The notes below the pieces were generated by a model, which saw only the letters and a program-made list of their open reading frames with translations, searched no databases and had not been told where the DNA came from. 64,000 nt of DNA from Methanococcus voltae (GTDB lineage: Archaea > AGJL01 > Methanococci > Methanococcales > Methanococcaceae): NCBI RefSeq assembly GCF_017875395.1, contig NZ_JAGGMO010000005.1:1-64000 (forward strand), given 5' to 3'. The position numbers and the translations under genes were made by a program. This document shows positions 1 through 64,000 of the stretch, one piece after another. The first letter of the stretch is position 1; every line of letters begins with the position of its first letter.

Positions 1-2430
1 TGTGAAGTGAATCCTTCTGAAGTACCCTCTCTTGCTTGAGCTTTATATATTGTTCCTGCCCCACTTCCTCCACTCGATGGTGTTGGTTCAGGTTCGGGCT
101 CAGGGGTAGGTTCTGGTTCAGGCACCACTATTGTAACATTTATATTTTTACCAAATTCTGAAGTACATCTTTCGAATGTAGTTGTAGCAGATAACATTGT
201 TGTATTATTGAAGGCATATGGCATTGTTGAAACATTGAAGGTTTTTTCAAAGTTTCCATTCTCATCCGCAATGATATCTCCAATGTAGAAATAACCTTCC
301 CCGTAATAATTTCCATTATCTTCATTACCTACTAAATTATCTCCAACTTCTGAATTTTTCACAAAGAAAACTTCAACTTTTGCGTTGGCAAAGACTGAAC
401 TACCGTTATTAACTCCGATATATCCTGAGATTTTAAGTTCATCGTCTGTTAAATTTGCATACTCCATAATAGGGAAATCAACACCTCTATTAGGTATTGA
501 ACTACTTAATGTTCCAGTATTAGGAGTTACTTTTCCAATAAAATCAAAATCTTCATATAAATTAATCCCTAAGTATTTATTGTTCCATATTCTATTTTTA
601 GATATTGTATTGTCTATACAACTATCCAAAGCACCTATTAAAGTAATACCTTCAACTTCATTGTCATGTATGCTATTATTTTCAATTGTTGCATTTATAC
701 AGCCTGCTAAATGTATTACTGAAGGGAATGAAGATTCAGTACCGTAATATCTCAATCTAAAGCCGGTTATTGGCTCTGAAAATTCTGATTTTGGTATTTT
801 TACTTCATAAACCTGGTGTTTGTATGTTACTTTAGGTGTTAGTTGGAATCCGCCCAATCCATATTTTGTATTATAATCATCAATTCTGTATGATGATACA
901 TTGCTATCAGTTTTAAAATCAAACTCAACGAAATCTTTGCCGTATTCATTTGTGTTATCCGAAGCGACATCGAATGCTATGTAGTAGTAAGATTCGTCTT
1001 CCAATATGTAAAGGTAGTTTTCTGCATCAGGGTGTCCACTTGTTGATACCCAGTTAATTTTGTATTCTGTATCCATACCGTTTACTTCGTCTATTACTCC
1101 ATCAACGGTTAAAGTACCTGCCTGTGTATTGAAATCTACGAATTGATTTAATATCGGATAGTTAACTGGTACACCGTGACCATATTCATTAGCTTTCATT
1201 GACAATTTTATTTTTGGGCTGTTTGCCAATTGTTCATCTGTTAAATTTATGCCCATGTGTACTTCTTTTCCACTTGTTACTGCAACGTTATTATCGTCAA
1301 ATTTTACATCTTCTAATATATCTGTTTCATTTGTTAATTCATTTGACGAATCATATACATTTAATAAATTTTCTTCAGTATTGTATTCTTCTATTTTATT
1401 TATGATATCGTATGATTTTGCATAATCAGATGATAATTCATCATTCAAATTATTTTCTGAATCATATAAATCATATGAAACTTTTTCAATATCTGAAAAT
1501 GGCGTATTTACAGGAATAATTTTTAATTTTATTTCCTTTTGAGGAATTATGTCAAAGTCATAAATTTCATAATTAGAATTATAGTGATAATTACCTATTT
1601 CTATCCATTCGTTATTTACATTTTGGAATATGTGGAATGTACTTATTGGTCTTCTAATATTTTTCATTACGTTATTTCTGCATATGAAATTATGTGTTTC
1701 GTAGAGATATATTGCTCCAGCGTCACTATCTTCAATTATACTATCTTCCAAAAGGAATTTATTACCATTCTGTGCCCTAATAGCAAGATATGAAATATTG
1801 AATGTACAATTCGTTACATTGAGTTCTTTACCCCTAAGGTGGTAAATTGAAGTTGAAAGAGTATCTCTAAAATTACAGTTTTTAACTGACATACGTGACC
1901 CACCTGTAAAAATACCATATTGTGTTGTAGACATATTTGTATTTTCAACTGTGATATTGTCATAATCTGAATCTATACCCTGTTGTGTAGCACTAAGCAA
2001 TAAAGAATTGTTAACGGTGTAATCACAAGCTATAGAGTCTATAGATATAGTTGCACCAATTATGAAAACATTGTCTATTATAGAATTATTAGCACGAGCT
2101 AATCTAATACCTCGATCAAACGCTTTGAGTATGGTGTTTTTAATAGTGATGTTACTTAAATAACCTGGATTATTGGTAGAAATCCCAAAGTCGTTTACCC
2201 TATTACCCATTATTTGATGACCATTGCCATCTATGATAACATTGTTTACTTCAATATATATTGCATTAACCTCATTAAAACTTATATTTTCACTAAGTAT
2301 GTACGTACCAGGAGTAGATATTGTATATGTACCCCCATTAAAGTCAGCTTGGCTAAGATATTGCTCCCCGCTTGACATACTTAGAGAAAACAAGGTTAAA
2401 ATTACCATAATAATTATATATTTTTTCATA
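1..2430 (-). CDS. Large secreted beta-helix (NosD-like) surface protein, C-terminus beyond window
   Basis: The frame is open for 810 codons from ATG at 2430 to the window edge, so the gene is truncated only by the window. A signal peptide (MKKYIIIMVILTLFSLSMSS) is followed by short repeats of the type xIxxNxI and NxxxxNGxI typical of right-handed parallel beta-helix/NosD proteins, at about residues 30-230 and again 560-690. Between the helices, about residues 430-560, is an unrelated module (around TLTVDGVIDE and YYYIAFDVASD) resembling a CBM9/DOMON-type beta-sandwich. A Pro-Glu linker (PEPTPEPEPEP) lies near residue 770, as often seen before wall-anchoring regions. GGGGAGAC precedes the start. 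Its opening resembles the 1620-residue protein at 12894-17756. Role in the cell envelope is inferred. Confidence 0.8.
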
Positions 2431-2739
2431 GTCTCCCCTTATAATATTAAATATTTTGTAAAAATAGAAATAATATATTCTACTAATTAAATTTAAGAAT
2501 ATAGTACATTATATAGGTTTTTAAATATATAAATTATATAGAATTATCCTGCAATAATAGAAAAATAGAATAGTGGAAAAATAGAATAATAATGATAAAA
2601 TCCAAATCAATAAAGATAAAAAGTATAAAAATAAATTTATAAATAGAAATAACATTATTAATACTATTAATACTAATAATAAATATAATATATAAAATAA
2701 ATAATGATTATAGTACTAACTTTTAGGGGGAGGAGCAAT
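2431..2739. other. Divergent promoter region, surface protein / uspA
   Basis: 309 bases, nearly all A and T, with many TATA-like words. No open frame or clear operator. Confidence 0.4.
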
Positions 2740-3177
2740 ATGCAATACAAAAAGATATTAGTACCAACAGATGGTTCCGATGTATCTCTTGAAGCAATTG
2801 AACATGCGGTAGCAATAGCTAAAACTACAGGTGCTGAAATATTCGGGGTTTATGTGTTAGACACTACACCTTATACGGAAATACCTGCTGACGGATTATG
2901 GAGTAATTTAAAAGAGATACTCGAAGAAGAAGGAGACAACGCATTGCATCTTGTTGCAAAAGCTGCAAGAAAATATGATGTAGCATTTAAAAACCAAGTT
3001 TTAGAAGGAAATCCGGAAAAAGAAATCGTTGAATTTGCTGATAAAATTAACGCTGACCTTATTGTAATGGGTACAACAGGTAAAACTGGATTTGATAGAC
3101 TTTTATTAGGTAGTGTTGCTGAAAGAGTTTTAAAACATACAAAATGCCCAGTTTTACTCGTTAAACAAAAAGAATAA
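2740..3177 (+). CDS. Universal stress protein, UspA family
   Basis: A 145-residue cytoplasmic protein beginning MQYKKILVPTDGSDVS and carrying the ATP-binding UspA signature near its C-terminus (GTTGKTGFDRLLLGSVAERV, then CPVLLVK). The Walker-like G-2x-G-9x-G(S/T) pattern is complete, which suggests an ATP-binding member. The start is placed at ATG 2740 because GGGGGAGGAG lies just upstream; an in-frame ATG at 2704 would add twelve residues outside the family and lacks a ribosome site. The gene stands alone, divergent from the surface-protein gene. Its cellular role is not evident from context. Confidence 0.93.
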   Translation: MQYKKILVPTDGSDVSLEAIEHAVAIAKTTGAEIFGVYVLDTTPYTEIPADGLWSNLKEILEEEGDNALHLVAKAARKYDVAFKNQVLEGNPEKEIVEFADKINADLIVMGTTGKTGFDRLLLGSVAERVLKHTKCPVLLVKQKE

Positions 3178-3472
3178 TCATTAATTCTTCTCTATTTTTT
3201 ATAATTTTTGCAATTTATAATTTAACACTTTAAAAGTAGTTAAACCCAAATTCTGATTTTGTTTTGGATTTATAAATAAATAAAAATAGATAATTCGTTT
3301 TAAAGTACATTATAATGTTTATTTTAATATTGTACCTATTAACTATTTATATCTTGAAAATTAGAATAAAATAATATAAAAATGTTTATAAAATTTATTA
3401 TAAAAGTTATTATAAAAATAAGTATATAAAAATTATTAAAATTATTACAATTATTAAGATTATCGGGAAAAT

Positions 3473-6010
3473 ATGACAGGACTTATAATTTGCGAAAAGC
3501 CAAATGTGGCAAAAAAGATAGCTGACGCCTTGGGGAAACCTAAAAAGAAATCACAAAACAAAGTTCCTTACTACGAAGTAGATAAACAGGGCAAAACTTA
3601 TTATGTAGCGTCAGCTGTAGGTCATTTATACACGCTTATAGAAAAAAATAAAACCAAATTCGGCGACTATCCAACTTACGATATTGATTGGGCACCTGCT
3701 TCAACCGTTGAAGGTAAAGAATACGTTCAGAAATACATAAATGTGTTAAAAAAGCTTTCAAAAGAAGCTAATGAATACTATGTAGCTACGGACTGGGATA
3801 TCGAAGGGGAATTAATCGGTTACCACGCTTTACATTATGCTTGCGGTCAAGATATCGCAAAAAGAATGAGATTTTCAAGTTTAACGAAAAAAGAAATCGT
3901 AAAATCTTTTGAAAATACTGACGGCATTGATTTTGGATTAGTTGATGCGGGAGACAGTAGACACAAAATAGACTGGTTTTTCGGCATTAACATCTCGAGA
4001 GCATTAATGCAAGCAATTAGCTCCGCTAAAAGATGGAAAACGATGAGTACGGGTAGAGTACAAGGTCCTGCACTTGCTTTTTTAGTTGAAAAGGAACTTG
4101 AAATACAAAAGTTTGTACCAGTCCCTTATTGGGTAATTAATGCTAACCTCATAAATAATAATGGAAACAGCGTAAGCGCTGATGAAGAAGCACCACTCAT
4201 TGCTACACACGAAATAGATAAATTTTGGGATGAAGAAGAAGCAAATAAAGCATATGGCAATGTAGAAGGTCAAAAAGAAGCTATTGTAGAAGAAATCAAG
4301 AAAAATAAAAAGAAGATAAAACCTTATCCTCCGTTTGATTTAGGTACTCTACAAAGAGAAGCACACAATGCTTTTAGATATTCTCCAAAAAGAACACAGG
4401 AAATAGCTCAAAAGTTGTATGAAAAAGGTTATTGTTCATACCCGAGAACTAGCTCCCAAAAATTACCTAAAGATGCAGAATATATGAAGGAAGTTTTGAA
4501 TAAGCTATTAAAAAGTAAGGAATACGGAAAATACGCTTCAGAAATTCTTGAAAAGAACTTGAAACCTATGGAAGGTAAAAAGGATGATCCTGCACACCCT
4601 GCAATTCACCCGGTAGATGTTCCTAAAGAAGCATTACCCGATGATGAACAAAAATTGTACAATTTAATTGCAAGAAGGGCACTTGCTGCATTCTGGGATG
4701 ACGCAGAACGTGAATATTCAAAAGTAACCTTAGATATAAACGGCGAGAAGTTTAAATTAAGCGGTTCACGTACCACACACGAAGGCTGGCACGAAATCTA
4801 TTACTTTACGAAATTTGATGAGAATGAACTTCCCGAAATGAAAAAAGGTACTGTATTATCCATAGAAAGTACGGAAAAACTTTCAAAAGAGACCAAACCA
4901 CCTAAACGTTACACCATGGCCTCAATTATCAAAGAACTTGAAACAAGACAATTAGGTACTAAAGCTACAAGAGCCGATATTTTGGAAAAACTTACCAAAA
5001 GAGGCTACGTTATTGAAGACGGCTCCCTTAGTGTTACTGAATTAGGTATTGGGGTTATAGAAACTCTTAAAAAATACTGTCCTGAAATCGTAGAGGAAAC
5101 ACTTACTAGAGATTTAGAAGATAAGCTAGAAAAGATACAAGACCATAAAATAAAAAAAGAACAAGTTATTGAAGAAACTAAGGTAAAACTATCTCAAATT
5201 CTCGATGAATTTAGGAAAAAAGAGAAAGAAATAGGTAATGAACTTGTAGATAAAATCGATTCTACAAATAGGTCATTGCAAATTATTGGTAAATGTAAAT
5301 GTGAGGGGGACCTCATAATTATTAAATATAAGGGCAAAAGCAGATTTGTAGGCTGTTCAAATTATCCAAACTGTGAGATTACATACCCACTTCCTCAAAA
5401 AGGAGCTATAAAAATACCAAATAAAGTTTGTGAAGTTTGTGGGCTCCCGATGATAAATTACATGGGCAAGGATTTATGTGTTAATATAGAATGTAGTTCG
5501 AGAATTTCAGAGGAAGATAAGAAATTACTTGAAAAAATTGAGAATGAAAAAGAAGATGAAAAGAAATGCCCTAAATGTGATGGGGTTTTAACCATTAAAA
5601 GAGGAGCTTTCGGCGTATTTAGGGGTTGTTCAAACTATCCGGAATGTAAATACACAGAAAACTTAAAAGGCGAATCCAATGAAAAAGAAGTAGTTGGAAA
5701 ATGTCCTAAATGTGGTAGCGATTTAGTTAAGCGTAAAGGTAGATTTGGGGAATTTATCGGCTGTTCAAATTACCCGAAATGTAGGCACACTGAAAAAATC
5801 AAAAAGGAAGGGGAAGAAGATACAGTAGAAAAAAAGGAAACGAAGAAGGCTACTACTAAGAAAACAACCGCGAAAAAGACTGCTACTAAAACCACCAAAA
5901 CTACAAAGCCTACAGCTAAAAAAACTGCTACTAAAAAGACTACAGCTAAAAAAGCAGATTCTAAAACCACTACAAAAGCAAAGAAAGCTACTACTAAGAA
6001 AAAAGAATAA
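3473..6010 (+). CDS. topA: DNA topoisomerase I (type IA), with zinc modules and Lys-rich tail
   Basis: 845 residues. Relaxes negatively supercoiled DNA through a transient tyrosine-DNA bond. The Toprim domain opens with LIICEKPNVAKKIADALG and has the metal-binding DxDxE at D107, D109, E111; the nucleophile is Y323 in CSYPRTSS. From about residue 608 there are four Cys4-type zinc modules, three with the GCSNYPxC ending and one more divergent (CEVCGLPM...CVNIEC). The last ~60 residues are almost only Lys, Thr and Ala (repeats of TTKK, ATKK, TAKK), like the tails of histone H1 or bacterial topoisomerases. The upstream ribosome site is weak (CGGGAAAAT). Monocistronic, ending before the convergent apgM. 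Confidence 0.96.
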   Translation: MTGLIICEKPNVAKKIADALGKPKKKSQNKVPYYEVDKQGKTYYVASAVGHLYTLIEKNKTKFGDYPTYDIDWAPASTVEGKEYVQKYINVLKKLSKEANEYYVATDWDIEGELIGYHALHYACGQDIAKRMRFSSLTKKEIVKSFENTDGIDFGLVDAGDSRHKIDWFFGINISRALMQAISSAKRWKTMSTGRVQGPALAFLVEKELEIQKFVPVPYWVINANLINNNGNSVSADEEAPLIATHEIDKFWDEEEANKAYGNVEGQKEAIVEEIKKNKKKIKPYPPFDLGTLQREAHNAFRYSPKRTQEIAQKLYEKGYCSYPRTSSQKLPKDAEYMKEVLNKLLKSKEYGKYASEILEKNLKPMEGKKDDPAHPAIHPVDVPKEALPDDEQKLYNLIARRALAAFWDDAEREYSKVTLDINGEKFKLSGSRTTHEGWHEIYYFTKFDENELPEMKKGTVLSIESTEKLSKETKPPKRYTMASIIKELETRQLGTKATRADILEKLTKRGYVIEDGSLSVTELGIGVIETLKKYCPEIVEETLTRDLEDKLEKIQDHKIKKEQVIEETKVKLSQILDEFRKKEKEIGNELVDKIDSTNRSLQIIGKCKCEGDLIIIKYKGKSRFVGCSNYPNCEITYPLPQKGAIKIPNKVCEVCGLPMINYMGKDLCVNIECSSRISEEDKKLLEKIENEKEDEKKCPKCDGVLTIKRGAFGVFRGCSNYPECKYTENLKGESNEKEVVGKCPKCGSDLVKRKGRFGEFIGCSNYPKCRHTEKIKKEGEEDTVEKKETKKATTKKTTAKKTATKTTKTTKPTAKKTATKKTTAKKADSKTTTKAKKATTKKKE

Positions 6011-6104
6011 TTAATTTATAATTAAATAATAATTGCTAATTAATTACTAGTTAAATAATAATTAAATAATAGCTAAATAATAAATAATAAATAATAAAAA
6101 ATAA

Positions 6105-7667
6105 TTACTTCTCTTTTTTTAAGAATTCTAATTCATAATCTTTTGGAATATATTTTTTTAATTCACCATTTGGTCTTAATCCATATAATAACGCTTTATC
6201 GGTGTAATTTAATATTAAATTCATTATGTCGTTTGAATTTATTCTATAATATCCTTTTGAAAGTTCTATTTCATTAAATGCGTTTGTATTATCACTACCT
6301 ACGCTATTGCCATATATTGCAATCGGTACCAATTCCCCAGAGTGTATTAAATTACCGGTTGAAGGCGTAGCATGGTCTCCGGTGATTATATATAAATTTT
6401 TATTATTATTTTCTGTTTCTTGGTTAATTTCATCCATTATAATCTTTAAATCGTTATCCAACTTTTCTAAGACGTTTACTTTATTAAAAGGGTTTTTTGT
6501 ATGCCCTGCTTCATCAGGCTCTTTTGTATGGATATGTATAAAATCATAGTTTGAATTATTATTATTATTATTATTATGGATACTATCATAATTATTATTT
6601 TTAAATTTTAACCCTAATTTAAGAGCCTTTTTAAAATCTTTTTCATCATAATAATCCATTCTTAGTAATCTAGCCAAACCTTTAAAAAGACTACTATTTG
6701 CAATTATTACACCGTTTAAACCCCATTTTTCTTTAAAAGAAGGGATTTTTTTATAGCTACCTGCCCATTTTGTTAATAAAAAGTTTGCAAGAGATTTATT
6801 AGTACTTTTACGCTCCATATTTATTTTTTTGGACTCTAAAATATCATTACAAGCTATTAAATATTTATTTAATGCCTTTGATACATTTAAAGCATTCTGA
6901 TATTCCTCAAAGGTTTCTATCAACTCAATGACTGGTTTAACCTTTATAACGTGTCTATTCCTATAAAATGGATCACTATCTGAAATTTTAGATGATATAA
7001 CATTGTTTTCACAGTTTAAACCATTTTTTAAACTACAAAATTCATCATATGTTAATTCTAGCGTTAAATTAGATTTATATTCGTCAAATTTATCCAAATT
7101 GGGAATATTATTATTAATATTGTTATTAGATTTATTAGATTTATTAGATTTATTAGTTTTATTAGATTTATTAGTTTTATTATTGGTATTATTTAACTTT
7201 GAAATTTCTAAAATACTATGTATACCCTGCATATGATGTATTTTAAACAAATAACCGTCTATTTCAATATTGGAAATAGATTTTAATAACTCTGAAATTT
7301 CTTGATTGTTTATGTCTTTTGTTCGCCTATCTAGAACCATATATCCGTTTTCTTCTTCAGTATATTCTACATGTCCTAAAGTAGCTCTTAAATATATCGA
7401 ATCAGTTTTTAAGTCTAAATCTTCACCTAACGCCTCTATCACGCCTCTTCCAGGGAACTGATTGATTTCATAGCCCCAAAGTAAAAAATGAGCTACTTCC
7501 GTCCCCAAAGGTACCCCTATTTTTTGAGGGCACATTAAACCAGTTAGAGAATTTTTTGCAAATTTATCCAAATTGGGAATATTTGCATACTGTAAAGGCG
7601 TTTTACCACCCAAATCGTTGGAAGGTCTATCTGCAACGCCGTCAAGTAATATAACGATTGCTTTCAT
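6105..7667 (-). CDS. apgM: 2,3-bisphosphoglycerate-independent phosphoglycerate mutase, archaeal type
   Basis: 520 residues. Interconverts 3- and 2-phosphoglycerate in glycolysis/gluconeogenesis; alkaline-phosphatase-superfamily fold. N-terminus AIVILLDGVADRP and the C-terminal metal motif GDHATPSTGNLIHSGELVP match the archaeal ApgM family. It is longer than the usual ~400-430 residues because of simple-sequence inserts: a Lys/Thr/Ser/Asn run at about residues 160-187 and a run of Asn near residue 365. These interrupt an otherwise normal enzyme. Start ATG 7667 follows AGGT. Convergent with topA. Confidence 0.94.
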   Translation of the reverse strand: MKAIVILLDGVADRPSNDLGGKTPLQYANIPNLDKFAKNSLTGLMCPQKIGVPLGTEVAHFLLWGYEINQFPGRGVIEALGEDLDLKTDSIYLRATLGHVEYTEEENGYMVLDRRTKDINNQEISELLKSISNIEIDGYLFKIHHMQGIHSILEISKLNNTNNKTNKSNKTNKSNKSNKSNNNINNNIPNLDKFDEYKSNLTLELTYDEFCSLKNGLNCENNVISSKISDSDPFYRNRHVIKVKPVIELIETFEEYQNALNVSKALNKYLIACNDILESKKINMERKSTNKSLANFLLTKWAGSYKKIPSFKEKWGLNGVIIANSSLFKGLARLLRMDYYDEKDFKKALKLGLKFKNNNYDSIHNNNNNNNSNYDFIHIHTKEPDEAGHTKNPFNKVNVLEKLDNDLKIIMDEINQETENNNKNLYIITGDHATPSTGNLIHSGELVPIAIYGNSVGSDNTNAFNEIELSKGYYRINSNDIMNLILNYTDKALLYGLRPNGELKKYIPKDYELEFLKKEK

Positions 7668-7776
7668 TTTTTTACCTACTTTTTAAAATAATTAAAAATA
7701 ATCGAAAGAGTATATTAAAATAATTAAATTAGTTAATTACTTAAAATAATTAGAATATTTAGGTATTTGTGGCATT

Positions 7777-8937
7777 TTAGTAATTTGGATAGTCCTTTTT
7801 ACATGCTTTTTCAAAATACTTTGCTACAACTCCCGTGTAGTCAAAATTACCCCGATAACCGTTGTGTAACAAATCCTTACAAACTACTTCCACATATTCC
7901 TTGTAAATATTTTCAATATCCTCTAAGTGACATTTCCGCTCATTTACTGTACCGTCAATATTTCTATAGTTTTTACTAAACATGCACGTGAGCTGACTAG
8001 CATCCTGCTCCCAGTCTTCATTTATGATATCTTTGATTTCAGAGCCCTTTTCAATGTCTTTAATGGGATATAACATTTCGACGTCGAATTCTTTTGCAAT
8101 ATTTGTATAAACTTCAAAAGCGACTGCGATTTGGTCAATTTTATAATTATTGTCGTGTTTAATTCTATCTCCTGAAATAATTTTTTTACCCAATTTGTTA
8201 GCCAATGGAACTCTTAAAGTTCTTAAATAAGCGTGGCAACCCATGCAAGGAGAATAATAGTAGAATTTATCCCCGATTAATGAAGAAAAACGCCCATTTA
8301 TTGCGTGCCATAAACTTGGCTCATACATAAAATGTAATGGTAAAAATATCTTATCTTTTTCCATAGCTCCATTTTTAAGTTTATCCAATTCTTGTTCTTT
8401 TTTTGGAATGTAAAAACGACCTGAAACGAAAGAAGTGTCCATAATCTTTGTATTCTTATCGACATCTTTATCTTTCGCGTATTTGCCGACAAACATTTTT
8501 ACCATTTCAGTTAAAGAAAAAGTATCATTATGCTCAGAAAACCTATTATATATCCTTTCCCAATTTCTATAATACACCTCGAATTTTTCATAGTGGGCAT
8601 ATTCCTTTAAAGACAATACATCAACCATGTTTGCATAAAATTCGTCCACCTGCTGATTTTCATAGCCCAATCTACCATGTATATCACTTCCGTTTGAATT
8701 ATCATATTCTAAACCAGTAAATGCACATATTGGTAATATTACGTTTATATCGTCGTTATCTTCAAAAGCTTTTATTATAGCAGCTGAGCTGTCCCTCCCT
8801 GCAAACTCCCCAATAGCTATTTCTTCAGGTTTTATACCCAACTCTTCAATTATTTGATTTGTCCTGTTTGATAAAAGTGGTTTATCAAATGAAGTTTTAA
8901 AATCTATAAAATTATCCATTTTTCGAGTAAAATACAT
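7777..8937 (-). CDS. PP-loop ATP-pyrophosphatase-like protein, unknown substrate
   Basis: 386 residues, not assigned to a named enzyme. Near residues 42-55 is GEFAGRDSSAAIIKA, which looks like the SGGxDS PP-loop of N-type ATP pyrophosphatases (sulfur transfer and amide-forming enzymes that adenylate a substrate) with Arg replacing the second Gly. Downstream come a CMGCH motif (about residue 231) and SGDRIKHDN, positioned like the later nucleotide-site loop, then further Cys (CMFSK, KCHLED, VVCKD, KACKK). A CxxC plus a PP-loop is typical of tRNA thiolation enzymes, so a sulfur-transfer role is possible. Start ATG 8937 follows GAGGGGGATAAGG. The next gene upstream on the same strand is a winged-helix regulator. 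Confidence 0.6.
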   Translation of the reverse strand: MYFTRKMDNFIDFKTSFDKPLLSNRTNQIIEELGIKPEEIAIGEFAGRDSSAAIIKAFEDNDDINVILPICAFTGLEYDNSNGSDIHGRLGYENQQVDEFYANMVDVLSLKEYAHYEKFEVYYRNWERIYNRFSEHNDTFSLTEMVKMFVGKYAKDKDVDKNTKIMDTSFVSGRFYIPKKEQELDKLKNGAMEKDKIFLPLHFMYEPSLWHAINGRFSSLIGDKFYYYSPCMGCHAYLRTLRVPLANKLGKKIISGDRIKHDNNYKIDQIAVAFEVYTNIAKEFDVEMLYPIKDIEKGSEIKDIINEDWEQDASQLTCMFSKNYRNIDGTVNERKCHLEDIENIYKEYVEVVCKDLLHNGYRGNFDYTGVVAKYFEKACKKDYPNY

Positions 8938-9130
8938 CCTTATCCCCCTCTAAAATAATTTCTTTATCCAATAAAAAATATAGAATATTGCATAACCATA
9001 GAAATAATATATAAAATTTGTTTTTAAGTTTATATATTTTTTTGCATATTTTTTTATTTTCACAATGTTGTTTAAAAAAGATAAAATGGAATTTACTATT
9101 TTATTATTATATTATTTTATTACTATATTA

Positions 9131-9178
9131 TTTTAATATTTTAATATTTTAATATTTTAATATTTTAATATTTTATTA
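9131..9178. repeat. 8-base tandem repeat TTTTAATA
   Basis: Five perfect copies plus a partial one, just after the stop of the winged-helix regulator. Confidence 0.8.
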
Positions 9179-9199
9179 GTTTATTATTTGAATAAGATG

Positions 9200-9550
9200 T
9201 TACTTAACACAATTTTCATTAAAATAATGGATTAAATTATTTACTCCATGTAATATCTGCCGTCCACAATCGGATAATTCGTAAATTACTTTTCTACCGT
9301 CCAATTTAATAACTATTAAGTTCATATCTACAAGATTTTCCAAATTATTGTATAAAGTACCCTTTGAGACGTCTATTGTATTGTATATGTCAACATACCT
9401 ACACGCCCCCTTATGTTCTAAACATTTTAAGACACTTAAGACACTTTTACGACCTAAAAGCGTTATTATTTCGGAGTCTTTTATCACATCAAATTTCTCT
9501 GTTTTTTCTGTGTCATCAACCGAACTAAGTGTATAGTTTTTATTTTGCAA
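9200..9550 (-). CDS. Winged-helix transcriptional regulator
   Basis: 116 residues. The central part (LLGRKSVLSVLKCLEHKGACRYVDI then GTLYNNLENLVDMNLI and a wing IKLDGRKVIYELSDCG) is a winged helix-turn-helix of the HxlR/PadR/ArsR kind; the HTH helix contains SKGTLYNNLENL. No ligand domain is present beyond a short C-terminal helix. The start is TTG at 9550, supported by GAGGGATATT just before it and by the absence of any early Met. It lies upstream, on the same strand, of the PP-loop-like gene with a 262-base gap, so co-regulation is possible but not shown. Target genes unknown. Confidence 0.78.
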   Translation of the reverse strand: MQNKNYTLSSVDDTEKTEKFDVIKDSEIITLLGRKSVLSVLKCLEHKGACRYVDIYNTIDVSKGTLYNNLENLVDMNLIVIKLDGRKVIYELSDCGRQILHGVNNLIHYFNENCVK

Positions 9551-9809
9551 AATATCCCTCGATAATAATTAAACCTAAAAATAATCGTAAATTCAAAATT
9601 GATAAAGATATTTAAAACTTGTACGATTTAAAGTTATTGATTTATAAGTGATTTAAGAATATTTAAAAAATAATAGAATTAATAATAGAATTAATAATGG
9701 AATAACTAATAAGATAATAATAAGGGAATTAATAGTATAAAAAAGATTAATCAGATAAACATGCTAAAAATTAGATTATTGGTATATTATATGCTGAAAA
9801 TAAGAGATA

Positions 9810-10307
9810 TTATAATTTAATAACTACATCTTCAGGTATATTGTTTAATGGACGGTATACGTTGTAACCGCACTCTTTAAATGTTTCCCATATTGTTAAA
9901 TTTGTTGAAACGTATTCCCCACCTTCTACCCATTTTTTAACAGGTGTTTCAGTCATTTTAAATGAAACGTCTTTTTCATTTTCGGATACGTATTTTTCGA
10001 TATCTTGTACAACGTCAGCTACTGCCATGTATTTTTGTAAGGCTTCATTTTCGTGTCTTTTTTGATATCCATCAATTACTTTGTTGTATCTAACTAATAT
10101 AACCTCTTCATTCTCAGAATTCCAGCCACAAATCAATCTAAAAAGGTTTCTTCCGTAAACACTTATTACAAACATCGGTTCCCCATATACTAAGCCCCTA
10201 TATTTACCAAATACTAAAGCTTTCTTTTTGCTCTGCCTTACTTCCTTTAAATCATTTACCTTCATTGTAATGTCCGTAATATTTTCTAAATCATCAAATA
10301 TTCGCAT
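9810..10307 (-). CDS. Conserved-looking protein of unknown function, 165 aa
   Basis: Not recognised. A soluble, mixed-charge protein (MRIFDDLENITDITMKV...) with no signal peptide, membrane segment or Cys-rich motif. The middle (KALVFGKYRGLVYGEPMFVISVYGRNLFRLICGW) looks like a compact beta-rich segment with conserved-type Gly and aromatic residues; the C-terminal half is helical with a terminal strand. Start ATG 10307 follows GGTGGTTTT, a good ribosome site, and codon use matches its neighbours, so it is a real gene. It stands between a regulator and a cell-surface block, and the context gives no firm function. Confidence 0.7.
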   Translation of the reverse strand: MRIFDDLENITDITMKVNDLKEVRQSKKKALVFGKYRGLVYGEPMFVISVYGRNLFRLICGWNSENEEVILVRYNKVIDGYQKRHENEALQKYMAVADVVQDIEKYVSENEKDVSFKMTETPVKKWVEGGEYVSTNLTIWETFKECGYNVYRPLNNIPEDVVIKL

Positions 10308-10451
10308 AAAACCACCAAGAATTTAATAGATATTTAAATAGATGTTAAAACGATAAGGATTATTTTTATTTTTATTGATTTATTATGTAATCAATACTAT
10401 TTATAATTAGTTAAAAAATTTTGTTAAAACTATATGTTGTATATGATATAT

Positions 10452-10473
10452 CAAATATCAAATATCAAATATT
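10452..10473. repeat. 7-base tandem repeat ATATCAA
   Basis: Three to four copies in the spacer between the 165-residue protein and the exported protein. Confidence 0.6.
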
Positions 10474-10562
10474 ATAATTCTTAAAATAAAACCAAATATA
10501 AAAGTATATTATAAAGAGATAATATTAAAAAATAAAATTAAAAAGATATTGGAATTATTAAA

Positions 10563-11228
10563 TTAAGCAGCAGCCGAATTATTAACATTTCCTACTAAAG
10601 CTATTAAAAGTCTTGATTCTGCTTTATCCAATTCTTCTAATGAGTTACCTTCAATTAAGTAGTGATTAAATCCTACTTTTGTAATTGTAGCAGTATTATT
10701 TGTTTTTCTAACTTCAAATACTGTTGTTTTATTACTATTTTTCACAATATCTAGTTCTGTAGTGTTTAATTTTAAGTTTAAAGGATTTGATTCATTTCCA
10801 TATATCAATAATTGTATGTATGTGTCATTACCTTCAGTACTTACCAAACTTGCGATATTGTGTGGCTTGTAATTATTATCGTAGTAGTAATAGCTATTAA
10901 ATGTAATTAACTTAACTTTTAAGTCCATAACAGATACTCCACCTTCATTGTTTGGCAAAGACGGGTCATAATCAATATATGCCAATGCTGAATTATTGAA
11001 ATATGTATTCTTGATATCATTATCTGATGTATTAATTAAATCTACTGAAACTGTATCTAAAACATCTGACCTTAAAGTCAATATTTGCGATTGATTACCA
11101 AAGTGTACAAGATATTCTGAACTTTTCAATTGAACGTCGTTGTTATCGTTAGATTTGCTTGTACAAAGTGAAAAACTCGCAACTAATACTAAAGTCAATG
11201 CTAAAACAGCGACTTTTTTAAAATCCAT
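10563..11228 (-). CDS. Small exported or lipid-anchored protein, unknown function
   Basis: 221 residues. N-terminal signal peptide (VAVLALTLVLVASFSLC) ends in a Cys in a lipobox-like context (F-S-L-C), so it may be a lipoprotein. The mature part is Asn/Ser-rich with many N-x-S/T sequons, as expected for a glycosylated archaeal surface protein, and is predicted to be mostly beta. No known domain recognised. GGTGAAAAC precedes ATG 11228. It lies next to two larger surface-protein genes in the same orientation, with a 315-base gap to the CWB2 gene, so it is probably part of the envelope block but separately transcribed. Confidence 0.72.
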   Translation of the reverse strand: MDFKKVAVLALTLVLVASFSLCTSKSNDNNDVQLKSSEYLVHFGNQSQILTLRSDVLDTVSVDLINTSDNDIKNTYFNNSALAYIDYDPSLPNNEGGVSVMDLKVKLITFNSYYYYDNNYKPHNIASLVSTEGNDTYIQLLIYGNESNPLNLKLNTTELDIVKNSNKTTVFEVRKTNNTATITKVGFNHYLIEGNSLEELDKAESRLLIALVGNVNNSAAA

Positions 11229-11543
11229 GTTTTCACCTGTGTAAATTACATACTTGTGAATATTTAAATTTTTTATAAATATTTTTCTATAGTCTATTTA
11301 TTATATTGTTTAGTTAGGTATCTTATATATCTTATTTATTTTATAATGTGATTATACAATATTGTTTTATGATATATATTATTTATTAGTTTGTTAGGTT
11401 TATAAAATACAATACTGCGTAAATCGGAGATAATTACAATTAAAAATTAAAAAAAAGAGAATTTAACGAGTTACATTTTTAATTTATTATGTTAAGTATA
11501 TATCTTTCTAATTTATTTAATTAATTTATTTTTTATTGAGTTA
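11229..11543. other. Spacer upstream of the small exported protein
   Basis: 315 AT-rich bases after the CWB2 gene stop; promoter of the exported-protein gene is expected on the minus strand. No open frame, RNA or palindrome noticed. Confidence 0.4.
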
Positions 11544-12530
11544 TTATTTAACTGGTTTATTTGGATTATTGACTTTTACCTTGGTTTTCCCATAACCTAC
11601 TCCAGGATTAGTATAGTTACTTGAGTTGGTACTTACAGTCGAGTATCCTGTGTATTTAAAGTTTTTTTTATTTGTGAATTTGTATTGTGAAATCATACTT
11701 TGAAGTTCGATTTCGCAGGCATATGCTTGTACATAATTTTCATTTGCGATATTTTCGTCTACTTCTGCTAATTTATTTTCTAATGCTTGGTATGCAGGGT
11801 CAGCAGACATGTTTTGACCGTAAACGGTTAATCTTTCCATTTTTCTAATTAAAGCTTGTCTTGTATTTTGAACTTTTAATTGTAAGACTTCCCCAGTCAT
11901 TGCTTGAGTGCTTACTCTAAATCCACGGTTATTAAGTCTTTTTACAATTGTTGAACCGTTAAACATAGGTGTTTCAATAATTGTAATGTTTGTATCATTT
12001 GTAATATTTAAATAATCTACCGTATCATTATCAATTGATAAATTAGTTCCATTTGTGAGAATTACAAAGCCCCAGCCGGTGCAATTTCCATTTACGTCGT
12101 CACCGTATGCTATGGTAATATTTGTAATATTTGCTTCTCTGAATCTTTCTATGAATCTGTTAATTATTTCCTGGTTGGTTTCATACCTATTTGAACCATT
12201 TAATCTTGCATATGTTATGTTATTATCTTCTAAATTATCATCGTAATCTGTAGGGATTGCTACGGGACCTCCGATTATGTAAACAGTCTCAGGGTTCTCT
12301 GCAACTATTGCATCCCATGATTCATTTGTATATTCGCCCCAAGGCGTTGTAACGATTACAGTATCGTTTAAAACTTCCTGCAAAGTGCCTGCAGTCAAAC
12401 AATCAGCATAATTGTCACTTACAAGTAAAACCTCGGTTGCAGAAACAGAGGATACACCAACCAATACCGAAAGGATGGTTAATATTGTAATTATGTATTT
12501 TAAACCACTTGATTTTAAATCTTTTGTCAT
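11544..12530 (-). CDS. Exported cell-surface protein with CWB2-type repeat
   Basis: 328 residues from ATG 12530, chosen because GGTGACAAT precedes it; an in-frame upstream start at 12590 lacks a ribosome site and would spoil the signal peptide. The signal peptide (LKYIITILTILSVLVGVSSVSA) is followed by VLLVSDNYADCLTAG and VYIIGGPVAIPTDY...RLNGSNRYETN, the hallmark of cell-wall-binding repeat 2 (PF04122) found in archaeal surface proteins. The C-terminal third is helical (RQALIRKMERL...ALENKLAEVDENIANENYVQAYACEIELQ), probably a coiled coil, then a Gly/Tyr/Lys tail. Many N-x-T sequons. Likely attached to the S-layer; partner unknown. Confidence 0.83.
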   Translation of the reverse strand: MTKDLKSSGLKYIITILTILSVLVGVSSVSATEVLLVSDNYADCLTAGTLQEVLNDTVIVTTPWGEYTNESWDAIVAENPETVYIIGGPVAIPTDYDDNLEDNNITYARLNGSNRYETNQEIINRFIERFREANITNITIAYGDDVNGNCTGWGFVILTNGTNLSIDNDTVDYLNITNDTNITIIETPMFNGSTIVKRLNNRGFRVSTQAMTGEVLQLKVQNTRQALIRKMERLTVYGQNMSADPAYQALENKLAEVDENIANENYVQAYACEIELQSMISQYKFTNKKNFKYTGYSTVSTNSSNYTNPGVGYGKTKVKVNNPNKPVK

Positions 12531-12590
12531 ATTGTCACCATAACGTAAATTAATTATATGTTGACGTTTATTAAAGTTATATTTAAACAT

Positions 12591-12893
12591 CTATATTATT
12601 TAATTTATGATATAATATTATATAATTTTTAATATATTAATGTATTTTCCATAATTGCGATAAAAAATAACCTAAAATGTCTCTTGAAAATTGGAAAAAT
12701 GTTAAATTAACTATATACGAAAAATTTAAATCAAAAATAGATAATAATAAAACTAAAACTAAAAATAAAACTAAAAATAAAACTAAAAATAAAACTAAAC
12801 TTAAGAATTAAAAATTAAAAAATAGATAAGGTAGTTATTATTTTATTTTATATTCTATTTTATATTTTATTATTTTATTTTTTAGTTATATGG
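12591..12893. other. Spacer between two surface-protein genes
   Basis: 303 bases. Holds the CWB2 gene's promoter near its left end and a 12-base tandem repeat (AAAACTAAAAAT) at about 12746-12798. The only open frame is the doubtful 44-residue one listed separately. Confidence 0.45.
12677..12811 (+). CDS. Possible 44-residue Lys/Thr/Asn-rich small protein
   Basis: Begins MSLENWKNVKLTIYEKFKSK and ends in four-residue TKNK repeats. It lies alone on the plus strand between two minus-strand surface genes. No convincing ribosome-binding site precedes the ATG (ATAACCTAAA), and the second half is a 12-base tandem repeat (AAAACTAAAAAT), so it may be no more than low-complexity DNA that happens to be open. 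The first 20 residues look like a normal amphipathic helix. Confidence 0.2.
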   Translation: MSLENWKNVKLTIYEKFKSKIDNNKTKTKNKTKNKTKNKTKLKN

Positions 12894-15800
12894 TTAGGAA
12901 ACTCTTACAACTTTGTATTGTCCTGCTACAAATGTTACCTTTAGGCTATCTGTTGGTAATTCATCCATTTGTGCGAAATACTCAACAGCAGTTCGAGTTC
13001 CTACCCTATCAGAACCTGCAAGGACTATTATGGTATAATCGCCTATTGTAAAGGTTTGAATAACGCCTATTCCTTCTCCAGGTTCTTCATTTGTTATCGG
13101 TATCGGCAAATAACCTCTGTATCTACGTGTTACAGGGTTTGATACAGGACCTCCGATAAGTATTGTTTGCTGTGTAATGTTGTCTGATGCCCTACTTGAT
13201 GCTAAAACTCCATTACTGGTTAATGTAGTTGAATAGCCCATATCAATGTTGTTTCCAGCGATTACCTCTGCATTGGATATGAAACTTCTTAATTCAACTG
13301 ATGCTACATCATCGGATACCCCTTCAAAGCTATCTCTGTTTCTACTGCTTCTAACAGATCCTCCACTAGTGGAAGCAAGTAAAGAACCACCTACGATCCA
13401 TTTACCTGATGTATCTTTTGTGTATGCCCATACATAATCATCTACAATATTTACTCCACCATTAGGTGTTGTAAATACGACCCATTGTCCAGTTGTTTCG
13501 TTGTATCTATACAATCTCAAGCTATTTTCATTAATATTACTTGGGAAGTCTGCTAAATTATAGTAGACTTTAATGTATGAATTGTTGATTACTGAACTAT
13601 TCAATAGTGGTATTTGTATTTCCCAAGGACTTGCACCGGCTGTGAATGCTCCACCACTTGCAGGTGGGTTATTTAATTCAGAGACAGATACTGGCGAGGA
13701 AATATTTTCCGTGGTGTTTATTTCAATGTATATTCCAGATAAATTAATTATTGTTGTACCGCCTGTATTAAATTGCGTGTAATTATTGTACGTATCGTTA
13801 TTTGTAATATTTACATTTAATACAGTCAAATTTTTAATATAATCTGTTGAATTATTATTTCCATATTCGTCAGAAGTATTTACTGCAATTTGGTAAATTC
13901 CTGAACTCATATTCTCAATATTTGGTTGAATATTCAAAGCAAATAAATTATCTGCTAATTTTGTAACGTTATATGTTTTTGTACTGTTATCTTCTGCTTT
14001 TAATGTAATATTTGTTTTATTTTCAGGTATATTTACGTAATCGTCAATTAAAACCCAAATTGTTGTATTTTGGTTCAAAGCTACTTCTTCAGGTGTTACA
14101 TAAATATTTCCGATGATTGGTGCTTCTGTATCTATGTACAAGTTTGTGTACGTAGTCGAATTTTTGTGACCTAATATATCAGATATATTTACCATAACTG
14201 TTTGGTTACCTGGTGTATCACCTAAATCCAAGAGGCCATACCAGGTTGTAGAGTTTTTCTGAACTAGATGGAATATATTACTGTTGTTACCATTAAGTGT
14301 AACGTTTACTTTATCTATTGGGCTTGTATCGTTTACTGTAACTGTAATATTAGTTGTTCCATTTACTTTTGCATACATTGGGTCAAATGAAACACTTATT
14401 TTTGGAGCTGATTTATCTACTACAAAGTAGTTTCCAAATTCGGATGAGAGTTTCCAAATAGATGGTTTACTTGCTGTTTTCGTAGATGCGTTTAAGGTGT
14501 ATAATCCTTCTTCAAGTGGTGAAGCTGGTAAGCTTACCTTATAAACGTCCCACGTATCATTTATGTATGCCAAATTCATTGTTGTGGTGTTGTTTTCAAT
14601 TCCTGTTCCTAATATCGAAACATTGATTTCAGCTGGAACACCTATTCCCACGATTGCTATATAAGCGTCTATAGGGTCAGCCGTTCCTGTAGTTTGCCCA
14701 GGAATTGTATATATGTTTCCAATAGTTATGCTTCCATCATCCCTATAGAATACTGGGTATCCTATTGAGTATTCGGAAGTACCTATGTCTTTTAAATATG
14801 CTGATGCTACAATATATGAATTATTATCAATATTTACTGAAGATACATCAATATTTTTATTAAATTCTGCCGCAGTTGTGTTGAATACACCTATTAGTAC
14901 CCAACTTCCAGGGTGGATTGTATTGGATTTATCTCCGTCAGTTGTATTGTTTACAAGATATAATTCAATTTTTGAATTTCCAAAGTCTCCCGCATTTGGT
15001 GCATTACGCCCAATAAATCCTTTAACGTATAAAGAATTGTTTGTTTTATTATATGATACGTTTGTAAATACAGGGTAATTCATATTGCTATTTACTTTTG
15101 AAGTGTTTAATTCACCTGTATTGTACTCTATTGCATAAATTTTGCTTGGGTTACTATCTCCAAATACATATGGCGTGTAAGTGAAATTATATATTATATT
15201 ATTTGAAATTGTTATATTTTTTGAATTTGAAGTATAAATTAAAATTCCTGTAAGATTTAGTTCTTTTAAAACATTATCTCTAATTTCGGAATTTTGAATT
15301 TCTAAGAACATCATTCCAGCATAGGAATTTGATATATTGATATTTTCAAATTCTGAATTTTCAACATAACCTCCAATTATGCCGTATATCCAATTTTCCA
15401 TTGAAATATTACTAATTGAAACGTTATTTCCCGATGATATCGCAAATCCGTAATGTGAATCTGTTGCATAGTTGAAACTTGCATTGTAGTAATTGTAACT
15501 GTAACCATTACCATAAATTGTTACATTATCTGAGGATATAAGAATACCTTCATCATCATTTTGCAATATATTTTCCATTATTAAGTAGTTACCAGGATTG
15601 GTAATATAATATGGAATGTCTGAATTATAGATGAAGTATGTGTCATTTACATAAAGCCAACCATCATATGTATTGAAGTTGTTTAAATTATCCATTGCTT
15701 TTATTGTAAATGTGTAATTTCCTTTACTGTGTGGCACAGATATGTTTGCACCCCAAACGTCCGTAGCTAATTCAGTGAACCAGTATTCATCCCCTAAAAT

Positions 15801-17756
15801 ACTGATACTTACATTATTTACTGCCGCACTAGTCCAATTATTTCTTGTCGTTACATTTATAACCAATTTTTCGTCAGGATTATTTACTATAAAGTTTTGA
15901 GGACTTGTAACAGTTCGTATTTCAACAGGGTTACCCGTTACATTTATTGCACAACCGCATAAATCACAAGAACAAGTCTTAATGTTCAATATAGGAGTAG
16001 ACCCACCTTGATTATAGTACGTTGTAATTCTTATTGGATAAACACCGGTTGAATTTGGCGTATAAATGGTACCGTTATATATTCTAGCAGTTCCGCTATC
16101 GATCGTATCTAATCGATATGTCATGTTTCCTAAAGTAGCATTTACATACGTTATATTGTAACCATTCGGCTCTATAGTTACATTTATCCATATTGGTCTA
16201 TCGGTTACTTCCTCAGATATATTTATGGATAGATTTCTACATACCGGTATTTTTTCACGAACTGGTGTATTTAATGCAAATTCTGATGTATAATATTTTC
16301 CAGAAGTTTCATTCCTTGCTAATGCTGTAACATACGAATTATTTACTAACGCACTCGTATTTACTCCCACGATATTGGTATATGTCTTAAATACCCCGTT
16401 TCCGTCTGTAGTGTTAGAACCCAAGTAAATCCAGCTTCCACCGTAGTTACTAATATTTGCATTAGTGTCACCACTCGCAGGAGTTGTGTAATTTACCAAA
16501 TAAACATCTACGATTGTATCTGCAAATGCACTAGTTGAATTATTAACACCCACATAACCGGTAACATAAAGTATTTCTTCACTGCTCATGTTTGCAGTTA
16601 GAATCACAGGGTGGTCTAATCCATCGTTACCAGTGCCGTCTTCATTTAAGATACCATCATTTGGTAAAACATTCGTAGGGAACGCTTTTAATGATGAATA
16701 CAATGAAATTCCCAATATATTTTTGTATATTGTGTTATTGAATATATTTACATAATCGGAATTTTCATCGACATAAACACCGATGCTGTTATTCCATATG
16801 TAATTTTCAGTTAAATTATAATCATCGGATTCTGAAACTTTTATACCGTATTCGTATCCGCTAATATTGTTTTTTGATACATTCCAATCATTTGAAATCT
16901 CATATTTCACACCCATGTCTTTAGATGCAAATCCATCTTCACTTTTAATTGTATTGTTTATGAAATCACAATAATCAGTGTCATAGAAATCAAAACCAAC
17001 TTCACATGCAGATATTTCATTGTCTTTAAATGTACTGTATGGTGCGTAATCCGCATGTACACCTGTTAAACTACATGTTTTGATGGTATTTTTCAAAATA
17101 TTTGAACTTGGTGAATCTAGTAAATCTATACCTATTTGTGAATTAGATAATGTAGAACCATTTATTGTATAATCTACACAATCTACAAGTCTTATACAAC
17201 TTTCTGGACTACTTGGTATTGTAATATTGTTAAAAGTACAGTTTGTACCGGATGATGCCAATATTGCACTGCCATTATTACTATTTATAATTGAACAATT
17301 CTCAACCCTAGAATTTATAAGCTGAGTAAGTTTCATACCTTCACTATCAGAGTTTAGTATGTTAAGATTAGTAATCATTGTTAAATTACTACCTGCATCA
17401 TTTACCCCTATATCCCAACCATCTAATGTAAGATTATTAATGGTTACATTGGTAGTACCTATAACAGTGTTAAAAATACGAATACCGTTTTTAGCGATTC
17501 CCCCACTATTAAAAGTCAATGTATGACCATTTCCGTTTATCGTTACATTACTTGTTTTAATGTAAATAGCGTTTTTTCTATCGACCATTACACTTTCATT
17601 TAAATTATAAATACCGCTTTCTTCGATTGTTAAACCTACAATACCAGGTTCTGTGAAATTACTTGCACTTATATTGTATTCTGCTGCGCAAGCAGACCCT
17701 AGTAGTGTAAGTAATAATATCGAGAATAAGGCATAGCTTAAGTAATTGGATTTCAT
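12894..17756 (-). CDS. Giant S-layer/beta-helix surface protein
   Basis: 1620 residues, secreted. Signal peptide ends near GSACA. First NosD-like beta-helix about residues 40-370, then Ig-like/PKD-like beta modules; a Cys-rich insert CSCDLCGC sits near residue 600. A second beta-helix spans about 720-900, followed by more beta-sandwich repeats (SPIDKVNVTLNGN, APIIGNIYVTP). At about 1385-1460 is a module like the archaeal PGF-pre-PGF domain (ENSLRLYRYNETTGQWV). The last ~140 residues (ILIGGPVSNP, IIVLAGSDRVGTRTAVEYF) match the methanococcal S-layer C-terminal domain. Dozens of N-x-S/T sequons. GAGGGGGATTT precedes ATG 17756. An inverted repeat lies at the probable transcription start. Confidence 0.92.
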   Translation of the reverse strand: MKSNYLSYALFSILLLTLLGSACAAEYNISASNFTEPGIVGLTIEESGIYNLNESVMVDRKNAIYIKTSNVTINGNGHTLTFNSGGIAKNGIRIFNTVIGTTNVTINNLTLDGWDIGVNDAGSNLTMITNLNILNSDSEGMKLTQLINSRVENCSIINSNNGSAILASSGTNCTFNNITIPSSPESCIRLVDCVDYTINGSTLSNSQIGIDLLDSPSSNILKNTIKTCSLTGVHADYAPYSTFKDNEISACEVGFDFYDTDYCDFINNTIKSEDGFASKDMGVKYEISNDWNVSKNNISGYEYGIKVSESDDYNLTENYIWNNSIGVYVDENSDYVNIFNNTIYKNILGISLYSSLKAFPTNVLPNDGILNEDGTGNDGLDHPVILTANMSSEEILYVTGYVGVNNSTSAFADTIVDVYLVNYTTPASGDTNANISNYGGSWIYLGSNTTDGNGVFKTYTNIVGVNTSALVNNSYVTALARNETSGKYYTSEFALNTPVREKIPVCRNLSINISEEVTDRPIWINVTIEPNGYNITYVNATLGNMTYRLDTIDSGTARIYNGTIYTPNSTGVYPIRITTYYNQGGSTPILNIKTCSCDLCGCAINVTGNPVEIRTVTSPQNFIVNNPDEKLVINVTTRNNWTSAAVNNVSISILGDEYWFTELATDVWGANISVPHSKGNYTFTIKAMDNLNNFNTYDGWLYVNDTYFIYNSDIPYYITNPGNYLIMENILQNDDEGILISSDNVTIYGNGYSYNYYNASFNYATDSHYGFAISSGNNVSISNISMENWIYGIIGGYVENSEFENINISNSYAGMMFLEIQNSEIRDNVLKELNLTGILIYTSNSKNITISNNIIYNFTYTPYVFGDSNPSKIYAIEYNTGELNTSKVNSNMNYPVFTNVSYNKTNNSLYVKGFIGRNAPNAGDFGNSKIELYLVNNTTDGDKSNTIHPGSWVLIGVFNTTAAEFNKNIDVSSVNIDNNSYIVASAYLKDIGTSEYSIGYPVFYRDDGSITIGNIYTIPGQTTGTADPIDAYIAIVGIGVPAEINVSILGTGIENNTTTMNLAYINDTWDVYKVSLPASPLEEGLYTLNASTKTASKPSIWKLSSEFGNYFVVDKSAPKISVSFDPMYAKVNGTTNITVTVNDTSPIDKVNVTLNGNNSNIFHLVQKNSTTWYGLLDLGDTPGNQTVMVNISDILGHKNSTTYTNLYIDTEAPIIGNIYVTPEEVALNQNTTIWVLIDDYVNIPENKTNITLKAEDNSTKTYNVTKLADNLFALNIQPNIENMSSGIYQIAVNTSDEYGNNNSTDYIKNLTVLNVNITNNDTYNNYTQFNTGGTTIINLSGIYIEINTTENISSPVSVSELNNPPASGGAFTAGASPWEIQIPLLNSSVINNSYIKVYYNLADFPSNINENSLRLYRYNETTGQWVVFTTPNGGVNIVDDYVWAYTKDTSGKWIVGGSLLASTSGGSVRSSRNRDSFEGVSDDVASVELRSFISNAEVIAGNNIDMGYSTTLTSNGVLASSRASDNITQQTILIGGPVSNPVTRRYRGYLPIPITNEEPGEGIGVIQTFTIGDYTIIVLAGSDRVGTRTAVEYFAQMDELPTDSLKVTFVAGQYKVVRVS

Positions 17757-17784
17757 AAATCCCCCTCGTTAAATTACTCACCAA

Positions 17785-17806
17785 TTTGATAGAATGTTCT
17801 ATCAAA
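17785..17806. promoter_or_regulatory. 22-base inverted repeat at promoter of giant surface-protein gene
   Basis: Arms TTTGATAGAA and TTCTATCAAA are exact reverse complements separated by TG. It sits 29-50 bases upstream of ATG 17756. On the minus strand a TATA-like GTATATTATAC lies just upstream (about 17823-17833), which puts transcription start close to the repeat. It may be a repressor operator or a 5'-end mRNA hairpin. Confidence 0.55.
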
Positions 17807-18185
17807 CGTATAATTTAGTATAATATACTTAGTTTATGATATGTATTAAAAAAAAATTTCATACATATAATTATTTAAATAAAGGGTTATATATATTATT
17901 TGAATTATAATTACGATTTGTTTGGGATATAACAACAGATAATAGGGAATTTTTAAATAATATCGACATATGACATTTTGATTGTAAAAATAAGTTAAAT
18001 AATTTAGTTGATTACGAATAAACATAATGTTGAAAAAGATGTGACAATACTAAAAATATCATATAAAAATAAAGTTTAAAAATATAATAATATACTACAA
18101 AAAATATATAAAAATAGTAAAAGAATTTTATTTTATGTTATACGGTAATATAATATACTATAATATAATTTGAAAGTTGTTCGAA
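17807..18185. other. Spacer upstream of the giant surface-protein gene
   Basis: About 380 AT-rich bases between the inverted repeat at 17785-17806 and the stop of the DsrE-like gene. TATA-like GTATATTATAC on the minus strand at about 17823-17833 is the best promoter candidate. No open frame seen. Confidence 0.4.
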
Positions 18186-18536
18186 TTAAAATTCTACAAC
18201 TTTTCCGTCATCGTCCAAATATTTTTTTAGACTAATATGACCGTGCAAGTCATTCTCGATAGCTACTTTTCCAACTATGTCATCTAAAATCCCGTGCATA
18301 CTGGAACAAGCTTCGCAAGCTACAAAATTATCCTTTAGATATTCGACATGTTTTTTAAATGGATGTTCTGGGTTTATTAATTCTTTTGCCCATTGTACTC
18401 CTTCACCTTCAAACAATATCTTTACATCTTCGCCTTTTTCTTTTAATTCTTTTGCAAATAATAAAACATGGAACATTAATGTATTCATTGGTGCTCCATC
18501 TTTTTCATAGGAAAAAACCAATAATGAAATCTTCAA
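18186..18536 (-). CDS. DsrE/DsrF-like sulfur-relay family protein
   Basis: 116 residues. The N-terminus ISLLVFSYEKDGAPMNTLMFHVLLFAKELKEKGEDVKILFEGEGV is the DsrE/YchN fold, a small oligomeric family associated with sulfur transfer. A CEAC motif near residue 74 (FVACEACSSMHG) could hold the reactive Cys. The start is TTG at 18536, with AAGGGGGAT seven bases ahead and no Met before residue 17. It is the last gene of a same-strand cluster after rubredoxin-like, superoxide-reductase and AhpD-like genes, suggesting a thiol/redox role there. Confidence 0.82.
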   Translation of the reverse strand: MKISLLVFSYEKDGAPMNTLMFHVLLFAKELKEKGEDVKILFEGEGVQWAKELINPEHPFKKHVEYLKDNFVACEACSSMHGILDDIVGKVAIENDLHGHISLKKYLDDDGKVVEF

Positions 18537-18635
18537 ATTTATCCCCCTTATAAATTTGTAATTATTGTATTAGTATATAGTGTATTAATTTATTACTGCA
18601 ATTACTGCAATTTTTAATATATTTAATGATATCAA

Positions 18636-18818
18636 TTAAAGTCTACTTTCTTCTTGTCTCCGACCTGCAATTTTTGGGTCAATTCCGCAAAAACCACATT
18701 CTGGCGTATAACAAGATACGTCATAGAAAGTACATTTTTCCCCACAGTTTGGACATTGGTCAGGTACTTCGTCACCTTCGAATATATATCCACAGTTTGA
18801 ACATTTCCACCAAGTCAT
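18636..18818 (-). CDS. Small rubredoxin-like protein with extra cysteines
   Basis: 60 residues. [23 protein letters not shown] is a rubredoxin-type iron site (two CxxC pairs), in the short-spaced form found at the end of rubrerythrins. Four more Cys follow ([18 protein letters not shown]), which is unusual for a plain rubredoxin and could bind a second metal. AGGGGTGAATT precedes ATG 18818. The superoxide reductase gene lies immediately upstream, and rubredoxins donate electrons to that enzyme in anaerobes, so it is a natural candidate for its electron donor. Confidence 0.87.
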
Positions 18819-19017
18819 AATTCACCCCTAATTTAATCTAACAACTTATCTATTAGAATATTTAAAAATAAATGAGTAAATAACTAAATAAATAAGTATA
18901 GACGATATCCCATAGATTTAAGTCTAATAATTCCAAATATATAATTTTATTCTTAATTTTATTATTTTATCTTATTTTATCGTATTTTATTATTTTATCT
19001 TATTTTATTATTTTATC

Positions 19018-19374
19018 TTATTTTTTTATAGCTATTTCTTTTTCATATGTCCAAAGACCATGTAAATTACAGAACATAAATGCCTTTAAAGTCATTGTTA
19101 AACCTTCATGACCCTCGGAAGGAGCCTTTAAGGTTACTGTCAATTCAGGCTTAACATACTGCGTCATACTACCCCTATATACTGTTAAGTCCCCTATCCT
19201 AAGTTCTATATACTGTATAAAGTGACCATCATCCATAGGGTGGTCAACACCTGCACTATGTACTTTTACTTCATATAATTCATTAACAGCAACTTCATCT
19301 TTACATTCTATCATTGGAACGTGCTTTTTTTCAAAATCAGTTCCTTCTTTAAGAGTTTGTACATGTTTATTCAT
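19018..19374 (-). CDS. Superoxide reductase (neelaredoxin type)
   Basis: 118 residues. Reduces superoxide to peroxide without making oxygen. The mononuclear iron ligands are all visible: H18 (EKKHVP), H45 and H51 (HPMDDGHFIQYIEL), C102 and H105 (CNLHGLW); E15 and the neighbouring Lys match the catalytic EK(H) region. There is no N-terminal desulforedoxin domain, so this is the one-iron class. It sits between AhpD-like and rubredoxin-like genes on the same strand, forming an oxygen-defence cluster. The start is ATG 19374, preceded by a short GGGG run. Confidence 0.93.
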   Translation of the reverse strand: MNKHVQTLKEGTDFEKKHVPMIECKDEVAVNELYEVKVHSAGVDHPMDDGHFIQYIELRIGDLTVYRGSMTQYVKPELTVTLKAPSEGHEGLTMTLKAFMFCNLHGLWTYEKEIAIKK

Positions 19375-19435
19375 ATATATACCCCGTATTTCATGATAAT
19401 TAATTTTTAGTATTTTGGATAAACTAGTTATTTCG

Positions 19436-19789
19436 TTATGATTTACACTGTTTTTTATCAGCTTCGATTTCTTTCTCTACTTTTTCTAAAACCCTTACTG
19501 CTTTAATGAAAGGTGGCATTCCAGATGTTAATAAAACCATATTTAAAGCATCCATTACTTCATCGTGGGTTATTGCAAGGTGGTTCATACCACTGTATAT
19601 TTGTTTAAAAGTTCCTCTTTTATCCCCGCTAGCTGCTGTAATGGCTATAGCAATTAATTTTTGAGTTTTGTAGTCCAAAACCTTCCCATTAAAAACCGCA
19701 TCGTTTAAAGCCACGATTGCATTATACAATTCAGGGTTTTCCTGTTTTACAAGAGGCATTCCCTTGCCGTAGAATACTTGCTGCTTCAT
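19436..19789 (-). CDS. Carboxymuconolactone decarboxylase/AhpD-like protein lacking the CxxC
   Basis: 117 residues from ATG 19789, with GAGGGAAAAT directly ahead; an in-frame TTG at 19801 would overlap that site. The fold pattern (LDYKTQKLIAIAITAASG...TFKQIYSGMNHLAITHDEVMDALNMVLLTSGMPPFIKAVRVLE) is the CMD/AhpD family. The peroxidatic CxxC normally found after AIAAA is absent: the segment reads ASGDKRGTF, and the only Cys is near the C-terminus. A peroxidase role by the usual mechanism is therefore unlikely. First gene of the cluster with superoxide reductase. Confidence 0.85.
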   Translation of the reverse strand: MKQQVFYGKGMPLVKQENPELYNAIVALNDAVFNGKVLDYKTQKLIAIAITAASGDKRGTFKQIYSGMNHLAITHDEVMDALNMVLLTSGMPPFIKAVRVLEKVEKEIEADKKQCKS

Positions 19790-20008
19790 ATTTTCCCTCA
19801 AATTTTTTTTATATATGGTTTATTTTAATTTATTCACACTATAATTTTTGTAAATACGGTTATATATATTTTTTACTTTGAATCATAACTAAATCATATA
19901 TTAAGACCAATAACAAATTTAAACCCAAATAATAAATTCAATATATTAAATAATTTATAATACAATTAAATAGATATAATAATATAACAATACTAAAACG
20001 GTGATATA

Positions 20009-21019
20009 ATGTTAAATAGCAATTTATGTAATCTAGTAAATTCAAAAACTAGAATTCTCGGGGTAATTGGTCATCCAATTGCTCATTCGCTATCCCCTGT
20101 TATGCACAATTCGATTATTTTTAAAAATAAGGTTAATCAATTAAATAGTGAAGCTATTTCTAAAAATATCGACACCATCGAGAAATTAAAGGAATTTAAA
20201 TACTTAAAAAGTAATTTAATTGATAATTTAAATTATGTGTACATTGCATTTGACATTTCACCGGAAAATTTAAAAAATATGGTAGTTTCTGCAAAAACTT
20301 TAAACATTCATGGCTTAAACGTTACAATACCGTATAAAATCGATGTTATGCAGTATTTAGATGAAATAGATGAAGATGCTGAAAAAATAGGTGCGGTAAA
20401 CACCATATTGTTTGAAAATGGCAATTCTAAAGGGTATAATACTGATGGATTAGGATTTAGAAAAGCTATCGAAGAATTAATGGAAACCCGTAATTTAAAT
20501 ACCTCAAATAGCACAATTAAAAGTAAAAAAATACTTGTTTTAGGCGCAGGTGGTGCTAGTAGGTCGATTTGTTACGAAATGTCGAAAGATAACTTTGTTA
20601 CAATTACAAATAGGACTTTTGAAAAAGCAGAAGCTCTTGAAAAGTACTTAAAATCAATTGGTCATAAAAATGTTAATTCAATTAAATTGGACGAATTTAA
20701 TAATATAAATAATTTAATGGATTACGATATTATTGTAAACACTACTTCGTTGGGAATGCACCCAAATATTGATGAAACAGTTATTAATTTATCAAAATTA
20801 CCTGAAAATTCACTCGTTGGGAAATTTGTAGTTGATATAATCTACAATCCTTTTGAAACAAAATTTTTAAAGCAGGCATCTGAAAAAGGGGCTGTTACTC
20901 AAAATGGTCTCAGCATGTTGGTACATCAAGGCGCTATTAGCTTTGAGATTTGGACGGGTCTTAAACCAGATGTTGAAATCATGAAAAATAGTTTAATTAA
21001 AGAATTGAACTCCAAATAA
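20009..21019 (+). CDS. aroE: Shikimate dehydrogenase
   Basis: 336 residues. Reduces 3-dehydroshikimate to shikimate with NADPH in aromatic amino-acid synthesis. ILGVIGHPIAHSLSPVMHN is the substrate site; GLNVTIPYKIDVMQYLDEIDEDAEKIGAVNT carries the catalytic Lys and Asp region; VLGAGGASRSICYEM is the nucleotide-binding loop. It is longer than the usual ~280 residues mainly through an Asn/Lys-rich insert at about residues 37-70 and another near 160. GGTGATATA precedes the ATG. Divergent from the oxygen-defence cluster. Confidence 0.95.
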   Translation: MLNSNLCNLVNSKTRILGVIGHPIAHSLSPVMHNSIIFKNKVNQLNSEAISKNIDTIEKLKEFKYLKSNLIDNLNYVYIAFDISPENLKNMVVSAKTLNIHGLNVTIPYKIDVMQYLDEIDEDAEKIGAVNTILFENGNSKGYNTDGLGFRKAIEELMETRNLNTSNSTIKSKKILVLGAGGASRSICYEMSKDNFVTITNRTFEKAEALEKYLKSIGHKNVNSIKLDEFNNINNLMDYDIIVNTTSLGMHPNIDETVINLSKLPENSLVGKFVVDIIYNPFETKFLKQASEKGAVTQNGLSMLVHQGAISFEIWTGLKPDVEIMKNSLIKELNSK

Positions 21020-21176
21020 TAAACTAATAAACTAATAAAATAATAATAATTCAATTCTAATTTTTTACATCTGAAATATTTATAACGTTTTTAAAGCATA
21101 TATCAATAGTATACCACTTACAATGTTAATTTTAATGTTAGTAAATTTTATAATGGTAATGGTTAAAGGTGATAAA

Positions 21177-22472
21177 ATGGATTCTTTAAAAGAATTATTC
21201 AAAATAGGTCACGGACCTTCAAGTAGCCATACAATGGGACCTCAAAAAGCGGCCAATGAGTTTAAAAATTATTTAATTCAAAATAATATAGATTTTGATT
21301 ATTATGATGTTGAATTATACGGAAGTTTAGCATCTACAGGGAAAGGACACCTGACTGATAAAATTATACGAGATACATTAGTGCCTAAAACGGTAAATAT
21401 CTATTGGAAGCCCGAAATAGTAAAAAAATATCACACAAATGCCTTAAAAATTAAAGCAATATTAAATGATAAAAATAATGATAAAAATAAAAATAATAAA
21501 AATAATAAAAATAATAAAAATCAGAACGTAGTTGCTGAAGAAATTTACTACTCCATTGGCGGAGGAACAGTTGTAAAAGATTCGGAAATGACTGGAACCA
21601 AAGATTTTAAACCATATAAAAAACCAGTATATCCTTTTGATAAAATGGAAGATATATTATCATGGTGTGAAGAAAATGGGAAAGAATTATGGCAATATGT
21701 AGAAGATTTTGAAGAAAATGATATATGGCATTATTTGAGCAATATTTGGGAAGTTATGCAAAAATCAATTGAAAATGGATTACACAAATCTGGAGTATTA
21801 CCGGGACCCTTAAAATTGCCGCGTAAAGCAAAACGGATATATAAACAAGCTAGAATGAGAAAAACACGTTTTTCAACCAATGGAAAGCTGTATGCCTATG
21901 CTTTAGCAGTTGCTGAAGAAAATGCTGATGGGGGCGTAATTGTTACTTCACCTACTTGTGGGTCTTCGGGAATAGTTCCTGCATTATTAAAAGTTTTAGA
22001 GGAAGAATATAGCCTTACTGAAGATGAAATTTTGAAAGCTCTTGCTATTGCGGGCTTAGTTGGAAACTTAGTTAAAGAGAACGCCTCCATTTCCGGTGCA
22101 GAAGTTGGTTGTCAAGGTGAAGTCGGGACAGCTTGTGCTATGGCTGCAGCTATGGCGTCATACATACTCGGCGGTACCAACCAACAAATTGAATACGCTG
22201 CTGAAATGGCTTTAGAACATCATTTAGGCATGACTTGTGACCCAGTTGGCGGTTATGTGCAGATACCTTGTATTGAAAGAAATGCGGTGGCTTCAGTACG
22301 AGCTTTAGACTCTGCAAATTTTACCTTATTTACGGATGGTCGCCATAGGGTTAGTTTAGACCAGGTTATTATAACAATGAAAGAAACGGGCGAAGATTTG
22401 AAATGTGGCTATAAAGAAACTTCGAAAGCAGGTTTAGCCAAATATTATATGAATACAGAATTTGAAAATTAG
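21177..22472 (+). CDS. L-serine dehydratase, iron-sulfur type, single chain
   Basis: 431 residues from ATG 21177, with AAAGGTGATAAA directly ahead; in-frame starts back to 21123 add a hydrophobic stretch outside the family. Deaminates L-serine to pyruvate with a [4Fe-4S] cluster. The beta domain is marked by IGHGPSSSHTMGP, the alpha domain by PTCGSSGIVPALL, GAEVGCQGEVGTACAMAAA and TCDPVGGYVQIPCIERNA, so both halves are fused as in E. coli SdaA. A Lys/Asn run near residue 100 (NKNNKNNKNNKN) is a simple-sequence insert. It follows aroE by 157 bases. Confidence 0.92.
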   Translation: MDSLKELFKIGHGPSSSHTMGPQKAANEFKNYLIQNNIDFDYYDVELYGSLASTGKGHLTDKIIRDTLVPKTVNIYWKPEIVKKYHTNALKIKAILNDKNNDKNKNNKNNKNNKNQNVVAEEIYYSIGGGTVVKDSEMTGTKDFKPYKKPVYPFDKMEDILSWCEENGKELWQYVEDFEENDIWHYLSNIWEVMQKSIENGLHKSGVLPGPLKLPRKAKRIYKQARMRKTRFSTNGKLYAYALAVAEENADGGVIVTSPTCGSSGIVPALLKVLEEEYSLTEDEILKALAIAGLVGNLVKENASISGAEVGCQGEVGTACAMAAAMASYILGGTNQQIEYAAEMALEHHLGMTCDPVGGYVQIPCIERNAVASVRALDSANFTLFTDGRHRVSLDQVIITMKETGEDLKCGYKETSKAGLAKYYMNTEFEN

Positions 22473-22542
22473 ATAATTGTAAGTTGTAAAGTTTATAAAA
22501 AAATATAATGATTGTAAAAAAAGTTATAAAATTATTTTATAT

Positions 22543-22600
22543 TTAGTGTATATTTTATTTATTTAGTATATATTGTTTATTTAGTATATATTTTATTTAT
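22543..22600. repeat. Imperfect ~20-base AT-rich tandem repeat
   Basis: Three copies of TTTAGTATATATTTTATTTA-like sequence between the convergent serine dehydratase and archease genes. Confidence 0.6.
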
Positions 22601-22611
22601 TATTATCATTA

Positions 22612-23109
22612 TTACAAATCAACTATAAAATTTATTTTAAATTCTCCTTCGTTATTTGAAATGTTCATTTTATGATAAGTTATCGCCTTAACTTCCTCTT
22701 TTGCTTCATGTTTGGAGTTATCGTATTCTTCACCAAAATAATAGCAATCTAAGGTATAATATTCTTTAAATTTTTCACTACTGTCCTTGTTATCCATATT
22801 TTGGATATTGTCTGATTCATCATCTTGTTCTTCTACAATTGATTCAATATTTATTTTAAAGTTTGATAGTAATAAAAATTCTGAATCGTGGAGTATTAAC
22901 AATTCTGTTAGGTAATCGTACAATAAACTTAGTAAATCGTCAGAAGCTATTTGAAATTTCCCCAGTGCATTTTTATTATCGATTTTATCAATATCAACCA
23001 TAATATTAAATAATCCCCTACCTGCGTTTTCAAAAGCTTTTTCAATGGTTTCTCCGTAAGATGTAATACCTATGTCGGCCATAGTTTCAAAATATTCGTA
23101 TCCGCTCAA
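22612..23109 (-). CDS. Archease, cofactor of the RtcB tRNA ligase
   Basis: 165 residues. Archease speeds guanylylation and turnover of the RNA ligase RtcB in tRNA splicing. YEYFETMADIGITSYGETIEKAFENAGRGLFNIMVD is the family's N-terminal signature including the metal-binding Asp, and the C-terminus ends in a strand plus DL as in homologues. An acidic insert (EEQDDESDNIQNMDNKDSSE, about residues 88-108) makes it longer than the usual ~140. The start is TTG at 23109, with GAAGGTGAAAAT ahead and no Met before residue 10. rtcB is not in the window. Confidence 0.9.
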   Translation of the reverse strand: MSGYEYFETMADIGITSYGETIEKAFENAGRGLFNIMVDIDKIDNKNALGKFQIASDDLLSLLYDYLTELLILHDSEFLLLSNFKINIESIVEEQDDESDNIQNMDNKDSSEKFKEYYTLDCYYFGEEYDNSKHEAKEEVKAITYHKMNISNNEGEFKINFIVDL

Positions 23110-23412
23110 ATTTTCACCTTCAACTTTTAAACGCTTAGATTTTTAGACATTGCAAATTTTATTTATGGTATTTTACGAATTGATAGTAAATTTAGTAGAT
23201 TATGGAGTATTCTAATATATTTATGCAATATATGTTAATATATTTATTTTATAATATATAACTAATAGATTATATACATATTTAAATAAAAATAAGAGTA
23301 ATTAAAATTAAAGTTAATAAGAATTAAAAGGATAATTTAATAAATGTTAATTAATAGAATAGAATTAATAGAACCTATAATTACTTATGAATCTATAAAA
23401 TCGTGATAATTT
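23110..23412. other. Divergent promoter region, archease / moaE
   Basis: 303 AT-rich bases between outward-reading genes. No open frame; no operator noticed. Confidence 0.4.
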
Positions 23413-23838
23413 ATGATAAGAGTTTCTGAAGAAAATTTTAATACGGATTTAGAAGTTAAAAAAATGCTTGAAAAGCACCCTGATATAGGGGGACTCGTAA
23501 ATTTTATTGGCGTTGTTAGGAATGTAGGGTATAAAGACGGCGATGAAAAAGAAGTCAACAAATTAGATTTTGAAGGTTATGTACCTATGGCCACTAAAAA
23601 GTTAGAAGAGCTAGCCAATAGGGCTATGGAACAGTTTAATATAATTGACGTGACAATGATACATAGAATAGGCACGTTAAAGGTAGGCGAAAATATCGTT
23701 TTAATCGTGGTTGGTGCATCACATAGAAAAGAAGCTTTTTTAGCATGTGAATTCTTGATAGATAAACTTAAAGAAGAAGTGCCAATATGGAAAAAAGAAT
23801 TTGCAAAAGATGGAAGTTATTGGGTAGAACAACATTAA
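23413..23838 (+). CDS. moaE: Molybdopterin synthase catalytic subunit
   Basis: 141 residues. Transfers sulfur from MoaD thiocarboxylate to precursor Z to form the molybdopterin dithiolene, needed for the Mo/W formylmethanofuran and formate dehydrogenases. Family signatures: GGLVNFIGVVRN, LDFEGYVPMATKKLEELA, VTMIHRIGTLKVGENIVLIVVGASHRKEAFLACEFLIDKLKEEVPIWKKE. The Lys that attacks the thiocarboxylate is in EEVPIWKKE. Divergent from the archease gene. Another cofactor gene, moeA, is at 60242. Confidence 0.95.
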   Translation: MIRVSEENFNTDLEVKKMLEKHPDIGGLVNFIGVVRNVGYKDGDEKEVNKLDFEGYVPMATKKLEELANRAMEQFNIIDVTMIHRIGTLKVGENIVLIVVGASHRKEAFLACEFLIDKLKEEVPIWKKEFAKDGSYWVEQH

Positions 23839-23850
23839 TTTTCCATCACA

Positions 23851-23918
23851 TATTATTTTAATTTAATAACTTTATTTTATTATTTTAATTTAATAACTTT
23901 ATTTTATTATTTTAGTTT
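23851..23918. repeat. 27-base AT-rich direct repeat
   Basis: Two tandem copies of a unit starting ATTTTAATTTAATAACTTTA lie between the convergent moaE and copper-ATPase genes. They include T-rich runs that could end moaE transcription. Confidence 0.55.
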
Positions 23919-23937
23919 TATGTTATTTTATTTATTA

Positions 23938-26928
23938 TTATTTTGGATTGTAGTTTCTAAGCATTAAGGTAAATCCTACAACAGATAGGGAGCTCAAAGT
24001 CATTGCAAATGCTGCGTATTCTGGTCTAAACATTATACCAAATGGTATTAACAACCCGCCTGCAATTGGTATTAATATCGAGTTGTATGCAATTGCCCAG
24101 AATAAATTTATTTTAATTTGCAAATATATTCTTCGGCTCAATTTAATGAATTTGTATACGGAATTAATATCTTCATTCATTAAAACTACATCGCCACTTT
24201 CTATAGCGATATCTGTACCTGAACCCATAGCTACTCCAATATCTGAAACTGAAAGAGCTGGAGCGTCATTTATTCCATCACCGACAAATACAACTCTCTT
24301 TAACTTGTGATTTGAAACATTTCTTTCGATTTTATCGTTTGGAGTGTCTTGTAAAATACAAGTCTTTGGAGTATTGGTGTATTTTATTCCTTTATTTAAT
24401 TTTTCCCTTATTTTTAGCACAATTTCTGATTTTTCATTTGGTAAAATTTCAGAAAATATGTTTTCTTCTGGAATTCCTAATTGATTACCGATTACTGAAG
24501 CAGTTTTTCTGTTATCCCCAGTAACCATGTATGGACTAATACCAATGTTTATCAAATTAGAAATTGTTTCTTTTGCATTTGGTTTCAATTTATCAGCTAT
24601 TGCCAATAAACCATTAACTTCTTTGTCCATTGCTAAAAATACTATGGATTGGGCATTTTCTTGGTATTCATTTAATTTTTCAAGGTATTTTTCAGGAATT
24701 GGTACATTATTTTGATCCATTAACGATTTATTACCTACAAGTAAACTTTTAGTTATGCCTTCGTCCGTTATTTTTCCTTCAACTCCTCTTCCAACAATTG
24801 TTTGATAATCTGAAACTTTTTTAATCATTTGTTCAGTCATTTCAGATTCATATTTATCTTTGAAATACTCTACAATTGCATTTCCTAAAGGGTGACTAGA
24901 ATTTGATTCCATTGAAACTATATAACTTGCAAACTTCTCATCGGGTAAATCAGATATATAATCAGTTACTGACGGCTTACCTTCCGTTAAAGTACCTGTT
25001 TTATCAAATATTACCGCATTAATGTTTTTTGATAATTCAAATACTTCAGTATCTTTTATAAGTATACCCAAGTTTGCAGAACGACCCAAACCTACGGTAA
25101 CAGCCGTAGGAATAGCAATACCTAAAGCACAAGGGCAAGCGATAACAATTACTGATATGAATATCGATGCAGATATTAATAGCCCGTAACCGCCTAAATA
25201 CCAGTAGCTAGAGAATAAAATGGCCAATAGAAATACTGCAGGTATGAAGTAATTAACTAATCGATCTGCGATACTTTGGAAATTTGGCTTAGTTGCTTGT
25301 GCTTGTCTAACTACTTCGATTATCTGTGCAAGTAATGAATCTTTACCTATTTTTTGAGCAGTTATCTGTAAAACTCCCTCTTGATTAATGGTACCGCCAA
25401 TAACGCTATCCCCGATATGTTTTGCGTTTGGTATTGGCTCTCCAGTTATTGAAGATTCGTCAACGTAACTACTTCCATTGTAAACAGTACCGTCGACAGG
25501 TATTTTTTCACCTGATTTGACTAGTACAATGTCTCCTTTCTTTATTCTTTCTACGGGTACCTTAGAATATTTTTCTACGCCATTTTCAATTTCTACGATA
25601 ACCGCATATTTAACCTGTAAACTCATTAATTCCTTAATTGCCTTTGAAGTTTTACCCTTAGCTTTACCCTCAAGATACTTACCGAGTGTTAGTAATGTTG
25701 CTAACATGACTGGTGTGGAGTACACCATGAAATCCTGTGACAAAATCCCAAATGTTGCAAAAACTGATGCTAAAAATGACGCTAAAATACCTAATGTATA
25801 CATTACGTTCATATTTAGGTATTTATGCTTTATTGCAGTGTAGCCATTCTGAATTATTGGTAAAGCTACATAGTACATTGGGAATAACGACAATATCAAT
25901 AATGCAAAATTCTTTGTAGTAGCATCCATTGACATCATGCTGAAAATTACAAGAATTAAGGAGAATGCTACCCCTACCCAAATTTGAAGTCGTTTATGCT
26001 CCAATTCAAGCTCTTTTTTGCTTTTAGGAGGTTTTGGTAATTTTGACTCGTAAGTTCTTGAACCATTTTCATTTTTAGAAATTATCGCAATATCTAAATT
26101 ATCTGAAATTTCTGAGTTTTCAGAAGTATGTTCGTTGGAATTTTTAGATTCGGTTGATTTTTTTAATTGTTTAAGTTTATTTGCATAGTTATTTTCTTTA
26201 TGTTCTGCATGACCTGATTTTTCAGAGTCGCTAATTTTATTGATTTTATTATTATCCTTATTATTAGTATAATTAGTTTCATCTAATTCCTTATTATCAA
26301 CATTATTAATTTTTACAAAATTATTGGGTACATCATCTTCAGATATCCTAACCCCGAAACCTAATTCTTCAATAACTTTGGTCATATTGTCCAAATTAGC
26401 AATTTTTGGGTCATATTCAACTCTTGCAATTTCGGTAACAGGATTAATCGATATATATTTAACCCCGTCAATTTTTAAAACATTTTTTTCAATGTTTGAT
26501 GCGCACATACTGCAGTGCATACCCGAAATTAGCAAAGATATCTTTTTGGTATTGTTGATAACTGCAATTTTTCCCCTAGTTTGCACGTTATCGTTATCTT
26601 TACCCGTATTTTCTAATTCTGATTCATTTTCATATTCATTCGATAATTTATTATTATTACTATTATAATTATCATCATAATTATTGCTATTTTCTAATTT
26701 TAAATTATCGATATCTTTGTTTATAATTTCGTATTCAAAATCCAATTCTGCAACTTTATCCAGTATGGCATCTAAATCCACAATATTTTCATTGTAATCT
26801 ATAACCCCTATTTCAGTAACTGGGTTAATGGCTATAGAATTGACCCCATTAAGCTTTAAAACATTGTTTTCGATATTTGATGCACAACTACTGCAGTGCA
26901 TTCCAAATATTTGTAACTCTATTTTCAT
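23938..26928 (-). CDS. Copper-type P1B ATPase with two metal-binding domains
   Basis: 996 residues from ATG 26928, preceded by TTGGGATTATT; a GTG 18 bases upstream is in frame but less well placed. Two HMA domains have GMHCSSC (C12, C15) and GMHCSMC (about residue 138), joined by Asn-rich linkers that lengthen the protein. The membrane ion site is CPC near residue 597 (IACPCALG), the phosphorylated Asp is in DKTGTLTEG (about 641), and the hinge is GDGINDAPAL. CPC with two CxxC domains indicates Cu(I)/Ag(I) export. CutA lies upstream on the same strand. The missing classic HP is replaced by SSHPLGNAI, which is the normal form. Confidence 0.94.
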   Translation of the reverse strand: MKIELQIFGMHCSSCASNIENNVLKLNGVNSIAINPVTEIGVIDYNENIVDLDAILDKVAELDFEYEIINKDIDNLKLENSNNYDDNYNSNNNKLSNEYENESELENTGKDNDNVQTRGKIAVINNTKKISLLISGMHCSMCASNIEKNVLKIDGVKYISINPVTEIARVEYDPKIANLDNMTKVIEELGFGVRISEDDVPNNFVKINNVDNKELDETNYTNNKDNNKINKISDSEKSGHAEHKENNYANKLKQLKKSTESKNSNEHTSENSEISDNLDIAIISKNENGSRTYESKLPKPPKSKKELELEHKRLQIWVGVAFSLILVIFSMMSMDATTKNFALLILSLFPMYYVALPIIQNGYTAIKHKYLNMNVMYTLGILASFLASVFATFGILSQDFMVYSTPVMLATLLTLGKYLEGKAKGKTSKAIKELMSLQVKYAVIVEIENGVEKYSKVPVERIKKGDIVLVKSGEKIPVDGTVYNGSSYVDESSITGEPIPNAKHIGDSVIGGTINQEGVLQITAQKIGKDSLLAQIIEVVRQAQATKPNFQSIADRLVNYFIPAVFLLAILFSSYWYLGGYGLLISASIFISVIVIACPCALGIAIPTAVTVGLGRSANLGILIKDTEVFELSKNINAVIFDKTGTLTEGKPSVTDYISDLPDEKFASYIVSMESNSSHPLGNAIVEYFKDKYESEMTEQMIKKVSDYQTIVGRGVEGKITDEGITKSLLVGNKSLMDQNNVPIPEKYLEKLNEYQENAQSIVFLAMDKEVNGLLAIADKLKPNAKETISNLINIGISPYMVTGDNRKTASVIGNQLGIPEENIFSEILPNEKSEIVLKIREKLNKGIKYTNTPKTCILQDTPNDKIERNVSNHKLKRVVFVGDGINDAPALSVSDIGVAMGSGTDIAIESGDVVLMNEDINSVYKFIKLSRRIYLQIKINLFWAIAYNSILIPIAGGLLIPFGIMFRPEYAAFAMTLSSLSVVGFTLMLRNYNPK

Positions 26929-27103
26929 AATAATCCCAAAATACACCTATAAGTCTATTATTGAATATAACATAATATTATTTTAAAAATATATATTTAT
27001 AAATTTAATTGTGTAGTTATTTATGTTTTATTAAATTATTTTACATGCTCGTAAATTCACAGGTATGAATATTAAATTTAAGTATGCTTAAATATTTTAA
27101 TAA

Positions 27104-27131
27104 TTATATAGTGCTACGTATCACTATATAA
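27104..27131. promoter_or_regulatory. 28-base near-perfect palindrome upstream of the copper ATPase
   Basis: Arms TTATATAGTG and CACTATATAA flank an inner TACGTA palindrome; only one pair in the whole 28 bases fails to match. It lies about 175-200 bases before the ATPase start and after the cutA stop. Each arm contains a TATA-like core, so it could be a promoter with overlapping operator. Confidence 0.45.
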
Positions 27132-27252
27132 ATAATACTATTTGATATCCAAAATTAGTTAATTTTATATTCTTATATTGCATTTAACCGATATTATGTC
27201 TTTTTACCGTTAAAACTTTTTAATTTTAAATTCTGAGGAATATATAGTACTC

Positions 27253-27295
27253 TTATATACTAATTTTAGTATACCAATATTATATACTAATTTTA
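27253..27295. repeat. 16-base direct repeat downstream of cutA
   Basis: TTATATACTAATTTTA occurs at 27253-27268 and again at 27280-27295, 27 bases apart, just after the cutA stop. Function unknown. Confidence 0.6.
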
Positions 27296-27316
27296 TGTGG
27301 TAATTATTATAAAATA

Positions 27317-27682
27317 TTACTTAAAACCGTGATTTTTCAAACATTCTCCAAATTCTGAATTTAACTCTTCTACAGTCAATTTAAGTAATATGGGTGTACT
27401 ATAAGGATGAATCTCACTAAAAAGATTACATAATTCAGACCAATTTTCTGTAGAAGTCTTGTAAATTACACCTACCTCATAACTAGTTATTATCCTATTT
27501 TCTCCATCATCTATCTCTTTTAGCACTTTTTCATTATAGTCTAAATTTTCAGAAGTTTTACCGAGATATAATGAGTTATGCATCCAAAAATTGGCACAGT
27601 ATATTAATTTTTTTTCAAGTAACAATTCAGAAACATTTTTAGCAGAATTTAAACTAGGAAACGTTGAATATATCAATATCAT
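27317..27682 (-). CDS. cutA: CutA1 divalent-cation tolerance family protein
   Basis: 121 residues. A small trimeric ferredoxin-like-fold protein linked to copper tolerance in bacteria. YSTFPSLNSAKNVSELLLEKKLIYCANFWMHNSLYLGK matches the family N-terminus (the variable strand and the CxN segment), and SYEVGVIYKTSTENWSELCNLFSEIHPYSTP matches the conserved HPYxxP ending. Placed upstream of the copper-type P-ATPase on the same strand with a 388-base gap, which suggests a shared metal role rather than one operon. Its biochemical function remains unsettled in the family. Confidence 0.88.
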   Translation of the reverse strand: MILIYSTFPSLNSAKNVSELLLEKKLIYCANFWMHNSLYLGKTSENLDYNEKVLKEIDDGENRIITSYEVGVIYKTSTENWSELCNLFSEIHPYSTPILLKLTVEELNSEFGECLKNHGFK

Positions 27683-27842
27683 AAACTTAACCGCCTATAA
27701 ATTTTAGATTTAATCTATTATAATACGATTTAAAAATTTAATAATTAATTTTGATAAATTAATAATTTATAATTGATAAGTAGTGTAAGTTTTTTAAAAA
27801 AAGTTGTTAAAAGATTAAATTTAATAATTTAATTTCTATATC

Positions 27843-29042
27843 TTAATTTCCGTAATTATTATTATTATTATTATTATTATTAGTAGTACTGCCCAATTTT
27901 CTTCCGAATTCACGACATTCCCTTAATTCTTCTACTGAAGGGGTAAATTGTATTTTTAAACATTCGTCATCTATAATTTCATAATTTAATTTTTTGAAAG
28001 TTTCACAAATATGCCCTGTTGCACATTCTACCCATCCATACGAACCGAAAGCAACGCCTAGCTTGTCAATAGGTTTTAAATCTTCTAACCAAGACAATAT
28101 ATTGCGTACTGGCGGATATATATTTGCATTCATAGTTGGAGAACCAATGAGTACATAACGAGCGTCCATGAGCTCATTCATAATCTTATTTACTGGGGAC
28201 TCTGTATTTAATATCCTAACGGTTACGCCTGCACCTACCAATCCATCTGCGAGTGCATATGCTATTTTTTCGGTAGATCCATACATAGATCCATATAAAA
28301 TTACCGCTTTATTTCTTGGGACGTCTGAACTCCAAAGGGCATATTTGTAGATTATATCGTCGATTAAATCGCCTCTCCATACCGTACCATGTGCGGGGCA
28401 TATGTAATTTATATCATATTGCGATAATTCTTCCAATACTGAACCTACGAACATACGATATGGTAAGATAATAGAAGCAAAATAATCCTTAGCTTCGTAG
28501 AATGACCTACCCCCACCATCGATTTGATCAGCAAACCTTTCTGAAGTCGCCAAATGTTGACCGAACGCATCATTTGAATAGAGTATTCCATCACTCGAGT
28601 AGGTTACCATGTTATCAGTCCAATGTAGCATTGGCGTTCTTATGAATTTTAAAGTTCTTTCACCTATATCTAAAGTCTCATTAGTATCTACAATTATAAA
28701 ATGCCAATCTGTTGTATCATACATTTTTTCTAAGTATTCCTTTGTAACTTTATTTAATACAACTTTAGCACCGGTATCCCTAACTAAATACTCTAAACTA
28801 CTGCTATGATCCATTTCCGCGTGATTAACTATAATATAATCAATCTTCTCTGGATTTATTATCTTAGCAATATTTTCTATAAATGTGGGGTAGTATTCTT
28901 TTTTTACTGCATCTATTATAACTTTTTTATCATCGAGTATTAAATAAGAGTTGTAGCTCGTACCTTGTATGTCAAAACCGTGAAAATGGTTTGCTTTCCA
29001 ATCTACGACGCCTATATAATAGACTCTGTCAGTAATTTTCAT
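27843..29042 (-). CDS. fprA: F420H2 oxidase / flavodiiron protein
   Basis: 399 residues from ATG 29042 with AAGGTGTGATT ahead. Reduces O2 to water with F420H2 as donor in methanogens. The N-terminal metallo-beta-lactamase domain has the diiron ligands in HAEMDHSS, then LHWTDNM and CPAHGTVWRGD; the C-terminal flavodoxin domain has YGSMYGSTEKIAYALADGL, SPTMNANIYPP and SYGWVECATGH. The last residues are a run of Asn encoded by ATT repeats on the plus strand, a simple-sequence extension. Divergent from pth2. Functionally linked to the oxygen-defence cluster at 18-20 kb. Confidence 0.94.
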   Translation of the reverse strand: MKITDRVYYIGVVDWKANHFHGFDIQGTSYNSYLILDDKKVIIDAVKKEYYPTFIENIAKIINPEKIDYIIVNHAEMDHSSSLEYLVRDTGAKVVLNKVTKEYLEKMYDTTDWHFIIVDTNETLDIGERTLKFIRTPMLHWTDNMVTYSSDGILYSNDAFGQHLATSERFADQIDGGGRSFYEAKDYFASIILPYRMFVGSVLEELSQYDINYICPAHGTVWRGDLIDDIIYKYALWSSDVPRNKAVILYGSMYGSTEKIAYALADGLVGAGVTVRILNTESPVNKIMNELMDARYVLIGSPTMNANIYPPVRNILSWLEDLKPIDKLGVAFGSYGWVECATGHICETFKKLNYEIIDDECLKIQFTPSVEELRECREFGRKLGSTTNNNNNNNNNYGN

Positions 29043-29299
29043 AATCACACCTTAAAAATATTTTTGACGTATTTATTTGATTTTATTACCAAATACTATA
29101 TATTGTAGTAAATTATTAATTATTCCTTAATACTATCCTTTAGTTTTTAGGGCTAATTTATTTCAAATATATTTAATACAATATTATTTATGAAAATTTC
29201 AATATATAAATTAAATGTATTTAAAAAGATTATTAATAACGGGATAATGTAATAAAATATTATATAAAACAAGAAAATAGAGAATATAGAGGATGAAAC

Positions 29300-29650
29300 A
29301 TGTTTGAACAAGTTATTGTTATTAGAAACGACTTAAAAATGGGCAAAGGCAAAATAGCGGCACAAGCAAGCCATGCTGCGATACAGGCTTTTTTACATGC
29401 TGAAAAAATTTGTCCAGATGCAGTCAAAAAATGGATGAATGAAGGCCAAAAAAAGGTAGTTGTAAAAGTTAATTCGGAAAGTGAGCTTTTAGAAGTGTTT
29501 AAAAATGCAAATATTGAAGGTTTACCTGTTGGATTAATAAGAGATGCAGGAAGAACCCAAATTGCTTCGGGAACGCTTACTGCTGTAGGCATTGGTCCAG
29601 AAAAAGAAGAAAAAATTTCCAAAATTACCAAAGATTTAAAATTGCTATAA
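29300..29650 (+). CDS. pth2: Peptidyl-tRNA hydrolase, Pth2 type
   Basis: 116 residues. Releases tRNA from peptidyl-tRNA that has dropped off the ribosome. [27 protein letters not shown] is the family start with the catalytic Lys/His region, and [24 protein letters not shown] the conserved C-terminal part with the active-site D-A-G-x-T. Full length for the archaeal/eukaryotic family. GAGGATGAAAC precedes ATG 29300. Confidence 0.96.
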
Positions 29651-29827
29651 ATAAATAAACTAAATAACATTAGAATTAAAATATAGGGTTTAATATATAT
29701 TGTAAATATATAAGATATATCAATATAATTATGTAATAGGAATATGATTAAATTATTAAATTAAAGTATTTAAATTAAATTATTAAATTAAGCGTAATTT
29801 GTAATTATTTATGTATTTGGTGATATT

Positions 29828-31066
29828 GTGACTGTTAAAATTGCAGAACTTACCTGCGGTGCTGAGTATAGTGGCGTACAGGCTGAAATTGAGAAGGCTG
29901 CTAAATTAGTCGGTGGGGAAATAGTATTTCCAGAAGTGGACCTTGAATATATTGATGAAGTTCAAAAACATCTAGGTTTTGAAGTAGCTTCAGCAAATTT
30001 AAAATTGATGTTTGCAAGAGCAATGTCAATAATAGAAGGAAAAACAGATGCTGAAGCCGTTTTTATTGCTACTTGCTTTAGATGTGCTGAAGGAGCCTTA
30101 GTAAGAAACGAAGTAAGAAGATTAATACAACAACATACGGATTTACCAGTTGTTATGTATTCATTCACTGAAAGGACAAAAGCTCCAGAATTACTTACTA
30201 GAATGGAAGCACTCGTTACAATTGTGGAAAAGAAATCATTACTTGCAAGGAAAAAGCAAGAAGGTATCAGTTTAGGTTTAGATAGTGGTTCTACAACCAC
30301 AAAAGCAATCATTATGAAAGATAACGAGATTGTTGGTACAGGTTGGGTTTATACAAAAGATGTTGTTAAATCTGCTCAAGAAGCTCTTGATAATGCATTA
30401 AAAGAAGCAAATCTCAAGATGGAAGATATCGAAACAATTGGTACGACAGGTTATGGTAGACACAATCTAGGTAGGCACTTTAATGCAGACTTAATTCAGG
30501 AAGAATTAACGGTTAACTCAAAAGGTGCTGCCTTTTTAGCAAAAAAACAAGAAGGAGAAGCTACAGTTATCGATATCGGCGGTATGGACAACAAAGCTAT
30601 CTCATTAAACAATGCTATTCCAGATGGTTTCACAATGGGCGGTATTTGTGCGGGTGCGAGTGGTAGATTCTTTGAAATGACTTCAAGAAGATTGAGTGTT
30701 GAAATAGGGGAACTCGGGGACATGGCGGCTGAAGGAAACTGGAGAAATGTTATGATGAACAGTTATTGTATCGTCTTCGGTATTCAGGACTTAGTAACTA
30801 GCCTTGCAGAAGGTGCTACACCAAATGACGTTGCAGCTGCTGCGGCTCACTCCGTTGCAGAGCAGATTTACGAACAACAATTACAGGAAGTCGATGTCAG
30901 GGAGCCATTAATTTTAGTAGGTGGAAGTAGCTTGTTAAAAGGTATGGTTATGGCCCTTGAAGAGATATTGGGTAAAAAAATCGTTGTTCCTGAGTACTCC
31001 CAATATATTGGTGCAGTTGGTGCGGCTTTATTAGCTTCTGGCTACAGATACAATAAGAAAAAATAA
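29828..31066 (+). CDS. Methanogenesis marker protein 15, acyl-CoA-dehydratase-activase-like ATPase
   Basis: 412 residues. C-terminal two thirds form an ASKHA-fold ATPase like the activator of (R)-2-hydroxyglutaryl-CoA dehydratase: [55 protein letters not shown] (the Cys that would help hold a bridging [4Fe-4S] cluster in dimers), [13 protein letters not shown]. The N-terminal ~145 residues carry [17 protein letters not shown]. This pairing is the methanogenesis marker 15 family, restricted to methanogens and thought to act in redox activation. The start is GTG at 29828 after TTTGGTGATATT. No partner gene adjoins it. Confidence 0.87.
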
Positions 31067-31240
31067 AATAACTCTTTTTTTACTATTTTTACTATTTTTA
31101 GAATTATTATTTGCTATTTTTTATATGTTAGTTTATTATTTTATTATTTTATTTTATTTTATTATTTTATTTTATTATTTTATTATTTTTTTTTATTGAT
31201 TCTAATTTTTTAATTATGTCATGTTATTTTTTCAGATACA
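31067..31240. other. T-rich spacer after the marker-15 gene
   Basis: Runs of T broken by A (TTTTATTTTATTTTATTATTT-like) fill the first ~130 bases on the plus strand. This is the expected look of archaeal transcription termination for the upstream gene. No open frame or RNA gene seen. Confidence 0.5.
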
Positions 31241-31248
31241 TTTATATA
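31241..31248 (+). promoter_or_regulatory. Probable TATA box of glnK-amtB
   Basis: TTTATATA, with transcription expected about 25 bases on, near 31270, directly before the paired operators. That would leave a leader of about 280 bases before glnK. Confidence 0.5.
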
Positions 31249-31276
31249 TTTAAACATACAATAGTACTATTAAGTC

Positions 31277-31296
31277 GGAATAGGAATTCCGGTTCC
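31277..31296. promoter_or_regulatory. Two overlapping nitrogen-repressor (NrpR-type) operators
   Basis: GGAA-N6-TTCC, the form known for the Methanococcus nitrogen operator, occurs at 31277-31290 and again at 31283-31296, offset by six bases. The TTCC of the first lies inside the spacer of the second. The site is just downstream of the predicted TATA box and start point and upstream of glnK-amtB, where NrpR would block transcription when nitrogen is plentiful. The spacing pattern is seen directly; NrpR binding is inferred. Confidence 0.8.
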
Positions 31297-31473
31297 GGTA
31301 AGATTAAAATATAATATAAAATAAAAATATTAACAAAATTACGTTGAATAGAGATTGAAATACCAATAACAATATTGTTAATTACAATTAATAACCCAAA
31401 ATTAAAAAATAATTAATAAATATTGATAAATAATCAATAAACTAGTAAAAACTTAATAATAGCTTAATACTAA

Positions 31474-31890
<417 letters not shown>

Positions 31891-31975
31891 TAATTTACTA
31901 AATATTAAATTACTAAATTACTAAATTACTAAAAAAATGAGTAAATGAATAAATGAATAAAAAAAGGGTGAAGTT

Positions 31976-33202
31976 GTGGCTATAACAGAAATTGCAGGGG
32001 GTACAACGAACATTGCCCAGAGTTTGGCAAGTTTGGCAAGTGCGGGGGACGTTATGTTCTTAGTATTTGCAGGTGTTCTTGTATTTGCCATGCAACTTGG
32101 ATTTGCACTACTTGAAGGAGGACAGGTGCGTGAAAAGAACGTTAACAACGTTATGATGAAAAACATGACTGATTGGATGATTGCAGGTATATCCTGGTTA
32201 TTTGTTGGTTATGTATTATCAACGTCATTAAACCTTGGAGATTTAGTATCTTGGTGGGGAAATATACTAAGTGCATCTTCATTGAGTAACTTGGATTTAG
32301 CGAACTGGTTCTTTGGTCTTACTTTTGCAGGTGCAGCATCTACGATTGTTTCTGGAGGGGTAGCTGAAAGGATTAAATTTAGTTCTTACATCTTAATTGC
32401 GATAGTAATTACCGCATTAATATATCCTATATGGGTACATATTGGTCCTTGGGGTGCCGGACTGTTACAATACGCGGATTACGCTGGTAGCTATGTAGTA
32501 CACGGATTAGGGGGCTTCTTAGCTTTAGGTTTAGTAATAGCCCTTGGACCAAGAGCTGGAAGGTTTGTTAACGGCAAACCTGTCACAATTGCCGGTCACA
32601 ACATACCAATGGCTACAATTGGGGCATTCGTGCTTGCCATAGGCTGGTACGGTTTCAACGTGGGGAGCTCATTTGCTGTTGCAGATATATCCGGCGTAGT
32701 TATTGCAACCACTACTATTGCAATGGCAGGGGGTGGAATAGGTGCTTTATTAGCTTCTAAAAATGATGTATTATTTACTGCAAACGGAATTGTGGCTGGA
32801 TTAGTTGCAATTTGTGCAGGGACAAACGTTGTAAGCCCAATCGGTGCTTTAGTTATTGGACTATTGGCAGGAATACAGTTGCCGTTCATGTATAAATTGA
32901 TTGAAAAATTCGGTGTGGATGATGTGTGTGGTGTAGTACCAGTACACGGTACAGCAGGAATTCTCGGGGGAGTCTTAACGGGTGTATTCGGATTAACTGC
33001 ATTAGGAGGTCTTGGGGGCGTAAGCTTACTTGACCAGGTGATAGCTGCAGTTTTAACTGTAGTATTTGGGGTTACAGGAGGATATGGACTTGGTAAATTG
33101 GTAGGTGTCTTTACCAAAGGTCTAAGAGTTACAGATAATGAAGAACTTGTTGGTTTGGACATATCTGAACACAAATTGCCTGCATACCCTGGAAAGCAGT
33201 AA
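31976..33202 (+). CDS. amtB: Ammonium transporter
   Basis: 408 residues, about eleven membrane segments. Conducts ammonia/ammonium across the membrane. Landmarks: VFAMQLGFALLEGGQVREKNV near the N-terminus, GPWGAGLLQYADYAGSYVVHGLGG containing the first pore His, and VCGVVPVHGTAGILGG with the second pore His. The start is GTG at 31976 after AAAGGGTGAAGTT. Cotranscribed with glnK, whose product is expected to gate it. Confidence 0.96.
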   Translation: MAITEIAGGTTNIAQSLASLASAGDVMFLVFAGVLVFAMQLGFALLEGGQVREKNVNNVMMKNMTDWMIAGISWLFVGYVLSTSLNLGDLVSWWGNILSASSLSNLDLANWFFGLTFAGAASTIVSGGVAERIKFSSYILIAIVITALIYPIWVHIGPWGAGLLQYADYAGSYVVHGLGGFLALGLVIALGPRAGRFVNGKPVTIAGHNIPMATIGAFVLAIGWYGFNVGSSFAVADISGVVIATTTIAMAGGGIGALLASKNDVLFTANGIVAGLVAICAGTNVVSPIGALVIGLLAGIQLPFMYKLIEKFGVDDVCGVVPVHGTAGILGGVLTGVFGLTALGGLGGVSLLDQVIAAVLTVVFGVTGGYGLGKLVGVFTKGLRVTDNEELVGLDISEHKLPAYPGKQ

Positions 33203-33423
33203 AAGCATTGAAAGCAGTAAAACAATAATAGGTTAAAATCTAACCATATTAAACCTAAATAAACCTAAATAATGTATTAAAAATAAATATGCCATAAAAA
33301 TACACGTAAAATCAAATTAAAATACTCAATTATTTAAAAAAATAATTAAAATAAAATAAAATAAAAAATAATATAAAAAATAAAAATACATTATAAAAGT
33401 TATTAGTATGTTTAAATCAACTA

Positions 33424-34755
33424 TTAATAATTTTTATAATATTTTCCATTTACTATTGTACTATATATCTTACATTTGAACGTCATATTGTCATAAGGAC
33501 TAAATTTAGCCTTTGATTTAAATTCAGACGCTTTAATTGTAGTATTGTCACATAAATCAATTATAGTAATATTCGCCATATTACTTACATTTAGACTGTT
33601 ACTAATATCAAATATCTTAGAAGGATTTATAGACACCATTTTAATGGCGTCTTCCAATTTAATCTTTTTTTCTTTTGCTAAATCAAAAACTATCGGTACG
33701 AGCGTTTCAATACCTCCGATACCGGATGGACATTCTAAAATGTTATCTTTCATTTTCTGTTCATAGGTATGAGGTGCATGGTCTGTAGCTACGATGTCAA
33801 CTGTTTTATCATTTATTCCTTCAATTAAGGCTAAATTATCCAGTTTAGTTCTTAATGGTGGATTAAACTTACCCAATCCTTTTAATTCTTCCGCCATTTC
33901 TTCATTTAATATTAAATGATGAGGTCCCACTTCACATGTAATAACTACATTTTTCAAAGCTTCTTTTGCTTTTTTTATCAATACTAAAGCTTCTTTTGTA
34001 GATACGTGGCAAAAATGTACTCTTGGAGTTATTATTTTATTTACCACATCTTTTTCAGTATCAATTTCATATAAAACGTCTAAAACTTCACTAATAGCAT
34101 TTATCTCACTGTAGCGATCCCTCATTCTACAGTGAGTTGTGAATTTAAATTTTTCCATATTTTGATTAAATTCTTCTACAAAATTTTTATGCTCTGCATG
34201 AATTGCAAAAAGCTTATTCTGCATTAAAATCTCTTTTAATTTGTAATAGTCTTTGATAAATAATTCTCCAACGGATTTAACCATGAAAATTTTGTAGAAT
34301 TTTGCATCGTCAACTACATCAGTATAATTATTTTCGGTTACACCATATGCAAAATACAGGTTAATTGCGCAGTTATCATCTTTTGCTTTTTGGACTTTCT
34401 CATCGAAAAGCTGTTTTGTGATGGTAGGCGGATTACTATTTGGCATATCTATTGCAAAACAAACCCCTCCGTTTAAACCGGCTTCACAACCTGTTTTTAA
34501 GGTCTCTTTCTCCTCGTTACCGTATCTAAAATGAACGTGAGCGTCAATAACGCCACCAATTACTAATTTTTCATTCAAATCTATTGCAGATAGGCTATTT
34601 TTAGTATTAAGTTCAATTTTATCTTCAATTTTTGAAATTTTGCCATCTTCTATTTTAATATCTCTAATAATAAATTTATCAATTTTATCGTCGTAAATTT
34701 TACAATTTTTTAAAATATAGCTATTTCCATATTGCTCTTGGTATTCAAAGCCCAT
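33424..34755 (-). CDS. pyrC: Dihydroorotase
   Basis: 443 residues. Closes carbamoyl-aspartate to dihydroorotate in pyrimidine synthesis. Metal ligands are visible as HVHFRYG near residue 72, the HAEH and HVST segments in the middle and VDIVATDHAPHT near residue 318. A Gly-rich AGLNGGVCFAIDMPNSNPP confirms the class I type. It overlaps the 3' end of the pseudouridine synthase gene by 11 bases (its ATG at 34755 precedes that gene's TGA), and GGGGGATATAT is its ribosome site inside that gene, so the two are translationally coupled. Confidence 0.95.
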   Translation of the reverse strand: MGFEYQEQYGNSYILKNCKIYDDKIDKFIIRDIKIEDGKISKIEDKIELNTKNSLSAIDLNEKLVIGGVIDAHVHFRYGNEEKETLKTGCEAGLNGGVCFAIDMPNSNPPTITKQLFDEKVQKAKDDNCAINLYFAYGVTENNYTDVVDDAKFYKIFMVKSVGELFIKDYYKLKEILMQNKLFAIHAEHKNFVEEFNQNMEKFKFTTHCRMRDRYSEINAISEVLDVLYEIDTEKDVVNKIITPRVHFCHVSTKEALVLIKKAKEALKNVVITCEVGPHHLILNEEMAEELKGLGKFNPPLRTKLDNLALIEGINDKTVDIVATDHAPHTYEQKMKDNILECPSGIGGIETLVPIVFDLAKEKKIKLEDAIKMVSINPSKIFDISNSLNVSNMANITIIDLCDNTTIKASEFKSKAKFSPYDNMTFKCKIYSTIVNGKYYKNY

Positions 34756-35878
34756 ATATATCCCCCATTAATCGCTTAAAATCTTTTGGCGGTTCTTGAT
34801 TTAACGTTAGTAACTTATTTGTTCTAGGATGTATAAAAGTTGTTTTATAAGAATGTAGCATTAAACTATGGTTCATAACATCCCTATTTTCATTATTTTT
34901 ACCATATAGTTCGTCACCAAGTATTGGAAAACCCAAATAAGCTAGATGTCTTCGTATTTGGTGAGTTTTACCCGTAATCAATGAAGCTTTTAAAAGGGTA
35001 GCATTACTATTGTAATTATATGTAATAATCTCAAAATTTGTATGTTCAACAATTTCACCAGTATTTTTATCCTGCATAACTACTGAAAATTCAGAATTAT
35101 TTTCATTGTTACGTTTTAAATTTAAATATAAATCATCTGATAAAGTAACTTCTTTATTAGATTGGTTATTAAATTCCATATTTTTATAAACCGTATCGAT
35201 ATTTAAATTATTTACTTCCATTTTATCGCAAACTATTGCCAAATATTCTTTTTTCATGCTCTTTTGAAATTGATTGGCTATTTTTTGATGTGCAAAAGAA
35301 TTTTTAGCAATTAAAACAATTCCTGTGGTATCTCGGTCAATTCTGTTTATGAATCTAATTTTAAAGTTAAAGCTTTTCCCATTATCTTTTTCCGTATCTT
35401 TTTGATACTTTATTATTACATTTGCCAAGGTTCCACTTTTTATAGTTTTAGTGGGGTGAACAACCATGTTTTTTGGTTTATTCACTGCCAAAATATCCAT
35501 ATCTTCATAAACAATTTCTATTTTAGGGGTATAATTTTCTAAACTATTGGTTGAGTTACCTAAATTGGTTGAATTAGCTGAATTAATTAAATCATCGGCA
35601 TTAATTAAATTTTCGTCTGTTTCTTCATTATTTCCTAAATATATGTTTATTATCTCATTATCCTTTATTTTTGATTTTAAAGATATATTTTTGTTATTTA
35701 TGGTGATATAGTTATGTTTATCAAATTTATTAATCGATTTTCGAGATAAACCAATAATTTGTAAAATTTCAATTAATTTTTTACCAATAAATTGCTTATT
35801 TTTGCAATTTTTTGAATTTACATATATTAATAAATTATTTGTATCCCCTTCGATTTCGTAATTAAATTTTGATACCAT
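34745..35878 (-). CDS. RluA-family RNA pseudouridine synthase
   Basis: 377 residues from ATG 35878, with GGTGGATGAT ahead; an upstream in-frame GTG overlaps that site. The N-terminal ~110 residues resemble an S4-like RNA-binding module (LIEILQIIGLSRKSINKFDKHNYITINNKNI). The catalytic domain has IVYEDMDILAVNKPKNMVVHP, the active-site Asp in FINRIDRDTTGIVLIAK, and KTHQIRRHLAYLGFPILGDELYG. This is the bacterial/organellar RluA family, uncommon in archaea. An Asn/Ser-rich stretch separates the domains. Overlaps pyrC. RNA target unknown. Confidence 0.88.
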   Translation of the reverse strand: MVSKFNYEIEGDTNNLLIYVNSKNCKNKQFIGKKLIEILQIIGLSRKSINKFDKHNYITINNKNISLKSKIKDNEIINIYLGNNEETDENLINADDLINSANSTNLGNSTNSLENYTPKIEIVYEDMDILAVNKPKNMVVHPTKTIKSGTLANVIIKYQKDTEKDNGKSFNFKIRFINRIDRDTTGIVLIAKNSFAHQKIANQFQKSMKKEYLAIVCDKMEVNNLNIDTVYKNMEFNNQSNKEVTLSDDLYLNLKRNNENNSEFSVVMQDKNTGEIVEHTNFEIITYNYNSNATLLKASLITGKTHQIRRHLAYLGFPILGDELYGKNNENRDVMNHSLMLHSYKTTFIHPRTNKLLTLNQEPPKDFKRLMGDIYGL

Positions 35879-35887
35879 ATCATCCAC

Positions 35888-35951
35888 CTATTATCTATTA
35901 CCTATTATTTATCATCTATTACCTATTATTTATCATCTATTACCTATTACA
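35888..35951. repeat. 21-base tandem repeat, three copies
   Basis: Units of the form TATCATCTATTACCTATTATT, period 21, fill the gap between the PurM-like gene (stop at 35967) and the pseudouridine synthase start. They directly abut the ribosome-binding site of the latter. Confidence 0.75.
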
Positions 35952-35966
35952 TATTACCGATTTGCC

Positions 35967-36845
35967 TTATTTTTTATACGGGAAACTTCTAATTAATTGA
36001 ATCATCCTGTTTTTATCGATATATTCCTCATTTCCGATTAAAAAAGTTTTTTCTTCGGTTACTTTCCCAAAATTCATGATAGGACATCTATTTTCTAAAG
36101 AAATTTTTAAAACATCGTTTAAACTTTCTTCAGGTATTGAAACGATATAAGTGCCCAAATATCTTGTAGCCCTTGGATAAGGTATAGAATTTAATTTAAC
36201 ACCTACTTTTGCCTTTAAAATCATTTCCAGTAGGTTACAGAGCCAACCCCCTCTTGAGGCATCTTTACAAGCATGTACTTCGACATCATTCCTTAAGATT
36301 TCTAAGAACGTATCGTACTTATTTTTAGCTTTTTGTGCTCTTTCACCAATATCACCTTCTATAGGGTGTCCTAACATTACTAAAACGTCATCAGACTTAG
36401 AACCTGCATCATAAATTATTTTATCACTTATTAACTCGCCATGAACCATTACGCTGACACAGGATTTTAACTCTTCGATTGTTTGCGTATTTCCCCCGAT
36501 TATCGGTATATCAAGTCCTACAGATTGTTTTTTGAGTCCATCAATTACCATTTTAATTTCTTCGGGTTTTGCTTGTATTGAATCCATAGCAAATATTGGT
36601 TTAGCACCCATTGCAACAATATCGCAAGATGTATGTATTAATGCAGTTTTGGAGCCCAATACTAAAGGATAAGGTCCTTCCATATTGTAAACTTTGTTGC
36701 CCACGATTATGGAGTCGTCACCGGCTCGTATTCCTGCTTTTAAGTCAGGTATCTGGAGATCCATATTCCAAAATTGTTTTCTTGGGTAATTATTCTCGAG
36801 CATATGCTCTATTGCATGATTTATCTCGTAATTGATACATTCCAT
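35967..36845 (-). CDS. PurM/AIR-synthase-like ATP-binding protein
   Basis: 292 residues. DLKAGIRAGDDSIIVGNKVYNMEGPYPLVLGSKTALIHTSCDIVAMGAKPIFAMDSI is the N-terminal half of the PurM superfamily (PurM, SelD, ThiL, HypE), and VHACKDASRGGWLCNLLEMILKAKVGVKL the C-terminal half with the DxSRGG element. This superfamily phosphorylates or activates small molecules. The Cys and Gly pattern of SelD is not present, so it is not selenophosphate synthetase. GGTGAAATT precedes ATG 36845. It could be in the same transcript as the pseudouridine synthase and pyrC. Substrate unknown. Confidence 0.8.
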   Translation of the reverse strand: MECINYEINHAIEHMLENNYPRKQFWNMDLQIPDLKAGIRAGDDSIIVGNKVYNMEGPYPLVLGSKTALIHTSCDIVAMGAKPIFAMDSIQAKPEEIKMVIDGLKKQSVGLDIPIIGGNTQTIEELKSCVSVMVHGELISDKIIYDAGSKSDDVLVMLGHPIEGDIGERAQKAKNKYDTFLEILRNDVEVHACKDASRGGWLCNLLEMILKAKVGVKLNSIPYPRATRYLGTYIVSIPEESLNDVLKISLENRCPIMNFGKVTEEKTFLIGNEEYIDKNRMIQLIRSFPYKK

Positions 36846-37001
36846 AATTTCACCGTAATTTTTACTAATTTTCCCAATTATATTAGTTAAATTAATTTAT
36901 TAAATTGTAAAGTAGTATATAAGTAATAATTTATATAAAATATGCGTATGATAAATTATATTAGTTTTAAAAAATAAAATGCAAAAATAAATTAAAATAA
37001 G

Positions 37002-38120
37002 ATGATATTAGACGATAACATGAACAATTTAGAAAATTTAAATGATAATAATAAAAAAGATAATAAAAAAAATGGAAAAAATGGAAAAATGGAAAATTTT
37101 AAAATATGCGTGATAAAAGGCGACGGTATTGGGGTAGAAGTTGTTGAAGAAACTTTGAGGATGTTAAAAGCCTATGAAAAAATCTTAAAATCTGTTAATT
37201 TTGAATTTGTTGAAGCAAAAGCTGGCTTAACCGAATTTATGAATAATAAAGACGCCATACCTAAAGAAACAATTGAAACTGCAAAAAATTGTGATGCAAT
37301 TTTATTTGGTGCAATTACCTCCCCAAAACCTACGGAAATAGGCGAAGAGCTTAACAAATTATATAAAAGTCCTATTTTAACTCTTAGAAAAGAATTGGAT
37401 CTCTATGCAAATGTTAGACCGACTATTGATTATACATCAAATATTGATTTTGTAATAGTTCGAGAAAATACGGAAGGTCTTTACATTAAAGAAGAATATT
37501 ATGATGAAGAAAACGAATTTGCAATCGCTAAAAGAAAAATTTCTAAAAAAGGTAGCGAAAGAATTGTAAGATTTGCTTTTGACTATGCAAACTCAAATAA
37601 TAGGAAAAAAGTATCCTGTATTCATAAATCTAACGTTTTAAGAGTCACAGATGGCTTATTTTTAAAAACTTTTGAAGAAATTGCTAAAGATGAAAAGTAC
37701 AAAAATATAACCCATAACGATTATTTGGTGGATGCTACCGCAATGTATATTATAAAATCCCCTGAAATGTTTGACGTTATGGTAACAACCAATTTATTTG
37801 GAGATATTCTTTCAGATGAGGCTTCAGCATTGGGCGGAGGTTTAGGTTTGGCACCATCTGCAAATATTGGGGATAATTACGCACTATTTGAACCAGTGCA
37901 TGGCTCTGCACCAGATATTGCAGGTCAGGGGATTGCAAATCCAATGGCTACAATGTTATGTTGTGCTATGATGCTAGATTATTTAGAAATAGATAGTAAA
38001 CCAATTAAAAATGCTGTAAAACGTGCATTCCTCGAAGGGAATACTACTGCAGATTTAGGTGGCCTACTAAATACAGAAGAAGTTACGGATAAAATTATTG
38101 ACTATTTAACTCTTGAATAA
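37002..38120 (+). CDS. aksF: Homoisocitrate dehydrogenase of coenzyme B synthesis
   Basis: 372 residues. Oxidatively decarboxylates homoisocitrate-type acids in 2-oxosuberate formation, the side chain of coenzyme B. IKGDGIGVEVVEE, FGAITSPKP, LDLYANVRP, VIVRENTEGLY, SCIHKSNVLRVTDGLF, TNLFGDILSDEASALGGGLGLAPSANIG and FEPVHGSAPDIAGQGIANP define the isocitrate/isopropylmalate dehydrogenase family; the GAITSPKP and SCIHKSNVLR forms fit AksF better than LeuB. The first ~29 residues are low-complexity Asn/Lys and no clear ribosome site marks the start; ATG 37089 (MENFKICV) is an alternative. Divergent from the PurM-like gene. Confidence 0.88.
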   Translation: MILDDNMNNLENLNDNNKKDNKKNGKNGKMENFKICVIKGDGIGVEVVEETLRMLKAYEKILKSVNFEFVEAKAGLTEFMNNKDAIPKETIETAKNCDAILFGAITSPKPTEIGEELNKLYKSPILTLRKELDLYANVRPTIDYTSNIDFVIVRENTEGLYIKEEYYDEENEFAIAKRKISKKGSERIVRFAFDYANSNNRKKVSCIHKSNVLRVTDGLFLKTFEEIAKDEKYKNITHNDYLVDATAMYIIKSPEMFDVMVTTNLFGDILSDEASALGGGLGLAPSANIGDNYALFEPVHGSAPDIAGQGIANPMATMLCCAMMLDYLEIDSKPIKNAVKRAFLEGNTTADLGGLLNTEEVTDKIIDYLTLE

Positions 38121-38257
38121 TTTATAAATTAACAAATACCCTTTAAATTAACAAATACTATTTTTAATTATTTCTACGTTTTTTGTTTTGAATTAAAATT
38201 CTATTTTTATATTCTTAATGGTATATTTACATTGTATACTTGCTTTACATTACATAC

Positions 38258-38294
38258 TTGCCATTTTTTGGCAATATTGTGCCATAAATTGGCA
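38258..38294. promoter_or_regulatory. Paired TGCCA-N5-TGGCA operators
   Basis: Two inverted repeats with the same half-sites: 38259-38273 (extended to TTGCCA...TGGCAA at 38258-38274) and 38280-38294. Their centres are 21 bases apart, two helical turns. They lie just before TATA-like GATATATATAG (about 38297-38307) of the HTH-MNT gene, where a bound protein would block transcription factors. Confidence 0.75.
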
Positions 38295-38329
38295 AAGATA
38301 TATATAGATAAATAAATATATTTTACAGT

Positions 38330-38992
38330 ATGAAAGCTGTTGATAAAATTTACTGGGCATACTATAATCAAAAATCGGGTCATGTTGGATTTGAAAAAGA
38401 TCAACTTCATTATTTTAGTGAGTTAAGGGAACTTACGGGGCTATCCCATAGTTCCTTGCAGAATTCACTTTCTAAAATGGAAAAAGATGGATTTATTGAA
38501 AAAATTAAGGAAAAATCAAACACTTATTACAAATTAACAAATAATAAGTTTAATTATCTGAAATTTATTGGTTTTGACATCAATAAATTTGAAAATCTAA
38601 ATCGGAATGTTAAAATGCCTTTAAAAAGGTTTATGGAAGAATGCCCCAAAAACATTGATTTTATAATTCTTTTTGGTTCTGCTTCTCGAGGGGAAGAGCA
38701 AAGGAATAGCGACATAGATTTATTGGTCGTACTTAGTAGTTTTAAAAACGATGAACTTCAAAAATTATATGACGAAGAAATGAGAAGTTTAATTGAAAAA
38801 GCAAAACGAAAAGCCAATTCTAAATCATTATACCCTTTAAGTATATTCTATACGGATTACGATAACTACATCAAATATACAAATTTAGACGGTACAGCGG
38901 GTAGGTATGTTAATGTAGATTACGTACTCGAACAGGCAAAAAAAACAGGTTTTCCGATATTTGGACATCAAAAATACTACGGAATATTTTAA
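38330..38992 (+). CDS. HTH-fused MNT nucleotidyltransferase, probable antitoxin
   Basis: 220 residues. Residues ~1-85 form a winged helix-turn-helix (LTGLSHSSLQNSLSKMEKDGFIEKIKEKSNTYYKL); residues ~105-210 are a minimal nucleotidyltransferase with GSASRGEEQRNSDIDLLVV (GS...DxD). In HEPN/MNT toxin-antitoxin systems the MNT member neutralises the HEPN RNase by nucleotide addition, and that arrangement is seen here, the HEPN gene starting 15 bases later. The N-terminal HTH and the paired operators ahead suggest self-repression. ATG 38330 has no strong ribosome site (TTTACAGT), consistent with a near-leaderless mRNA. Confidence 0.85.
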   Translation: MKAVDKIYWAYYNQKSGHVGFEKDQLHYFSELRELTGLSHSSLQNSLSKMEKDGFIEKIKEKSNTYYKLTNNKFNYLKFIGFDINKFENLNRNVKMPLKRFMEECPKNIDFIILFGSASRGEEQRNSDIDLLVVLSSFKNDELQKLYDEEMRSLIEKAKRKANSKSLYPLSIFYTDYDNYIKYTNLDGTAGRYVNVDYVLEQAKKTGFPIFGHQKYYGIF

Positions 38993-39007
38993 TTTTGAGG
39001 GGTTATC

Positions 39008-39547
39008 ATGTTTATAATTACAAATTACTTTGAAAATGAAAAAGAATTAAATTATAGATTGAGGAAATACAAGCGTGAGAAAGTAATTGGAAAATTTAGT
39101 AATGCGAAAATGCTAGTAAATGCCCATGTTGAAAAAACAAATCACAATTTGGAGTTTGTAAACCATCTTATGGAAGATGAAAGCTCTGAATTTAATGATT
39201 GGAAGATAACTGGGTTATATTATGCTGTTTACCATGCAAGTCTTGCATTAGTATGTTTAAAAGGTTATATATCTAAAAATCACACTGCCACGCTTTTATT
39301 TTTAATAAAATACTATTCGGATAAATTAAATTCTGACGATATACATTTTATTGATGAATTAGCCCTTAATAAAGAAGATTTGTTATTCTATGCGGATTTA
39401 AAATCTGAACGTCAAAAAGCTAGTTACTCCACTACATTAAATTTTTCAAATAAAACTGTTGAAGAATTGCGATTTAAATCGATTGAATACATAAATAAAG
39501 TTGAAGAAATCATTGAAAATTCCAAAAAAAGTCAAAATAAGATTTAA
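39008..39547 (+). CDS. HEPN-domain protein, probable toxin partner
   Basis: 179 residues, mostly helical. WKITGLYYAVYHASLALVCLKG is the HEPN core helix; TATLLFLIKYY and DLLFYADLKSERQKASYS follow. The RX4-6H RNase motif is not textbook: near residue 132 R-Q-K-A-S-Y appears as R-x4-Y, a form seen in HEPN proteins paired with MNT enzymes, where the Tyr can be the modified residue. GAGGGG six bases before ATG 39008 is a strong ribosome site, much stronger than that of the upstream MNT gene. Role as an RNA-cutting toxin is inferred from the pairing. Confidence 0.8.
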   Translation: MFIITNYFENEKELNYRLRKYKREKVIGKFSNAKMLVNAHVEKTNHNLEFVNHLMEDESSEFNDWKITGLYYAVYHASLALVCLKGYISKNHTATLLFLIKYYSDKLNSDDIHFIDELALNKEDLLFYADLKSERQKASYSTTLNFSNKTVEELRFKSIEYINKVEEIIENSKKSQNKI

Positions 39548-39633
39548 TTACTAATTATTAATTGATTGATTTATTAATTAATAATTAGTAACTATTATGT
39601 ATTAATTTTAATTATATTATTAGCTTAAATAAA

Positions 39634-40518
39634 TTAGTATCCTAATTTTTCTAATAATGGTTTAACTGAAACTTGGTGAACGTCTAAAGCTAAATCTTTA
39701 GGATCCATTCCCATAGCTAAACCTAAGAGTTGTGATAAGTGGAGAACTGGTATGTTGTATTCGTTACCCATTTTTTCTTTGATTTCAACTTGTCCTCTGT
39801 CGAATTGCAATTGGCAGAATGGACATACGTTTACAATACAGTCAGCGCCTGCTTCAACCATATTTTCTATTTTTTCGTTGGTCATGCTTAAAGCTAAGTC
39901 TAATTCTTTAGCTCTTACACCACCACCTGCACCACAGCACATCATTTTGTCTTTGTATGCAACTGATTTAGCGCCTGTAGCTTCTACTAATTCATCTAAC
40001 ATGGTTGGTCTTTCTGCTGCACCTAAACCTTTTGCATCGGTTGGTTTTAAGAAGTGGCAACCGTAGTGTACACCTACGTTTATAGCACCTAAGTCTTTAA
40101 CAACTTTTTCAGCGATAGCTTCAGGACCTAATTCTTTGGAGATTAATTCTGCAAAGTGTCTTACGTGTGTAGTTCCTTTATATTCTTTGTCAACTTTTGC
40201 TAATTGTTCGTTCACAAATGCTAAAGCTTCTTTGTTATCATGTAACATGTGCGCTGCTTCGTATAATGAACCGTAGCATCCGTTACATACTGTTACGATA
40301 TCTGTTCCTTTTTGTTCTGCAAGTACTAAGTTTCTTGCTGCTAATGTAACCCATGTTTTTTGATCGAATGAACCAAATACCCCTGGAGCTGGACAGCATG
40401 AAGCTCCTTCAAGGTCTACTAATTCAACGCCTAATTTATCCATTACTGTTCTTGTAGCTGCTTCCACACCTGCGTATCTGTTTGGCATGATACAACCGAG
40501 GAAAAATGCGTATTTCAT
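39634..40518 (-). CDS. hdrB: Heterodisulfide reductase subunit B, copy 1
   Basis: 294 residues. Catalytic subunit that reduces the CoM-S-S-CoB heterodisulfide in the last step of methanogenesis. Two CCG domains are complete: [26 protein letters not shown] and then [33 protein letters not shown], which hold the two noncubane [4Fe-4S] clusters. Downstream of hdrC copy 1 with a 141-base gap. The hdrA gene is not in the window. A related second copy is at 55093. Confidence 0.96.
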
Positions 40519-40659
40519 AAAATCACCTGTGTTTTAATAATATTCGATTTTCTAAAGATTGTTCTTAAATATTCTTAAATATTCTTAAATATTCCAAATA
40601 TAGTCGTCAAAAATTTAAATATGGACATATTTATTTAAATTTAAATTGTGGGGGTTTAA

Positions 40660-41217
40660 TTATTCTTTTAATGATTTTGTTTCCCAATCAAATCCAATTA
40701 ATTCGTCAAATTTCAATTCTTTAACTAATGTTTGGATTTCGTTCATGTCCTTTTCACTGAATTGTGCAATTGGAGCTTTTTCTGATAATCCGATTGATTT
40801 TCTTAATTTTGCTGTGTCAGCATTTGCTGGTACTGCGTGTCCTGCTTTTAAAACGTATAAAGCGGTCATTTTGTGAGCTTTTGCCATGTTGCCTTTTTGA
40901 GCTGCTAAGTTTCTTAATGATTTGATAACTTCTGTAACTTTAACGTCTCTTGGACATCTTTCGAAGCATGTGTAGCATGTTACACATTTCCAGATATCGT
41001 CGCTGTCTAAAACTTCTTGAACACCCATTAAAGCTTGTCTAATAACTTTTCTTGTTCTGTATGCTGTTCTTCTACCACTTGGGCAGCTTCCTGTACATGT
41101 ACCACATTGGTAGCATGCTTTAAATGATGCAGTTACATCTTCCCCAGGTACTGGGTCTCCTGCTGCTATGATTTTGTCTGCAAATTTCTTATCTGTTCCA
41201 GTTTCCATGTTTATCAT
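40660..41217 (-). CDS. hdrC: Heterodisulfide reductase subunit C, copy 1
   Basis: 185 residues from ATG 41217 with GAGGTGTAATATT ahead (an in-frame GTG at 41235 overlaps this site). Carries two ferredoxin-type [4Fe-4S] motifs, [14 protein letters not shown] and CVTCYTCFERCPRD, that pass electrons from HdrA to HdrB. No membrane segment, so this is the soluble HdrABC type of hydrogenotrophic methanogens. First gene of the hdrCB unit. A 22-base palindrome is centred 73 bases upstream. Confidence 0.95.
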   Translation of the reverse strand: MINMETGTDKKFADKIIAAGDPVPGEDVTASFKACYQCGTCTGSCPSGRRTAYRTRKVIRQALMGVQEVLDSDDIWKCVTCYTCFERCPRDVKVTEVIKSLRNLAAQKGNMAKAHKMTALYVLKAGHAVPANADTAKLRKSIGLSEKAPIAQFSEKDMNEIQTLVKELKFDELIGFDWETKSLKE

Positions 41218-41279
41218 AATATTACACCTCGACACTATATAGGCATATATATAATATATGAGTTGATGTTTACATTCAT

Positions 41280-41301
41280 GTATTATACAATTGTATAATA
41301 C
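41280..41301. promoter_or_regulatory. 22-base perfect palindrome upstream of hdrC copy 1
   Basis: TATTATACAATTGTATAATA plus one further pair (G at 41280, C at 41301) reads the same on both strands. Its centre is 73.5 bases before the hdrC ATG, above the TATA-like ATATATTATATATAT. A near-identical element occurs at the same distance before hdrC copy 2. Confidence 0.7.
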
Positions 41302-41554
41302 CCTCTATTATAAAATAGTATTTTTAACATATTTGCCAAAAATTAAAATAAAAAATAATACCCTAAAAAAGACGTATTAGCGTTTATTTTCTATTTTTAA
41401 AAATTAAAAATCTTTATAAGTGATATAGATAACATAAGGGATCTAATTTAATTATTCATGCTTATTTTAAAAATTAATGAACAATAAATTAATATTTTAA
41501 CTTTAAAATCTTAATTAAAGCTTATATAATATTTAAATTTTAAAAAGAGATAAA

Positions 41555-41562
41555 TTTATATA
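41555..41562 (+). promoter_or_regulatory. Probable TATA box of the 35-residue gene
   Basis: TTTATATA in AAATTTATATAG; transcription would start near 41585, at the foot of the leader hairpin. The remaining bases 41302-41554 show no further open frame. Confidence 0.5.
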
Positions 41563-41582
41563 GCTATACAGTTATTTAATAA

Positions 41583-41618
41583 AATTATGTTGGTAATATT
41601 AAAAATACTAACATAATT
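41583..41618 (+). promoter_or_regulatory. Leader hairpin or operator before the 35-residue gene
   Basis: Arms AATTATGTTGGTA (41583-41595) and TACTAACATAATT (41606-41618) pair at 12 of 13 positions, the thirteenth allowing G-U, with a 10-base A-rich loop. It would form at the very 5' end of the mRNA. Confidence 0.5.
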
Positions 41619-41679
41619 ATAACTTATTTATTAATAAATTCCTAATACATACACAAAAATATAAAAAGAAGTGATTTAA

Positions 41680-41787
41680 ATGGCAAAAGGTAAAAAAAGC
41701 AATGATAAAGGGGCAAACGCACCAAAACAAGAAAACACACAAAAAGGAAAATCCTCTAAAAAATCAGCTGGAAAAGGTAAAAAATAG
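41680..41787 (+). CDS. Very small basic protein, 35 aa
   Basis: Begins MAKGKKSNDKGANAPKQ and ends SKKSAGKGKK; about one third Lys with Gly, Ser, Asn and no hydrophobic core, so it is probably unfolded alone and bound to nucleic acid or ribosomes. A ribosome site (GAAGTGATTTAA), a TATA box and a leader hairpin upstream mark it as a real, separately expressed gene, although it is far below usual gene length. No known family recognised. Confidence 0.7.
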   Translation: MAKGKKSNDKGANAPKQENTQKGKSSKKSAGKGKK

Positions 41788-41854
41788 TATTTTTAATTAC
41801 CATTCCTGCCTTTATTTTTTATTTTTTTATTTTTTATTTTTTGATTATAATTAT

Positions 41855-42370
41855 CTATTCATATTCGTTTAAAGTTTCCGATAATTCTATGACTTTTCTT
41901 TGAATTTCGTCACGTACTTTTCTATAAAAATGAATATCCTTTCCTTCAGGGTCTTCAAGTTCCCAGGCAATATGTTTTTTTGAAGGTACATAAGGACAGG
42001 CACCCATGCAACCCATAGTTACAAGGATGTCCACGCCTTTTATATCTTCCATTACTTCTTCCACGGTTTCGGATTTTTGTTTAACTGGTAATCCTACCTC
42101 ATCCATTACCAAAACCACCATTTCATCGACTTTATTATTTTCATTTTCATTTTTATCTTTTTCTAATCCTGCACTATAAGCGTCTAGCCCTTCATATTTT
42201 GCAAAACTCTCTGCCATTATGCTCCTTCGTTTATTATGGACGCATAAAAATAGTATTTTTTCTTTTTGCTGTTTTTTTGAATTTGTCGATTTACTAGTAC
42301 ATCTTTGATTTTTACATCCACAATCGCAATTTAAACTTGATTTCGGCATTTTTTGATTTGAAATCATCAT
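41855..42370 (-). CDS. Low-molecular-weight phosphatase/arsenate reductase-like protein with Cys-rich N-terminus
   Basis: 171 residues. KILFLCVHNKRRSIMAESFAKY is the CX5R P-loop of arsenate reductases and low-molecular-weight Tyr phosphatases; VDILVTMGCMGACPYVPSKKHIAWELEDPEGKD carries the later Cys pair and the DP motif of thioredoxin-linked ArsC. The first ~35 residues are unusual: NCDCGCKNQRCTSKS, four Cys in eleven residues, likely a metal or arsenite site. GAGGGATAAT precedes ATG 42370. No arsR or efflux gene adjoins it. Confidence 0.85.
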   Translation of the reverse strand: MMISNQKMPKSSLNCDCGCKNQRCTSKSTNSKKQQKEKILFLCVHNKRRSIMAESFAKYEGLDAYSAGLEKDKNENENNKVDEMVVLVMDEVGLPVKQKSETVEEVMEDIKGVDILVTMGCMGACPYVPSKKHIAWELEDPEGKDIHFYRKVRDEIQRKVIELSETLNEYE

Positions 42371-42515
42371 ATTATCCCTCGCGGTTATTAATATATAATA
42401 TTTAAATTATCTTATTAATATTTAGTTAATAATGTTATATTTAAATATATGAATAAATTGTATTAAAAAAATTAGGAAAAAATTAGAGAAAAGATAAATA
42501 AATTCATTGCGAATT

Positions 42516-43505
42516 TTATTCTTTTTCTAAACCGCATTTTTTCCTTAAATCAGCACCTACTGTTTCGATGAGTAATTCTCCTTCTAATCTTCTCATTGAG
42601 TTTAAGTGAGGTTTTCCAGCTTGGTTTTCGAGAGCAAATTCTTTTGTAAATCTTCCATCTTGGATTTCTTTTAAGATTTCTTTCATTGCTTCTTTTGATT
42701 CTTTTGTAACAACTCTGTCTCTTCTTGTAAGTCCACCGTATTCTGCTGTGTTACTTACATCGTTCCACATGTTTTTGAATCCTTTTTGGTAGATTAAATC
42801 AACAATTAATTTCAATTCGTGGCATGTTTCAAAGTAAGCCATTTCTGGAGCGTAACCTGCTTCAACGAGTGTTTCAAATCCTGCTTTGATTAATTCTGTA
42901 ACGCCACCACAGAGAACAGCTTGTTCACCAAATAAATCGGTTTCTGTTTCTTCTCTGAATGTTGTTTGGATAACTCCTGCTCTTGTTAAGCCGATACCTT
43001 TTGCCATTCCTAATGCAACGTCGTAAGCTTCGCCGGTTTCATCTTTTTCTATACAGATTAAACCTGGTACACCGAAACCTTCTTCGTATGTTTTTCTTAC
43101 CATTTTTCCTGGTGATTTAGGAGCTACTAATGTTACATTTACGCCTTTTGGAGGTACAATGTATTTAAAGTGGATATTGTAACCGTGTGAGAAGCTTAAT
43201 GTGTTGCCTTCTTCTAAGTACTGTTTTATTTGTTTATTGTATACATCGCCTTGTATTTCGTCAGGGATTAATACGTGTATGATATCAGCCATTTTAGCAG
43301 CTTCTTCGATAGTGTATACTTCGTGACCGTCTTCCTTAGCAGCTTCCCAAGATGCACCGCCTTCTCTTAAGCCCATTATTACATTTAAACCGCTCTCTTT
43401 CATGTTTAATGATTGAGCTCTACCTTGGCTACCGTATCCGATAACAGCTATTGTTTTGTTTTTTAATTTGTCGTAATTTGCATCAGCATCGTAAAGTACT
43501 TGCAT
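42516..43505 (-). CDS. ilvC: Ketol-acid reductoisomerase
   Basis: 329 residues, class I (short) form. Isomerises and reduces acetolactate in valine/leucine/isoleucine synthesis with NADPH and Mg2+. [19 protein letters not shown] is the nucleotide loop; [40 protein letters not shown] and the C-terminal [11 protein letters not shown] segment bear the metal-binding acids. CAGGTGACAAA precedes ATG 43505. Single gene with long flanking spacers. Confidence 0.97.
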
Positions 43506-43994
43506 TTTGTCACCTGTATTTACATCTAATTAGTTTAAATTAGTTTACATTTATATTTTATTCCTGTAAGTTAAATTAAATATATATGCTATTTATATGC
43601 CAATTTAAAAGTAATATAAAAATAAAATTAATGTATGAATTGAAATGAATTTATTTAGCATATTTAAGTTATCCTGTATATTTAAGTTATTTGATATAGT
43701 TTATATTATTTATTATTTTGTCATATCATATTTAAATATTATGTAACATTGCCATAATTCATCGAGATAAGTATAAATCTTTTTATATAAATAATTATGG
43801 AATAAAATGAATTAAAAGCGTTATTTTTTGATAAAGTACAATAATATACAATTTTTTTAAAGTATTATAGGATATATTTAATTAAATAATGAATAAAATA
43901 AAAATAGGGCATTATTTAGAATAAATAGTACTTATATTAAAAAAATAGAAAAATTATTCATAATATATGATTTAAAATTATTTTTACTTTTATT
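43506..43994. other. AT-rich spacer upstream of ilvC
   Basis: 489 bases with no credible open frame, structured RNA or strong palindrome. It must hold the ilvC promoter on the minus strand; TATA-like runs near 43560-43600 are candidates. Confidence 0.4.
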
Positions 43995-44762
43995 TTATTT
44001 TTTACTTTTACAATGGTTACATCCAACACTGCAGGTAGTATCGGTTTTGATTTCTTTTTTAGTCTCTTTTTTGACATCTTTCTTTGAAACTATTTTCCGA
44101 TATAGTTTTTTGAGGGCTTGAATTCCTGTCCCATATGGACACATATATCTACACCAGAATCTTGCAATTATCATGCTTAAAACTAAACCTAGTAATATAA
44201 GGTAAAGTCTACCATAATAAGCATTGTTTCCAGAAATCAAAGTAATCCATATTGAATTTAACAAACTACCTGTTCTAATAGGACTATAGAATCTAGGGTC
44301 GCCCATAATAAGTGCGATAATTGCAAAGGTAAAGATTAGGTATTTTAACATATTAAATATGATTTTGTACTCTTTGTTGGTTTTAAAGTTTCCTTTAAAT
44401 ATTTTTGTTCGTATTTTGTATAAAACATCATTTAAGGTACCATAAGGGCAAACTCTTCCACAGAAATCTACTCTCGTAACTGCTAGGTATCCCAAAATTG
44501 CTACGAAAACAGGCTTTCGTAACTGTCTTGATGGGCAATCAACAACTGGACACAAGTCGCATACAACAAAAGGAACAATATAAGGACATCTAAACACGAT
44601 TATTGCGAGTGAAGGTATAGATATTAAAAAAATTCCGTATTTTATAAATTTTGTATACATATTTTTTAATAGTAATTTCTTTTTTATACTCTTTATATTT
44701 CGTAAGTTATCTAAGTTTTTTTTATTTTCATTATTAAAATCTTTAGGGTTTTTTGAATTCAT
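43995..44762 (-). CDS. NapH-like membrane iron-sulfur protein, copy 1
   Basis: 255 residues with about five membrane segments. Cys motifs CDLCPVVDCPS, CGRVCPYGTLND and CRYMCPYGTG, and a C-terminal CSVGCNHCKSKK, resemble the NapH/polyferredoxin family that moves electrons across or at the membrane. The full C-terminal ferredoxin pair of NapH is missing. It lies 171 bases after a ModA-like binding-protein gene on the same strand. A closely related copy is at 52241. Redox partner unknown. Confidence 0.78.
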   Translation of the reverse strand: MNSKNPKDFNNENKKNLDNLRNIKSIKKKLLLKNMYTKFIKYGIFLISIPSLAIIVFRCPYIVPFVVCDLCPVVDCPSRQLRKPVFVAILGYLAVTRVDFCGRVCPYGTLNDVLYKIRTKIFKGNFKTNKEYKIIFNMLKYLIFTFAIIALIMGDPRFYSPIRTGSLLNSIWITLISGNNAYYGRLYLILLGLVLSMIIARFWCRYMCPYGTGIQALKKLYRKIVSKKDVKKETKKEIKTDTTCSVGCNHCKSKK

Positions 44763-44933
44763 TATTACACGCTACAATTTAACTTGGTATATTATGTTTA
44801 ATACATTATAAGATAATTAAAATAGAATACATTTGATGAACATAATTTTAAAACTAAAAAATTAAAATTAAAATTAAAATTAAAAGATATTTGAGTAAAT
44901 AATTAATTAAATAATTTAATAATCAATATTTAG

Positions 44934-45782
44934 TTAATTATTTAATGACAAATAGTCTTTGTAGTAATTATTGTATACTTCTTGACCTTTTTCAGTATTT
45001 ACAGGTACAAATCCATTTGCTGCTAAAATTTGTTCAGCTTCTTCACCTAAAACAAAGTTTTGGTATTCGTACGCTAATTTAGGATATTTTGTGTAGTTCA
45101 TAACACCTACTGTGAAAATACCGATTTGTGGGGTCATATATTCTCTTGGTAAATTGATAATTTCATATCTACCTTTAACTTCAGGTAATGTTGTAACTCT
45201 TCTTTCTACTAATGTAGCGTCAGCTTCACTGTTTTCAAATTCTAAGAGCATTTTTTTGTAACAGTCGAAGTCTTTTGAAGATTTTTCGTATATTGAAGTT
45301 ATAACTTCAGTTTGATTTAACATTGCTTTTTTAGCAGGTATTGATGATTTTGAATCAGTGTAAACTTTTACATCTGTTCTATTTAAGTCATCTAATGACT
45401 GTATGTTTTTAGGGTTACCTTTTTTAGTAAGTATTACCCAGTCGGTAAATTGATATACCTTATAATCAGGATTCATTAAGTCTAAGTCCACTAATTGTTG
45501 GGAAAAAATAACTGTTCTTGGCAAAAATACATCTGCGTAAGCTCCGCCTTCTAATGCTTTTTCTAATTTACCGGCATTCGCACCGGTGAATTCTACTTTA
45601 CAATCGTATTTTTGTTCAAAAACTTTGTTTACTTCAGTTAGTGCTTCAGTAGGTCCTCCACAACTGTAAACTGTTAGAACAGTTTTTTCGCCTGTGTTTG
45701 TACCATCACCGCTAGAAACACAGCCACTAAATAACAAAGTCAATGAAATCAAACCTAATACTAAAAATAAATTCTTTTTCAT
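44934..45782 (-). CDS. ModA-like ABC-transporter substrate-binding lipoprotein
   Basis: 282 residues. Signal peptide with lipobox (LLFSGC), then a class II periplasmic-binding fold: VLTVYSCGGPTEALTEVNKVFEQKYDCKVEFTGANAGKLEKALEGGAYADVFL and a hinge around TDWVILTKKGNP. The pattern is like ModA/WtpA (oxyanion binding), but the usual small residues of the first anion loop appear as SCGGPTE, so the ligand may differ. No permease or ATPase gene adjoins it; the neighbour is a membrane Fe-S protein, an unusual pairing. TAGGTAGATATT precedes ATG 45782. Confidence 0.82.
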   Translation of the reverse strand: MKKNLFLVLGLISLTLLFSGCVSSGDGTNTGEKTVLTVYSCGGPTEALTEVNKVFEQKYDCKVEFTGANAGKLEKALEGGAYADVFLPRTVIFSQQLVDLDLMNPDYKVYQFTDWVILTKKGNPKNIQSLDDLNRTDVKVYTDSKSSIPAKKAMLNQTEVITSIYEKSSKDFDCYKKMLLEFENSEADATLVERRVTTLPEVKGRYEIINLPREYMTPQIGIFTVGVMNYTKYPKLAYEYQNFVLGEEAEQILAANGFVPVNTEKGQEVYNNYYKDYLSLNN

Positions 45783-46116
45783 AATATCTACCTAATAATT
45801 AAATTTTTAATTAATTAATATTTATTTAACATTTGAGTTAGTTTGAATTGCAATTTTCTATATGCTATATGCTATTAGATTTTTTAATGTATGTATGTCC
45901 GATAACACGATATAAATTATTATGATTATATATAAATAGTTTATTAAATGGGTTATTTTAGTATTTAATAGATATTAGATTTTTTAATACCAAACTAGTT
46001 AAAATAATGTAAAAAATAAAAAATAATATGTAAAATAATTTAAAACAATTAGAATACGTTAAGATAAGTTAATAGGGTAAAATAGGTTAAAATAATTTAA
46101 AGGGATGGGTTATATT
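45783..46116. other. Divergent promoter region, ModA-like / DUF389
   Basis: 334 AT-rich bases between two genes read outward, so it contains both promoters. No open frame. Repeated TTAAAATA-like words near 46040-46095 precede the DUF389 gene. No clear operator seen. Confidence 0.4.
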
Positions 46117-47181
46117 ATGAAACTTAGACTTATTGAGTGTTATGTTCCAAAGGGGATATTTGCAGGTCTTGAAAGTTCAATATCTGAAAAATCACTGGAA
46201 CAAATTATATGGAGTAGTGTAAACGAAGAGAGGAATCAGACTGTTATAAAGATATTAACCACGTTAAGTTACGCAGAAGTTGTAATGGACGAACTTTCTA
46301 CTGCATACGGAGGTTCAAATTTTAGAATGATTACATTAAGCCCTACGAGCGTATTCCCGCCGATTAAAGAGGATGAAGAAGAAAAAGAGAAAGAAAAAGA
46401 ATCTGCAGGGGTTGAAAAAAAGAAAGATGAAAAAGTAGTGGTAGACGAGAAATTAGTAGAAAGGTTCACGAGGGCAGAAATACTTTCCAAAATGGAAGAT
46501 TTTTCAAGGATATCAAAAGAATCGATACTAATGTTAATACTGTCGGCTATTGTAGCTTCAATAGGCCTATGGAAAAATGATGTTGCAATTATTATTGCAT
46601 CCATGATAATTGCGCCACTTTTGGGTCCAAATATAGCACTTTCGTTTTCTGTTTCGGTTATGGACTTTAAACTTGCAGAAAAATCTTTGAAAAATCTGAT
46701 ATTGGGGATATCCTTAGTCTTGGTATTTTCAATTTTTTTAGGGAATATAATACCAATATCTCCAGAATATCCGCAAATAGCCTCTAGAATGGATTTAGGG
46801 TTCTACAACATAATTATAGCACTTTCAGCAGGTATAATTGGTACATTATCTGTTTTAATCTGTGGAATATCTTCTTCAGTTGTAGGGGTTATGATTGCAA
46901 TCGCTTTAATCCCTCCTTTAGTAGCTTTTGGACTAATGGTTGGCTCGGGGTACTATATAGAATCATTGCCGATAGGAATATTGTTTATTACCAACATTGT
47001 AGCCGTTAACTTCTGTTCAGTGCTACTATTCTTCTTATATGGTGTCACACCATACAAATGGTGGGAAAAAGAGAAAGCTAAGAATTTTACAATAGTTACG
47101 CTGATTTTTTGGCTTTTGGCACTATTGTTTATGGCGGGAATAATAATTTATCGAGAAAATATTATTAATTTATTTATTTAA
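46117..47181 (+). CDS. DUF389 membrane protein
   Basis: 354 residues from ATG 46117, with GGGATGGGTTATATT ahead (an ATG at 46105 has its purine run too close). The N-terminal ~90 residues are soluble and are followed by a Glu/Lys-rich linker (EEEKEKEKE). Six or so membrane helices follow: ASIGLWKNDVAIIIASMIIAPLLGPNIALSFS and ISSSVVGVMIAIALIPPLVAFGLM are the DUF389/TIGR00341 core. The function of this family is not known; a transport role is likely from the Gly/Pro-rich helices. Confidence 0.85.
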   Translation: MKLRLIECYVPKGIFAGLESSISEKSLEQIIWSSVNEERNQTVIKILTTLSYAEVVMDELSTAYGGSNFRMITLSPTSVFPPIKEDEEEKEKEKESAGVEKKKDEKVVVDEKLVERFTRAEILSKMEDFSRISKESILMLILSAIVASIGLWKNDVAIIIASMIIAPLLGPNIALSFSVSVMDFKLAEKSLKNLILGISLVLVFSIFLGNIIPISPEYPQIASRMDLGFYNIIIALSAGIIGTLSVLICGISSSVVGVMIAIALIPPLVAFGLMVGSGYYIESLPIGILFITNIVAVNFCSVLLFFLYGVTPYKWWEKEKAKNFTIVTLIFWLLALLFMAGIIIYRENIINLFI

Positions 47182-47301
47182 GTATTGCAAAAAAATGAAA
47201 GGTAAATGAAAAAAGTTATTTAATTTTAATTTTTATTTTCTTATTATTTTATTATTTTATTTTCTTATTATTTTATATTTTATATTTTATATTTTGTTAG
47301 T

Positions 47302-49320
47302 TTATTTATTGAATTTATTTACACCGTTTCTAACATCGATAGCTACGCCGTAATCAAATTCAAGAAGTTCTTTACCATTTAACAGGGTTGTACCGAATGC
47401 TAACAATTCATCTTCCTTATTAACCACTAAAACTTCTTCGTAAGGTCTTAACTCTTTGTCACAATCTATTACGAATTTTGCATAAACGGATTTACCATCT
47501 TTTGCAAATTCCTCAACACTTGGATCAATTACTACTCTATGGAATGGAGCAGGGATTTTTTCATGCAATAATTTCGCCCCTTCTTTTGCAGGGATTAAAT
47601 AGTTGTCACTAGCCCTTACGGTAAATAAAACTTCCTTTGTATCCTTCCACATTACATTCCTAAGTCTTTTGGTAGTTTTACTTCTTTTGGTCATTAATTT
47701 ATCCATTATTTCGTCATCGAGAATTTTATGACCGTATTGATATTGTAACATCTTGTCTATACGGGTTAAATCGCATGTATCTTTGTGAGCGTAGAGTGTT
47801 TCCTTACTCTTTTCAAATTTGGATTTTGAATGATTGGTATAATAATTGTAAGTATGAATATCCATAATTTTTTCAGGATTTTCTTCTTCAATTTTACCCA
47901 TAAATTCGTTTACAAAATCATTGTTAAATTTCTTTTCGTGCTCGTATAATTGAGGAATTTCATTTTGAGATAATGGATACATTGTATCGATATACATAGG
48001 TACTAATCCAAATACTGGATCTTTTATCAATACGTCAACGTCACACTCGATATTTGGTAAGTTTTCACTGTATGGCTTTCTCACAGTACTTGAAACGTTT
48101 GTAACATAGATTTTATCCATTTGTACCCTATTCAATCTTTGTTTGTGCCTGTAAACTTCAGGTCTAAACATACTTTCAAATCCAGTATAGAAAAATCCTG
48201 ATTTTTTAGAAACTGGGTCGTTTTTCTCTACAAATTCCATATATTTTGAAACTCTTCTTAATCCATCCATTAATTTAGGGTGTGCCCTACATCTTTCTTC
48301 TACGAGTTCCCACAAGTTACCTTCTTTGATAGCAAATTTAATTCTATCAAGTTCTTCGAAAGTTACATATAAATTATGTTCTGCTAAGAGCCTTTCAGCT
48401 TCCTTCCTTTCATCTTTGTTCTTACTTGTAAACATCTTGTTTAATTCTTTTGGCGCATACTGTGAACATATTGGGCATTGACACGGGAAGTTCTTTAAAT
48501 CTTTCAAATCTTCGAGGTGTTTTGTACCATCAACAGTTAAATAACGTCCTTGTTTTGCGTAAAGTGCATAAGCGGCACTATCAAATAAATCACATCCTAA
48601 AGCAGCGGAAAGTGCGAATAACATAGGGTGTCCGCAACCGAATAAGTGAACTGGTTTATTTGAAGGTAGGTGCATTTTTGAGTTTAAAATGATATCTACA
48701 ACATCACCATATCTATATTGCTCCATAAGTGGCACTACCGCACCTAATGGGTAAATATCAAAGTCCATTTGTCCCATTTGTTGAGCACTCTTTATTCTTA
48801 AATCCATGTGGGTAGAACCTTGTATTGTACCATTTAATTTTAAATTATATCCCATTTCGTCTCTTCTTGCAATGGAATCTTTTGCACGAATAAGTGTTTC
48901 ATCTAATTCTCTACTTGCTCTCTCGTACGAAACGTCTGGAGGTGTTGGTATATCTAAAATTGTACCGACATCGACGCCTATTTTTTCTTGGAAATCGATA
49001 ATTTCCATTGGTTGAACGTTTACACTACCATAAACGCTTAATTGGAAAGAACCGCTGTCAGTTACAATTACATTTTTGAATTTGGTTAATTCGTGTATAC
49101 CTTTTTCAGAAGCAAATTCGTTTAATTCTGGGGTGGTATATGTTATATAAGAGTTTGTAATGATTACGTCCGCTAATTTGTTGATTAAATCGATTGGTAC
49201 GGTTTGTTTCTTAGGGTTTGGGTGGACAACAGGCATTATTGTCGGGGTTTCTATTTTTTTTCCGTTAATTTTGATTACCCCTAGTCTTGCCATTGCGTCA
49301 CGTGCTTTTATTTCAAACAT
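47302..49320 (-). CDS. tgtA: Archaeosine tRNA-guanine transglycosylase
   Basis: 672 residues from ATG 49320 with GGTGAAACAA ahead; upstream in-frame ATG 49341 lacks a site. Exchanges guanine 15 of archaeal tRNAs for preQ0, the first step to archaeosine. VTDSGSFQLSVYG, SQLxxD-type FGCGHPMLFALSAALGCDLFDSAAYALYAKQGRY, and the zinc ligands in CQCPICSQYAPKEL identify the N-terminal barrel; C-terminal domains include a PUA domain (about 590-672: VVIDPSVEEFAKDGKSVYAKFV). Full length for the archaeal enzyme. Single gene. Confidence 0.97.
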   Translation of the reverse strand: MFEIKARDAMARLGVIKINGKKIETPTIMPVVHPNPKKQTVPIDLINKLADVIITNSYITYTTPELNEFASEKGIHELTKFKNVIVTDSGSFQLSVYGSVNVQPMEIIDFQEKIGVDVGTILDIPTPPDVSYERASRELDETLIRAKDSIARRDEMGYNLKLNGTIQGSTHMDLRIKSAQQMGQMDFDIYPLGAVVPLMEQYRYGDVVDIILNSKMHLPSNKPVHLFGCGHPMLFALSAALGCDLFDSAAYALYAKQGRYLTVDGTKHLEDLKDLKNFPCQCPICSQYAPKELNKMFTSKNKDERKEAERLLAEHNLYVTFEELDRIKFAIKEGNLWELVEERCRAHPKLMDGLRRVSKYMEFVEKNDPVSKKSGFFYTGFESMFRPEVYRHKQRLNRVQMDKIYVTNVSSTVRKPYSENLPNIECDVDVLIKDPVFGLVPMYIDTMYPLSQNEIPQLYEHEKKFNNDFVNEFMGKIEEENPEKIMDIHTYNYYTNHSKSKFEKSKETLYAHKDTCDLTRIDKMLQYQYGHKILDDEIMDKLMTKRSKTTKRLRNVMWKDTKEVLFTVRASDNYLIPAKEGAKLLHEKIPAPFHRVVIDPSVEEFAKDGKSVYAKFVIDCDKELRPYEEVLVVNKEDELLAFGTTLLNGKELLEFDYGVAIDVRNGVNKFNK

Positions 49321-49550
49321 TTGTTTCACCGAATACTGCATATCTGCTTAATTTTTAAATTATTTTTATACTAAAATTGTTTTATAAATAAAATTAATAA
49401 CTATTCTATTATTTATTAATTCATATAAATAATATGCGATGAAAATAACTTAAATTAGTTAGACCCTAATATAGCGTAGAATAAGAAAAATAAAAATATG
49501 ATAAAAAAATAAATAAACAAAAATATGATAAAAATGGAATTAATAATTAT

Positions 49551-50669
49551 TTAAAGTATTAATTTTTTTTCGCCTTGCATTATTAAATATAATACTACTA
49601 TACCACCAAATACATCTAAAACTGTACTTATTGGCAAAACTGATGCAGTTTTAACACCAAAAAGCCATTTGAATGGTAAATAATAATGCAATGTTATTAT
49701 GTGACATGATAACATCAATAAAACTCCCACTAACATACTTCCAGGTAATAAATAGGTGTTATCAGATGTTTTAAGTAGCGGTCTAGCTAAATAAGGAGCA
49801 GATATTCCAACGAATGCCATTAAACCTACGTATGGAATAATCAAACCGACTACAAATGATGTTAACATTAATATTACTATTCTAATTTTCTTTATACTTA
49901 ATCCAAAACTCTTTGCGTAGTTTTCACCAAAAACTAAGGCGTTTAAAGGCTTTATTAAAAACAATGATACAATTATAAACACTATTGTAGCAAAAGCCAT
50001 AGGATAAACCGCTTCAAATGATAACTTTGACAAATTACCTACTACAAAGCCAAAATATTCTTCTACGGATAAACTATCGGAACTATGGATTAAATAGGAC
50101 CTTACCCCACTAAATAAGTAACTTGCGAGCAATGCAATTATAATTACACTATTTGATTCCTTTACTTTAAAAGCAATGCTTATAAGTATAATTGTAGATA
50201 GCATACCGCCCATCCAACCGGCTATTAGTATATCGGCAGTTCCAAAAACCTTAAATAAGTTTGAAACCGAAGTTACAAATAGAATCAGAGAAACCATTAG
50301 TAAAACTCCGCTAGATATACCTGTAGTATATGGAGAAGCCAGCAGATTTCTAAATAGTATTTGTAACATTAGCCCACTACCTGCAAGAGTTATGCCTATC
50401 GCTATCGCTCCAAATATTTGAGGAAATCGGACTTCTTTTAGAAGGGTGTCTTTAAACATATCTCCTGTTGATTGATGAATTACAAAGTTTGTAACGTCAT
50501 CTAAAGATATGGATTTAGCATTACCGCCATAATACAGCCCCAATATTAAAAATACTATTGATGAAAGTAGTAATATTACAATAACCGATAATTTGTAAAA
50601 TTTATTATTTTGCATATTTTTTAAAGAATTTATAATTCCCATTTTTTTATTATTTTGGATTTTATCCAT
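49551..50669 (-). CDS. FecCD-type ABC-transporter permease
   Basis: 372 residues from ATG 50669 with GGTGAAAATT ahead. About ten membrane segments; LRFPQ-type motif VRFPQIFGAIAIGITLAGSGLMLQILFRNLLASPYTTGISSG is the FecCD/BtuC signature, plus VGLMAFVGISAPYLARPLL near the C-terminus, the coupling helix region. Family imports iron-siderophore, haem or cobalamin. It follows a second FecCD permease by 101 bases on the same strand. No ATPase or binding-protein gene is next to them. Confidence 0.92.
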   Translation of the reverse strand: MDKIQNNKKMGIINSLKNMQNNKFYKLSVIVILLLSSIVFLILGLYYGGNAKSISLDDVTNFVIHQSTGDMFKDTLLKEVRFPQIFGAIAIGITLAGSGLMLQILFRNLLASPYTTGISSGVLLMVSLILFVTSVSNLFKVFGTADILIAGWMGGMLSTIILISIAFKVKESNSVIIIALLASYLFSGVRSYLIHSSDSLSVEEYFGFVVGNLSKLSFEAVYPMAFATIVFIIVSLFLIKPLNALVFGENYAKSFGLSIKKIRIVILMLTSFVVGLIIPYVGLMAFVGISAPYLARPLLKTSDNTYLLPGSMLVGVLLMLSCHIITLHYYLPFKWLFGVKTASVLPISTVLDVFGGIVVLYLIMQGEKKLIL

Positions 50670-50770
50670 AATTTTCACCTAAAAATTAGGTATTGGTAGG
50701 TATTAGTATTTTATTCTTGTTTCCATATTCCCATGGCATTATATCAAGATATCATACCACCATGCTAATA

Positions 50771-51817
50771 TTACATTCTAAACTGCTTAGATTTGGTATA
50801 TACGTATATAGCTATTGGCGCCCCCATAATTGAAAGCGGGCAGAGTAACGGAAGCGTACTTGCACCATGCGGGATAATAACACTTGGCCTAGCAATTATA
50901 TCGGCAATTAACAAGAATATTGCACCCAAAATTGCAGAAAGCGGTATTATTTTAGAATGTTTAGATGTTCCACAAATTATTTTGGCGATAATAGGCGTAA
51001 ACATTCCAATAAAAGCTATTGGACCAGTAAATGCCACTATTGTAGCCGTAAGCATACAGGATAATAATAACAATACTTTTTTGAAAGATTTTACATTCAA
51101 ACCCACACTTTTCGCATAATTATCTCCCAGAATGTTTGCATCAAGTTTTTTTGAAAGTAATATTAAGGTTAAAAAGATTAATGGGATAACAACTACAGCC
51201 ATTATAATCAAATAATTAACTGTTAAGTTAGATACAGACCCCATTCCCCAACTGAAAAAGTGACTAAGCTTTGAATTATCGTCACCTAACATATCGCCTG
51301 TATATACTAGCATTGTAGTTATTCCGGAAGTAATTGCCCCAATCATTATCCCTGAAATCAACAATGTAGATGTTTGACGAGAAAATTTTGCTATAGCTGA
51401 TATAACCAACATCACAACTATTGAACCGACATAAGCGGATAATATCATACCTATGGAGGATTTAGGTAGATGTGACCACAGTAAAACGGATGTAAAGCCG
51501 TAAAGCACCACCCCTAATGTAGCACCATTTGAAACGCCCATTAAATAAGGGTCTGCCAAAGGATTTCTAAAATAGCTCTGCATTAGGATACCTGCTGTAG
51601 ATATTCCTAAACCAGCTACAATAGCACCCAAAGTTCGCAATATACGGATTTTGAAAATTATGGTGTCAGTAAGTTCAATACCTGTGGTTCCGGTTAATAA
51701 ATATTGTAAAATTTGATAAAATGTAATATTTGAAGTTCCTACGGTTAAACTAAAGATTGATAGTATGAACAATAGTCCTAAGAATGCCAACATCAAAAAT
51801 ATGTATTTTTTATCCAT
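50771..51817 (-). CDS. FecCD-type ABC-transporter permease, second copy
   Basis: 348 residues, about ten membrane segments. Signature IRILRTLGAIVAGLGISTAGILMQSYFRNPLADPYLMGVSNGA and C-terminal VAFTGPIAFIGMFTPIIAKII, then RPSVIIPHGASTLPL. It is upstream of the other permease on the same strand and clearly diverged from it, so the two may form a heterodimer or serve different binding proteins. GGTGAATT precedes ATG 51817. Confidence 0.92.
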   Translation of the reverse strand: MDKKYIFLMLAFLGLLFILSIFSLTVGTSNITFYQILQYLLTGTTGIELTDTIIFKIRILRTLGAIVAGLGISTAGILMQSYFRNPLADPYLMGVSNGATLGVVLYGFTSVLLWSHLPKSSIGMILSAYVGSIVVMLVISAIAKFSRQTSTLLISGIMIGAITSGITTMLVYTGDMLGDDNSKLSHFFSWGMGSVSNLTVNYLIIMAVVVIPLIFLTLILLSKKLDANILGDNYAKSVGLNVKSFKKVLLLLSCMLTATIVAFTGPIAFIGMFTPIIAKIICGTSKHSKIIPLSAILGAIFLLIADIIARPSVIIPHGASTLPLLCPLSIMGAPIAIYVYTKSKQFRM

Positions 51818-52240
51818 AATTCACCAAGTTTACCGTATTTCTAATTAGTTTTTTAATTAGTTTATGTATTTATTTTACATTAGTTATATTAAAGTAAATT
51901 TTAATAAAATTAAGATAACTTTAATTAGATAGATTAGTTATATAAATGTTACGAATAGCACGTGAAATATATGCTAAATATATGCTAAATAGGGAGATTA
52001 AAAAGACTAAAAAAGGTTAAACGGTTAAAAAGGTTAAAAATTGTAAAAAAGGAAAATTAAATTTATTTTTAGTTTTATTTTATTATATTATTATAGGATT
52101 ATCTTATTTTTTATTATTATAGGATTATCTTATTTTTTATTATTATAGGATTATCTTATTTTTTATTATTATAGGATTATCTTATTTTTTATTATTTTAG
52201 TTATTTATTTGACTATTTTTTACTATTGGCAATACTATTT
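51818..52240. other. AT-rich spacer with repeats
   Basis: 423 bases between the permease start and the membrane Fe-S stop. The right half is a tandem repeat; the left half holds the permease promoter. Short GGTTAAA words repeat near 52013-52040. No open frame. Confidence 0.4.
52089..52198. repeat. 26-base tandem repeat, four copies
   Basis: The unit TATAGGATTATCTTATTTTT plus TATTAT recurs with GG at 52096, 52122, 52148 and 52174, exactly 26 bases apart. It lies downstream of the membrane Fe-S gene. It shares the word ATTATCTTATTTT with the 24-base repeat at 56033. Confidence 0.85.
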
Positions 52241-52972
52241 TTAGTTTTTAGGGGTATTTTTATTAGTATTTTTAGTTTTACAGCTGTTACATGACGTACA
52301 TAGTTTGTAACCTTTTTTTACGGTCTCGATACCAGTTCCATAAGGGCATAAGTATCTACACCAGAAACGAGCTATAAATATGACACCTAGCAATCCTACG
52401 ATTACTAAAGCTATCCTAGCATTTTGCAATATCGCGGTTACGGCAATGTCGTAAATGTAAGTACCTGCAATAGCCCTATTTTTTCCATAAGGGTTCAATA
52501 AATAAGAACGAATACTCAAAGACGCTGCTACAATTGCAAACAAAAATATGACGTATTTTAAAACCATTATACCATTTTTTAAGGTCTTATGTTTTGATAA
52601 ACTATAGGTCTTTTTTGAGATTTTCATACGTATTTTAAATAATATATGGTTCAACGTTCCAAAAGGACATATTTTTGTACAAAAATCAGCCTTAAAAACT
52701 GCCATATAACCTAAAACACCCACCAATAATGGATTACGAGTATATTTTAGGGGGCATATATAATGAGTACAATAATCACATGCAATAAATGGTACTACGT
52801 ATATACATCGGAATATTGCAAAAATAACAGACGGTATACCTACTAAAAATAATAAATACCGACCATTATTAACCGTAAAGTCCCTAATCTTTTTTAAAGT
52901 ACTTTTTTTACCCTTCTGCGAACTATCCTCATTTTTTTTAACATCTTCGTTACCCTTAGCCAAATTTTTCAA
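52241..52972 (-). CDS. NapH-like membrane iron-sulfur protein, copy 2
   Basis: 243 residues, homologous throughout to the protein at 43995-44762: RCIYVVPFIACDYCTHYICPLKYTRNPLLVGVLGYMAVFKADFCTKICPFGTLNHILFKIRMKI, then FIARFWCRYLCPYGTGIETVKKGYK and a C-terminal CTSCNSCK. Five or so membrane segments. The start is TTG at 52972 after GAAGGCGGTAAT; there is no earlier Met. It lies between FecCD permeases and a DUF318 permease, all on the same strand, which suggests a metal-related redox function. Partner unknown. Confidence 0.78.
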   Translation of the reverse strand: MKNLAKGNEDVKKNEDSSQKGKKSTLKKIRDFTVNNGRYLLFLVGIPSVIFAIFRCIYVVPFIACDYCTHYICPLKYTRNPLLVGVLGYMAVFKADFCTKICPFGTLNHILFKIRMKISKKTYSLSKHKTLKNGIMVLKYVIFLFAIVAASLSIRSYLLNPYGKNRAIAGTYIYDIAVTAILQNARIALVIVGLLGVIFIARFWCRYLCPYGTGIETVKKGYKLCTSCNSCKTKNTNKNTPKN

Positions 52973-53109
52973 ATTACCGCCTTCCCTTCAAATTGTAAAA
53001 CTATTTTAAGATATAAAATTAAATCTATAAAAATGTTAGACTATGATTCAAATTATTTAATAATTCATAATTACTAGTTCATAATTTAAAAATTGATACG
53101 ATGGAGAAA

Positions 53110-54105
53110 TTAAAAAATAAGCATATCCGATAAAAGCCCCAATATTGCACTAATTACTATTATGGAAATAAGATATTTTAATGTCTTTTTTAGCCCATAA
53201 CATTTATTTAGGGCTAAAATCATAGGCAACCCAGTAGCAGGCGCCGATATTAGGAAAGATAATATTATACCTTTTGGAATCCCCTCAATTGCAAAATTAT
53301 TTATTAATGGGATTAGTGCGTAGGGGCATAAAAATATAACCAACCGAATTGCAGAAATTACAAAATACGTAATTAAATTGTTAGACAACAGCATAACAAT
53401 AACTTCAGTTGGAATTAACGTAGCAAAAAACCCGGATAGCATATAACCAAGTAATATGGATGGCATTATAAATTTCAATTGACTTATCAATATTGATGTA
53501 AAATCGTGCTCTTGTTGTTTCCCTTCTTTAAAATAAGGGGTATATTTATCATTTAAAAATACAATGCCAACGCAAATGGATAATATTATGGATAAAATCA
53601 ACTGATAAATAGCTAATTTATAGCCAATTATGGAAAGAGTCATAAAAAACCCAATGGGGGTTATAGATGCTGCGGATATAATAAATGCCATACTTGTGCC
53701 CATATTTACGCCTTTATTGTTCATTGCATTCGCTACAGGCACGCCGCTAGCAGAGCATAATGGTAAAACTGCACCCATTAATGAAGATTTCAAAAGTGAA
53801 AAACTTGAATAATTCAAATTATGAACAATCTTTTTCCTTAAATCCCCCTTTAATTTTACTTTTAAGTATGCAGAAATTATAAATCCGATTAAAATATATA
53901 AAATAGAATCTTTTAGGAAATTAAATGATTTTTCAAAAGATTTTATAATTATATAAAGTATATTGTCAAAATTTAAAGAAATAAGATCGATATTTAAATA
54001 AGATTCCAAATTTGTATATATATTACACGTTATTGTATTATTTGTTAGTATATTACTCGTTATTATAAAATTTAGTGCAGATTCTATAAATGTTATGATA
54101 TCCAT
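53110..54105 (-). CDS. DUF318/ArsP-type permease
   Basis: 331 residues with about eight to ten membrane segments. LKSSLMGAVLPLCSASGVPVANAMNNKGVNMGTSMAFIISAASITPIGFFMTLSIIG is the PF03773 permease core. The usual Cys-Ser-Cys-Gly after LPL is CSASG here, so one Cys of the motif is lost. C-terminal SFLISAPATGLPMILAL repeats the pattern, as expected of the inverted-repeat fold. The family includes the organoarsenical exporter ArsP, but the substrate cannot be read here. CGGGATATT precedes ATG 54105. Divergent from hdrC copy 2. Confidence 0.83.
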   Translation of the reverse strand: MDIITFIESALNFIITSNILTNNTITCNIYTNLESYLNIDLISLNFDNILYIIIKSFEKSFNFLKDSILYILIGFIISAYLKVKLKGDLRKKIVHNLNYSSFSLLKSSLMGAVLPLCSASGVPVANAMNNKGVNMGTSMAFIISAASITPIGFFMTLSIIGYKLAIYQLILSIILSICVGIVFLNDKYTPYFKEGKQQEHDFTSILISQLKFIMPSILLGYMLSGFFATLIPTEVIVMLLSNNLITYFVISAIRLVIFLCPYALIPLINNFAIEGIPKGIILSFLISAPATGLPMILALNKCYGLKKTLKYLISIIVISAILGLLSDMLIF

Positions 54106-54132
54106 AATATCCCGGTTTTTTAAACTTTTAAG

Positions 54133-54178
54133 TTTCTAATTTTCTAAGTTTTTAAGTTTTTAAGTTTTTAAGTTTTTA
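54133..54178. repeat. 8-base tandem repeat TTTTTAAG
   Basis: Four to five copies of TTTTTAAG (first copies TTTCTAAT and TTTCTAAG) lie directly upstream of the DUF318 permease start. Confidence 0.6.
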
Positions 54179-54291
54179 ATTTATTTTTATTGGGTTATTA
54201 AATTTATTAATATCTAATTTAATATTATTTATACCTATACTCAATTACATAAATACATTTGTATATTTAATCTTTAGTCCGAGGGGTTTTC

Positions 54292-54315
54292 GTAATATTA
54301 TACAGTTGTATTACA
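54292..54315. promoter_or_regulatory. Palindromic element upstream of hdrC copy 2
   Basis: TATTATACAGTTGTATTACA at 54296-54315 matches the palindrome before hdrC copy 1 at most positions, and arms GTAATA (54292) and TATTAC (54309) form an outer inverted repeat. Its centre is 72.5 bases before the hdrC ATG. A TATA-like GTATATAAATA follows at about 54330. Confidence 0.6.
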
Positions 54316-54377
54316 TCCGAACTTAGTAACAGTATATAAATAAGGCTTAAAAAAAATATATAAATAGGGGTGAAATA

Positions 54378-54959
54378 ATGGTTTTAAAATCCAATGAATA
54401 CAATAAAGAGTTTTCAGAAGCAATTGTGAATGCAGGAATTGATTTTTTGGGAGAAGACAAAAGTAATTCATTTAAAAGATGTTACCAATGCGGTACCTGT
54501 ACGGGAGCTTGCCCAAGTGGTAGGATAACAGGATTTAGGACAAGAAAAATAATTAGGCAGGCTCTATTGGGTGATGAAGACTTGCTATCTAGTGATGACT
54601 TATGGATGTGTACAACTTGTTACGAATGTTACGAGAAATGTCCAAGGGAAGTTAAAATAACAGATTTAATCAAAGTAATTAGAAACTTAGCATCAGAAAA
54701 AGGATATATTGCAGAACCGCACCGGAAAACGTCACTTTATGTTTTCAAAACAGGTCATGCTGTACCAGTAAATGCTGAAATGAAAAAAGCAAGACTTGAT
54801 TTGGGATTAACAGAAATTCCGCCAACAACCCACAAATATCCAGAAGCTTTACAAATGATTAAAGATATTATGGGCGATTTGAATTTCTGTAAAAAAGTAG
54901 GTATCTGTGAAGAAACAGGGGAATTAACAGAACTAGATTTAAAATATGCGAGCGAATAA
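54378..54959 (+). CDS. hdrC: Heterodisulfide reductase subunit C, copy 2
   Basis: 193 residues. Two [4Fe-4S] motifs, [14 protein letters not shown] and [14 protein letters not shown], as in copy 1 at 40660, with the same [13 protein letters not shown] and [12 protein letters not shown] context. It differs mostly in the last ~40 residues, including two extra Cys ([11 protein letters not shown]). GGGGTGAAATA precedes ATG 54378. First gene of a second hdrCB unit, 133 bases before hdrB. Confidence 0.95.
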
Positions 54960-55092
54960 TTTAATAAGTTGCTAATTTGAAAAATTAATAAATTAATAGT
55001 TTAGCAGTTTAAATTTATTAATATTTTAATATTTTAATAATTCAATATTTTAGATAACAAAATTAAGTATTTGTATAGTTGAGGGGATTTTA

Positions 55093-56013
55093 ATGGAGAA
55101 TGCCAGAAATAAGGATATGAAAGACGAATATGTATTTTTCCTTGGTTGTATTGCACCTAATCGATATCCGGGTATCGAAAGTGCGACATACAAAGCTCTT
55201 GAAAAATTAGATTTAAAGTTAAAACCATTTGAACAAGCGTCTTGTTGTCCAGCTCCGGGGGTATTTGGTTCATTTGACTTGATGACTTGGTTAACAATTG
55301 CAGCAAGAAACATTGTACTCGCGGAACAGGAAGGTTTAGACATTCTAACGATTTGCAATGGATGCTATGGTTCTTTATTTGAAGCTGACCACATTTTAAA
55401 AGACAACGAAAAAGCAAGAACAAAAGTAAATGAAGTATTGGGAAAGCACGGTTTAGAATACAAAGGTACTACAAACGTTAGACACTTGACCGAGGTGCTT
55501 TACTTTGATTTAGGTACTGAATACATCGCCGATAGGGTAGAAAATCCATTAGACGCAAATGTAGCTGTCCACTACGGTTGCCACTACTTAAAACCTACCG
55601 ATGTAAAACATATTGAAAGTTCAGAGGTTCCTAAATCACTTGATGGTCTTGTTGAAGCTATAGGTGCTACATCAATCCCATATCGTGATAAAAACATGTG
55701 TTGCGGTGCAGGTGGTGGTGTAAGGGCTAGAAACCCAGAAGTTGCTCTCCAAATGTCTGAAACGAAAATCAAAAATATGATTGCTGCAGGAGCAGATTGT
55801 GTAACTGAAGTATGTCCATTCTGCCACTTACAATTTGATAGGGGACAAATTGAAATCGAGGAAACGTTCAAAAGACAGTATAATTTACCAGTTATACATT
55901 ATTCACAGCTTTTAGGATTGGCTATGAATATGTCACCAAAAGATGTGGCTCTTGATTTGCACTTTAAATCTGCTGATCCACTATTAAAAAAATTAGGATA
56001 TATTGATGAATAA
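55093..56013 (+). CDS. hdrB: Heterodisulfide reductase subunit B, copy 2
   Basis: 306 residues. Same two CCG domains as copy 1: [59 protein letters not shown]. It has a charged N-terminal extension of about 12 residues ([12 protein letters not shown]) missing in copy 1. GAGGGGATTTTA precedes ATG 55093. Together with hdrC copy 2 it would give an alternative HdrBC module for the shared HdrA; which one is used under which condition cannot be read here. Confidence 0.96.
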
Positions 56014-56032
56014 GTAATTTATTATTTATTTT

Positions 56033-56152
56033 TTATTATCTTATTTTATTCTTTTTTTATTATCTTATTTTATTCTTTTTTTATTATCTTATTTTATTCT
56101 TTTTTTATTATCTTATTTTATTCTTTTTTTATTATCTTATTTTATTTTATTC
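56033..56152. repeat. 24-base tandem repeat, five copies
   Basis: TTATTATC recurs at 56033, 56057, 56081, 56105 and 56129, exactly 24 bases apart, in a unit ending in a run of seven T. It lies between convergent hdrB copy 2 and the antiporter gene. The repeated T runs would make a strong, multi-site terminator for hdrCB; the last copy runs into the antiporter's 3' end. Confidence 0.85.
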
Positions 56153-57322
56153 TTCGACAAATTCTTTTTTATGCTTTAATACATAGCTCTTTAAGAATAT
56201 TGGTGGTATCGTGGACGTTATGAGTGATAATATCACAATTGCAACAAAATAAGGATATGGGAGTATACCCATTTCTAAACCCAGTGTTGCTGCAACTAGC
56301 GCGGTTGAAAGAGATGGTACGGTGAAAACCCCTCCACAAAAACTCTTTATATTGTTGTATTTTAACATTCTTAAGGATATATACCCTGAAAACGTTTTTA
56401 ATATTGCTAAAACCGAAACAGCTACTGCTATTAAGGATATGTTACTTAAATCGGTCAAAACGCTTATATTAGTGTTCATACCCACCGTTAGGAAAAATAA
56501 TGGGATAAATAGTCCATAACCTATAGCGTTTAAATTTTCATTTAATAAAGTATCGTGCTCTTCTTTAGTAAGCTCTTCTGAAACAGCTATTCCTGTAATA
56601 AATGCCCCGATAATCGGGTGTATTCCGATGTATTCTCCAGTTATGATGGAAATAAGTATCAATAAGAGTATAAAATGGATTTTAGGAACGTGTAACTCTT
56701 CCAATTTTTTGAAAATGTACTTAGACATTAACGGAATTATAAGTAAAAGCCCTACAATATACAGTAAAACCAAGCCCATAAACTGGAATATCTCAGAATT
56801 TAAGCCCCCTGCTGTTTCATTGACTTTAACTATTATGGAAACTATAATAAGGCTTAAAAGGTCCACAATGACAGTTGCGCTTAATAAAGTTGTACCGAGT
56901 TTTGACTTAATCATATTTAACTCATCCATAAGCCCATAAACAATTCCAACGGAGTGTGAAGAAAATATAACCGCATAAATAAGAGAACCAATGAAATCTA
57001 ATCCAAAGAGTTGAGCCACAAAATAACCGCCAATTGCCGGAATTACCATTGAAAATATACTTAAAAATGTGGAATTCTTGAATTCTGCCTTTAAAGTATC
57101 GTTATCTACTTCTAAGCCTGCTAAAAACATTAAAAATAACATACCGAACGCACCAAATTGCATAAGTGCGTCACTCATAGGTATTAAGTTTAAACCGTAA
57201 GGTCCTATGAAAATACCTGCCAACATCATTGCTGTGATGCCTGGGATATTAAATCGCTTTAAAACCTGGGGGAATATGAAGATTAAGAGCATAACAATAA
57301 ATAACATTATATAATTGTCCAT
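56147..57322 (-). CDS. CPA2-type monovalent cation/proton antiporter
   Basis: 391 residues from ATG 57322, with CGGTGTATATT ahead. About twelve membrane segments: IPGITAMMLAGIFIGPYGLNLI, FGAFGMLFLMFLAGLEVD, then FSSHSVGIVYGLMDEL and IGIHPIIGAFITGIAV. The family (NapA/KefB-like) exchanges Na+ or K+ for protons; NapA-type enzymes have a conserved DD or ND pair in helix 5, which here is not obvious (SSHSVG), so ion choice is uncertain. No C-terminal regulatory domain. Convergent with hdrB copy 2. Confidence 0.87.
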   Translation of the reverse strand: MDNYIMLFIVMLLIFIFPQVLKRFNIPGITAMMLAGIFIGPYGLNLIPMSDALMQFGAFGMLFLMFLAGLEVDNDTLKAEFKNSTFLSIFSMVIPAIGGYFVAQLFGLDFIGSLIYAVIFSSHSVGIVYGLMDELNMIKSKLGTTLLSATVIVDLLSLIIVSIIVKVNETAGGLNSEIFQFMGLVLLYIVGLLLIIPLMSKYIFKKLEELHVPKIHFILLLILISIITGEYIGIHPIIGAFITGIAVSEELTKEEHDTLLNENLNAIGYGLFIPLFFLTVGMNTNISVLTDLSNISLIAVAVSVLAILKTFSGYISLRMLKYNNIKSFCGGVFTVPSLSTALVAATLGLEMGILPYPYFVAIVILSLITSTIPPIFLKSYVLKHKKEFVEE

Positions 57323-57794
57323 AATATACACCGTGAAAAGTTTAAATTTGAATTAAGTTGTATTAAGTTGTATTAAGTTGAATTAATTTGAAATTATATT
57401 TTTTGCCGTAAATTATATAAATCAATAAATTTTAAGGTAAAAGAAAATTAATAATTTAAATTAGATACTATGATTTATAGTTTTAAAAGTACTAATAATA
57501 TTTATGATACAATTGTATATTTATTATTCATACATTGTAAATATTATCGAATAGTATATAATAAAAATTATTTTAATTTTCAATAAATTTTACGTATGAA
57601 TACTATAATATAAATACTTTAATACTCAATAAACGATTAGATACGATAAGTTAATCAATTTTACATCGATTTTTTTAATAAAACGTTAAGATAATATAGA
57701 TGGGATTAATAAATTAAATAAGGATATTAAATTAATTATTATGCAATACTTACCGATTATTAGTAATTGTAAAAATTAGTAAAATGGTGATAAT
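57323..57794. other. Divergent promoter region, antiporter / dphB
   Basis: 472 AT-rich bases. Near the antiporter start TTAAGTTGTA-like units are repeated (57353-57375). At 57507-57518 is a perfect 12-base palindrome ATACAATTGTAT, the same core as the element before hdrC copy 1, but far from either start. No open frame or RNA gene seen. Confidence 0.4.
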
Positions 57795-58562
57795 ATGTTA
57801 ATTATGGCAGGATTAGGACTCTATGATGAAAAAGATTTAACCTTAAAAACACTTGAACATGCTAAAAAAGCCGATAAAATTTATGCAGAATTTTACACTG
57901 CTATTTTAACCGGTACAACCTTGGAAACAATTGAAAAAACACTCGGAAAAAAGATACACGTATTAGACCGTGAAAAAGTAGAATATGAGACTGAAAAATT
58001 AATAAATGAGTCAAAAGACAAGGATATAATGTTTTTAACTGCAGGCGATCCAATGGTTGCTACTACACACGTTGATATTGCAGTAGAAGCTAAAAAGAAA
58101 GGTATTGAAGTTGTTATTATCAACGCTCCGTCAATATATTCTGCTATCGGCATCACAGGTTTACAAATATATAAGTTTGGTAAAACTACGTCTATAGTAT
58201 TCCCTGAACCTAATTATTTCCCAGAAACACCTTACAATGTTATAAAAGATAACTTATCATTGGGTTACCATACATTATGTCTTTTAGACATTCATGCGCA
58301 TGAAAATAAATTTATGACGGCTAATGAAGGTTTACAGGTACTTTTAGATATTGAAGAGAGAAGAAAAGAGAATATATTAAGTGAAGATACGAAAGTTTTG
58401 GTAGTAGCTAGAGCAGGTAGTTTAAAACCTAAATTAGTTTACGGAAAAATAAAAGATTTGATAAAACAGGACTTTGGGGCTCCATTACACAGCATTATAG
58501 TTCTTGGAAACCTTCACTTTATGGAAGAAGAAGCTCTTGAAATACTCGCAGAAAATATATAA
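57795..58562 (+). CDS. dphB: Diphthine synthase
   Basis: 255 residues. SAM-dependent methyltransferase that trimethylates the modified His of elongation factor 2 on the way to diphthamide. IMAGLGLYDEKDLTLKTLEHAKKADKIYAEFYTAI and MFLTAGDPMVATTHVDI are the family motifs; SIYSAIGITGLQIYKFGKTTSI and LHSIIVLGNLHFMEEEAL close the fold. Normal length. AATGGTGATAAT precedes ATG 57795. Confidence 0.97.
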   Translation: MLIMAGLGLYDEKDLTLKTLEHAKKADKIYAEFYTAILTGTTLETIEKTLGKKIHVLDREKVEYETEKLINESKDKDIMFLTAGDPMVATTHVDIAVEAKKKGIEVVIINAPSIYSAIGITGLQIYKFGKTTSIVFPEPNYFPETPYNVIKDNLSLGYHTLCLLDIHAHENKFMTANEGLQVLLDIEERRKENILSEDTKVLVVARAGSLKPKLVYGKIKDLIKQDFGAPLHSIIVLGNLHFMEEEALEILAENI

Positions 58563-58857
58563 TTCAATAAATTTATTTTTATTTTACTTTTTATTTTACT
58601 TTTTATATTATTTTTTATATTATTTTTTATTTTTAATTAAAATGTTATTTTATCTTTGAATCTATCTGTATACTAATATATATTAATATATAATTATATA
58701 ATTAATTAATTTAGATGTATATTTATTAAGTTTTTAATATTTACTAATCGCCGTACTAATTAAAAATGTATTTATAAGGTAAATATTATAATATTCATGT
58801 AATAAACATAGCAAAATAACCAATATACTAAAAAAAGCTAGTTTATAGGGGTGAAGC

Positions 58858-59973
58858 ATGTACAAAAAGTTATTTGCAGTACTCGCAGTGATTTTGGCAA
58901 TTTTAGTATCCGGTTGTGTTACAGAACAACCTACGGGGGAAATTAATCAAACTACAAACCCTGATGATACATCAAATTCTTCAAAATACAGTGAAGTAAA
59001 CATTACACAGCACGTCGAAACAATGACATTCGGCAAAACAATTCCAACACTCGGAAAGACATTAGTAAATTTAAAAGAAAATCCATCAACTGGATATGGA
59101 TGGAATTACACCATTGAAGGCGACAAAGACGCTATTGAAATTATCGAAGATAACTACATAGCTCCTGAATCAGACCTTGAAGGTGCTCCTGGAACACGTT
59201 CATTCTTAATTGAAGGTAAAAAAGCAGGTCAAGCTAAAATTATATTCAAATACGAAAGAAATTGGGAAAATAATAGTGAAGTTAAAGAATACACATGTAT
59301 CGTAAATGTTATAAAAATTGACAGATACGAAATATCAAAAAATCCTAACATTACCAAAAACTACAATTCAAAAGTAGTTTTATTAAACGATGAGATGCAA
59401 GTTTCATTACCTGAAAACCCTTCAACAGGTTACAAATGGGTAGTTGACAACGGTGCACCTAAAATATTAGAACTCGTTTCCTCAAAATTCATTACTGAAA
59501 ATAATGCAGAAGATACAAAGGACGTTGTTGTTGGCGCAGGTGGTAACAGAATATGGACCTACAAAGGTTTAGAAGCTGTCCCTGTTAGATTAACATACTA
59601 TTTAGTATCACCAGCAAAAGAAGTTACACAGGTAGAATACTACGACGTATATATTGATTTGAAAGACGCTGAAAAAGTAGCAGAAAACAAATCTGTTAAA
59701 GTTGGGGAAGAATTAAGTATTACCCATGCAATGCCTAAAAATTACGTAGGATACGCTATTGAAATTACCAATAAAGAAGTTTTAAACTTTGAAACCGTAT
59801 CTAACGTAGACGATGAATTAAATATTACTTGGATATTCAATGCTACAAAAGCAGGCGATACCCAACTTATCATTAGAGAATACTTTGGTGAAGAAAACAC
59901 CGATGCTGAAAAAATAACCACCTACAACGTTAAAGTTGAAGAAGGCGTTGTTTCAGTGATTAGCAGTAACTAA
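58858..59973 (+). CDS. Lipoprotein with tandem chagasin (I42) domains
   Basis: 371 residues. Signal peptide and lipobox (ILVSGC) followed by a Thr/Asn/Ser linker. At about residues 60-165 and 175-275 are two chagasin-like domains with the NPSTGYGW and NPSTGYKW loops that enter the active site of C1 cysteine proteases; a third at about 280-370 is degenerate (AMPKNYVGYAIEI). The Gly-rich second loop is seen as GAPGTRSF and VVGAGGNRIW. Probably an outside-facing protease inhibitor or an adhesin using the same fold. GGGGTGAAGC precedes ATG 58858. Confidence 0.88.
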   Translation: MYKKLFAVLAVILAILVSGCVTEQPTGEINQTTNPDDTSNSSKYSEVNITQHVETMTFGKTIPTLGKTLVNLKENPSTGYGWNYTIEGDKDAIEIIEDNYIAPESDLEGAPGTRSFLIEGKKAGQAKIIFKYERNWENNSEVKEYTCIVNVIKIDRYEISKNPNITKNYNSKVVLLNDEMQVSLPENPSTGYKWVVDNGAPKILELVSSKFITENNAEDTKDVVVGAGGNRIWTYKGLEAVPVRLTYYLVSPAKEVTQVEYYDVYIDLKDAEKVAENKSVKVGEELSITHAMPKNYVGYAIEITNKEVLNFETVSNVDDELNITWIFNATKAGDTQLIIREYFGEENTDAEKITTYNVKVEEGVVSVISSN

Positions 59974-60241
59974 TTGACTATAGTTACTAAATTGACTAAT
60001 TTATTAATGACTAATTTATTAATGAATAAGTTATTAATGACCAAAATTGACTATTAATTTATTTTTCCTTTTTTTAATTTTATTATGTTTTTATTCTATT
60101 ATTATTCTATTTTATTTTCGTTAAACTTTACAATTAAATAAAAAGTAATAAATCTTTTAAGTATTATATTTTAATTTACAAGAATTATTTTTTCATTATT
60201 TAGCGATGTATGAAAATATTTAAAAAAAATACGGTGTTTTT

Positions 60242-62149
60242 ATGAGATATTTAGAACTTTTAGAAATAAAAGATGCAAAAAAAATTATAACGGATAAATT
60301 AAGCGAATTAAAAAACGAAGAAATCGATTTAATTTATTCTAATGGTCGTATACTATCAGATGACATAATTTCAGATGTAGATGTACCCCCATTTGACCGT
60401 TCACGTATGGATGGCTATGCAGTACTTGCAAAAGATACCTATGAAGCTGATGAGAGCAATCCTGTAACTCTAAAAGTTATCGATAGCGTTAAAGCAGGGG
60501 CTTTTAGTGATAAAAAATTAACTGAAAAAACCTGTATCGAGATAGCTACGGGTGCACCCATGCCTAAAAGTGCTGATGCTGTTGTAATGGTGGAATATAC
60601 TGAACAAACTGATGAAAATGAGATAAAAATCTATGATGCTGTAGCACCTCATGAAAATATACAATATTGCGGTAGCGATATCATGATTGGTGAATTAATC
60701 TTAAGAAAAGGCACCAAATTAACCGCTCGTGATATTGGCGCGATTTCAGCCATTGGAATGGATAAAATAAAGGTTGAAAAAAATTTAAATGTTGGTTTGA
60801 TATCCACAGGGAACGAATTGCAAGAATTGGGAGATAATTTAAAACCTAACAAAATATACGATGTAAATACGTACACATTGGCCTCTTCAATACAGGAAAA
60901 TGGATGGAATTTTAATTTTTACGGTATTGTAGGGGATAATAAAAAAGATTTGAAAGAAAAGATTACCAATGCACTAAATAATGACGAAGATGTTATTATA
61001 TTAAGCGGGGGAACCTCTGCAGGAGTTGGGGATTTAACTAGCACCGTCATAGAAGAATTAGGCGGTGAAATATTAGTTCATGGCATAAAAATAAAACCTG
61101 GAAAGCCTACGATAATTGGGCAAATCCCATATAATAACAAACATAAATTAGTTGTGGGACTACCGGGCTACCCAACATCTTGTTTAACCATTTTTGACGT
61201 ATTATTTAATGAAAAAGGGAATTTATTAACTGCACACTTCCATCCTCGTTATATTTCCGCGAAAGGAAGAGAAGAATATTTGCCAGTATCAATTATAAAA
61301 GGTTTAGAAGGTTATGGTGTATATCCAATTGTAAAAGGCAGTGGTGCAATTACATCCCTCACATATGCTGATGGATATGTCATAATACCTGAAAATAAAG
61401 AGATGTTGGAAGATGAAGTTGTTGACGTACACTTATTTGGAAATATCAAATTAGGACTTAATATTATCGGTAGTCATTGTATTGGAATAGATTATATCTT
61501 ACAAAAAAGTGATTTAATAGCTAAAACAATAAATGTGGGTTCTTTAGGCGGTATTAGTTCCATTAAAAGAGAAGAAGCCGACATTGCAGGTATTCACTTA
61601 CTTGGTGATGATGGAGAATACAACGTACCATTTTTAAAAAGATACAGTGTAAAAAATGCTTCTTTGGTTAGAGGATACCTTAGAGAACAAGGTTTCATGT
61701 TTAAAAAAGAATTAGTTGAAAAAATAGGGTTTGAATTAAAAACTATCGAAGACGTCCTAAAATTGTTGAAATCTCCAATTGCCAAAGAAATTGACTTTAT
61801 TAATCGAAATAAAGGTGCCGGTACACGAGTTTTGTTTGATAAATTTTTAAAAGATAATAAAATAAACAAATCCAATGTTAATGGCTATGATTTGGAGGCT
61901 AAAACTCATTCAGCGGTTGGAGCTTCAGTTGCCATGGATAAAGTGGATATAGGTATAGGAATTAAAACCATTGCTGAAAAATATAATTTGGAATTTATAA
62001 AACTTGCAGATGAAAATTATGATTTATTGATTCGAAATGAAAAATTAAATGATCCTGAAGTCTTAGAATTCATTGAATTACTTAAAAAAGTGGAATTACC
62101 ATTTGAAAAATCAAATGATTGCGGAGAAATTATATATAAAAGTGAATAA
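60242..62149 (+). CDS. moeA: Molybdopterin molybdotransferase (MoeA) fused to a binding-protein domain
   Basis: 635 residues. Inserts molybdate (or tungstate) into adenylylated molybdopterin. Residues 1-400 are Moe[67 protein letters not shown] and [15 protein letters not shown]. Residues ~410-635 are a periplasmic-binding-type domain ([48 protein letters not shown]), the PF12727 domain often attached to archaeal MoeA. That domain may bind oxyanion. Preceded by GGTGTTTTT. Works with moaE (23413). Confidence 0.94.
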
Positions 62150-62246
62150 AAAAAAGTAATATAATAATAGAAATTAATAGAAATTAATTTTATTTTCTAG
62201 TTTCTACTTCTTTTTTATTTCTTTTTTATTTTATTATCTTGGCTAT

Positions 62247-63035
62247 TTAATCGTTAAATTCTAATTCCGCATCTAAAATTGTGTAACTTATTTTGTTTTT
62301 ATCGATTTCATTTAGTACATTTTCAGTCATTTTTCCAGTTACAAATGCAATAACGTCGCAACCTCGTGTACACGCATTTGTAATACCACTTGACACACCA
62401 AATCTTATATCTGGCTTTATATCTAATTTATTTAACAATACGGCACTAACAGTCCCCATCATTGCGATAACTGCGTCAGGATTCTCTTCCAATATTTTTA
62501 AGACAAATTCTACATTTACCGCACTTGTACCGCCTTTTACCTTAGGAGGAACTTTTAAAACTATTACTTTTCCTTTTCTAACGTCTACGTAGCCTTCAAG
62601 TTCATGTATTGATATATCGTCGCCTTTTCTACCATCTTCATAAACAATAGCGGACGCTTCAGTAACATTTGTTTTAGATATATACATTAAACCCTTGTGC
62701 ATGTAAAGATATACTTTATCCCCTTTCTTTACATCTTCATTTGCTATTGCAGGCCAGGTGTCCTTGTATCTGTATAAATTCTGGTTTACTTCTGAAAGGT
62801 AGTCTTTAAAATCTCCAATCCACAATTTAAGGTGTTCCATACCCATATCTGTAATTACGTATTCTCCCCTACCTCTTGATTTGATAAATCCGTTTTTTGC
62901 TAAGTTTCTAACATGTTCTGAAACTCCTTGAACGGTTATACCCAAAACTTCGGCAATTTCTTTTTGTTTTATATGAGGTTGCTTTCTTACGATTTCAGAA
63001 AGTATTTGAAATTCTGTAATATTTCTTTTTTTCAT
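62247..63035 (-). CDS. Winged-helix regulator with C-terminal ligand-type domain
   Basis: 262 residues from ATG 63035 with GGTGTGAAA ahead; an upstream in-frame TTG adds nine residues. Residues ~1-70 are a winged helix (QKEIAEVLGITVQGVSEHVRNLAKNGFIKSRGRGEYVITDMG). Residues ~75-160 (VKKGDKVYLYMHKGLMYISK) are beta-rich, and the C-terminal ~100 (NPDAVIAMMGTVSAVLLNKLDIKPDIRFGVSSGITNACTRGCDVIAFVTGK) look like a small-molecule or metal sensor with two Cys. Convergent with moeA and divergent from the binding-lipoprotein gene, so it could control that ABC transporter. Ligand unknown. Confidence 0.78.
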   Translation of the reverse strand: MKKRNITEFQILSEIVRKQPHIKQKEIAEVLGITVQGVSEHVRNLAKNGFIKSRGRGEYVITDMGMEHLKLWIGDFKDYLSEVNQNLYRYKDTWPAIANEDVKKGDKVYLYMHKGLMYISKTNVTEASAIVYEDGRKGDDISIHELEGYVDVRKGKVIVLKVPPKVKGGTSAVNVEFVLKILEENPDAVIAMMGTVSAVLLNKLDIKPDIRFGVSSGITNACTRGCDVIAFVTGKMTENVLNEIDKNKISYTILDAELEFND

Positions 63036-63475
63036 TTTCACACCAAATATATTGTTATTCAAGTGACTTGAATAATTTATTAAAATTTAGTTGATTTAGT
63101 AAATTCTATTTTTTTTAAGATATATAAAGCTTTGTAAAATTCTCCAATTTACATTATTTATTAGACATTTGTTTTATTAATAGGGCTTAATTTCAATAAG
63201 GGGCACTCAAAAATAATTTTTTTATTAAAAGACAATTTACTATTACTTAACTATATAATAATATGTCTTATTGTGTTAATTTTTTGAAATTGTTTCGTAA
63301 GATACATATAGTAGTAATTAAAAGGTATATGTCGTAAAAAACTAATTAAATACATAAACATAAAAAAAATACAAAAATACAAAAATACAAACCATAAAAA
63401 TACAAGAAACATTATTTTAATTAATAAGTTCAAAAATTAACTAATTTATTACAGATTATACACTGAGGTGTTTTT
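63036..63475. other. Divergent promoter region, regulator / ABC lipoprotein
   Basis: 440 AT-rich bases with no credible gene. A 60-residue hydrophobic frame on the minus strand (63251-63433) is composition only. No strong palindrome noticed. Confidence 0.4.
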
Positions 63476-64000
63476 ATTAAAAAAATTATCCTAGTATTAG
63501 GCTGTATACTTGTATTGGCATTCTCTGGATGCGTAAGCACTCCTTCAGATGATGGAGATGTTCCAACAATCAAATTAGGACACTTACCATCTGACCACGA
63601 TGCACCATTACACGTAGCAACAGAAAATCCTGATTTATTCAAAGAAAAATACGGCGTTTACTTGAAAAACGTAGACGGTAAAAATAACTACGAATTATAC
63701 GAAAATGATAAAAAAATAGCAAATGTTGAATCAGTACTTATCACCCAAGGTGGAGCTCAAATTATGACATTATTGTCACAAGGTCAGCTCGATATGGGTA
63801 TTAACGGCGTTCCTCCTGTTGTATTTTCAGTAGATAGCGGTACAAAAGCTAAAATTGTAGCTGGAATCAATGAAGAAGGTTCCGCATTCGTTGTAAGAAA
63901 CGATATTCCTGCAACTAACTGGAATGAATTTGTAGCTTGGGTTAAAGCTCAAAATGAAGCTGGCGAACAAGTAGCTATTGGTCACCCATTACCGGTTTCA
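63476..64000 (+). CDS. ABC-transporter substrate-binding lipoprotein with ATT start, 3' end beyond window
   Basis: 175 codons are in the window. The frame encodes a lipoprotein signal (KKIILVLGCILVLAFSGC) and a mature part TIKLGHLPSDHDAPLHVATENPDLFKEKYGV, ITQGGAQIMTLLSQGQLDMGINGVPPVVF, AKIVAGINEEGSAFVV, of the SsuA/TauA/NrtA type. An in-frame TGA lies at 63464-63466 and no ATG, GTG or TTG follows before the signal peptide. The only plausible start is ATT 63476, five bases after a strong GAGGTG. This is either a rare AUU start or an ATG changed by mutation or sequence error. Ligand unknown. Confidence 0.8.
   Translation, partial: MKKIILVLGCILVLAFSGCVSTPSDDGDVPTIKLGHLPSDHDAPLHVATENPDLFKEKYGVYLKNVDGKNNYELYENDKKIANVESVLITQGGAQIMTLLSQGQLDMGINGVPPVVFSVDSGTKAKIVAGINEEGSAFVVRNDIPATNWNEFVAWVKAQNEAGEQVAIGHPLPVS

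Follow-up and report, generated by a model that had tools for sequence, protein, structure and literature searches.

A palindromic element, TATTATACA-N2-TGTATAATA, was found before an hdrC gene in 34 of 36 Methanococcales genomes, where it is conserved, symmetrical, spaced at a near-fixed distance from a TATA-like box and nearly private to hdrC. We propose that it is probably the operator of a putative homodimeric transcription factor specific to the hdrCB operon or operons of the Methanococcales, and that its effect is most likely activating. The methanogenic cycle is closed by heterodisulfide reductase (Hdr), which also drives flavin-based electron bifurcation. The 20-bp site, being order-wide and nearly private to hdrCB, offers a ready bait for the regulator in the tractable M. 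maripaludis or M. voltae.

The window, that is, the whole 64-kb stretch of M. voltae DNA that was analysed, contains two such sites (Table 1). Site 1 is identical to its own reverse complement and forms a perfect 22-bp palindrome centred at 41290.5, 73.5 bp from the ATG of hdrC1. Site 2, the centre of which is 72.5 bp from the ATG of hdrC2, is an imperfect copy of site 1: the two are identical at 17 of 20 positions, and site 2 is self-palindromic at just 14 of 20. An earlier note on this DNA had described the palindrome, its partner and both distances, and the recomputed coordinates agreed with all of them. The extra core upstream of site 2 showed the same letters in two to three near relatives. 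Elsewhere in the window, a tiny lysine-rich ORF (MAKGKKSNDKGANAPKQENTQKGKSSKKSAGKGKK, 41680-41784, + strand) lies upstream of hdrC1, and the region next to hdrB1 (38330-39547) contains a helix-turn-helix/nucleotidyltransferase ORF and, after it, a HEPN-like ORF; by eye, the two resemble an MNT-HEPN toxin-antitoxin pair.

Table 1. Positions in the 64-kb window of the two sites, their promoters and the genes discussed
Feature	Position	Strand	Basis or remark
Site 1, perfect palindrome GTATTATACAATTGTATAATAC before hdrC1	41280..41301	.	Conserved in 34/36 Methanococcales genomes
TATA-like stretch, hdrC1 promoter, exact box ambiguous	41243..41262	-	Sequence; clustering of boxes in relatives
hdrC1 (type-1 HdrC), ATG at 41217	40660..41217	-	Homologue search and tree
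hdrB1, downstream of hdrC1	39634..40518	-	ORF list; named by CX31-38CCG-type motifs in sequence
Site 2 TATTATACAGTTGTATTACA before hdrC2	54296..54315	+	Retained in G005 and G006
Possible extra half-strength site, core ATACATTTGTAT	54253..54264	+	47 bp upstream of site 2
TATA-like box TATATAAA of hdrC2	54333..54340	+	Sequence
hdrC2 (type-2 HdrC), ATG at 54378	54378..54959	+	Homologue search and tree
hdrB2, downstream of hdrC2	55093..56013	+	ORF list; named from sequence
Winged-helix/DUF7839 protein, weak regulator candidate	62247..63035	-	Orthologue adjoins hdrC1-hdrB1 in five related genomes

The hdrC homologues and their upstream regions were then compared among the 36 Methanococcales genomes. 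All 22 genomes of the window's family had the element before an hdrC, either unchanged or altered at one to a few positions, and so did 12 of the 14 genomes of the Methanocaldococcaceae. In 11 of these 12 it took the form TATTWTACA-N2-TGTCNAATA or close to it, with the same layout and distance and a changed right half (mostly TGTCWAATA), while the remaining one, G034, had the unchanged form. The two genomes in which the element was missing were G024, which has only a type-2 hdrC, and G030, in which no hdrC was found. The centre of the element was mostly 71.5-73.5 bp from the chosen hdrC start codon. Both half-sites were conserved and the 2-bp middle was free to vary; most half-site columns contained 1.0-2.0 bits of information, versus about 0.1-0.75 in the flanks. 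Among six lineages, an identity of at least 5/6 was seen in 17 of the 20 palindrome columns, versus 6 of 45 upstream and 11 of 45 downstream. The hdrC upstream regions of Methanobacteriaceae, Methanomassiliicoccales, Lokiarchaeota and others gave nothing above shuffled sequence. The earlier note, which had called for this comparison of relatives and named a lack of conservation as the result that would count against it, had claimed a shared, constrained site above the TATA box; order-wide conservation, near-fixed spacing and near-privacy to hdrC strongly support that claim.

We also examined the layout of the promoters. The TATA-like boxes (TWTATATA), which were assigned by consensus alone, clustered 17-29 bp past the end of the palindrome, and almost none were nearer. 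A box matching at least 7 of 8 positions was present in most hdrC promoters and none in some, in a scoring of the TATA-like boxes alone. The element resembles an archaeal upstream activating site both in being a conserved inverted repeat before the hdrC genes and in lying upstream of BRE/TATA at near-fixed spacing, as judged from consensus TATA boxes. Archaeal activators usually bind upstream of BRE/TATA (PMC5512572; PMC6737238). A second AT-rich near-palindrome, similar to CATTATTAATTATGATAAAT, was seen further upstream of hdrC at L032, L033, L035, L039, L040, L042 and L050-L054. It may belong to the promoter of an EhbN-like hydrogenase gene, because that gene is the divergent neighbour in many of the genomes that bear it. 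A sequence resembling CATTATTAATTATGATAAAT was also present before the second hdrC copies of genus g2 (L055, L056 and L059).

Next, the distribution of the element between the hdrC paralogues was determined. In the hdrC tree, the type-1 clade had the element in 22 of 22 cases. In the type-2 clade it was present in the main hdrC copy of genus g2 (loci named Methanothermococcus); among type-2 second copies it was full or partial in Methanococcus and g3 and absent in g4, g2 and the Methanocaldococcaceae. The maripaludis-type hdrC2 retained the promoter-proximal half TGTATAATA, and its distal half was lost or weakened. In M. voltae A3, the accessions of HdrC/HdrB and of HdrC2/HdrB2 are about a dozen numbers apart, which resembles the arrangement of the genes in the window and agrees with its being M. 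voltae or a close relative. Published proteomics of strain A3 showed that HdrC was 3.2-fold higher with Fe(II)/HS-, and that with FeS2 HdrC2 was 7.1-fold and HdrB2 6.4-fold higher (PMC9431491). In M. maripaludis, H2 limitation caused a slight rise of HdrB2/HdrC2 (PMC2723118). Since HdrC and HdrC2 shift oppositely with the Fe/S source, a shared site does not mean a shared direction of control, and a simple activator common to both genes cannot be a complete explanation. Of the earlier proposal of a common regulator, perhaps an activator, the shared constrained site stands, but identical action on both genes would not explain the opposite changes. The same opposite response provides a physiological condition for probing control. 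It is also in line with a different reading of the same operator, in which a repressor or dual regulator binds and the quality or context of the site sets the sign, so that one paralogue goes down and the other up, for example with Fe/S supply. The unequal symmetry of sites 1 and 2 and the extra core at hdrC2 would fit this reading. However, the site lies upstream of BRE/TATA and does not overlap the TATA-like box, whereas repressors usually cover BRE/TATA or lie downstream of it (PMC5512572), and we consider a repressor or dual regulator unlikely, though a serious contender.

The search was then extended to whole genomes. In the window's family, exact TATTATACNNNNGTATWATA occurred almost exclusively before hdrC, with one other exact site (G009:C1:9408). 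In the Methanocaldococcaceae, TATTWTACANNTGTCNAATA with at most one mismatch was found at the hdrC of each of the 12 genomes that have a type-1 gene and in three other places, and a control pattern gave one match. A profile, R1, was built from 33 sites, and its scores were taken from the best 150 candidates per genome, so weak sites could escape. Among these candidates, the top match was hdrC in nearly all genomes, and the scores in the window's genome were 25 for hdrC1, 18.2 for hdrC2, 17.0 for the intergenic position C1:436925 and below 14 for the rest. Lower-ranked R1 sites were located within genes, in a CRISPR spacer or at diverse loci that share no theme. Weaker matches inside leuS, a CODH-type gene, a threonine-synthase-like gene and others, in the CRISPR spacer and at scattered loci were rejected as regulon members. 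No good match to the element was present in the hydrogenase-gene loci of the window's genome or, as would be looked for in an Fe (DtxR/Fur-type) regulon, in the feoB locus (L285). The genome search suggested in the earlier note pointed to a wider methanogenesis regulon, but none emerged: pattern and profile searches of 22-36 genomes gave no coherent second target, and the element was essentially confined to hdrC. This lack of a regulon, together with order-wide conservation at probably highly expressed genes, would suit an architectural or anti-roadblock element, bound by a general or chromatin-type factor that would hold the hdrC promoter open without regulating it. Such a general factor should have many sites, but the element is almost private to hdrC, and we regard this explanation as quite improbable.

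Two kinds of look-alike were noted in the course of these searches. A CRISPR spacer of G019 (C1, about 1419140-1419160; L169 / L078) contains a perfect hdrC-type palindrome, CATTATACAATTGTATAATACA, which possibly came from foreign DNA carrying the same operator; viral contigs contained no exact match to it. Palindromes with a similar core follow an S27e-like small ribosomal-type gene and precede an eIF2-alpha-like gene at G000:C1:458976, G005:C1:51720 and G006:C1:490447. The one in G006 is part of a longer inverted repeat, and these palindromes are probably an RNA hairpin or terminator.

A perfect palindrome could also fold as a hairpin in the hdrC leader, and we therefore considered an RNA element. 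In the longer hdrC leaders (G008, G020 and G021), the palindrome stayed near the TATA-like box, which is weak in G020, and the ATG was moved away. The palindrome thus follows the TATA-like box and not the ATG, and would therefore act at the promoter and not in mRNA. Moreover, the TATA-like box comes after the element, and in the Methanocaldococcaceae perfect pairing is interrupted (TTATACA versus TGTCTAA) with no compensating changes, which makes an RNA hairpin very improbable. From this arrangement, the element appears to belong to the hdrC promoter, upstream of BRE/TATA. In G008 (L033), a GGGAGCTCCGGAGCTCC repeat was seen between the TATA-like box and the ATG of the extended leader, and the extension looks like an insertion. 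The gene on the other side is divergent in several genomes (e.g. the EhbN-like hydrogenase gene), and the element could be its promoter or operator; however, the gene upstream of hdrC differs in identity and orientation among genomes, and in G010 a co-directional gene extends to within a few bases of the element, so that this assignment is already contradicted and just as improbable as the hairpin.

The chance expectation within one genome was estimated by shuffling. The window contained no perfect 22-bp palindrome besides site 1; among 20 dinucleotide-shuffled windows, two contained a single one each and the other 18 contained none. In the 140 bp before hdrC2, a sequence agreeing with site 1 at 17/20 positions arose in 21 of 20,000 shuffles (~0.1%), a figure obtained before the matching distance is counted. 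With up to 3 mismatches, the window gave 6 strand-matches at 3 places versus 0.52 expected. Exact TTATACARTTGTATWA, a pattern derived from the two hdrC sites, was found in the 1.9-Mb genome at just those two, and at up to 2 mismatches it was not enriched across the whole genome (75 strand-matches versus 96 for the reversed control). Because loose matches were no commoner than the reversed control, one genome cannot prove the element, and the proof is comparative; the single-genome evidence is suggestive only. A look-alike spacer site in the window (57503-57522) was rejected, as G006 does not retain it. Chance likeness in AT-rich spacers would agree with these common loose matches and with the unretained spacer site, but it is already contradicted by the near-fixed position across two families and by the 15 promoters tested, in each of which the observed score was reached in 0-21 of 3000 shuffles, and its probability is negligible. 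The motif therefore did not prove to occur at random frequency, the other outcome that would have told against the earlier note: the exact pattern is nearly private to hdrC, though loose matches in a single genome are unenriched.

The operator reading is favoured because the half-sites are conserved around a free 2-bp middle, as in the site of a dimer; symmetry and position would likewise suggest binding by one regulator and activation. A dimer would bind the two TATTATACA half-sites, the centres of which are 11 bp apart (about one helical turn), and would sit upstream of the TATA box, roughly 30-40 bp from its centre, where it would most likely activate transcription by helping TBP or TFB onto the promoter. 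Both hdrC paralogues carry this site in Methanococcus and a neighbouring genus, and the degenerate half at hdrC2 and the extra upstream core could let one factor, or one plus a second, set the paralogues differently. It is unusual for a transcription factor to have one target operon only, and the element is missing from G024 and G030 and from many second hdrC copies; these points count against a dedicated operator. A more specific version, in which an order-wide regulator with hdrCB as its single target matches Hdr to thiol or Fe-S status and switches between the copies where two exist, is possible but on balance doubtful. As for the factor itself, a winged-helix/DUF7839 gene adjoins hdrC1-hdrB1 in G001-G004 and G019. 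Thirty-four of the 36 genomes encode a single copy of its protein. These include both genomes without the element, and its profile therefore does not single it out. No conserved element was found before its gene that would suggest autoregulation, and we think it improbable that this protein is the regulator.

Finally, the element was compared with known archaeal regulators. We take the NrpR operator to be GGAA-N6-TTCC and the MsvR box to be of the TTCG-N10 type; by inspection, neither is present in the conserved half-site TATTATACA. In the open-licence papers covered by a literature search, no hdrCB regulator of the Methanococcales came to light. Elements of this kind are known; the site, its near single-gene scope and the protein that would bind it appear undescribed in the papers covered. 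According to an excerpt of the HrsM study, this LysR-type selenium regulator of Methanococcus controls genes of this energy metabolism, among them hydrogenase genes and the Cys-type hdrA, and the Sec/Cys switch genes named in that excerpt do not include hdrC or hdrB (PMC11097638). Unlike the proposed activator site, HrsM represses and binds the frc-vhc intergenic region. A site of the HrsM regulon was rejected, since no match above 10 bits was found in L091-L100, versus 25 at hdrC1 and 18.2 at hdrC2, although the vhu promoter may fall outside these loci. The sites of the activator EarA at the fla promoter of M. maripaludis are, like the hdrC element, in Methanococcus and a short way upstream of BRE (PMC5512572), but they are four 6-bp repeats serving motility genes, whereas the hdrC element is one 20-bp palindrome. 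An EarA site, with several 6-bp repeats directly upstream of BRE, was rejected, as the single palindrome lies at least 17 bp from the TATA-like box. Ptr2 of Methanocaldococcus jannaschii, which activates by recruiting TBP, has sites upstream of BRE in the same archaeal order (PMC5512572); in contrast to the hdrC element, the targets known for Ptr2 are the genes rubredoxin 2 and fdxA (PMC5512572; PMC6737238). Tar (TK0271) of Thermococcus differs from the hdrC element in sequence and spacing and controls three operons in place of essentially one, but its site, TGGACA-N8-TGTCCA, is likewise a palindrome upstream of BRE/TATA, and it is bound by an activator (PMC6737238).
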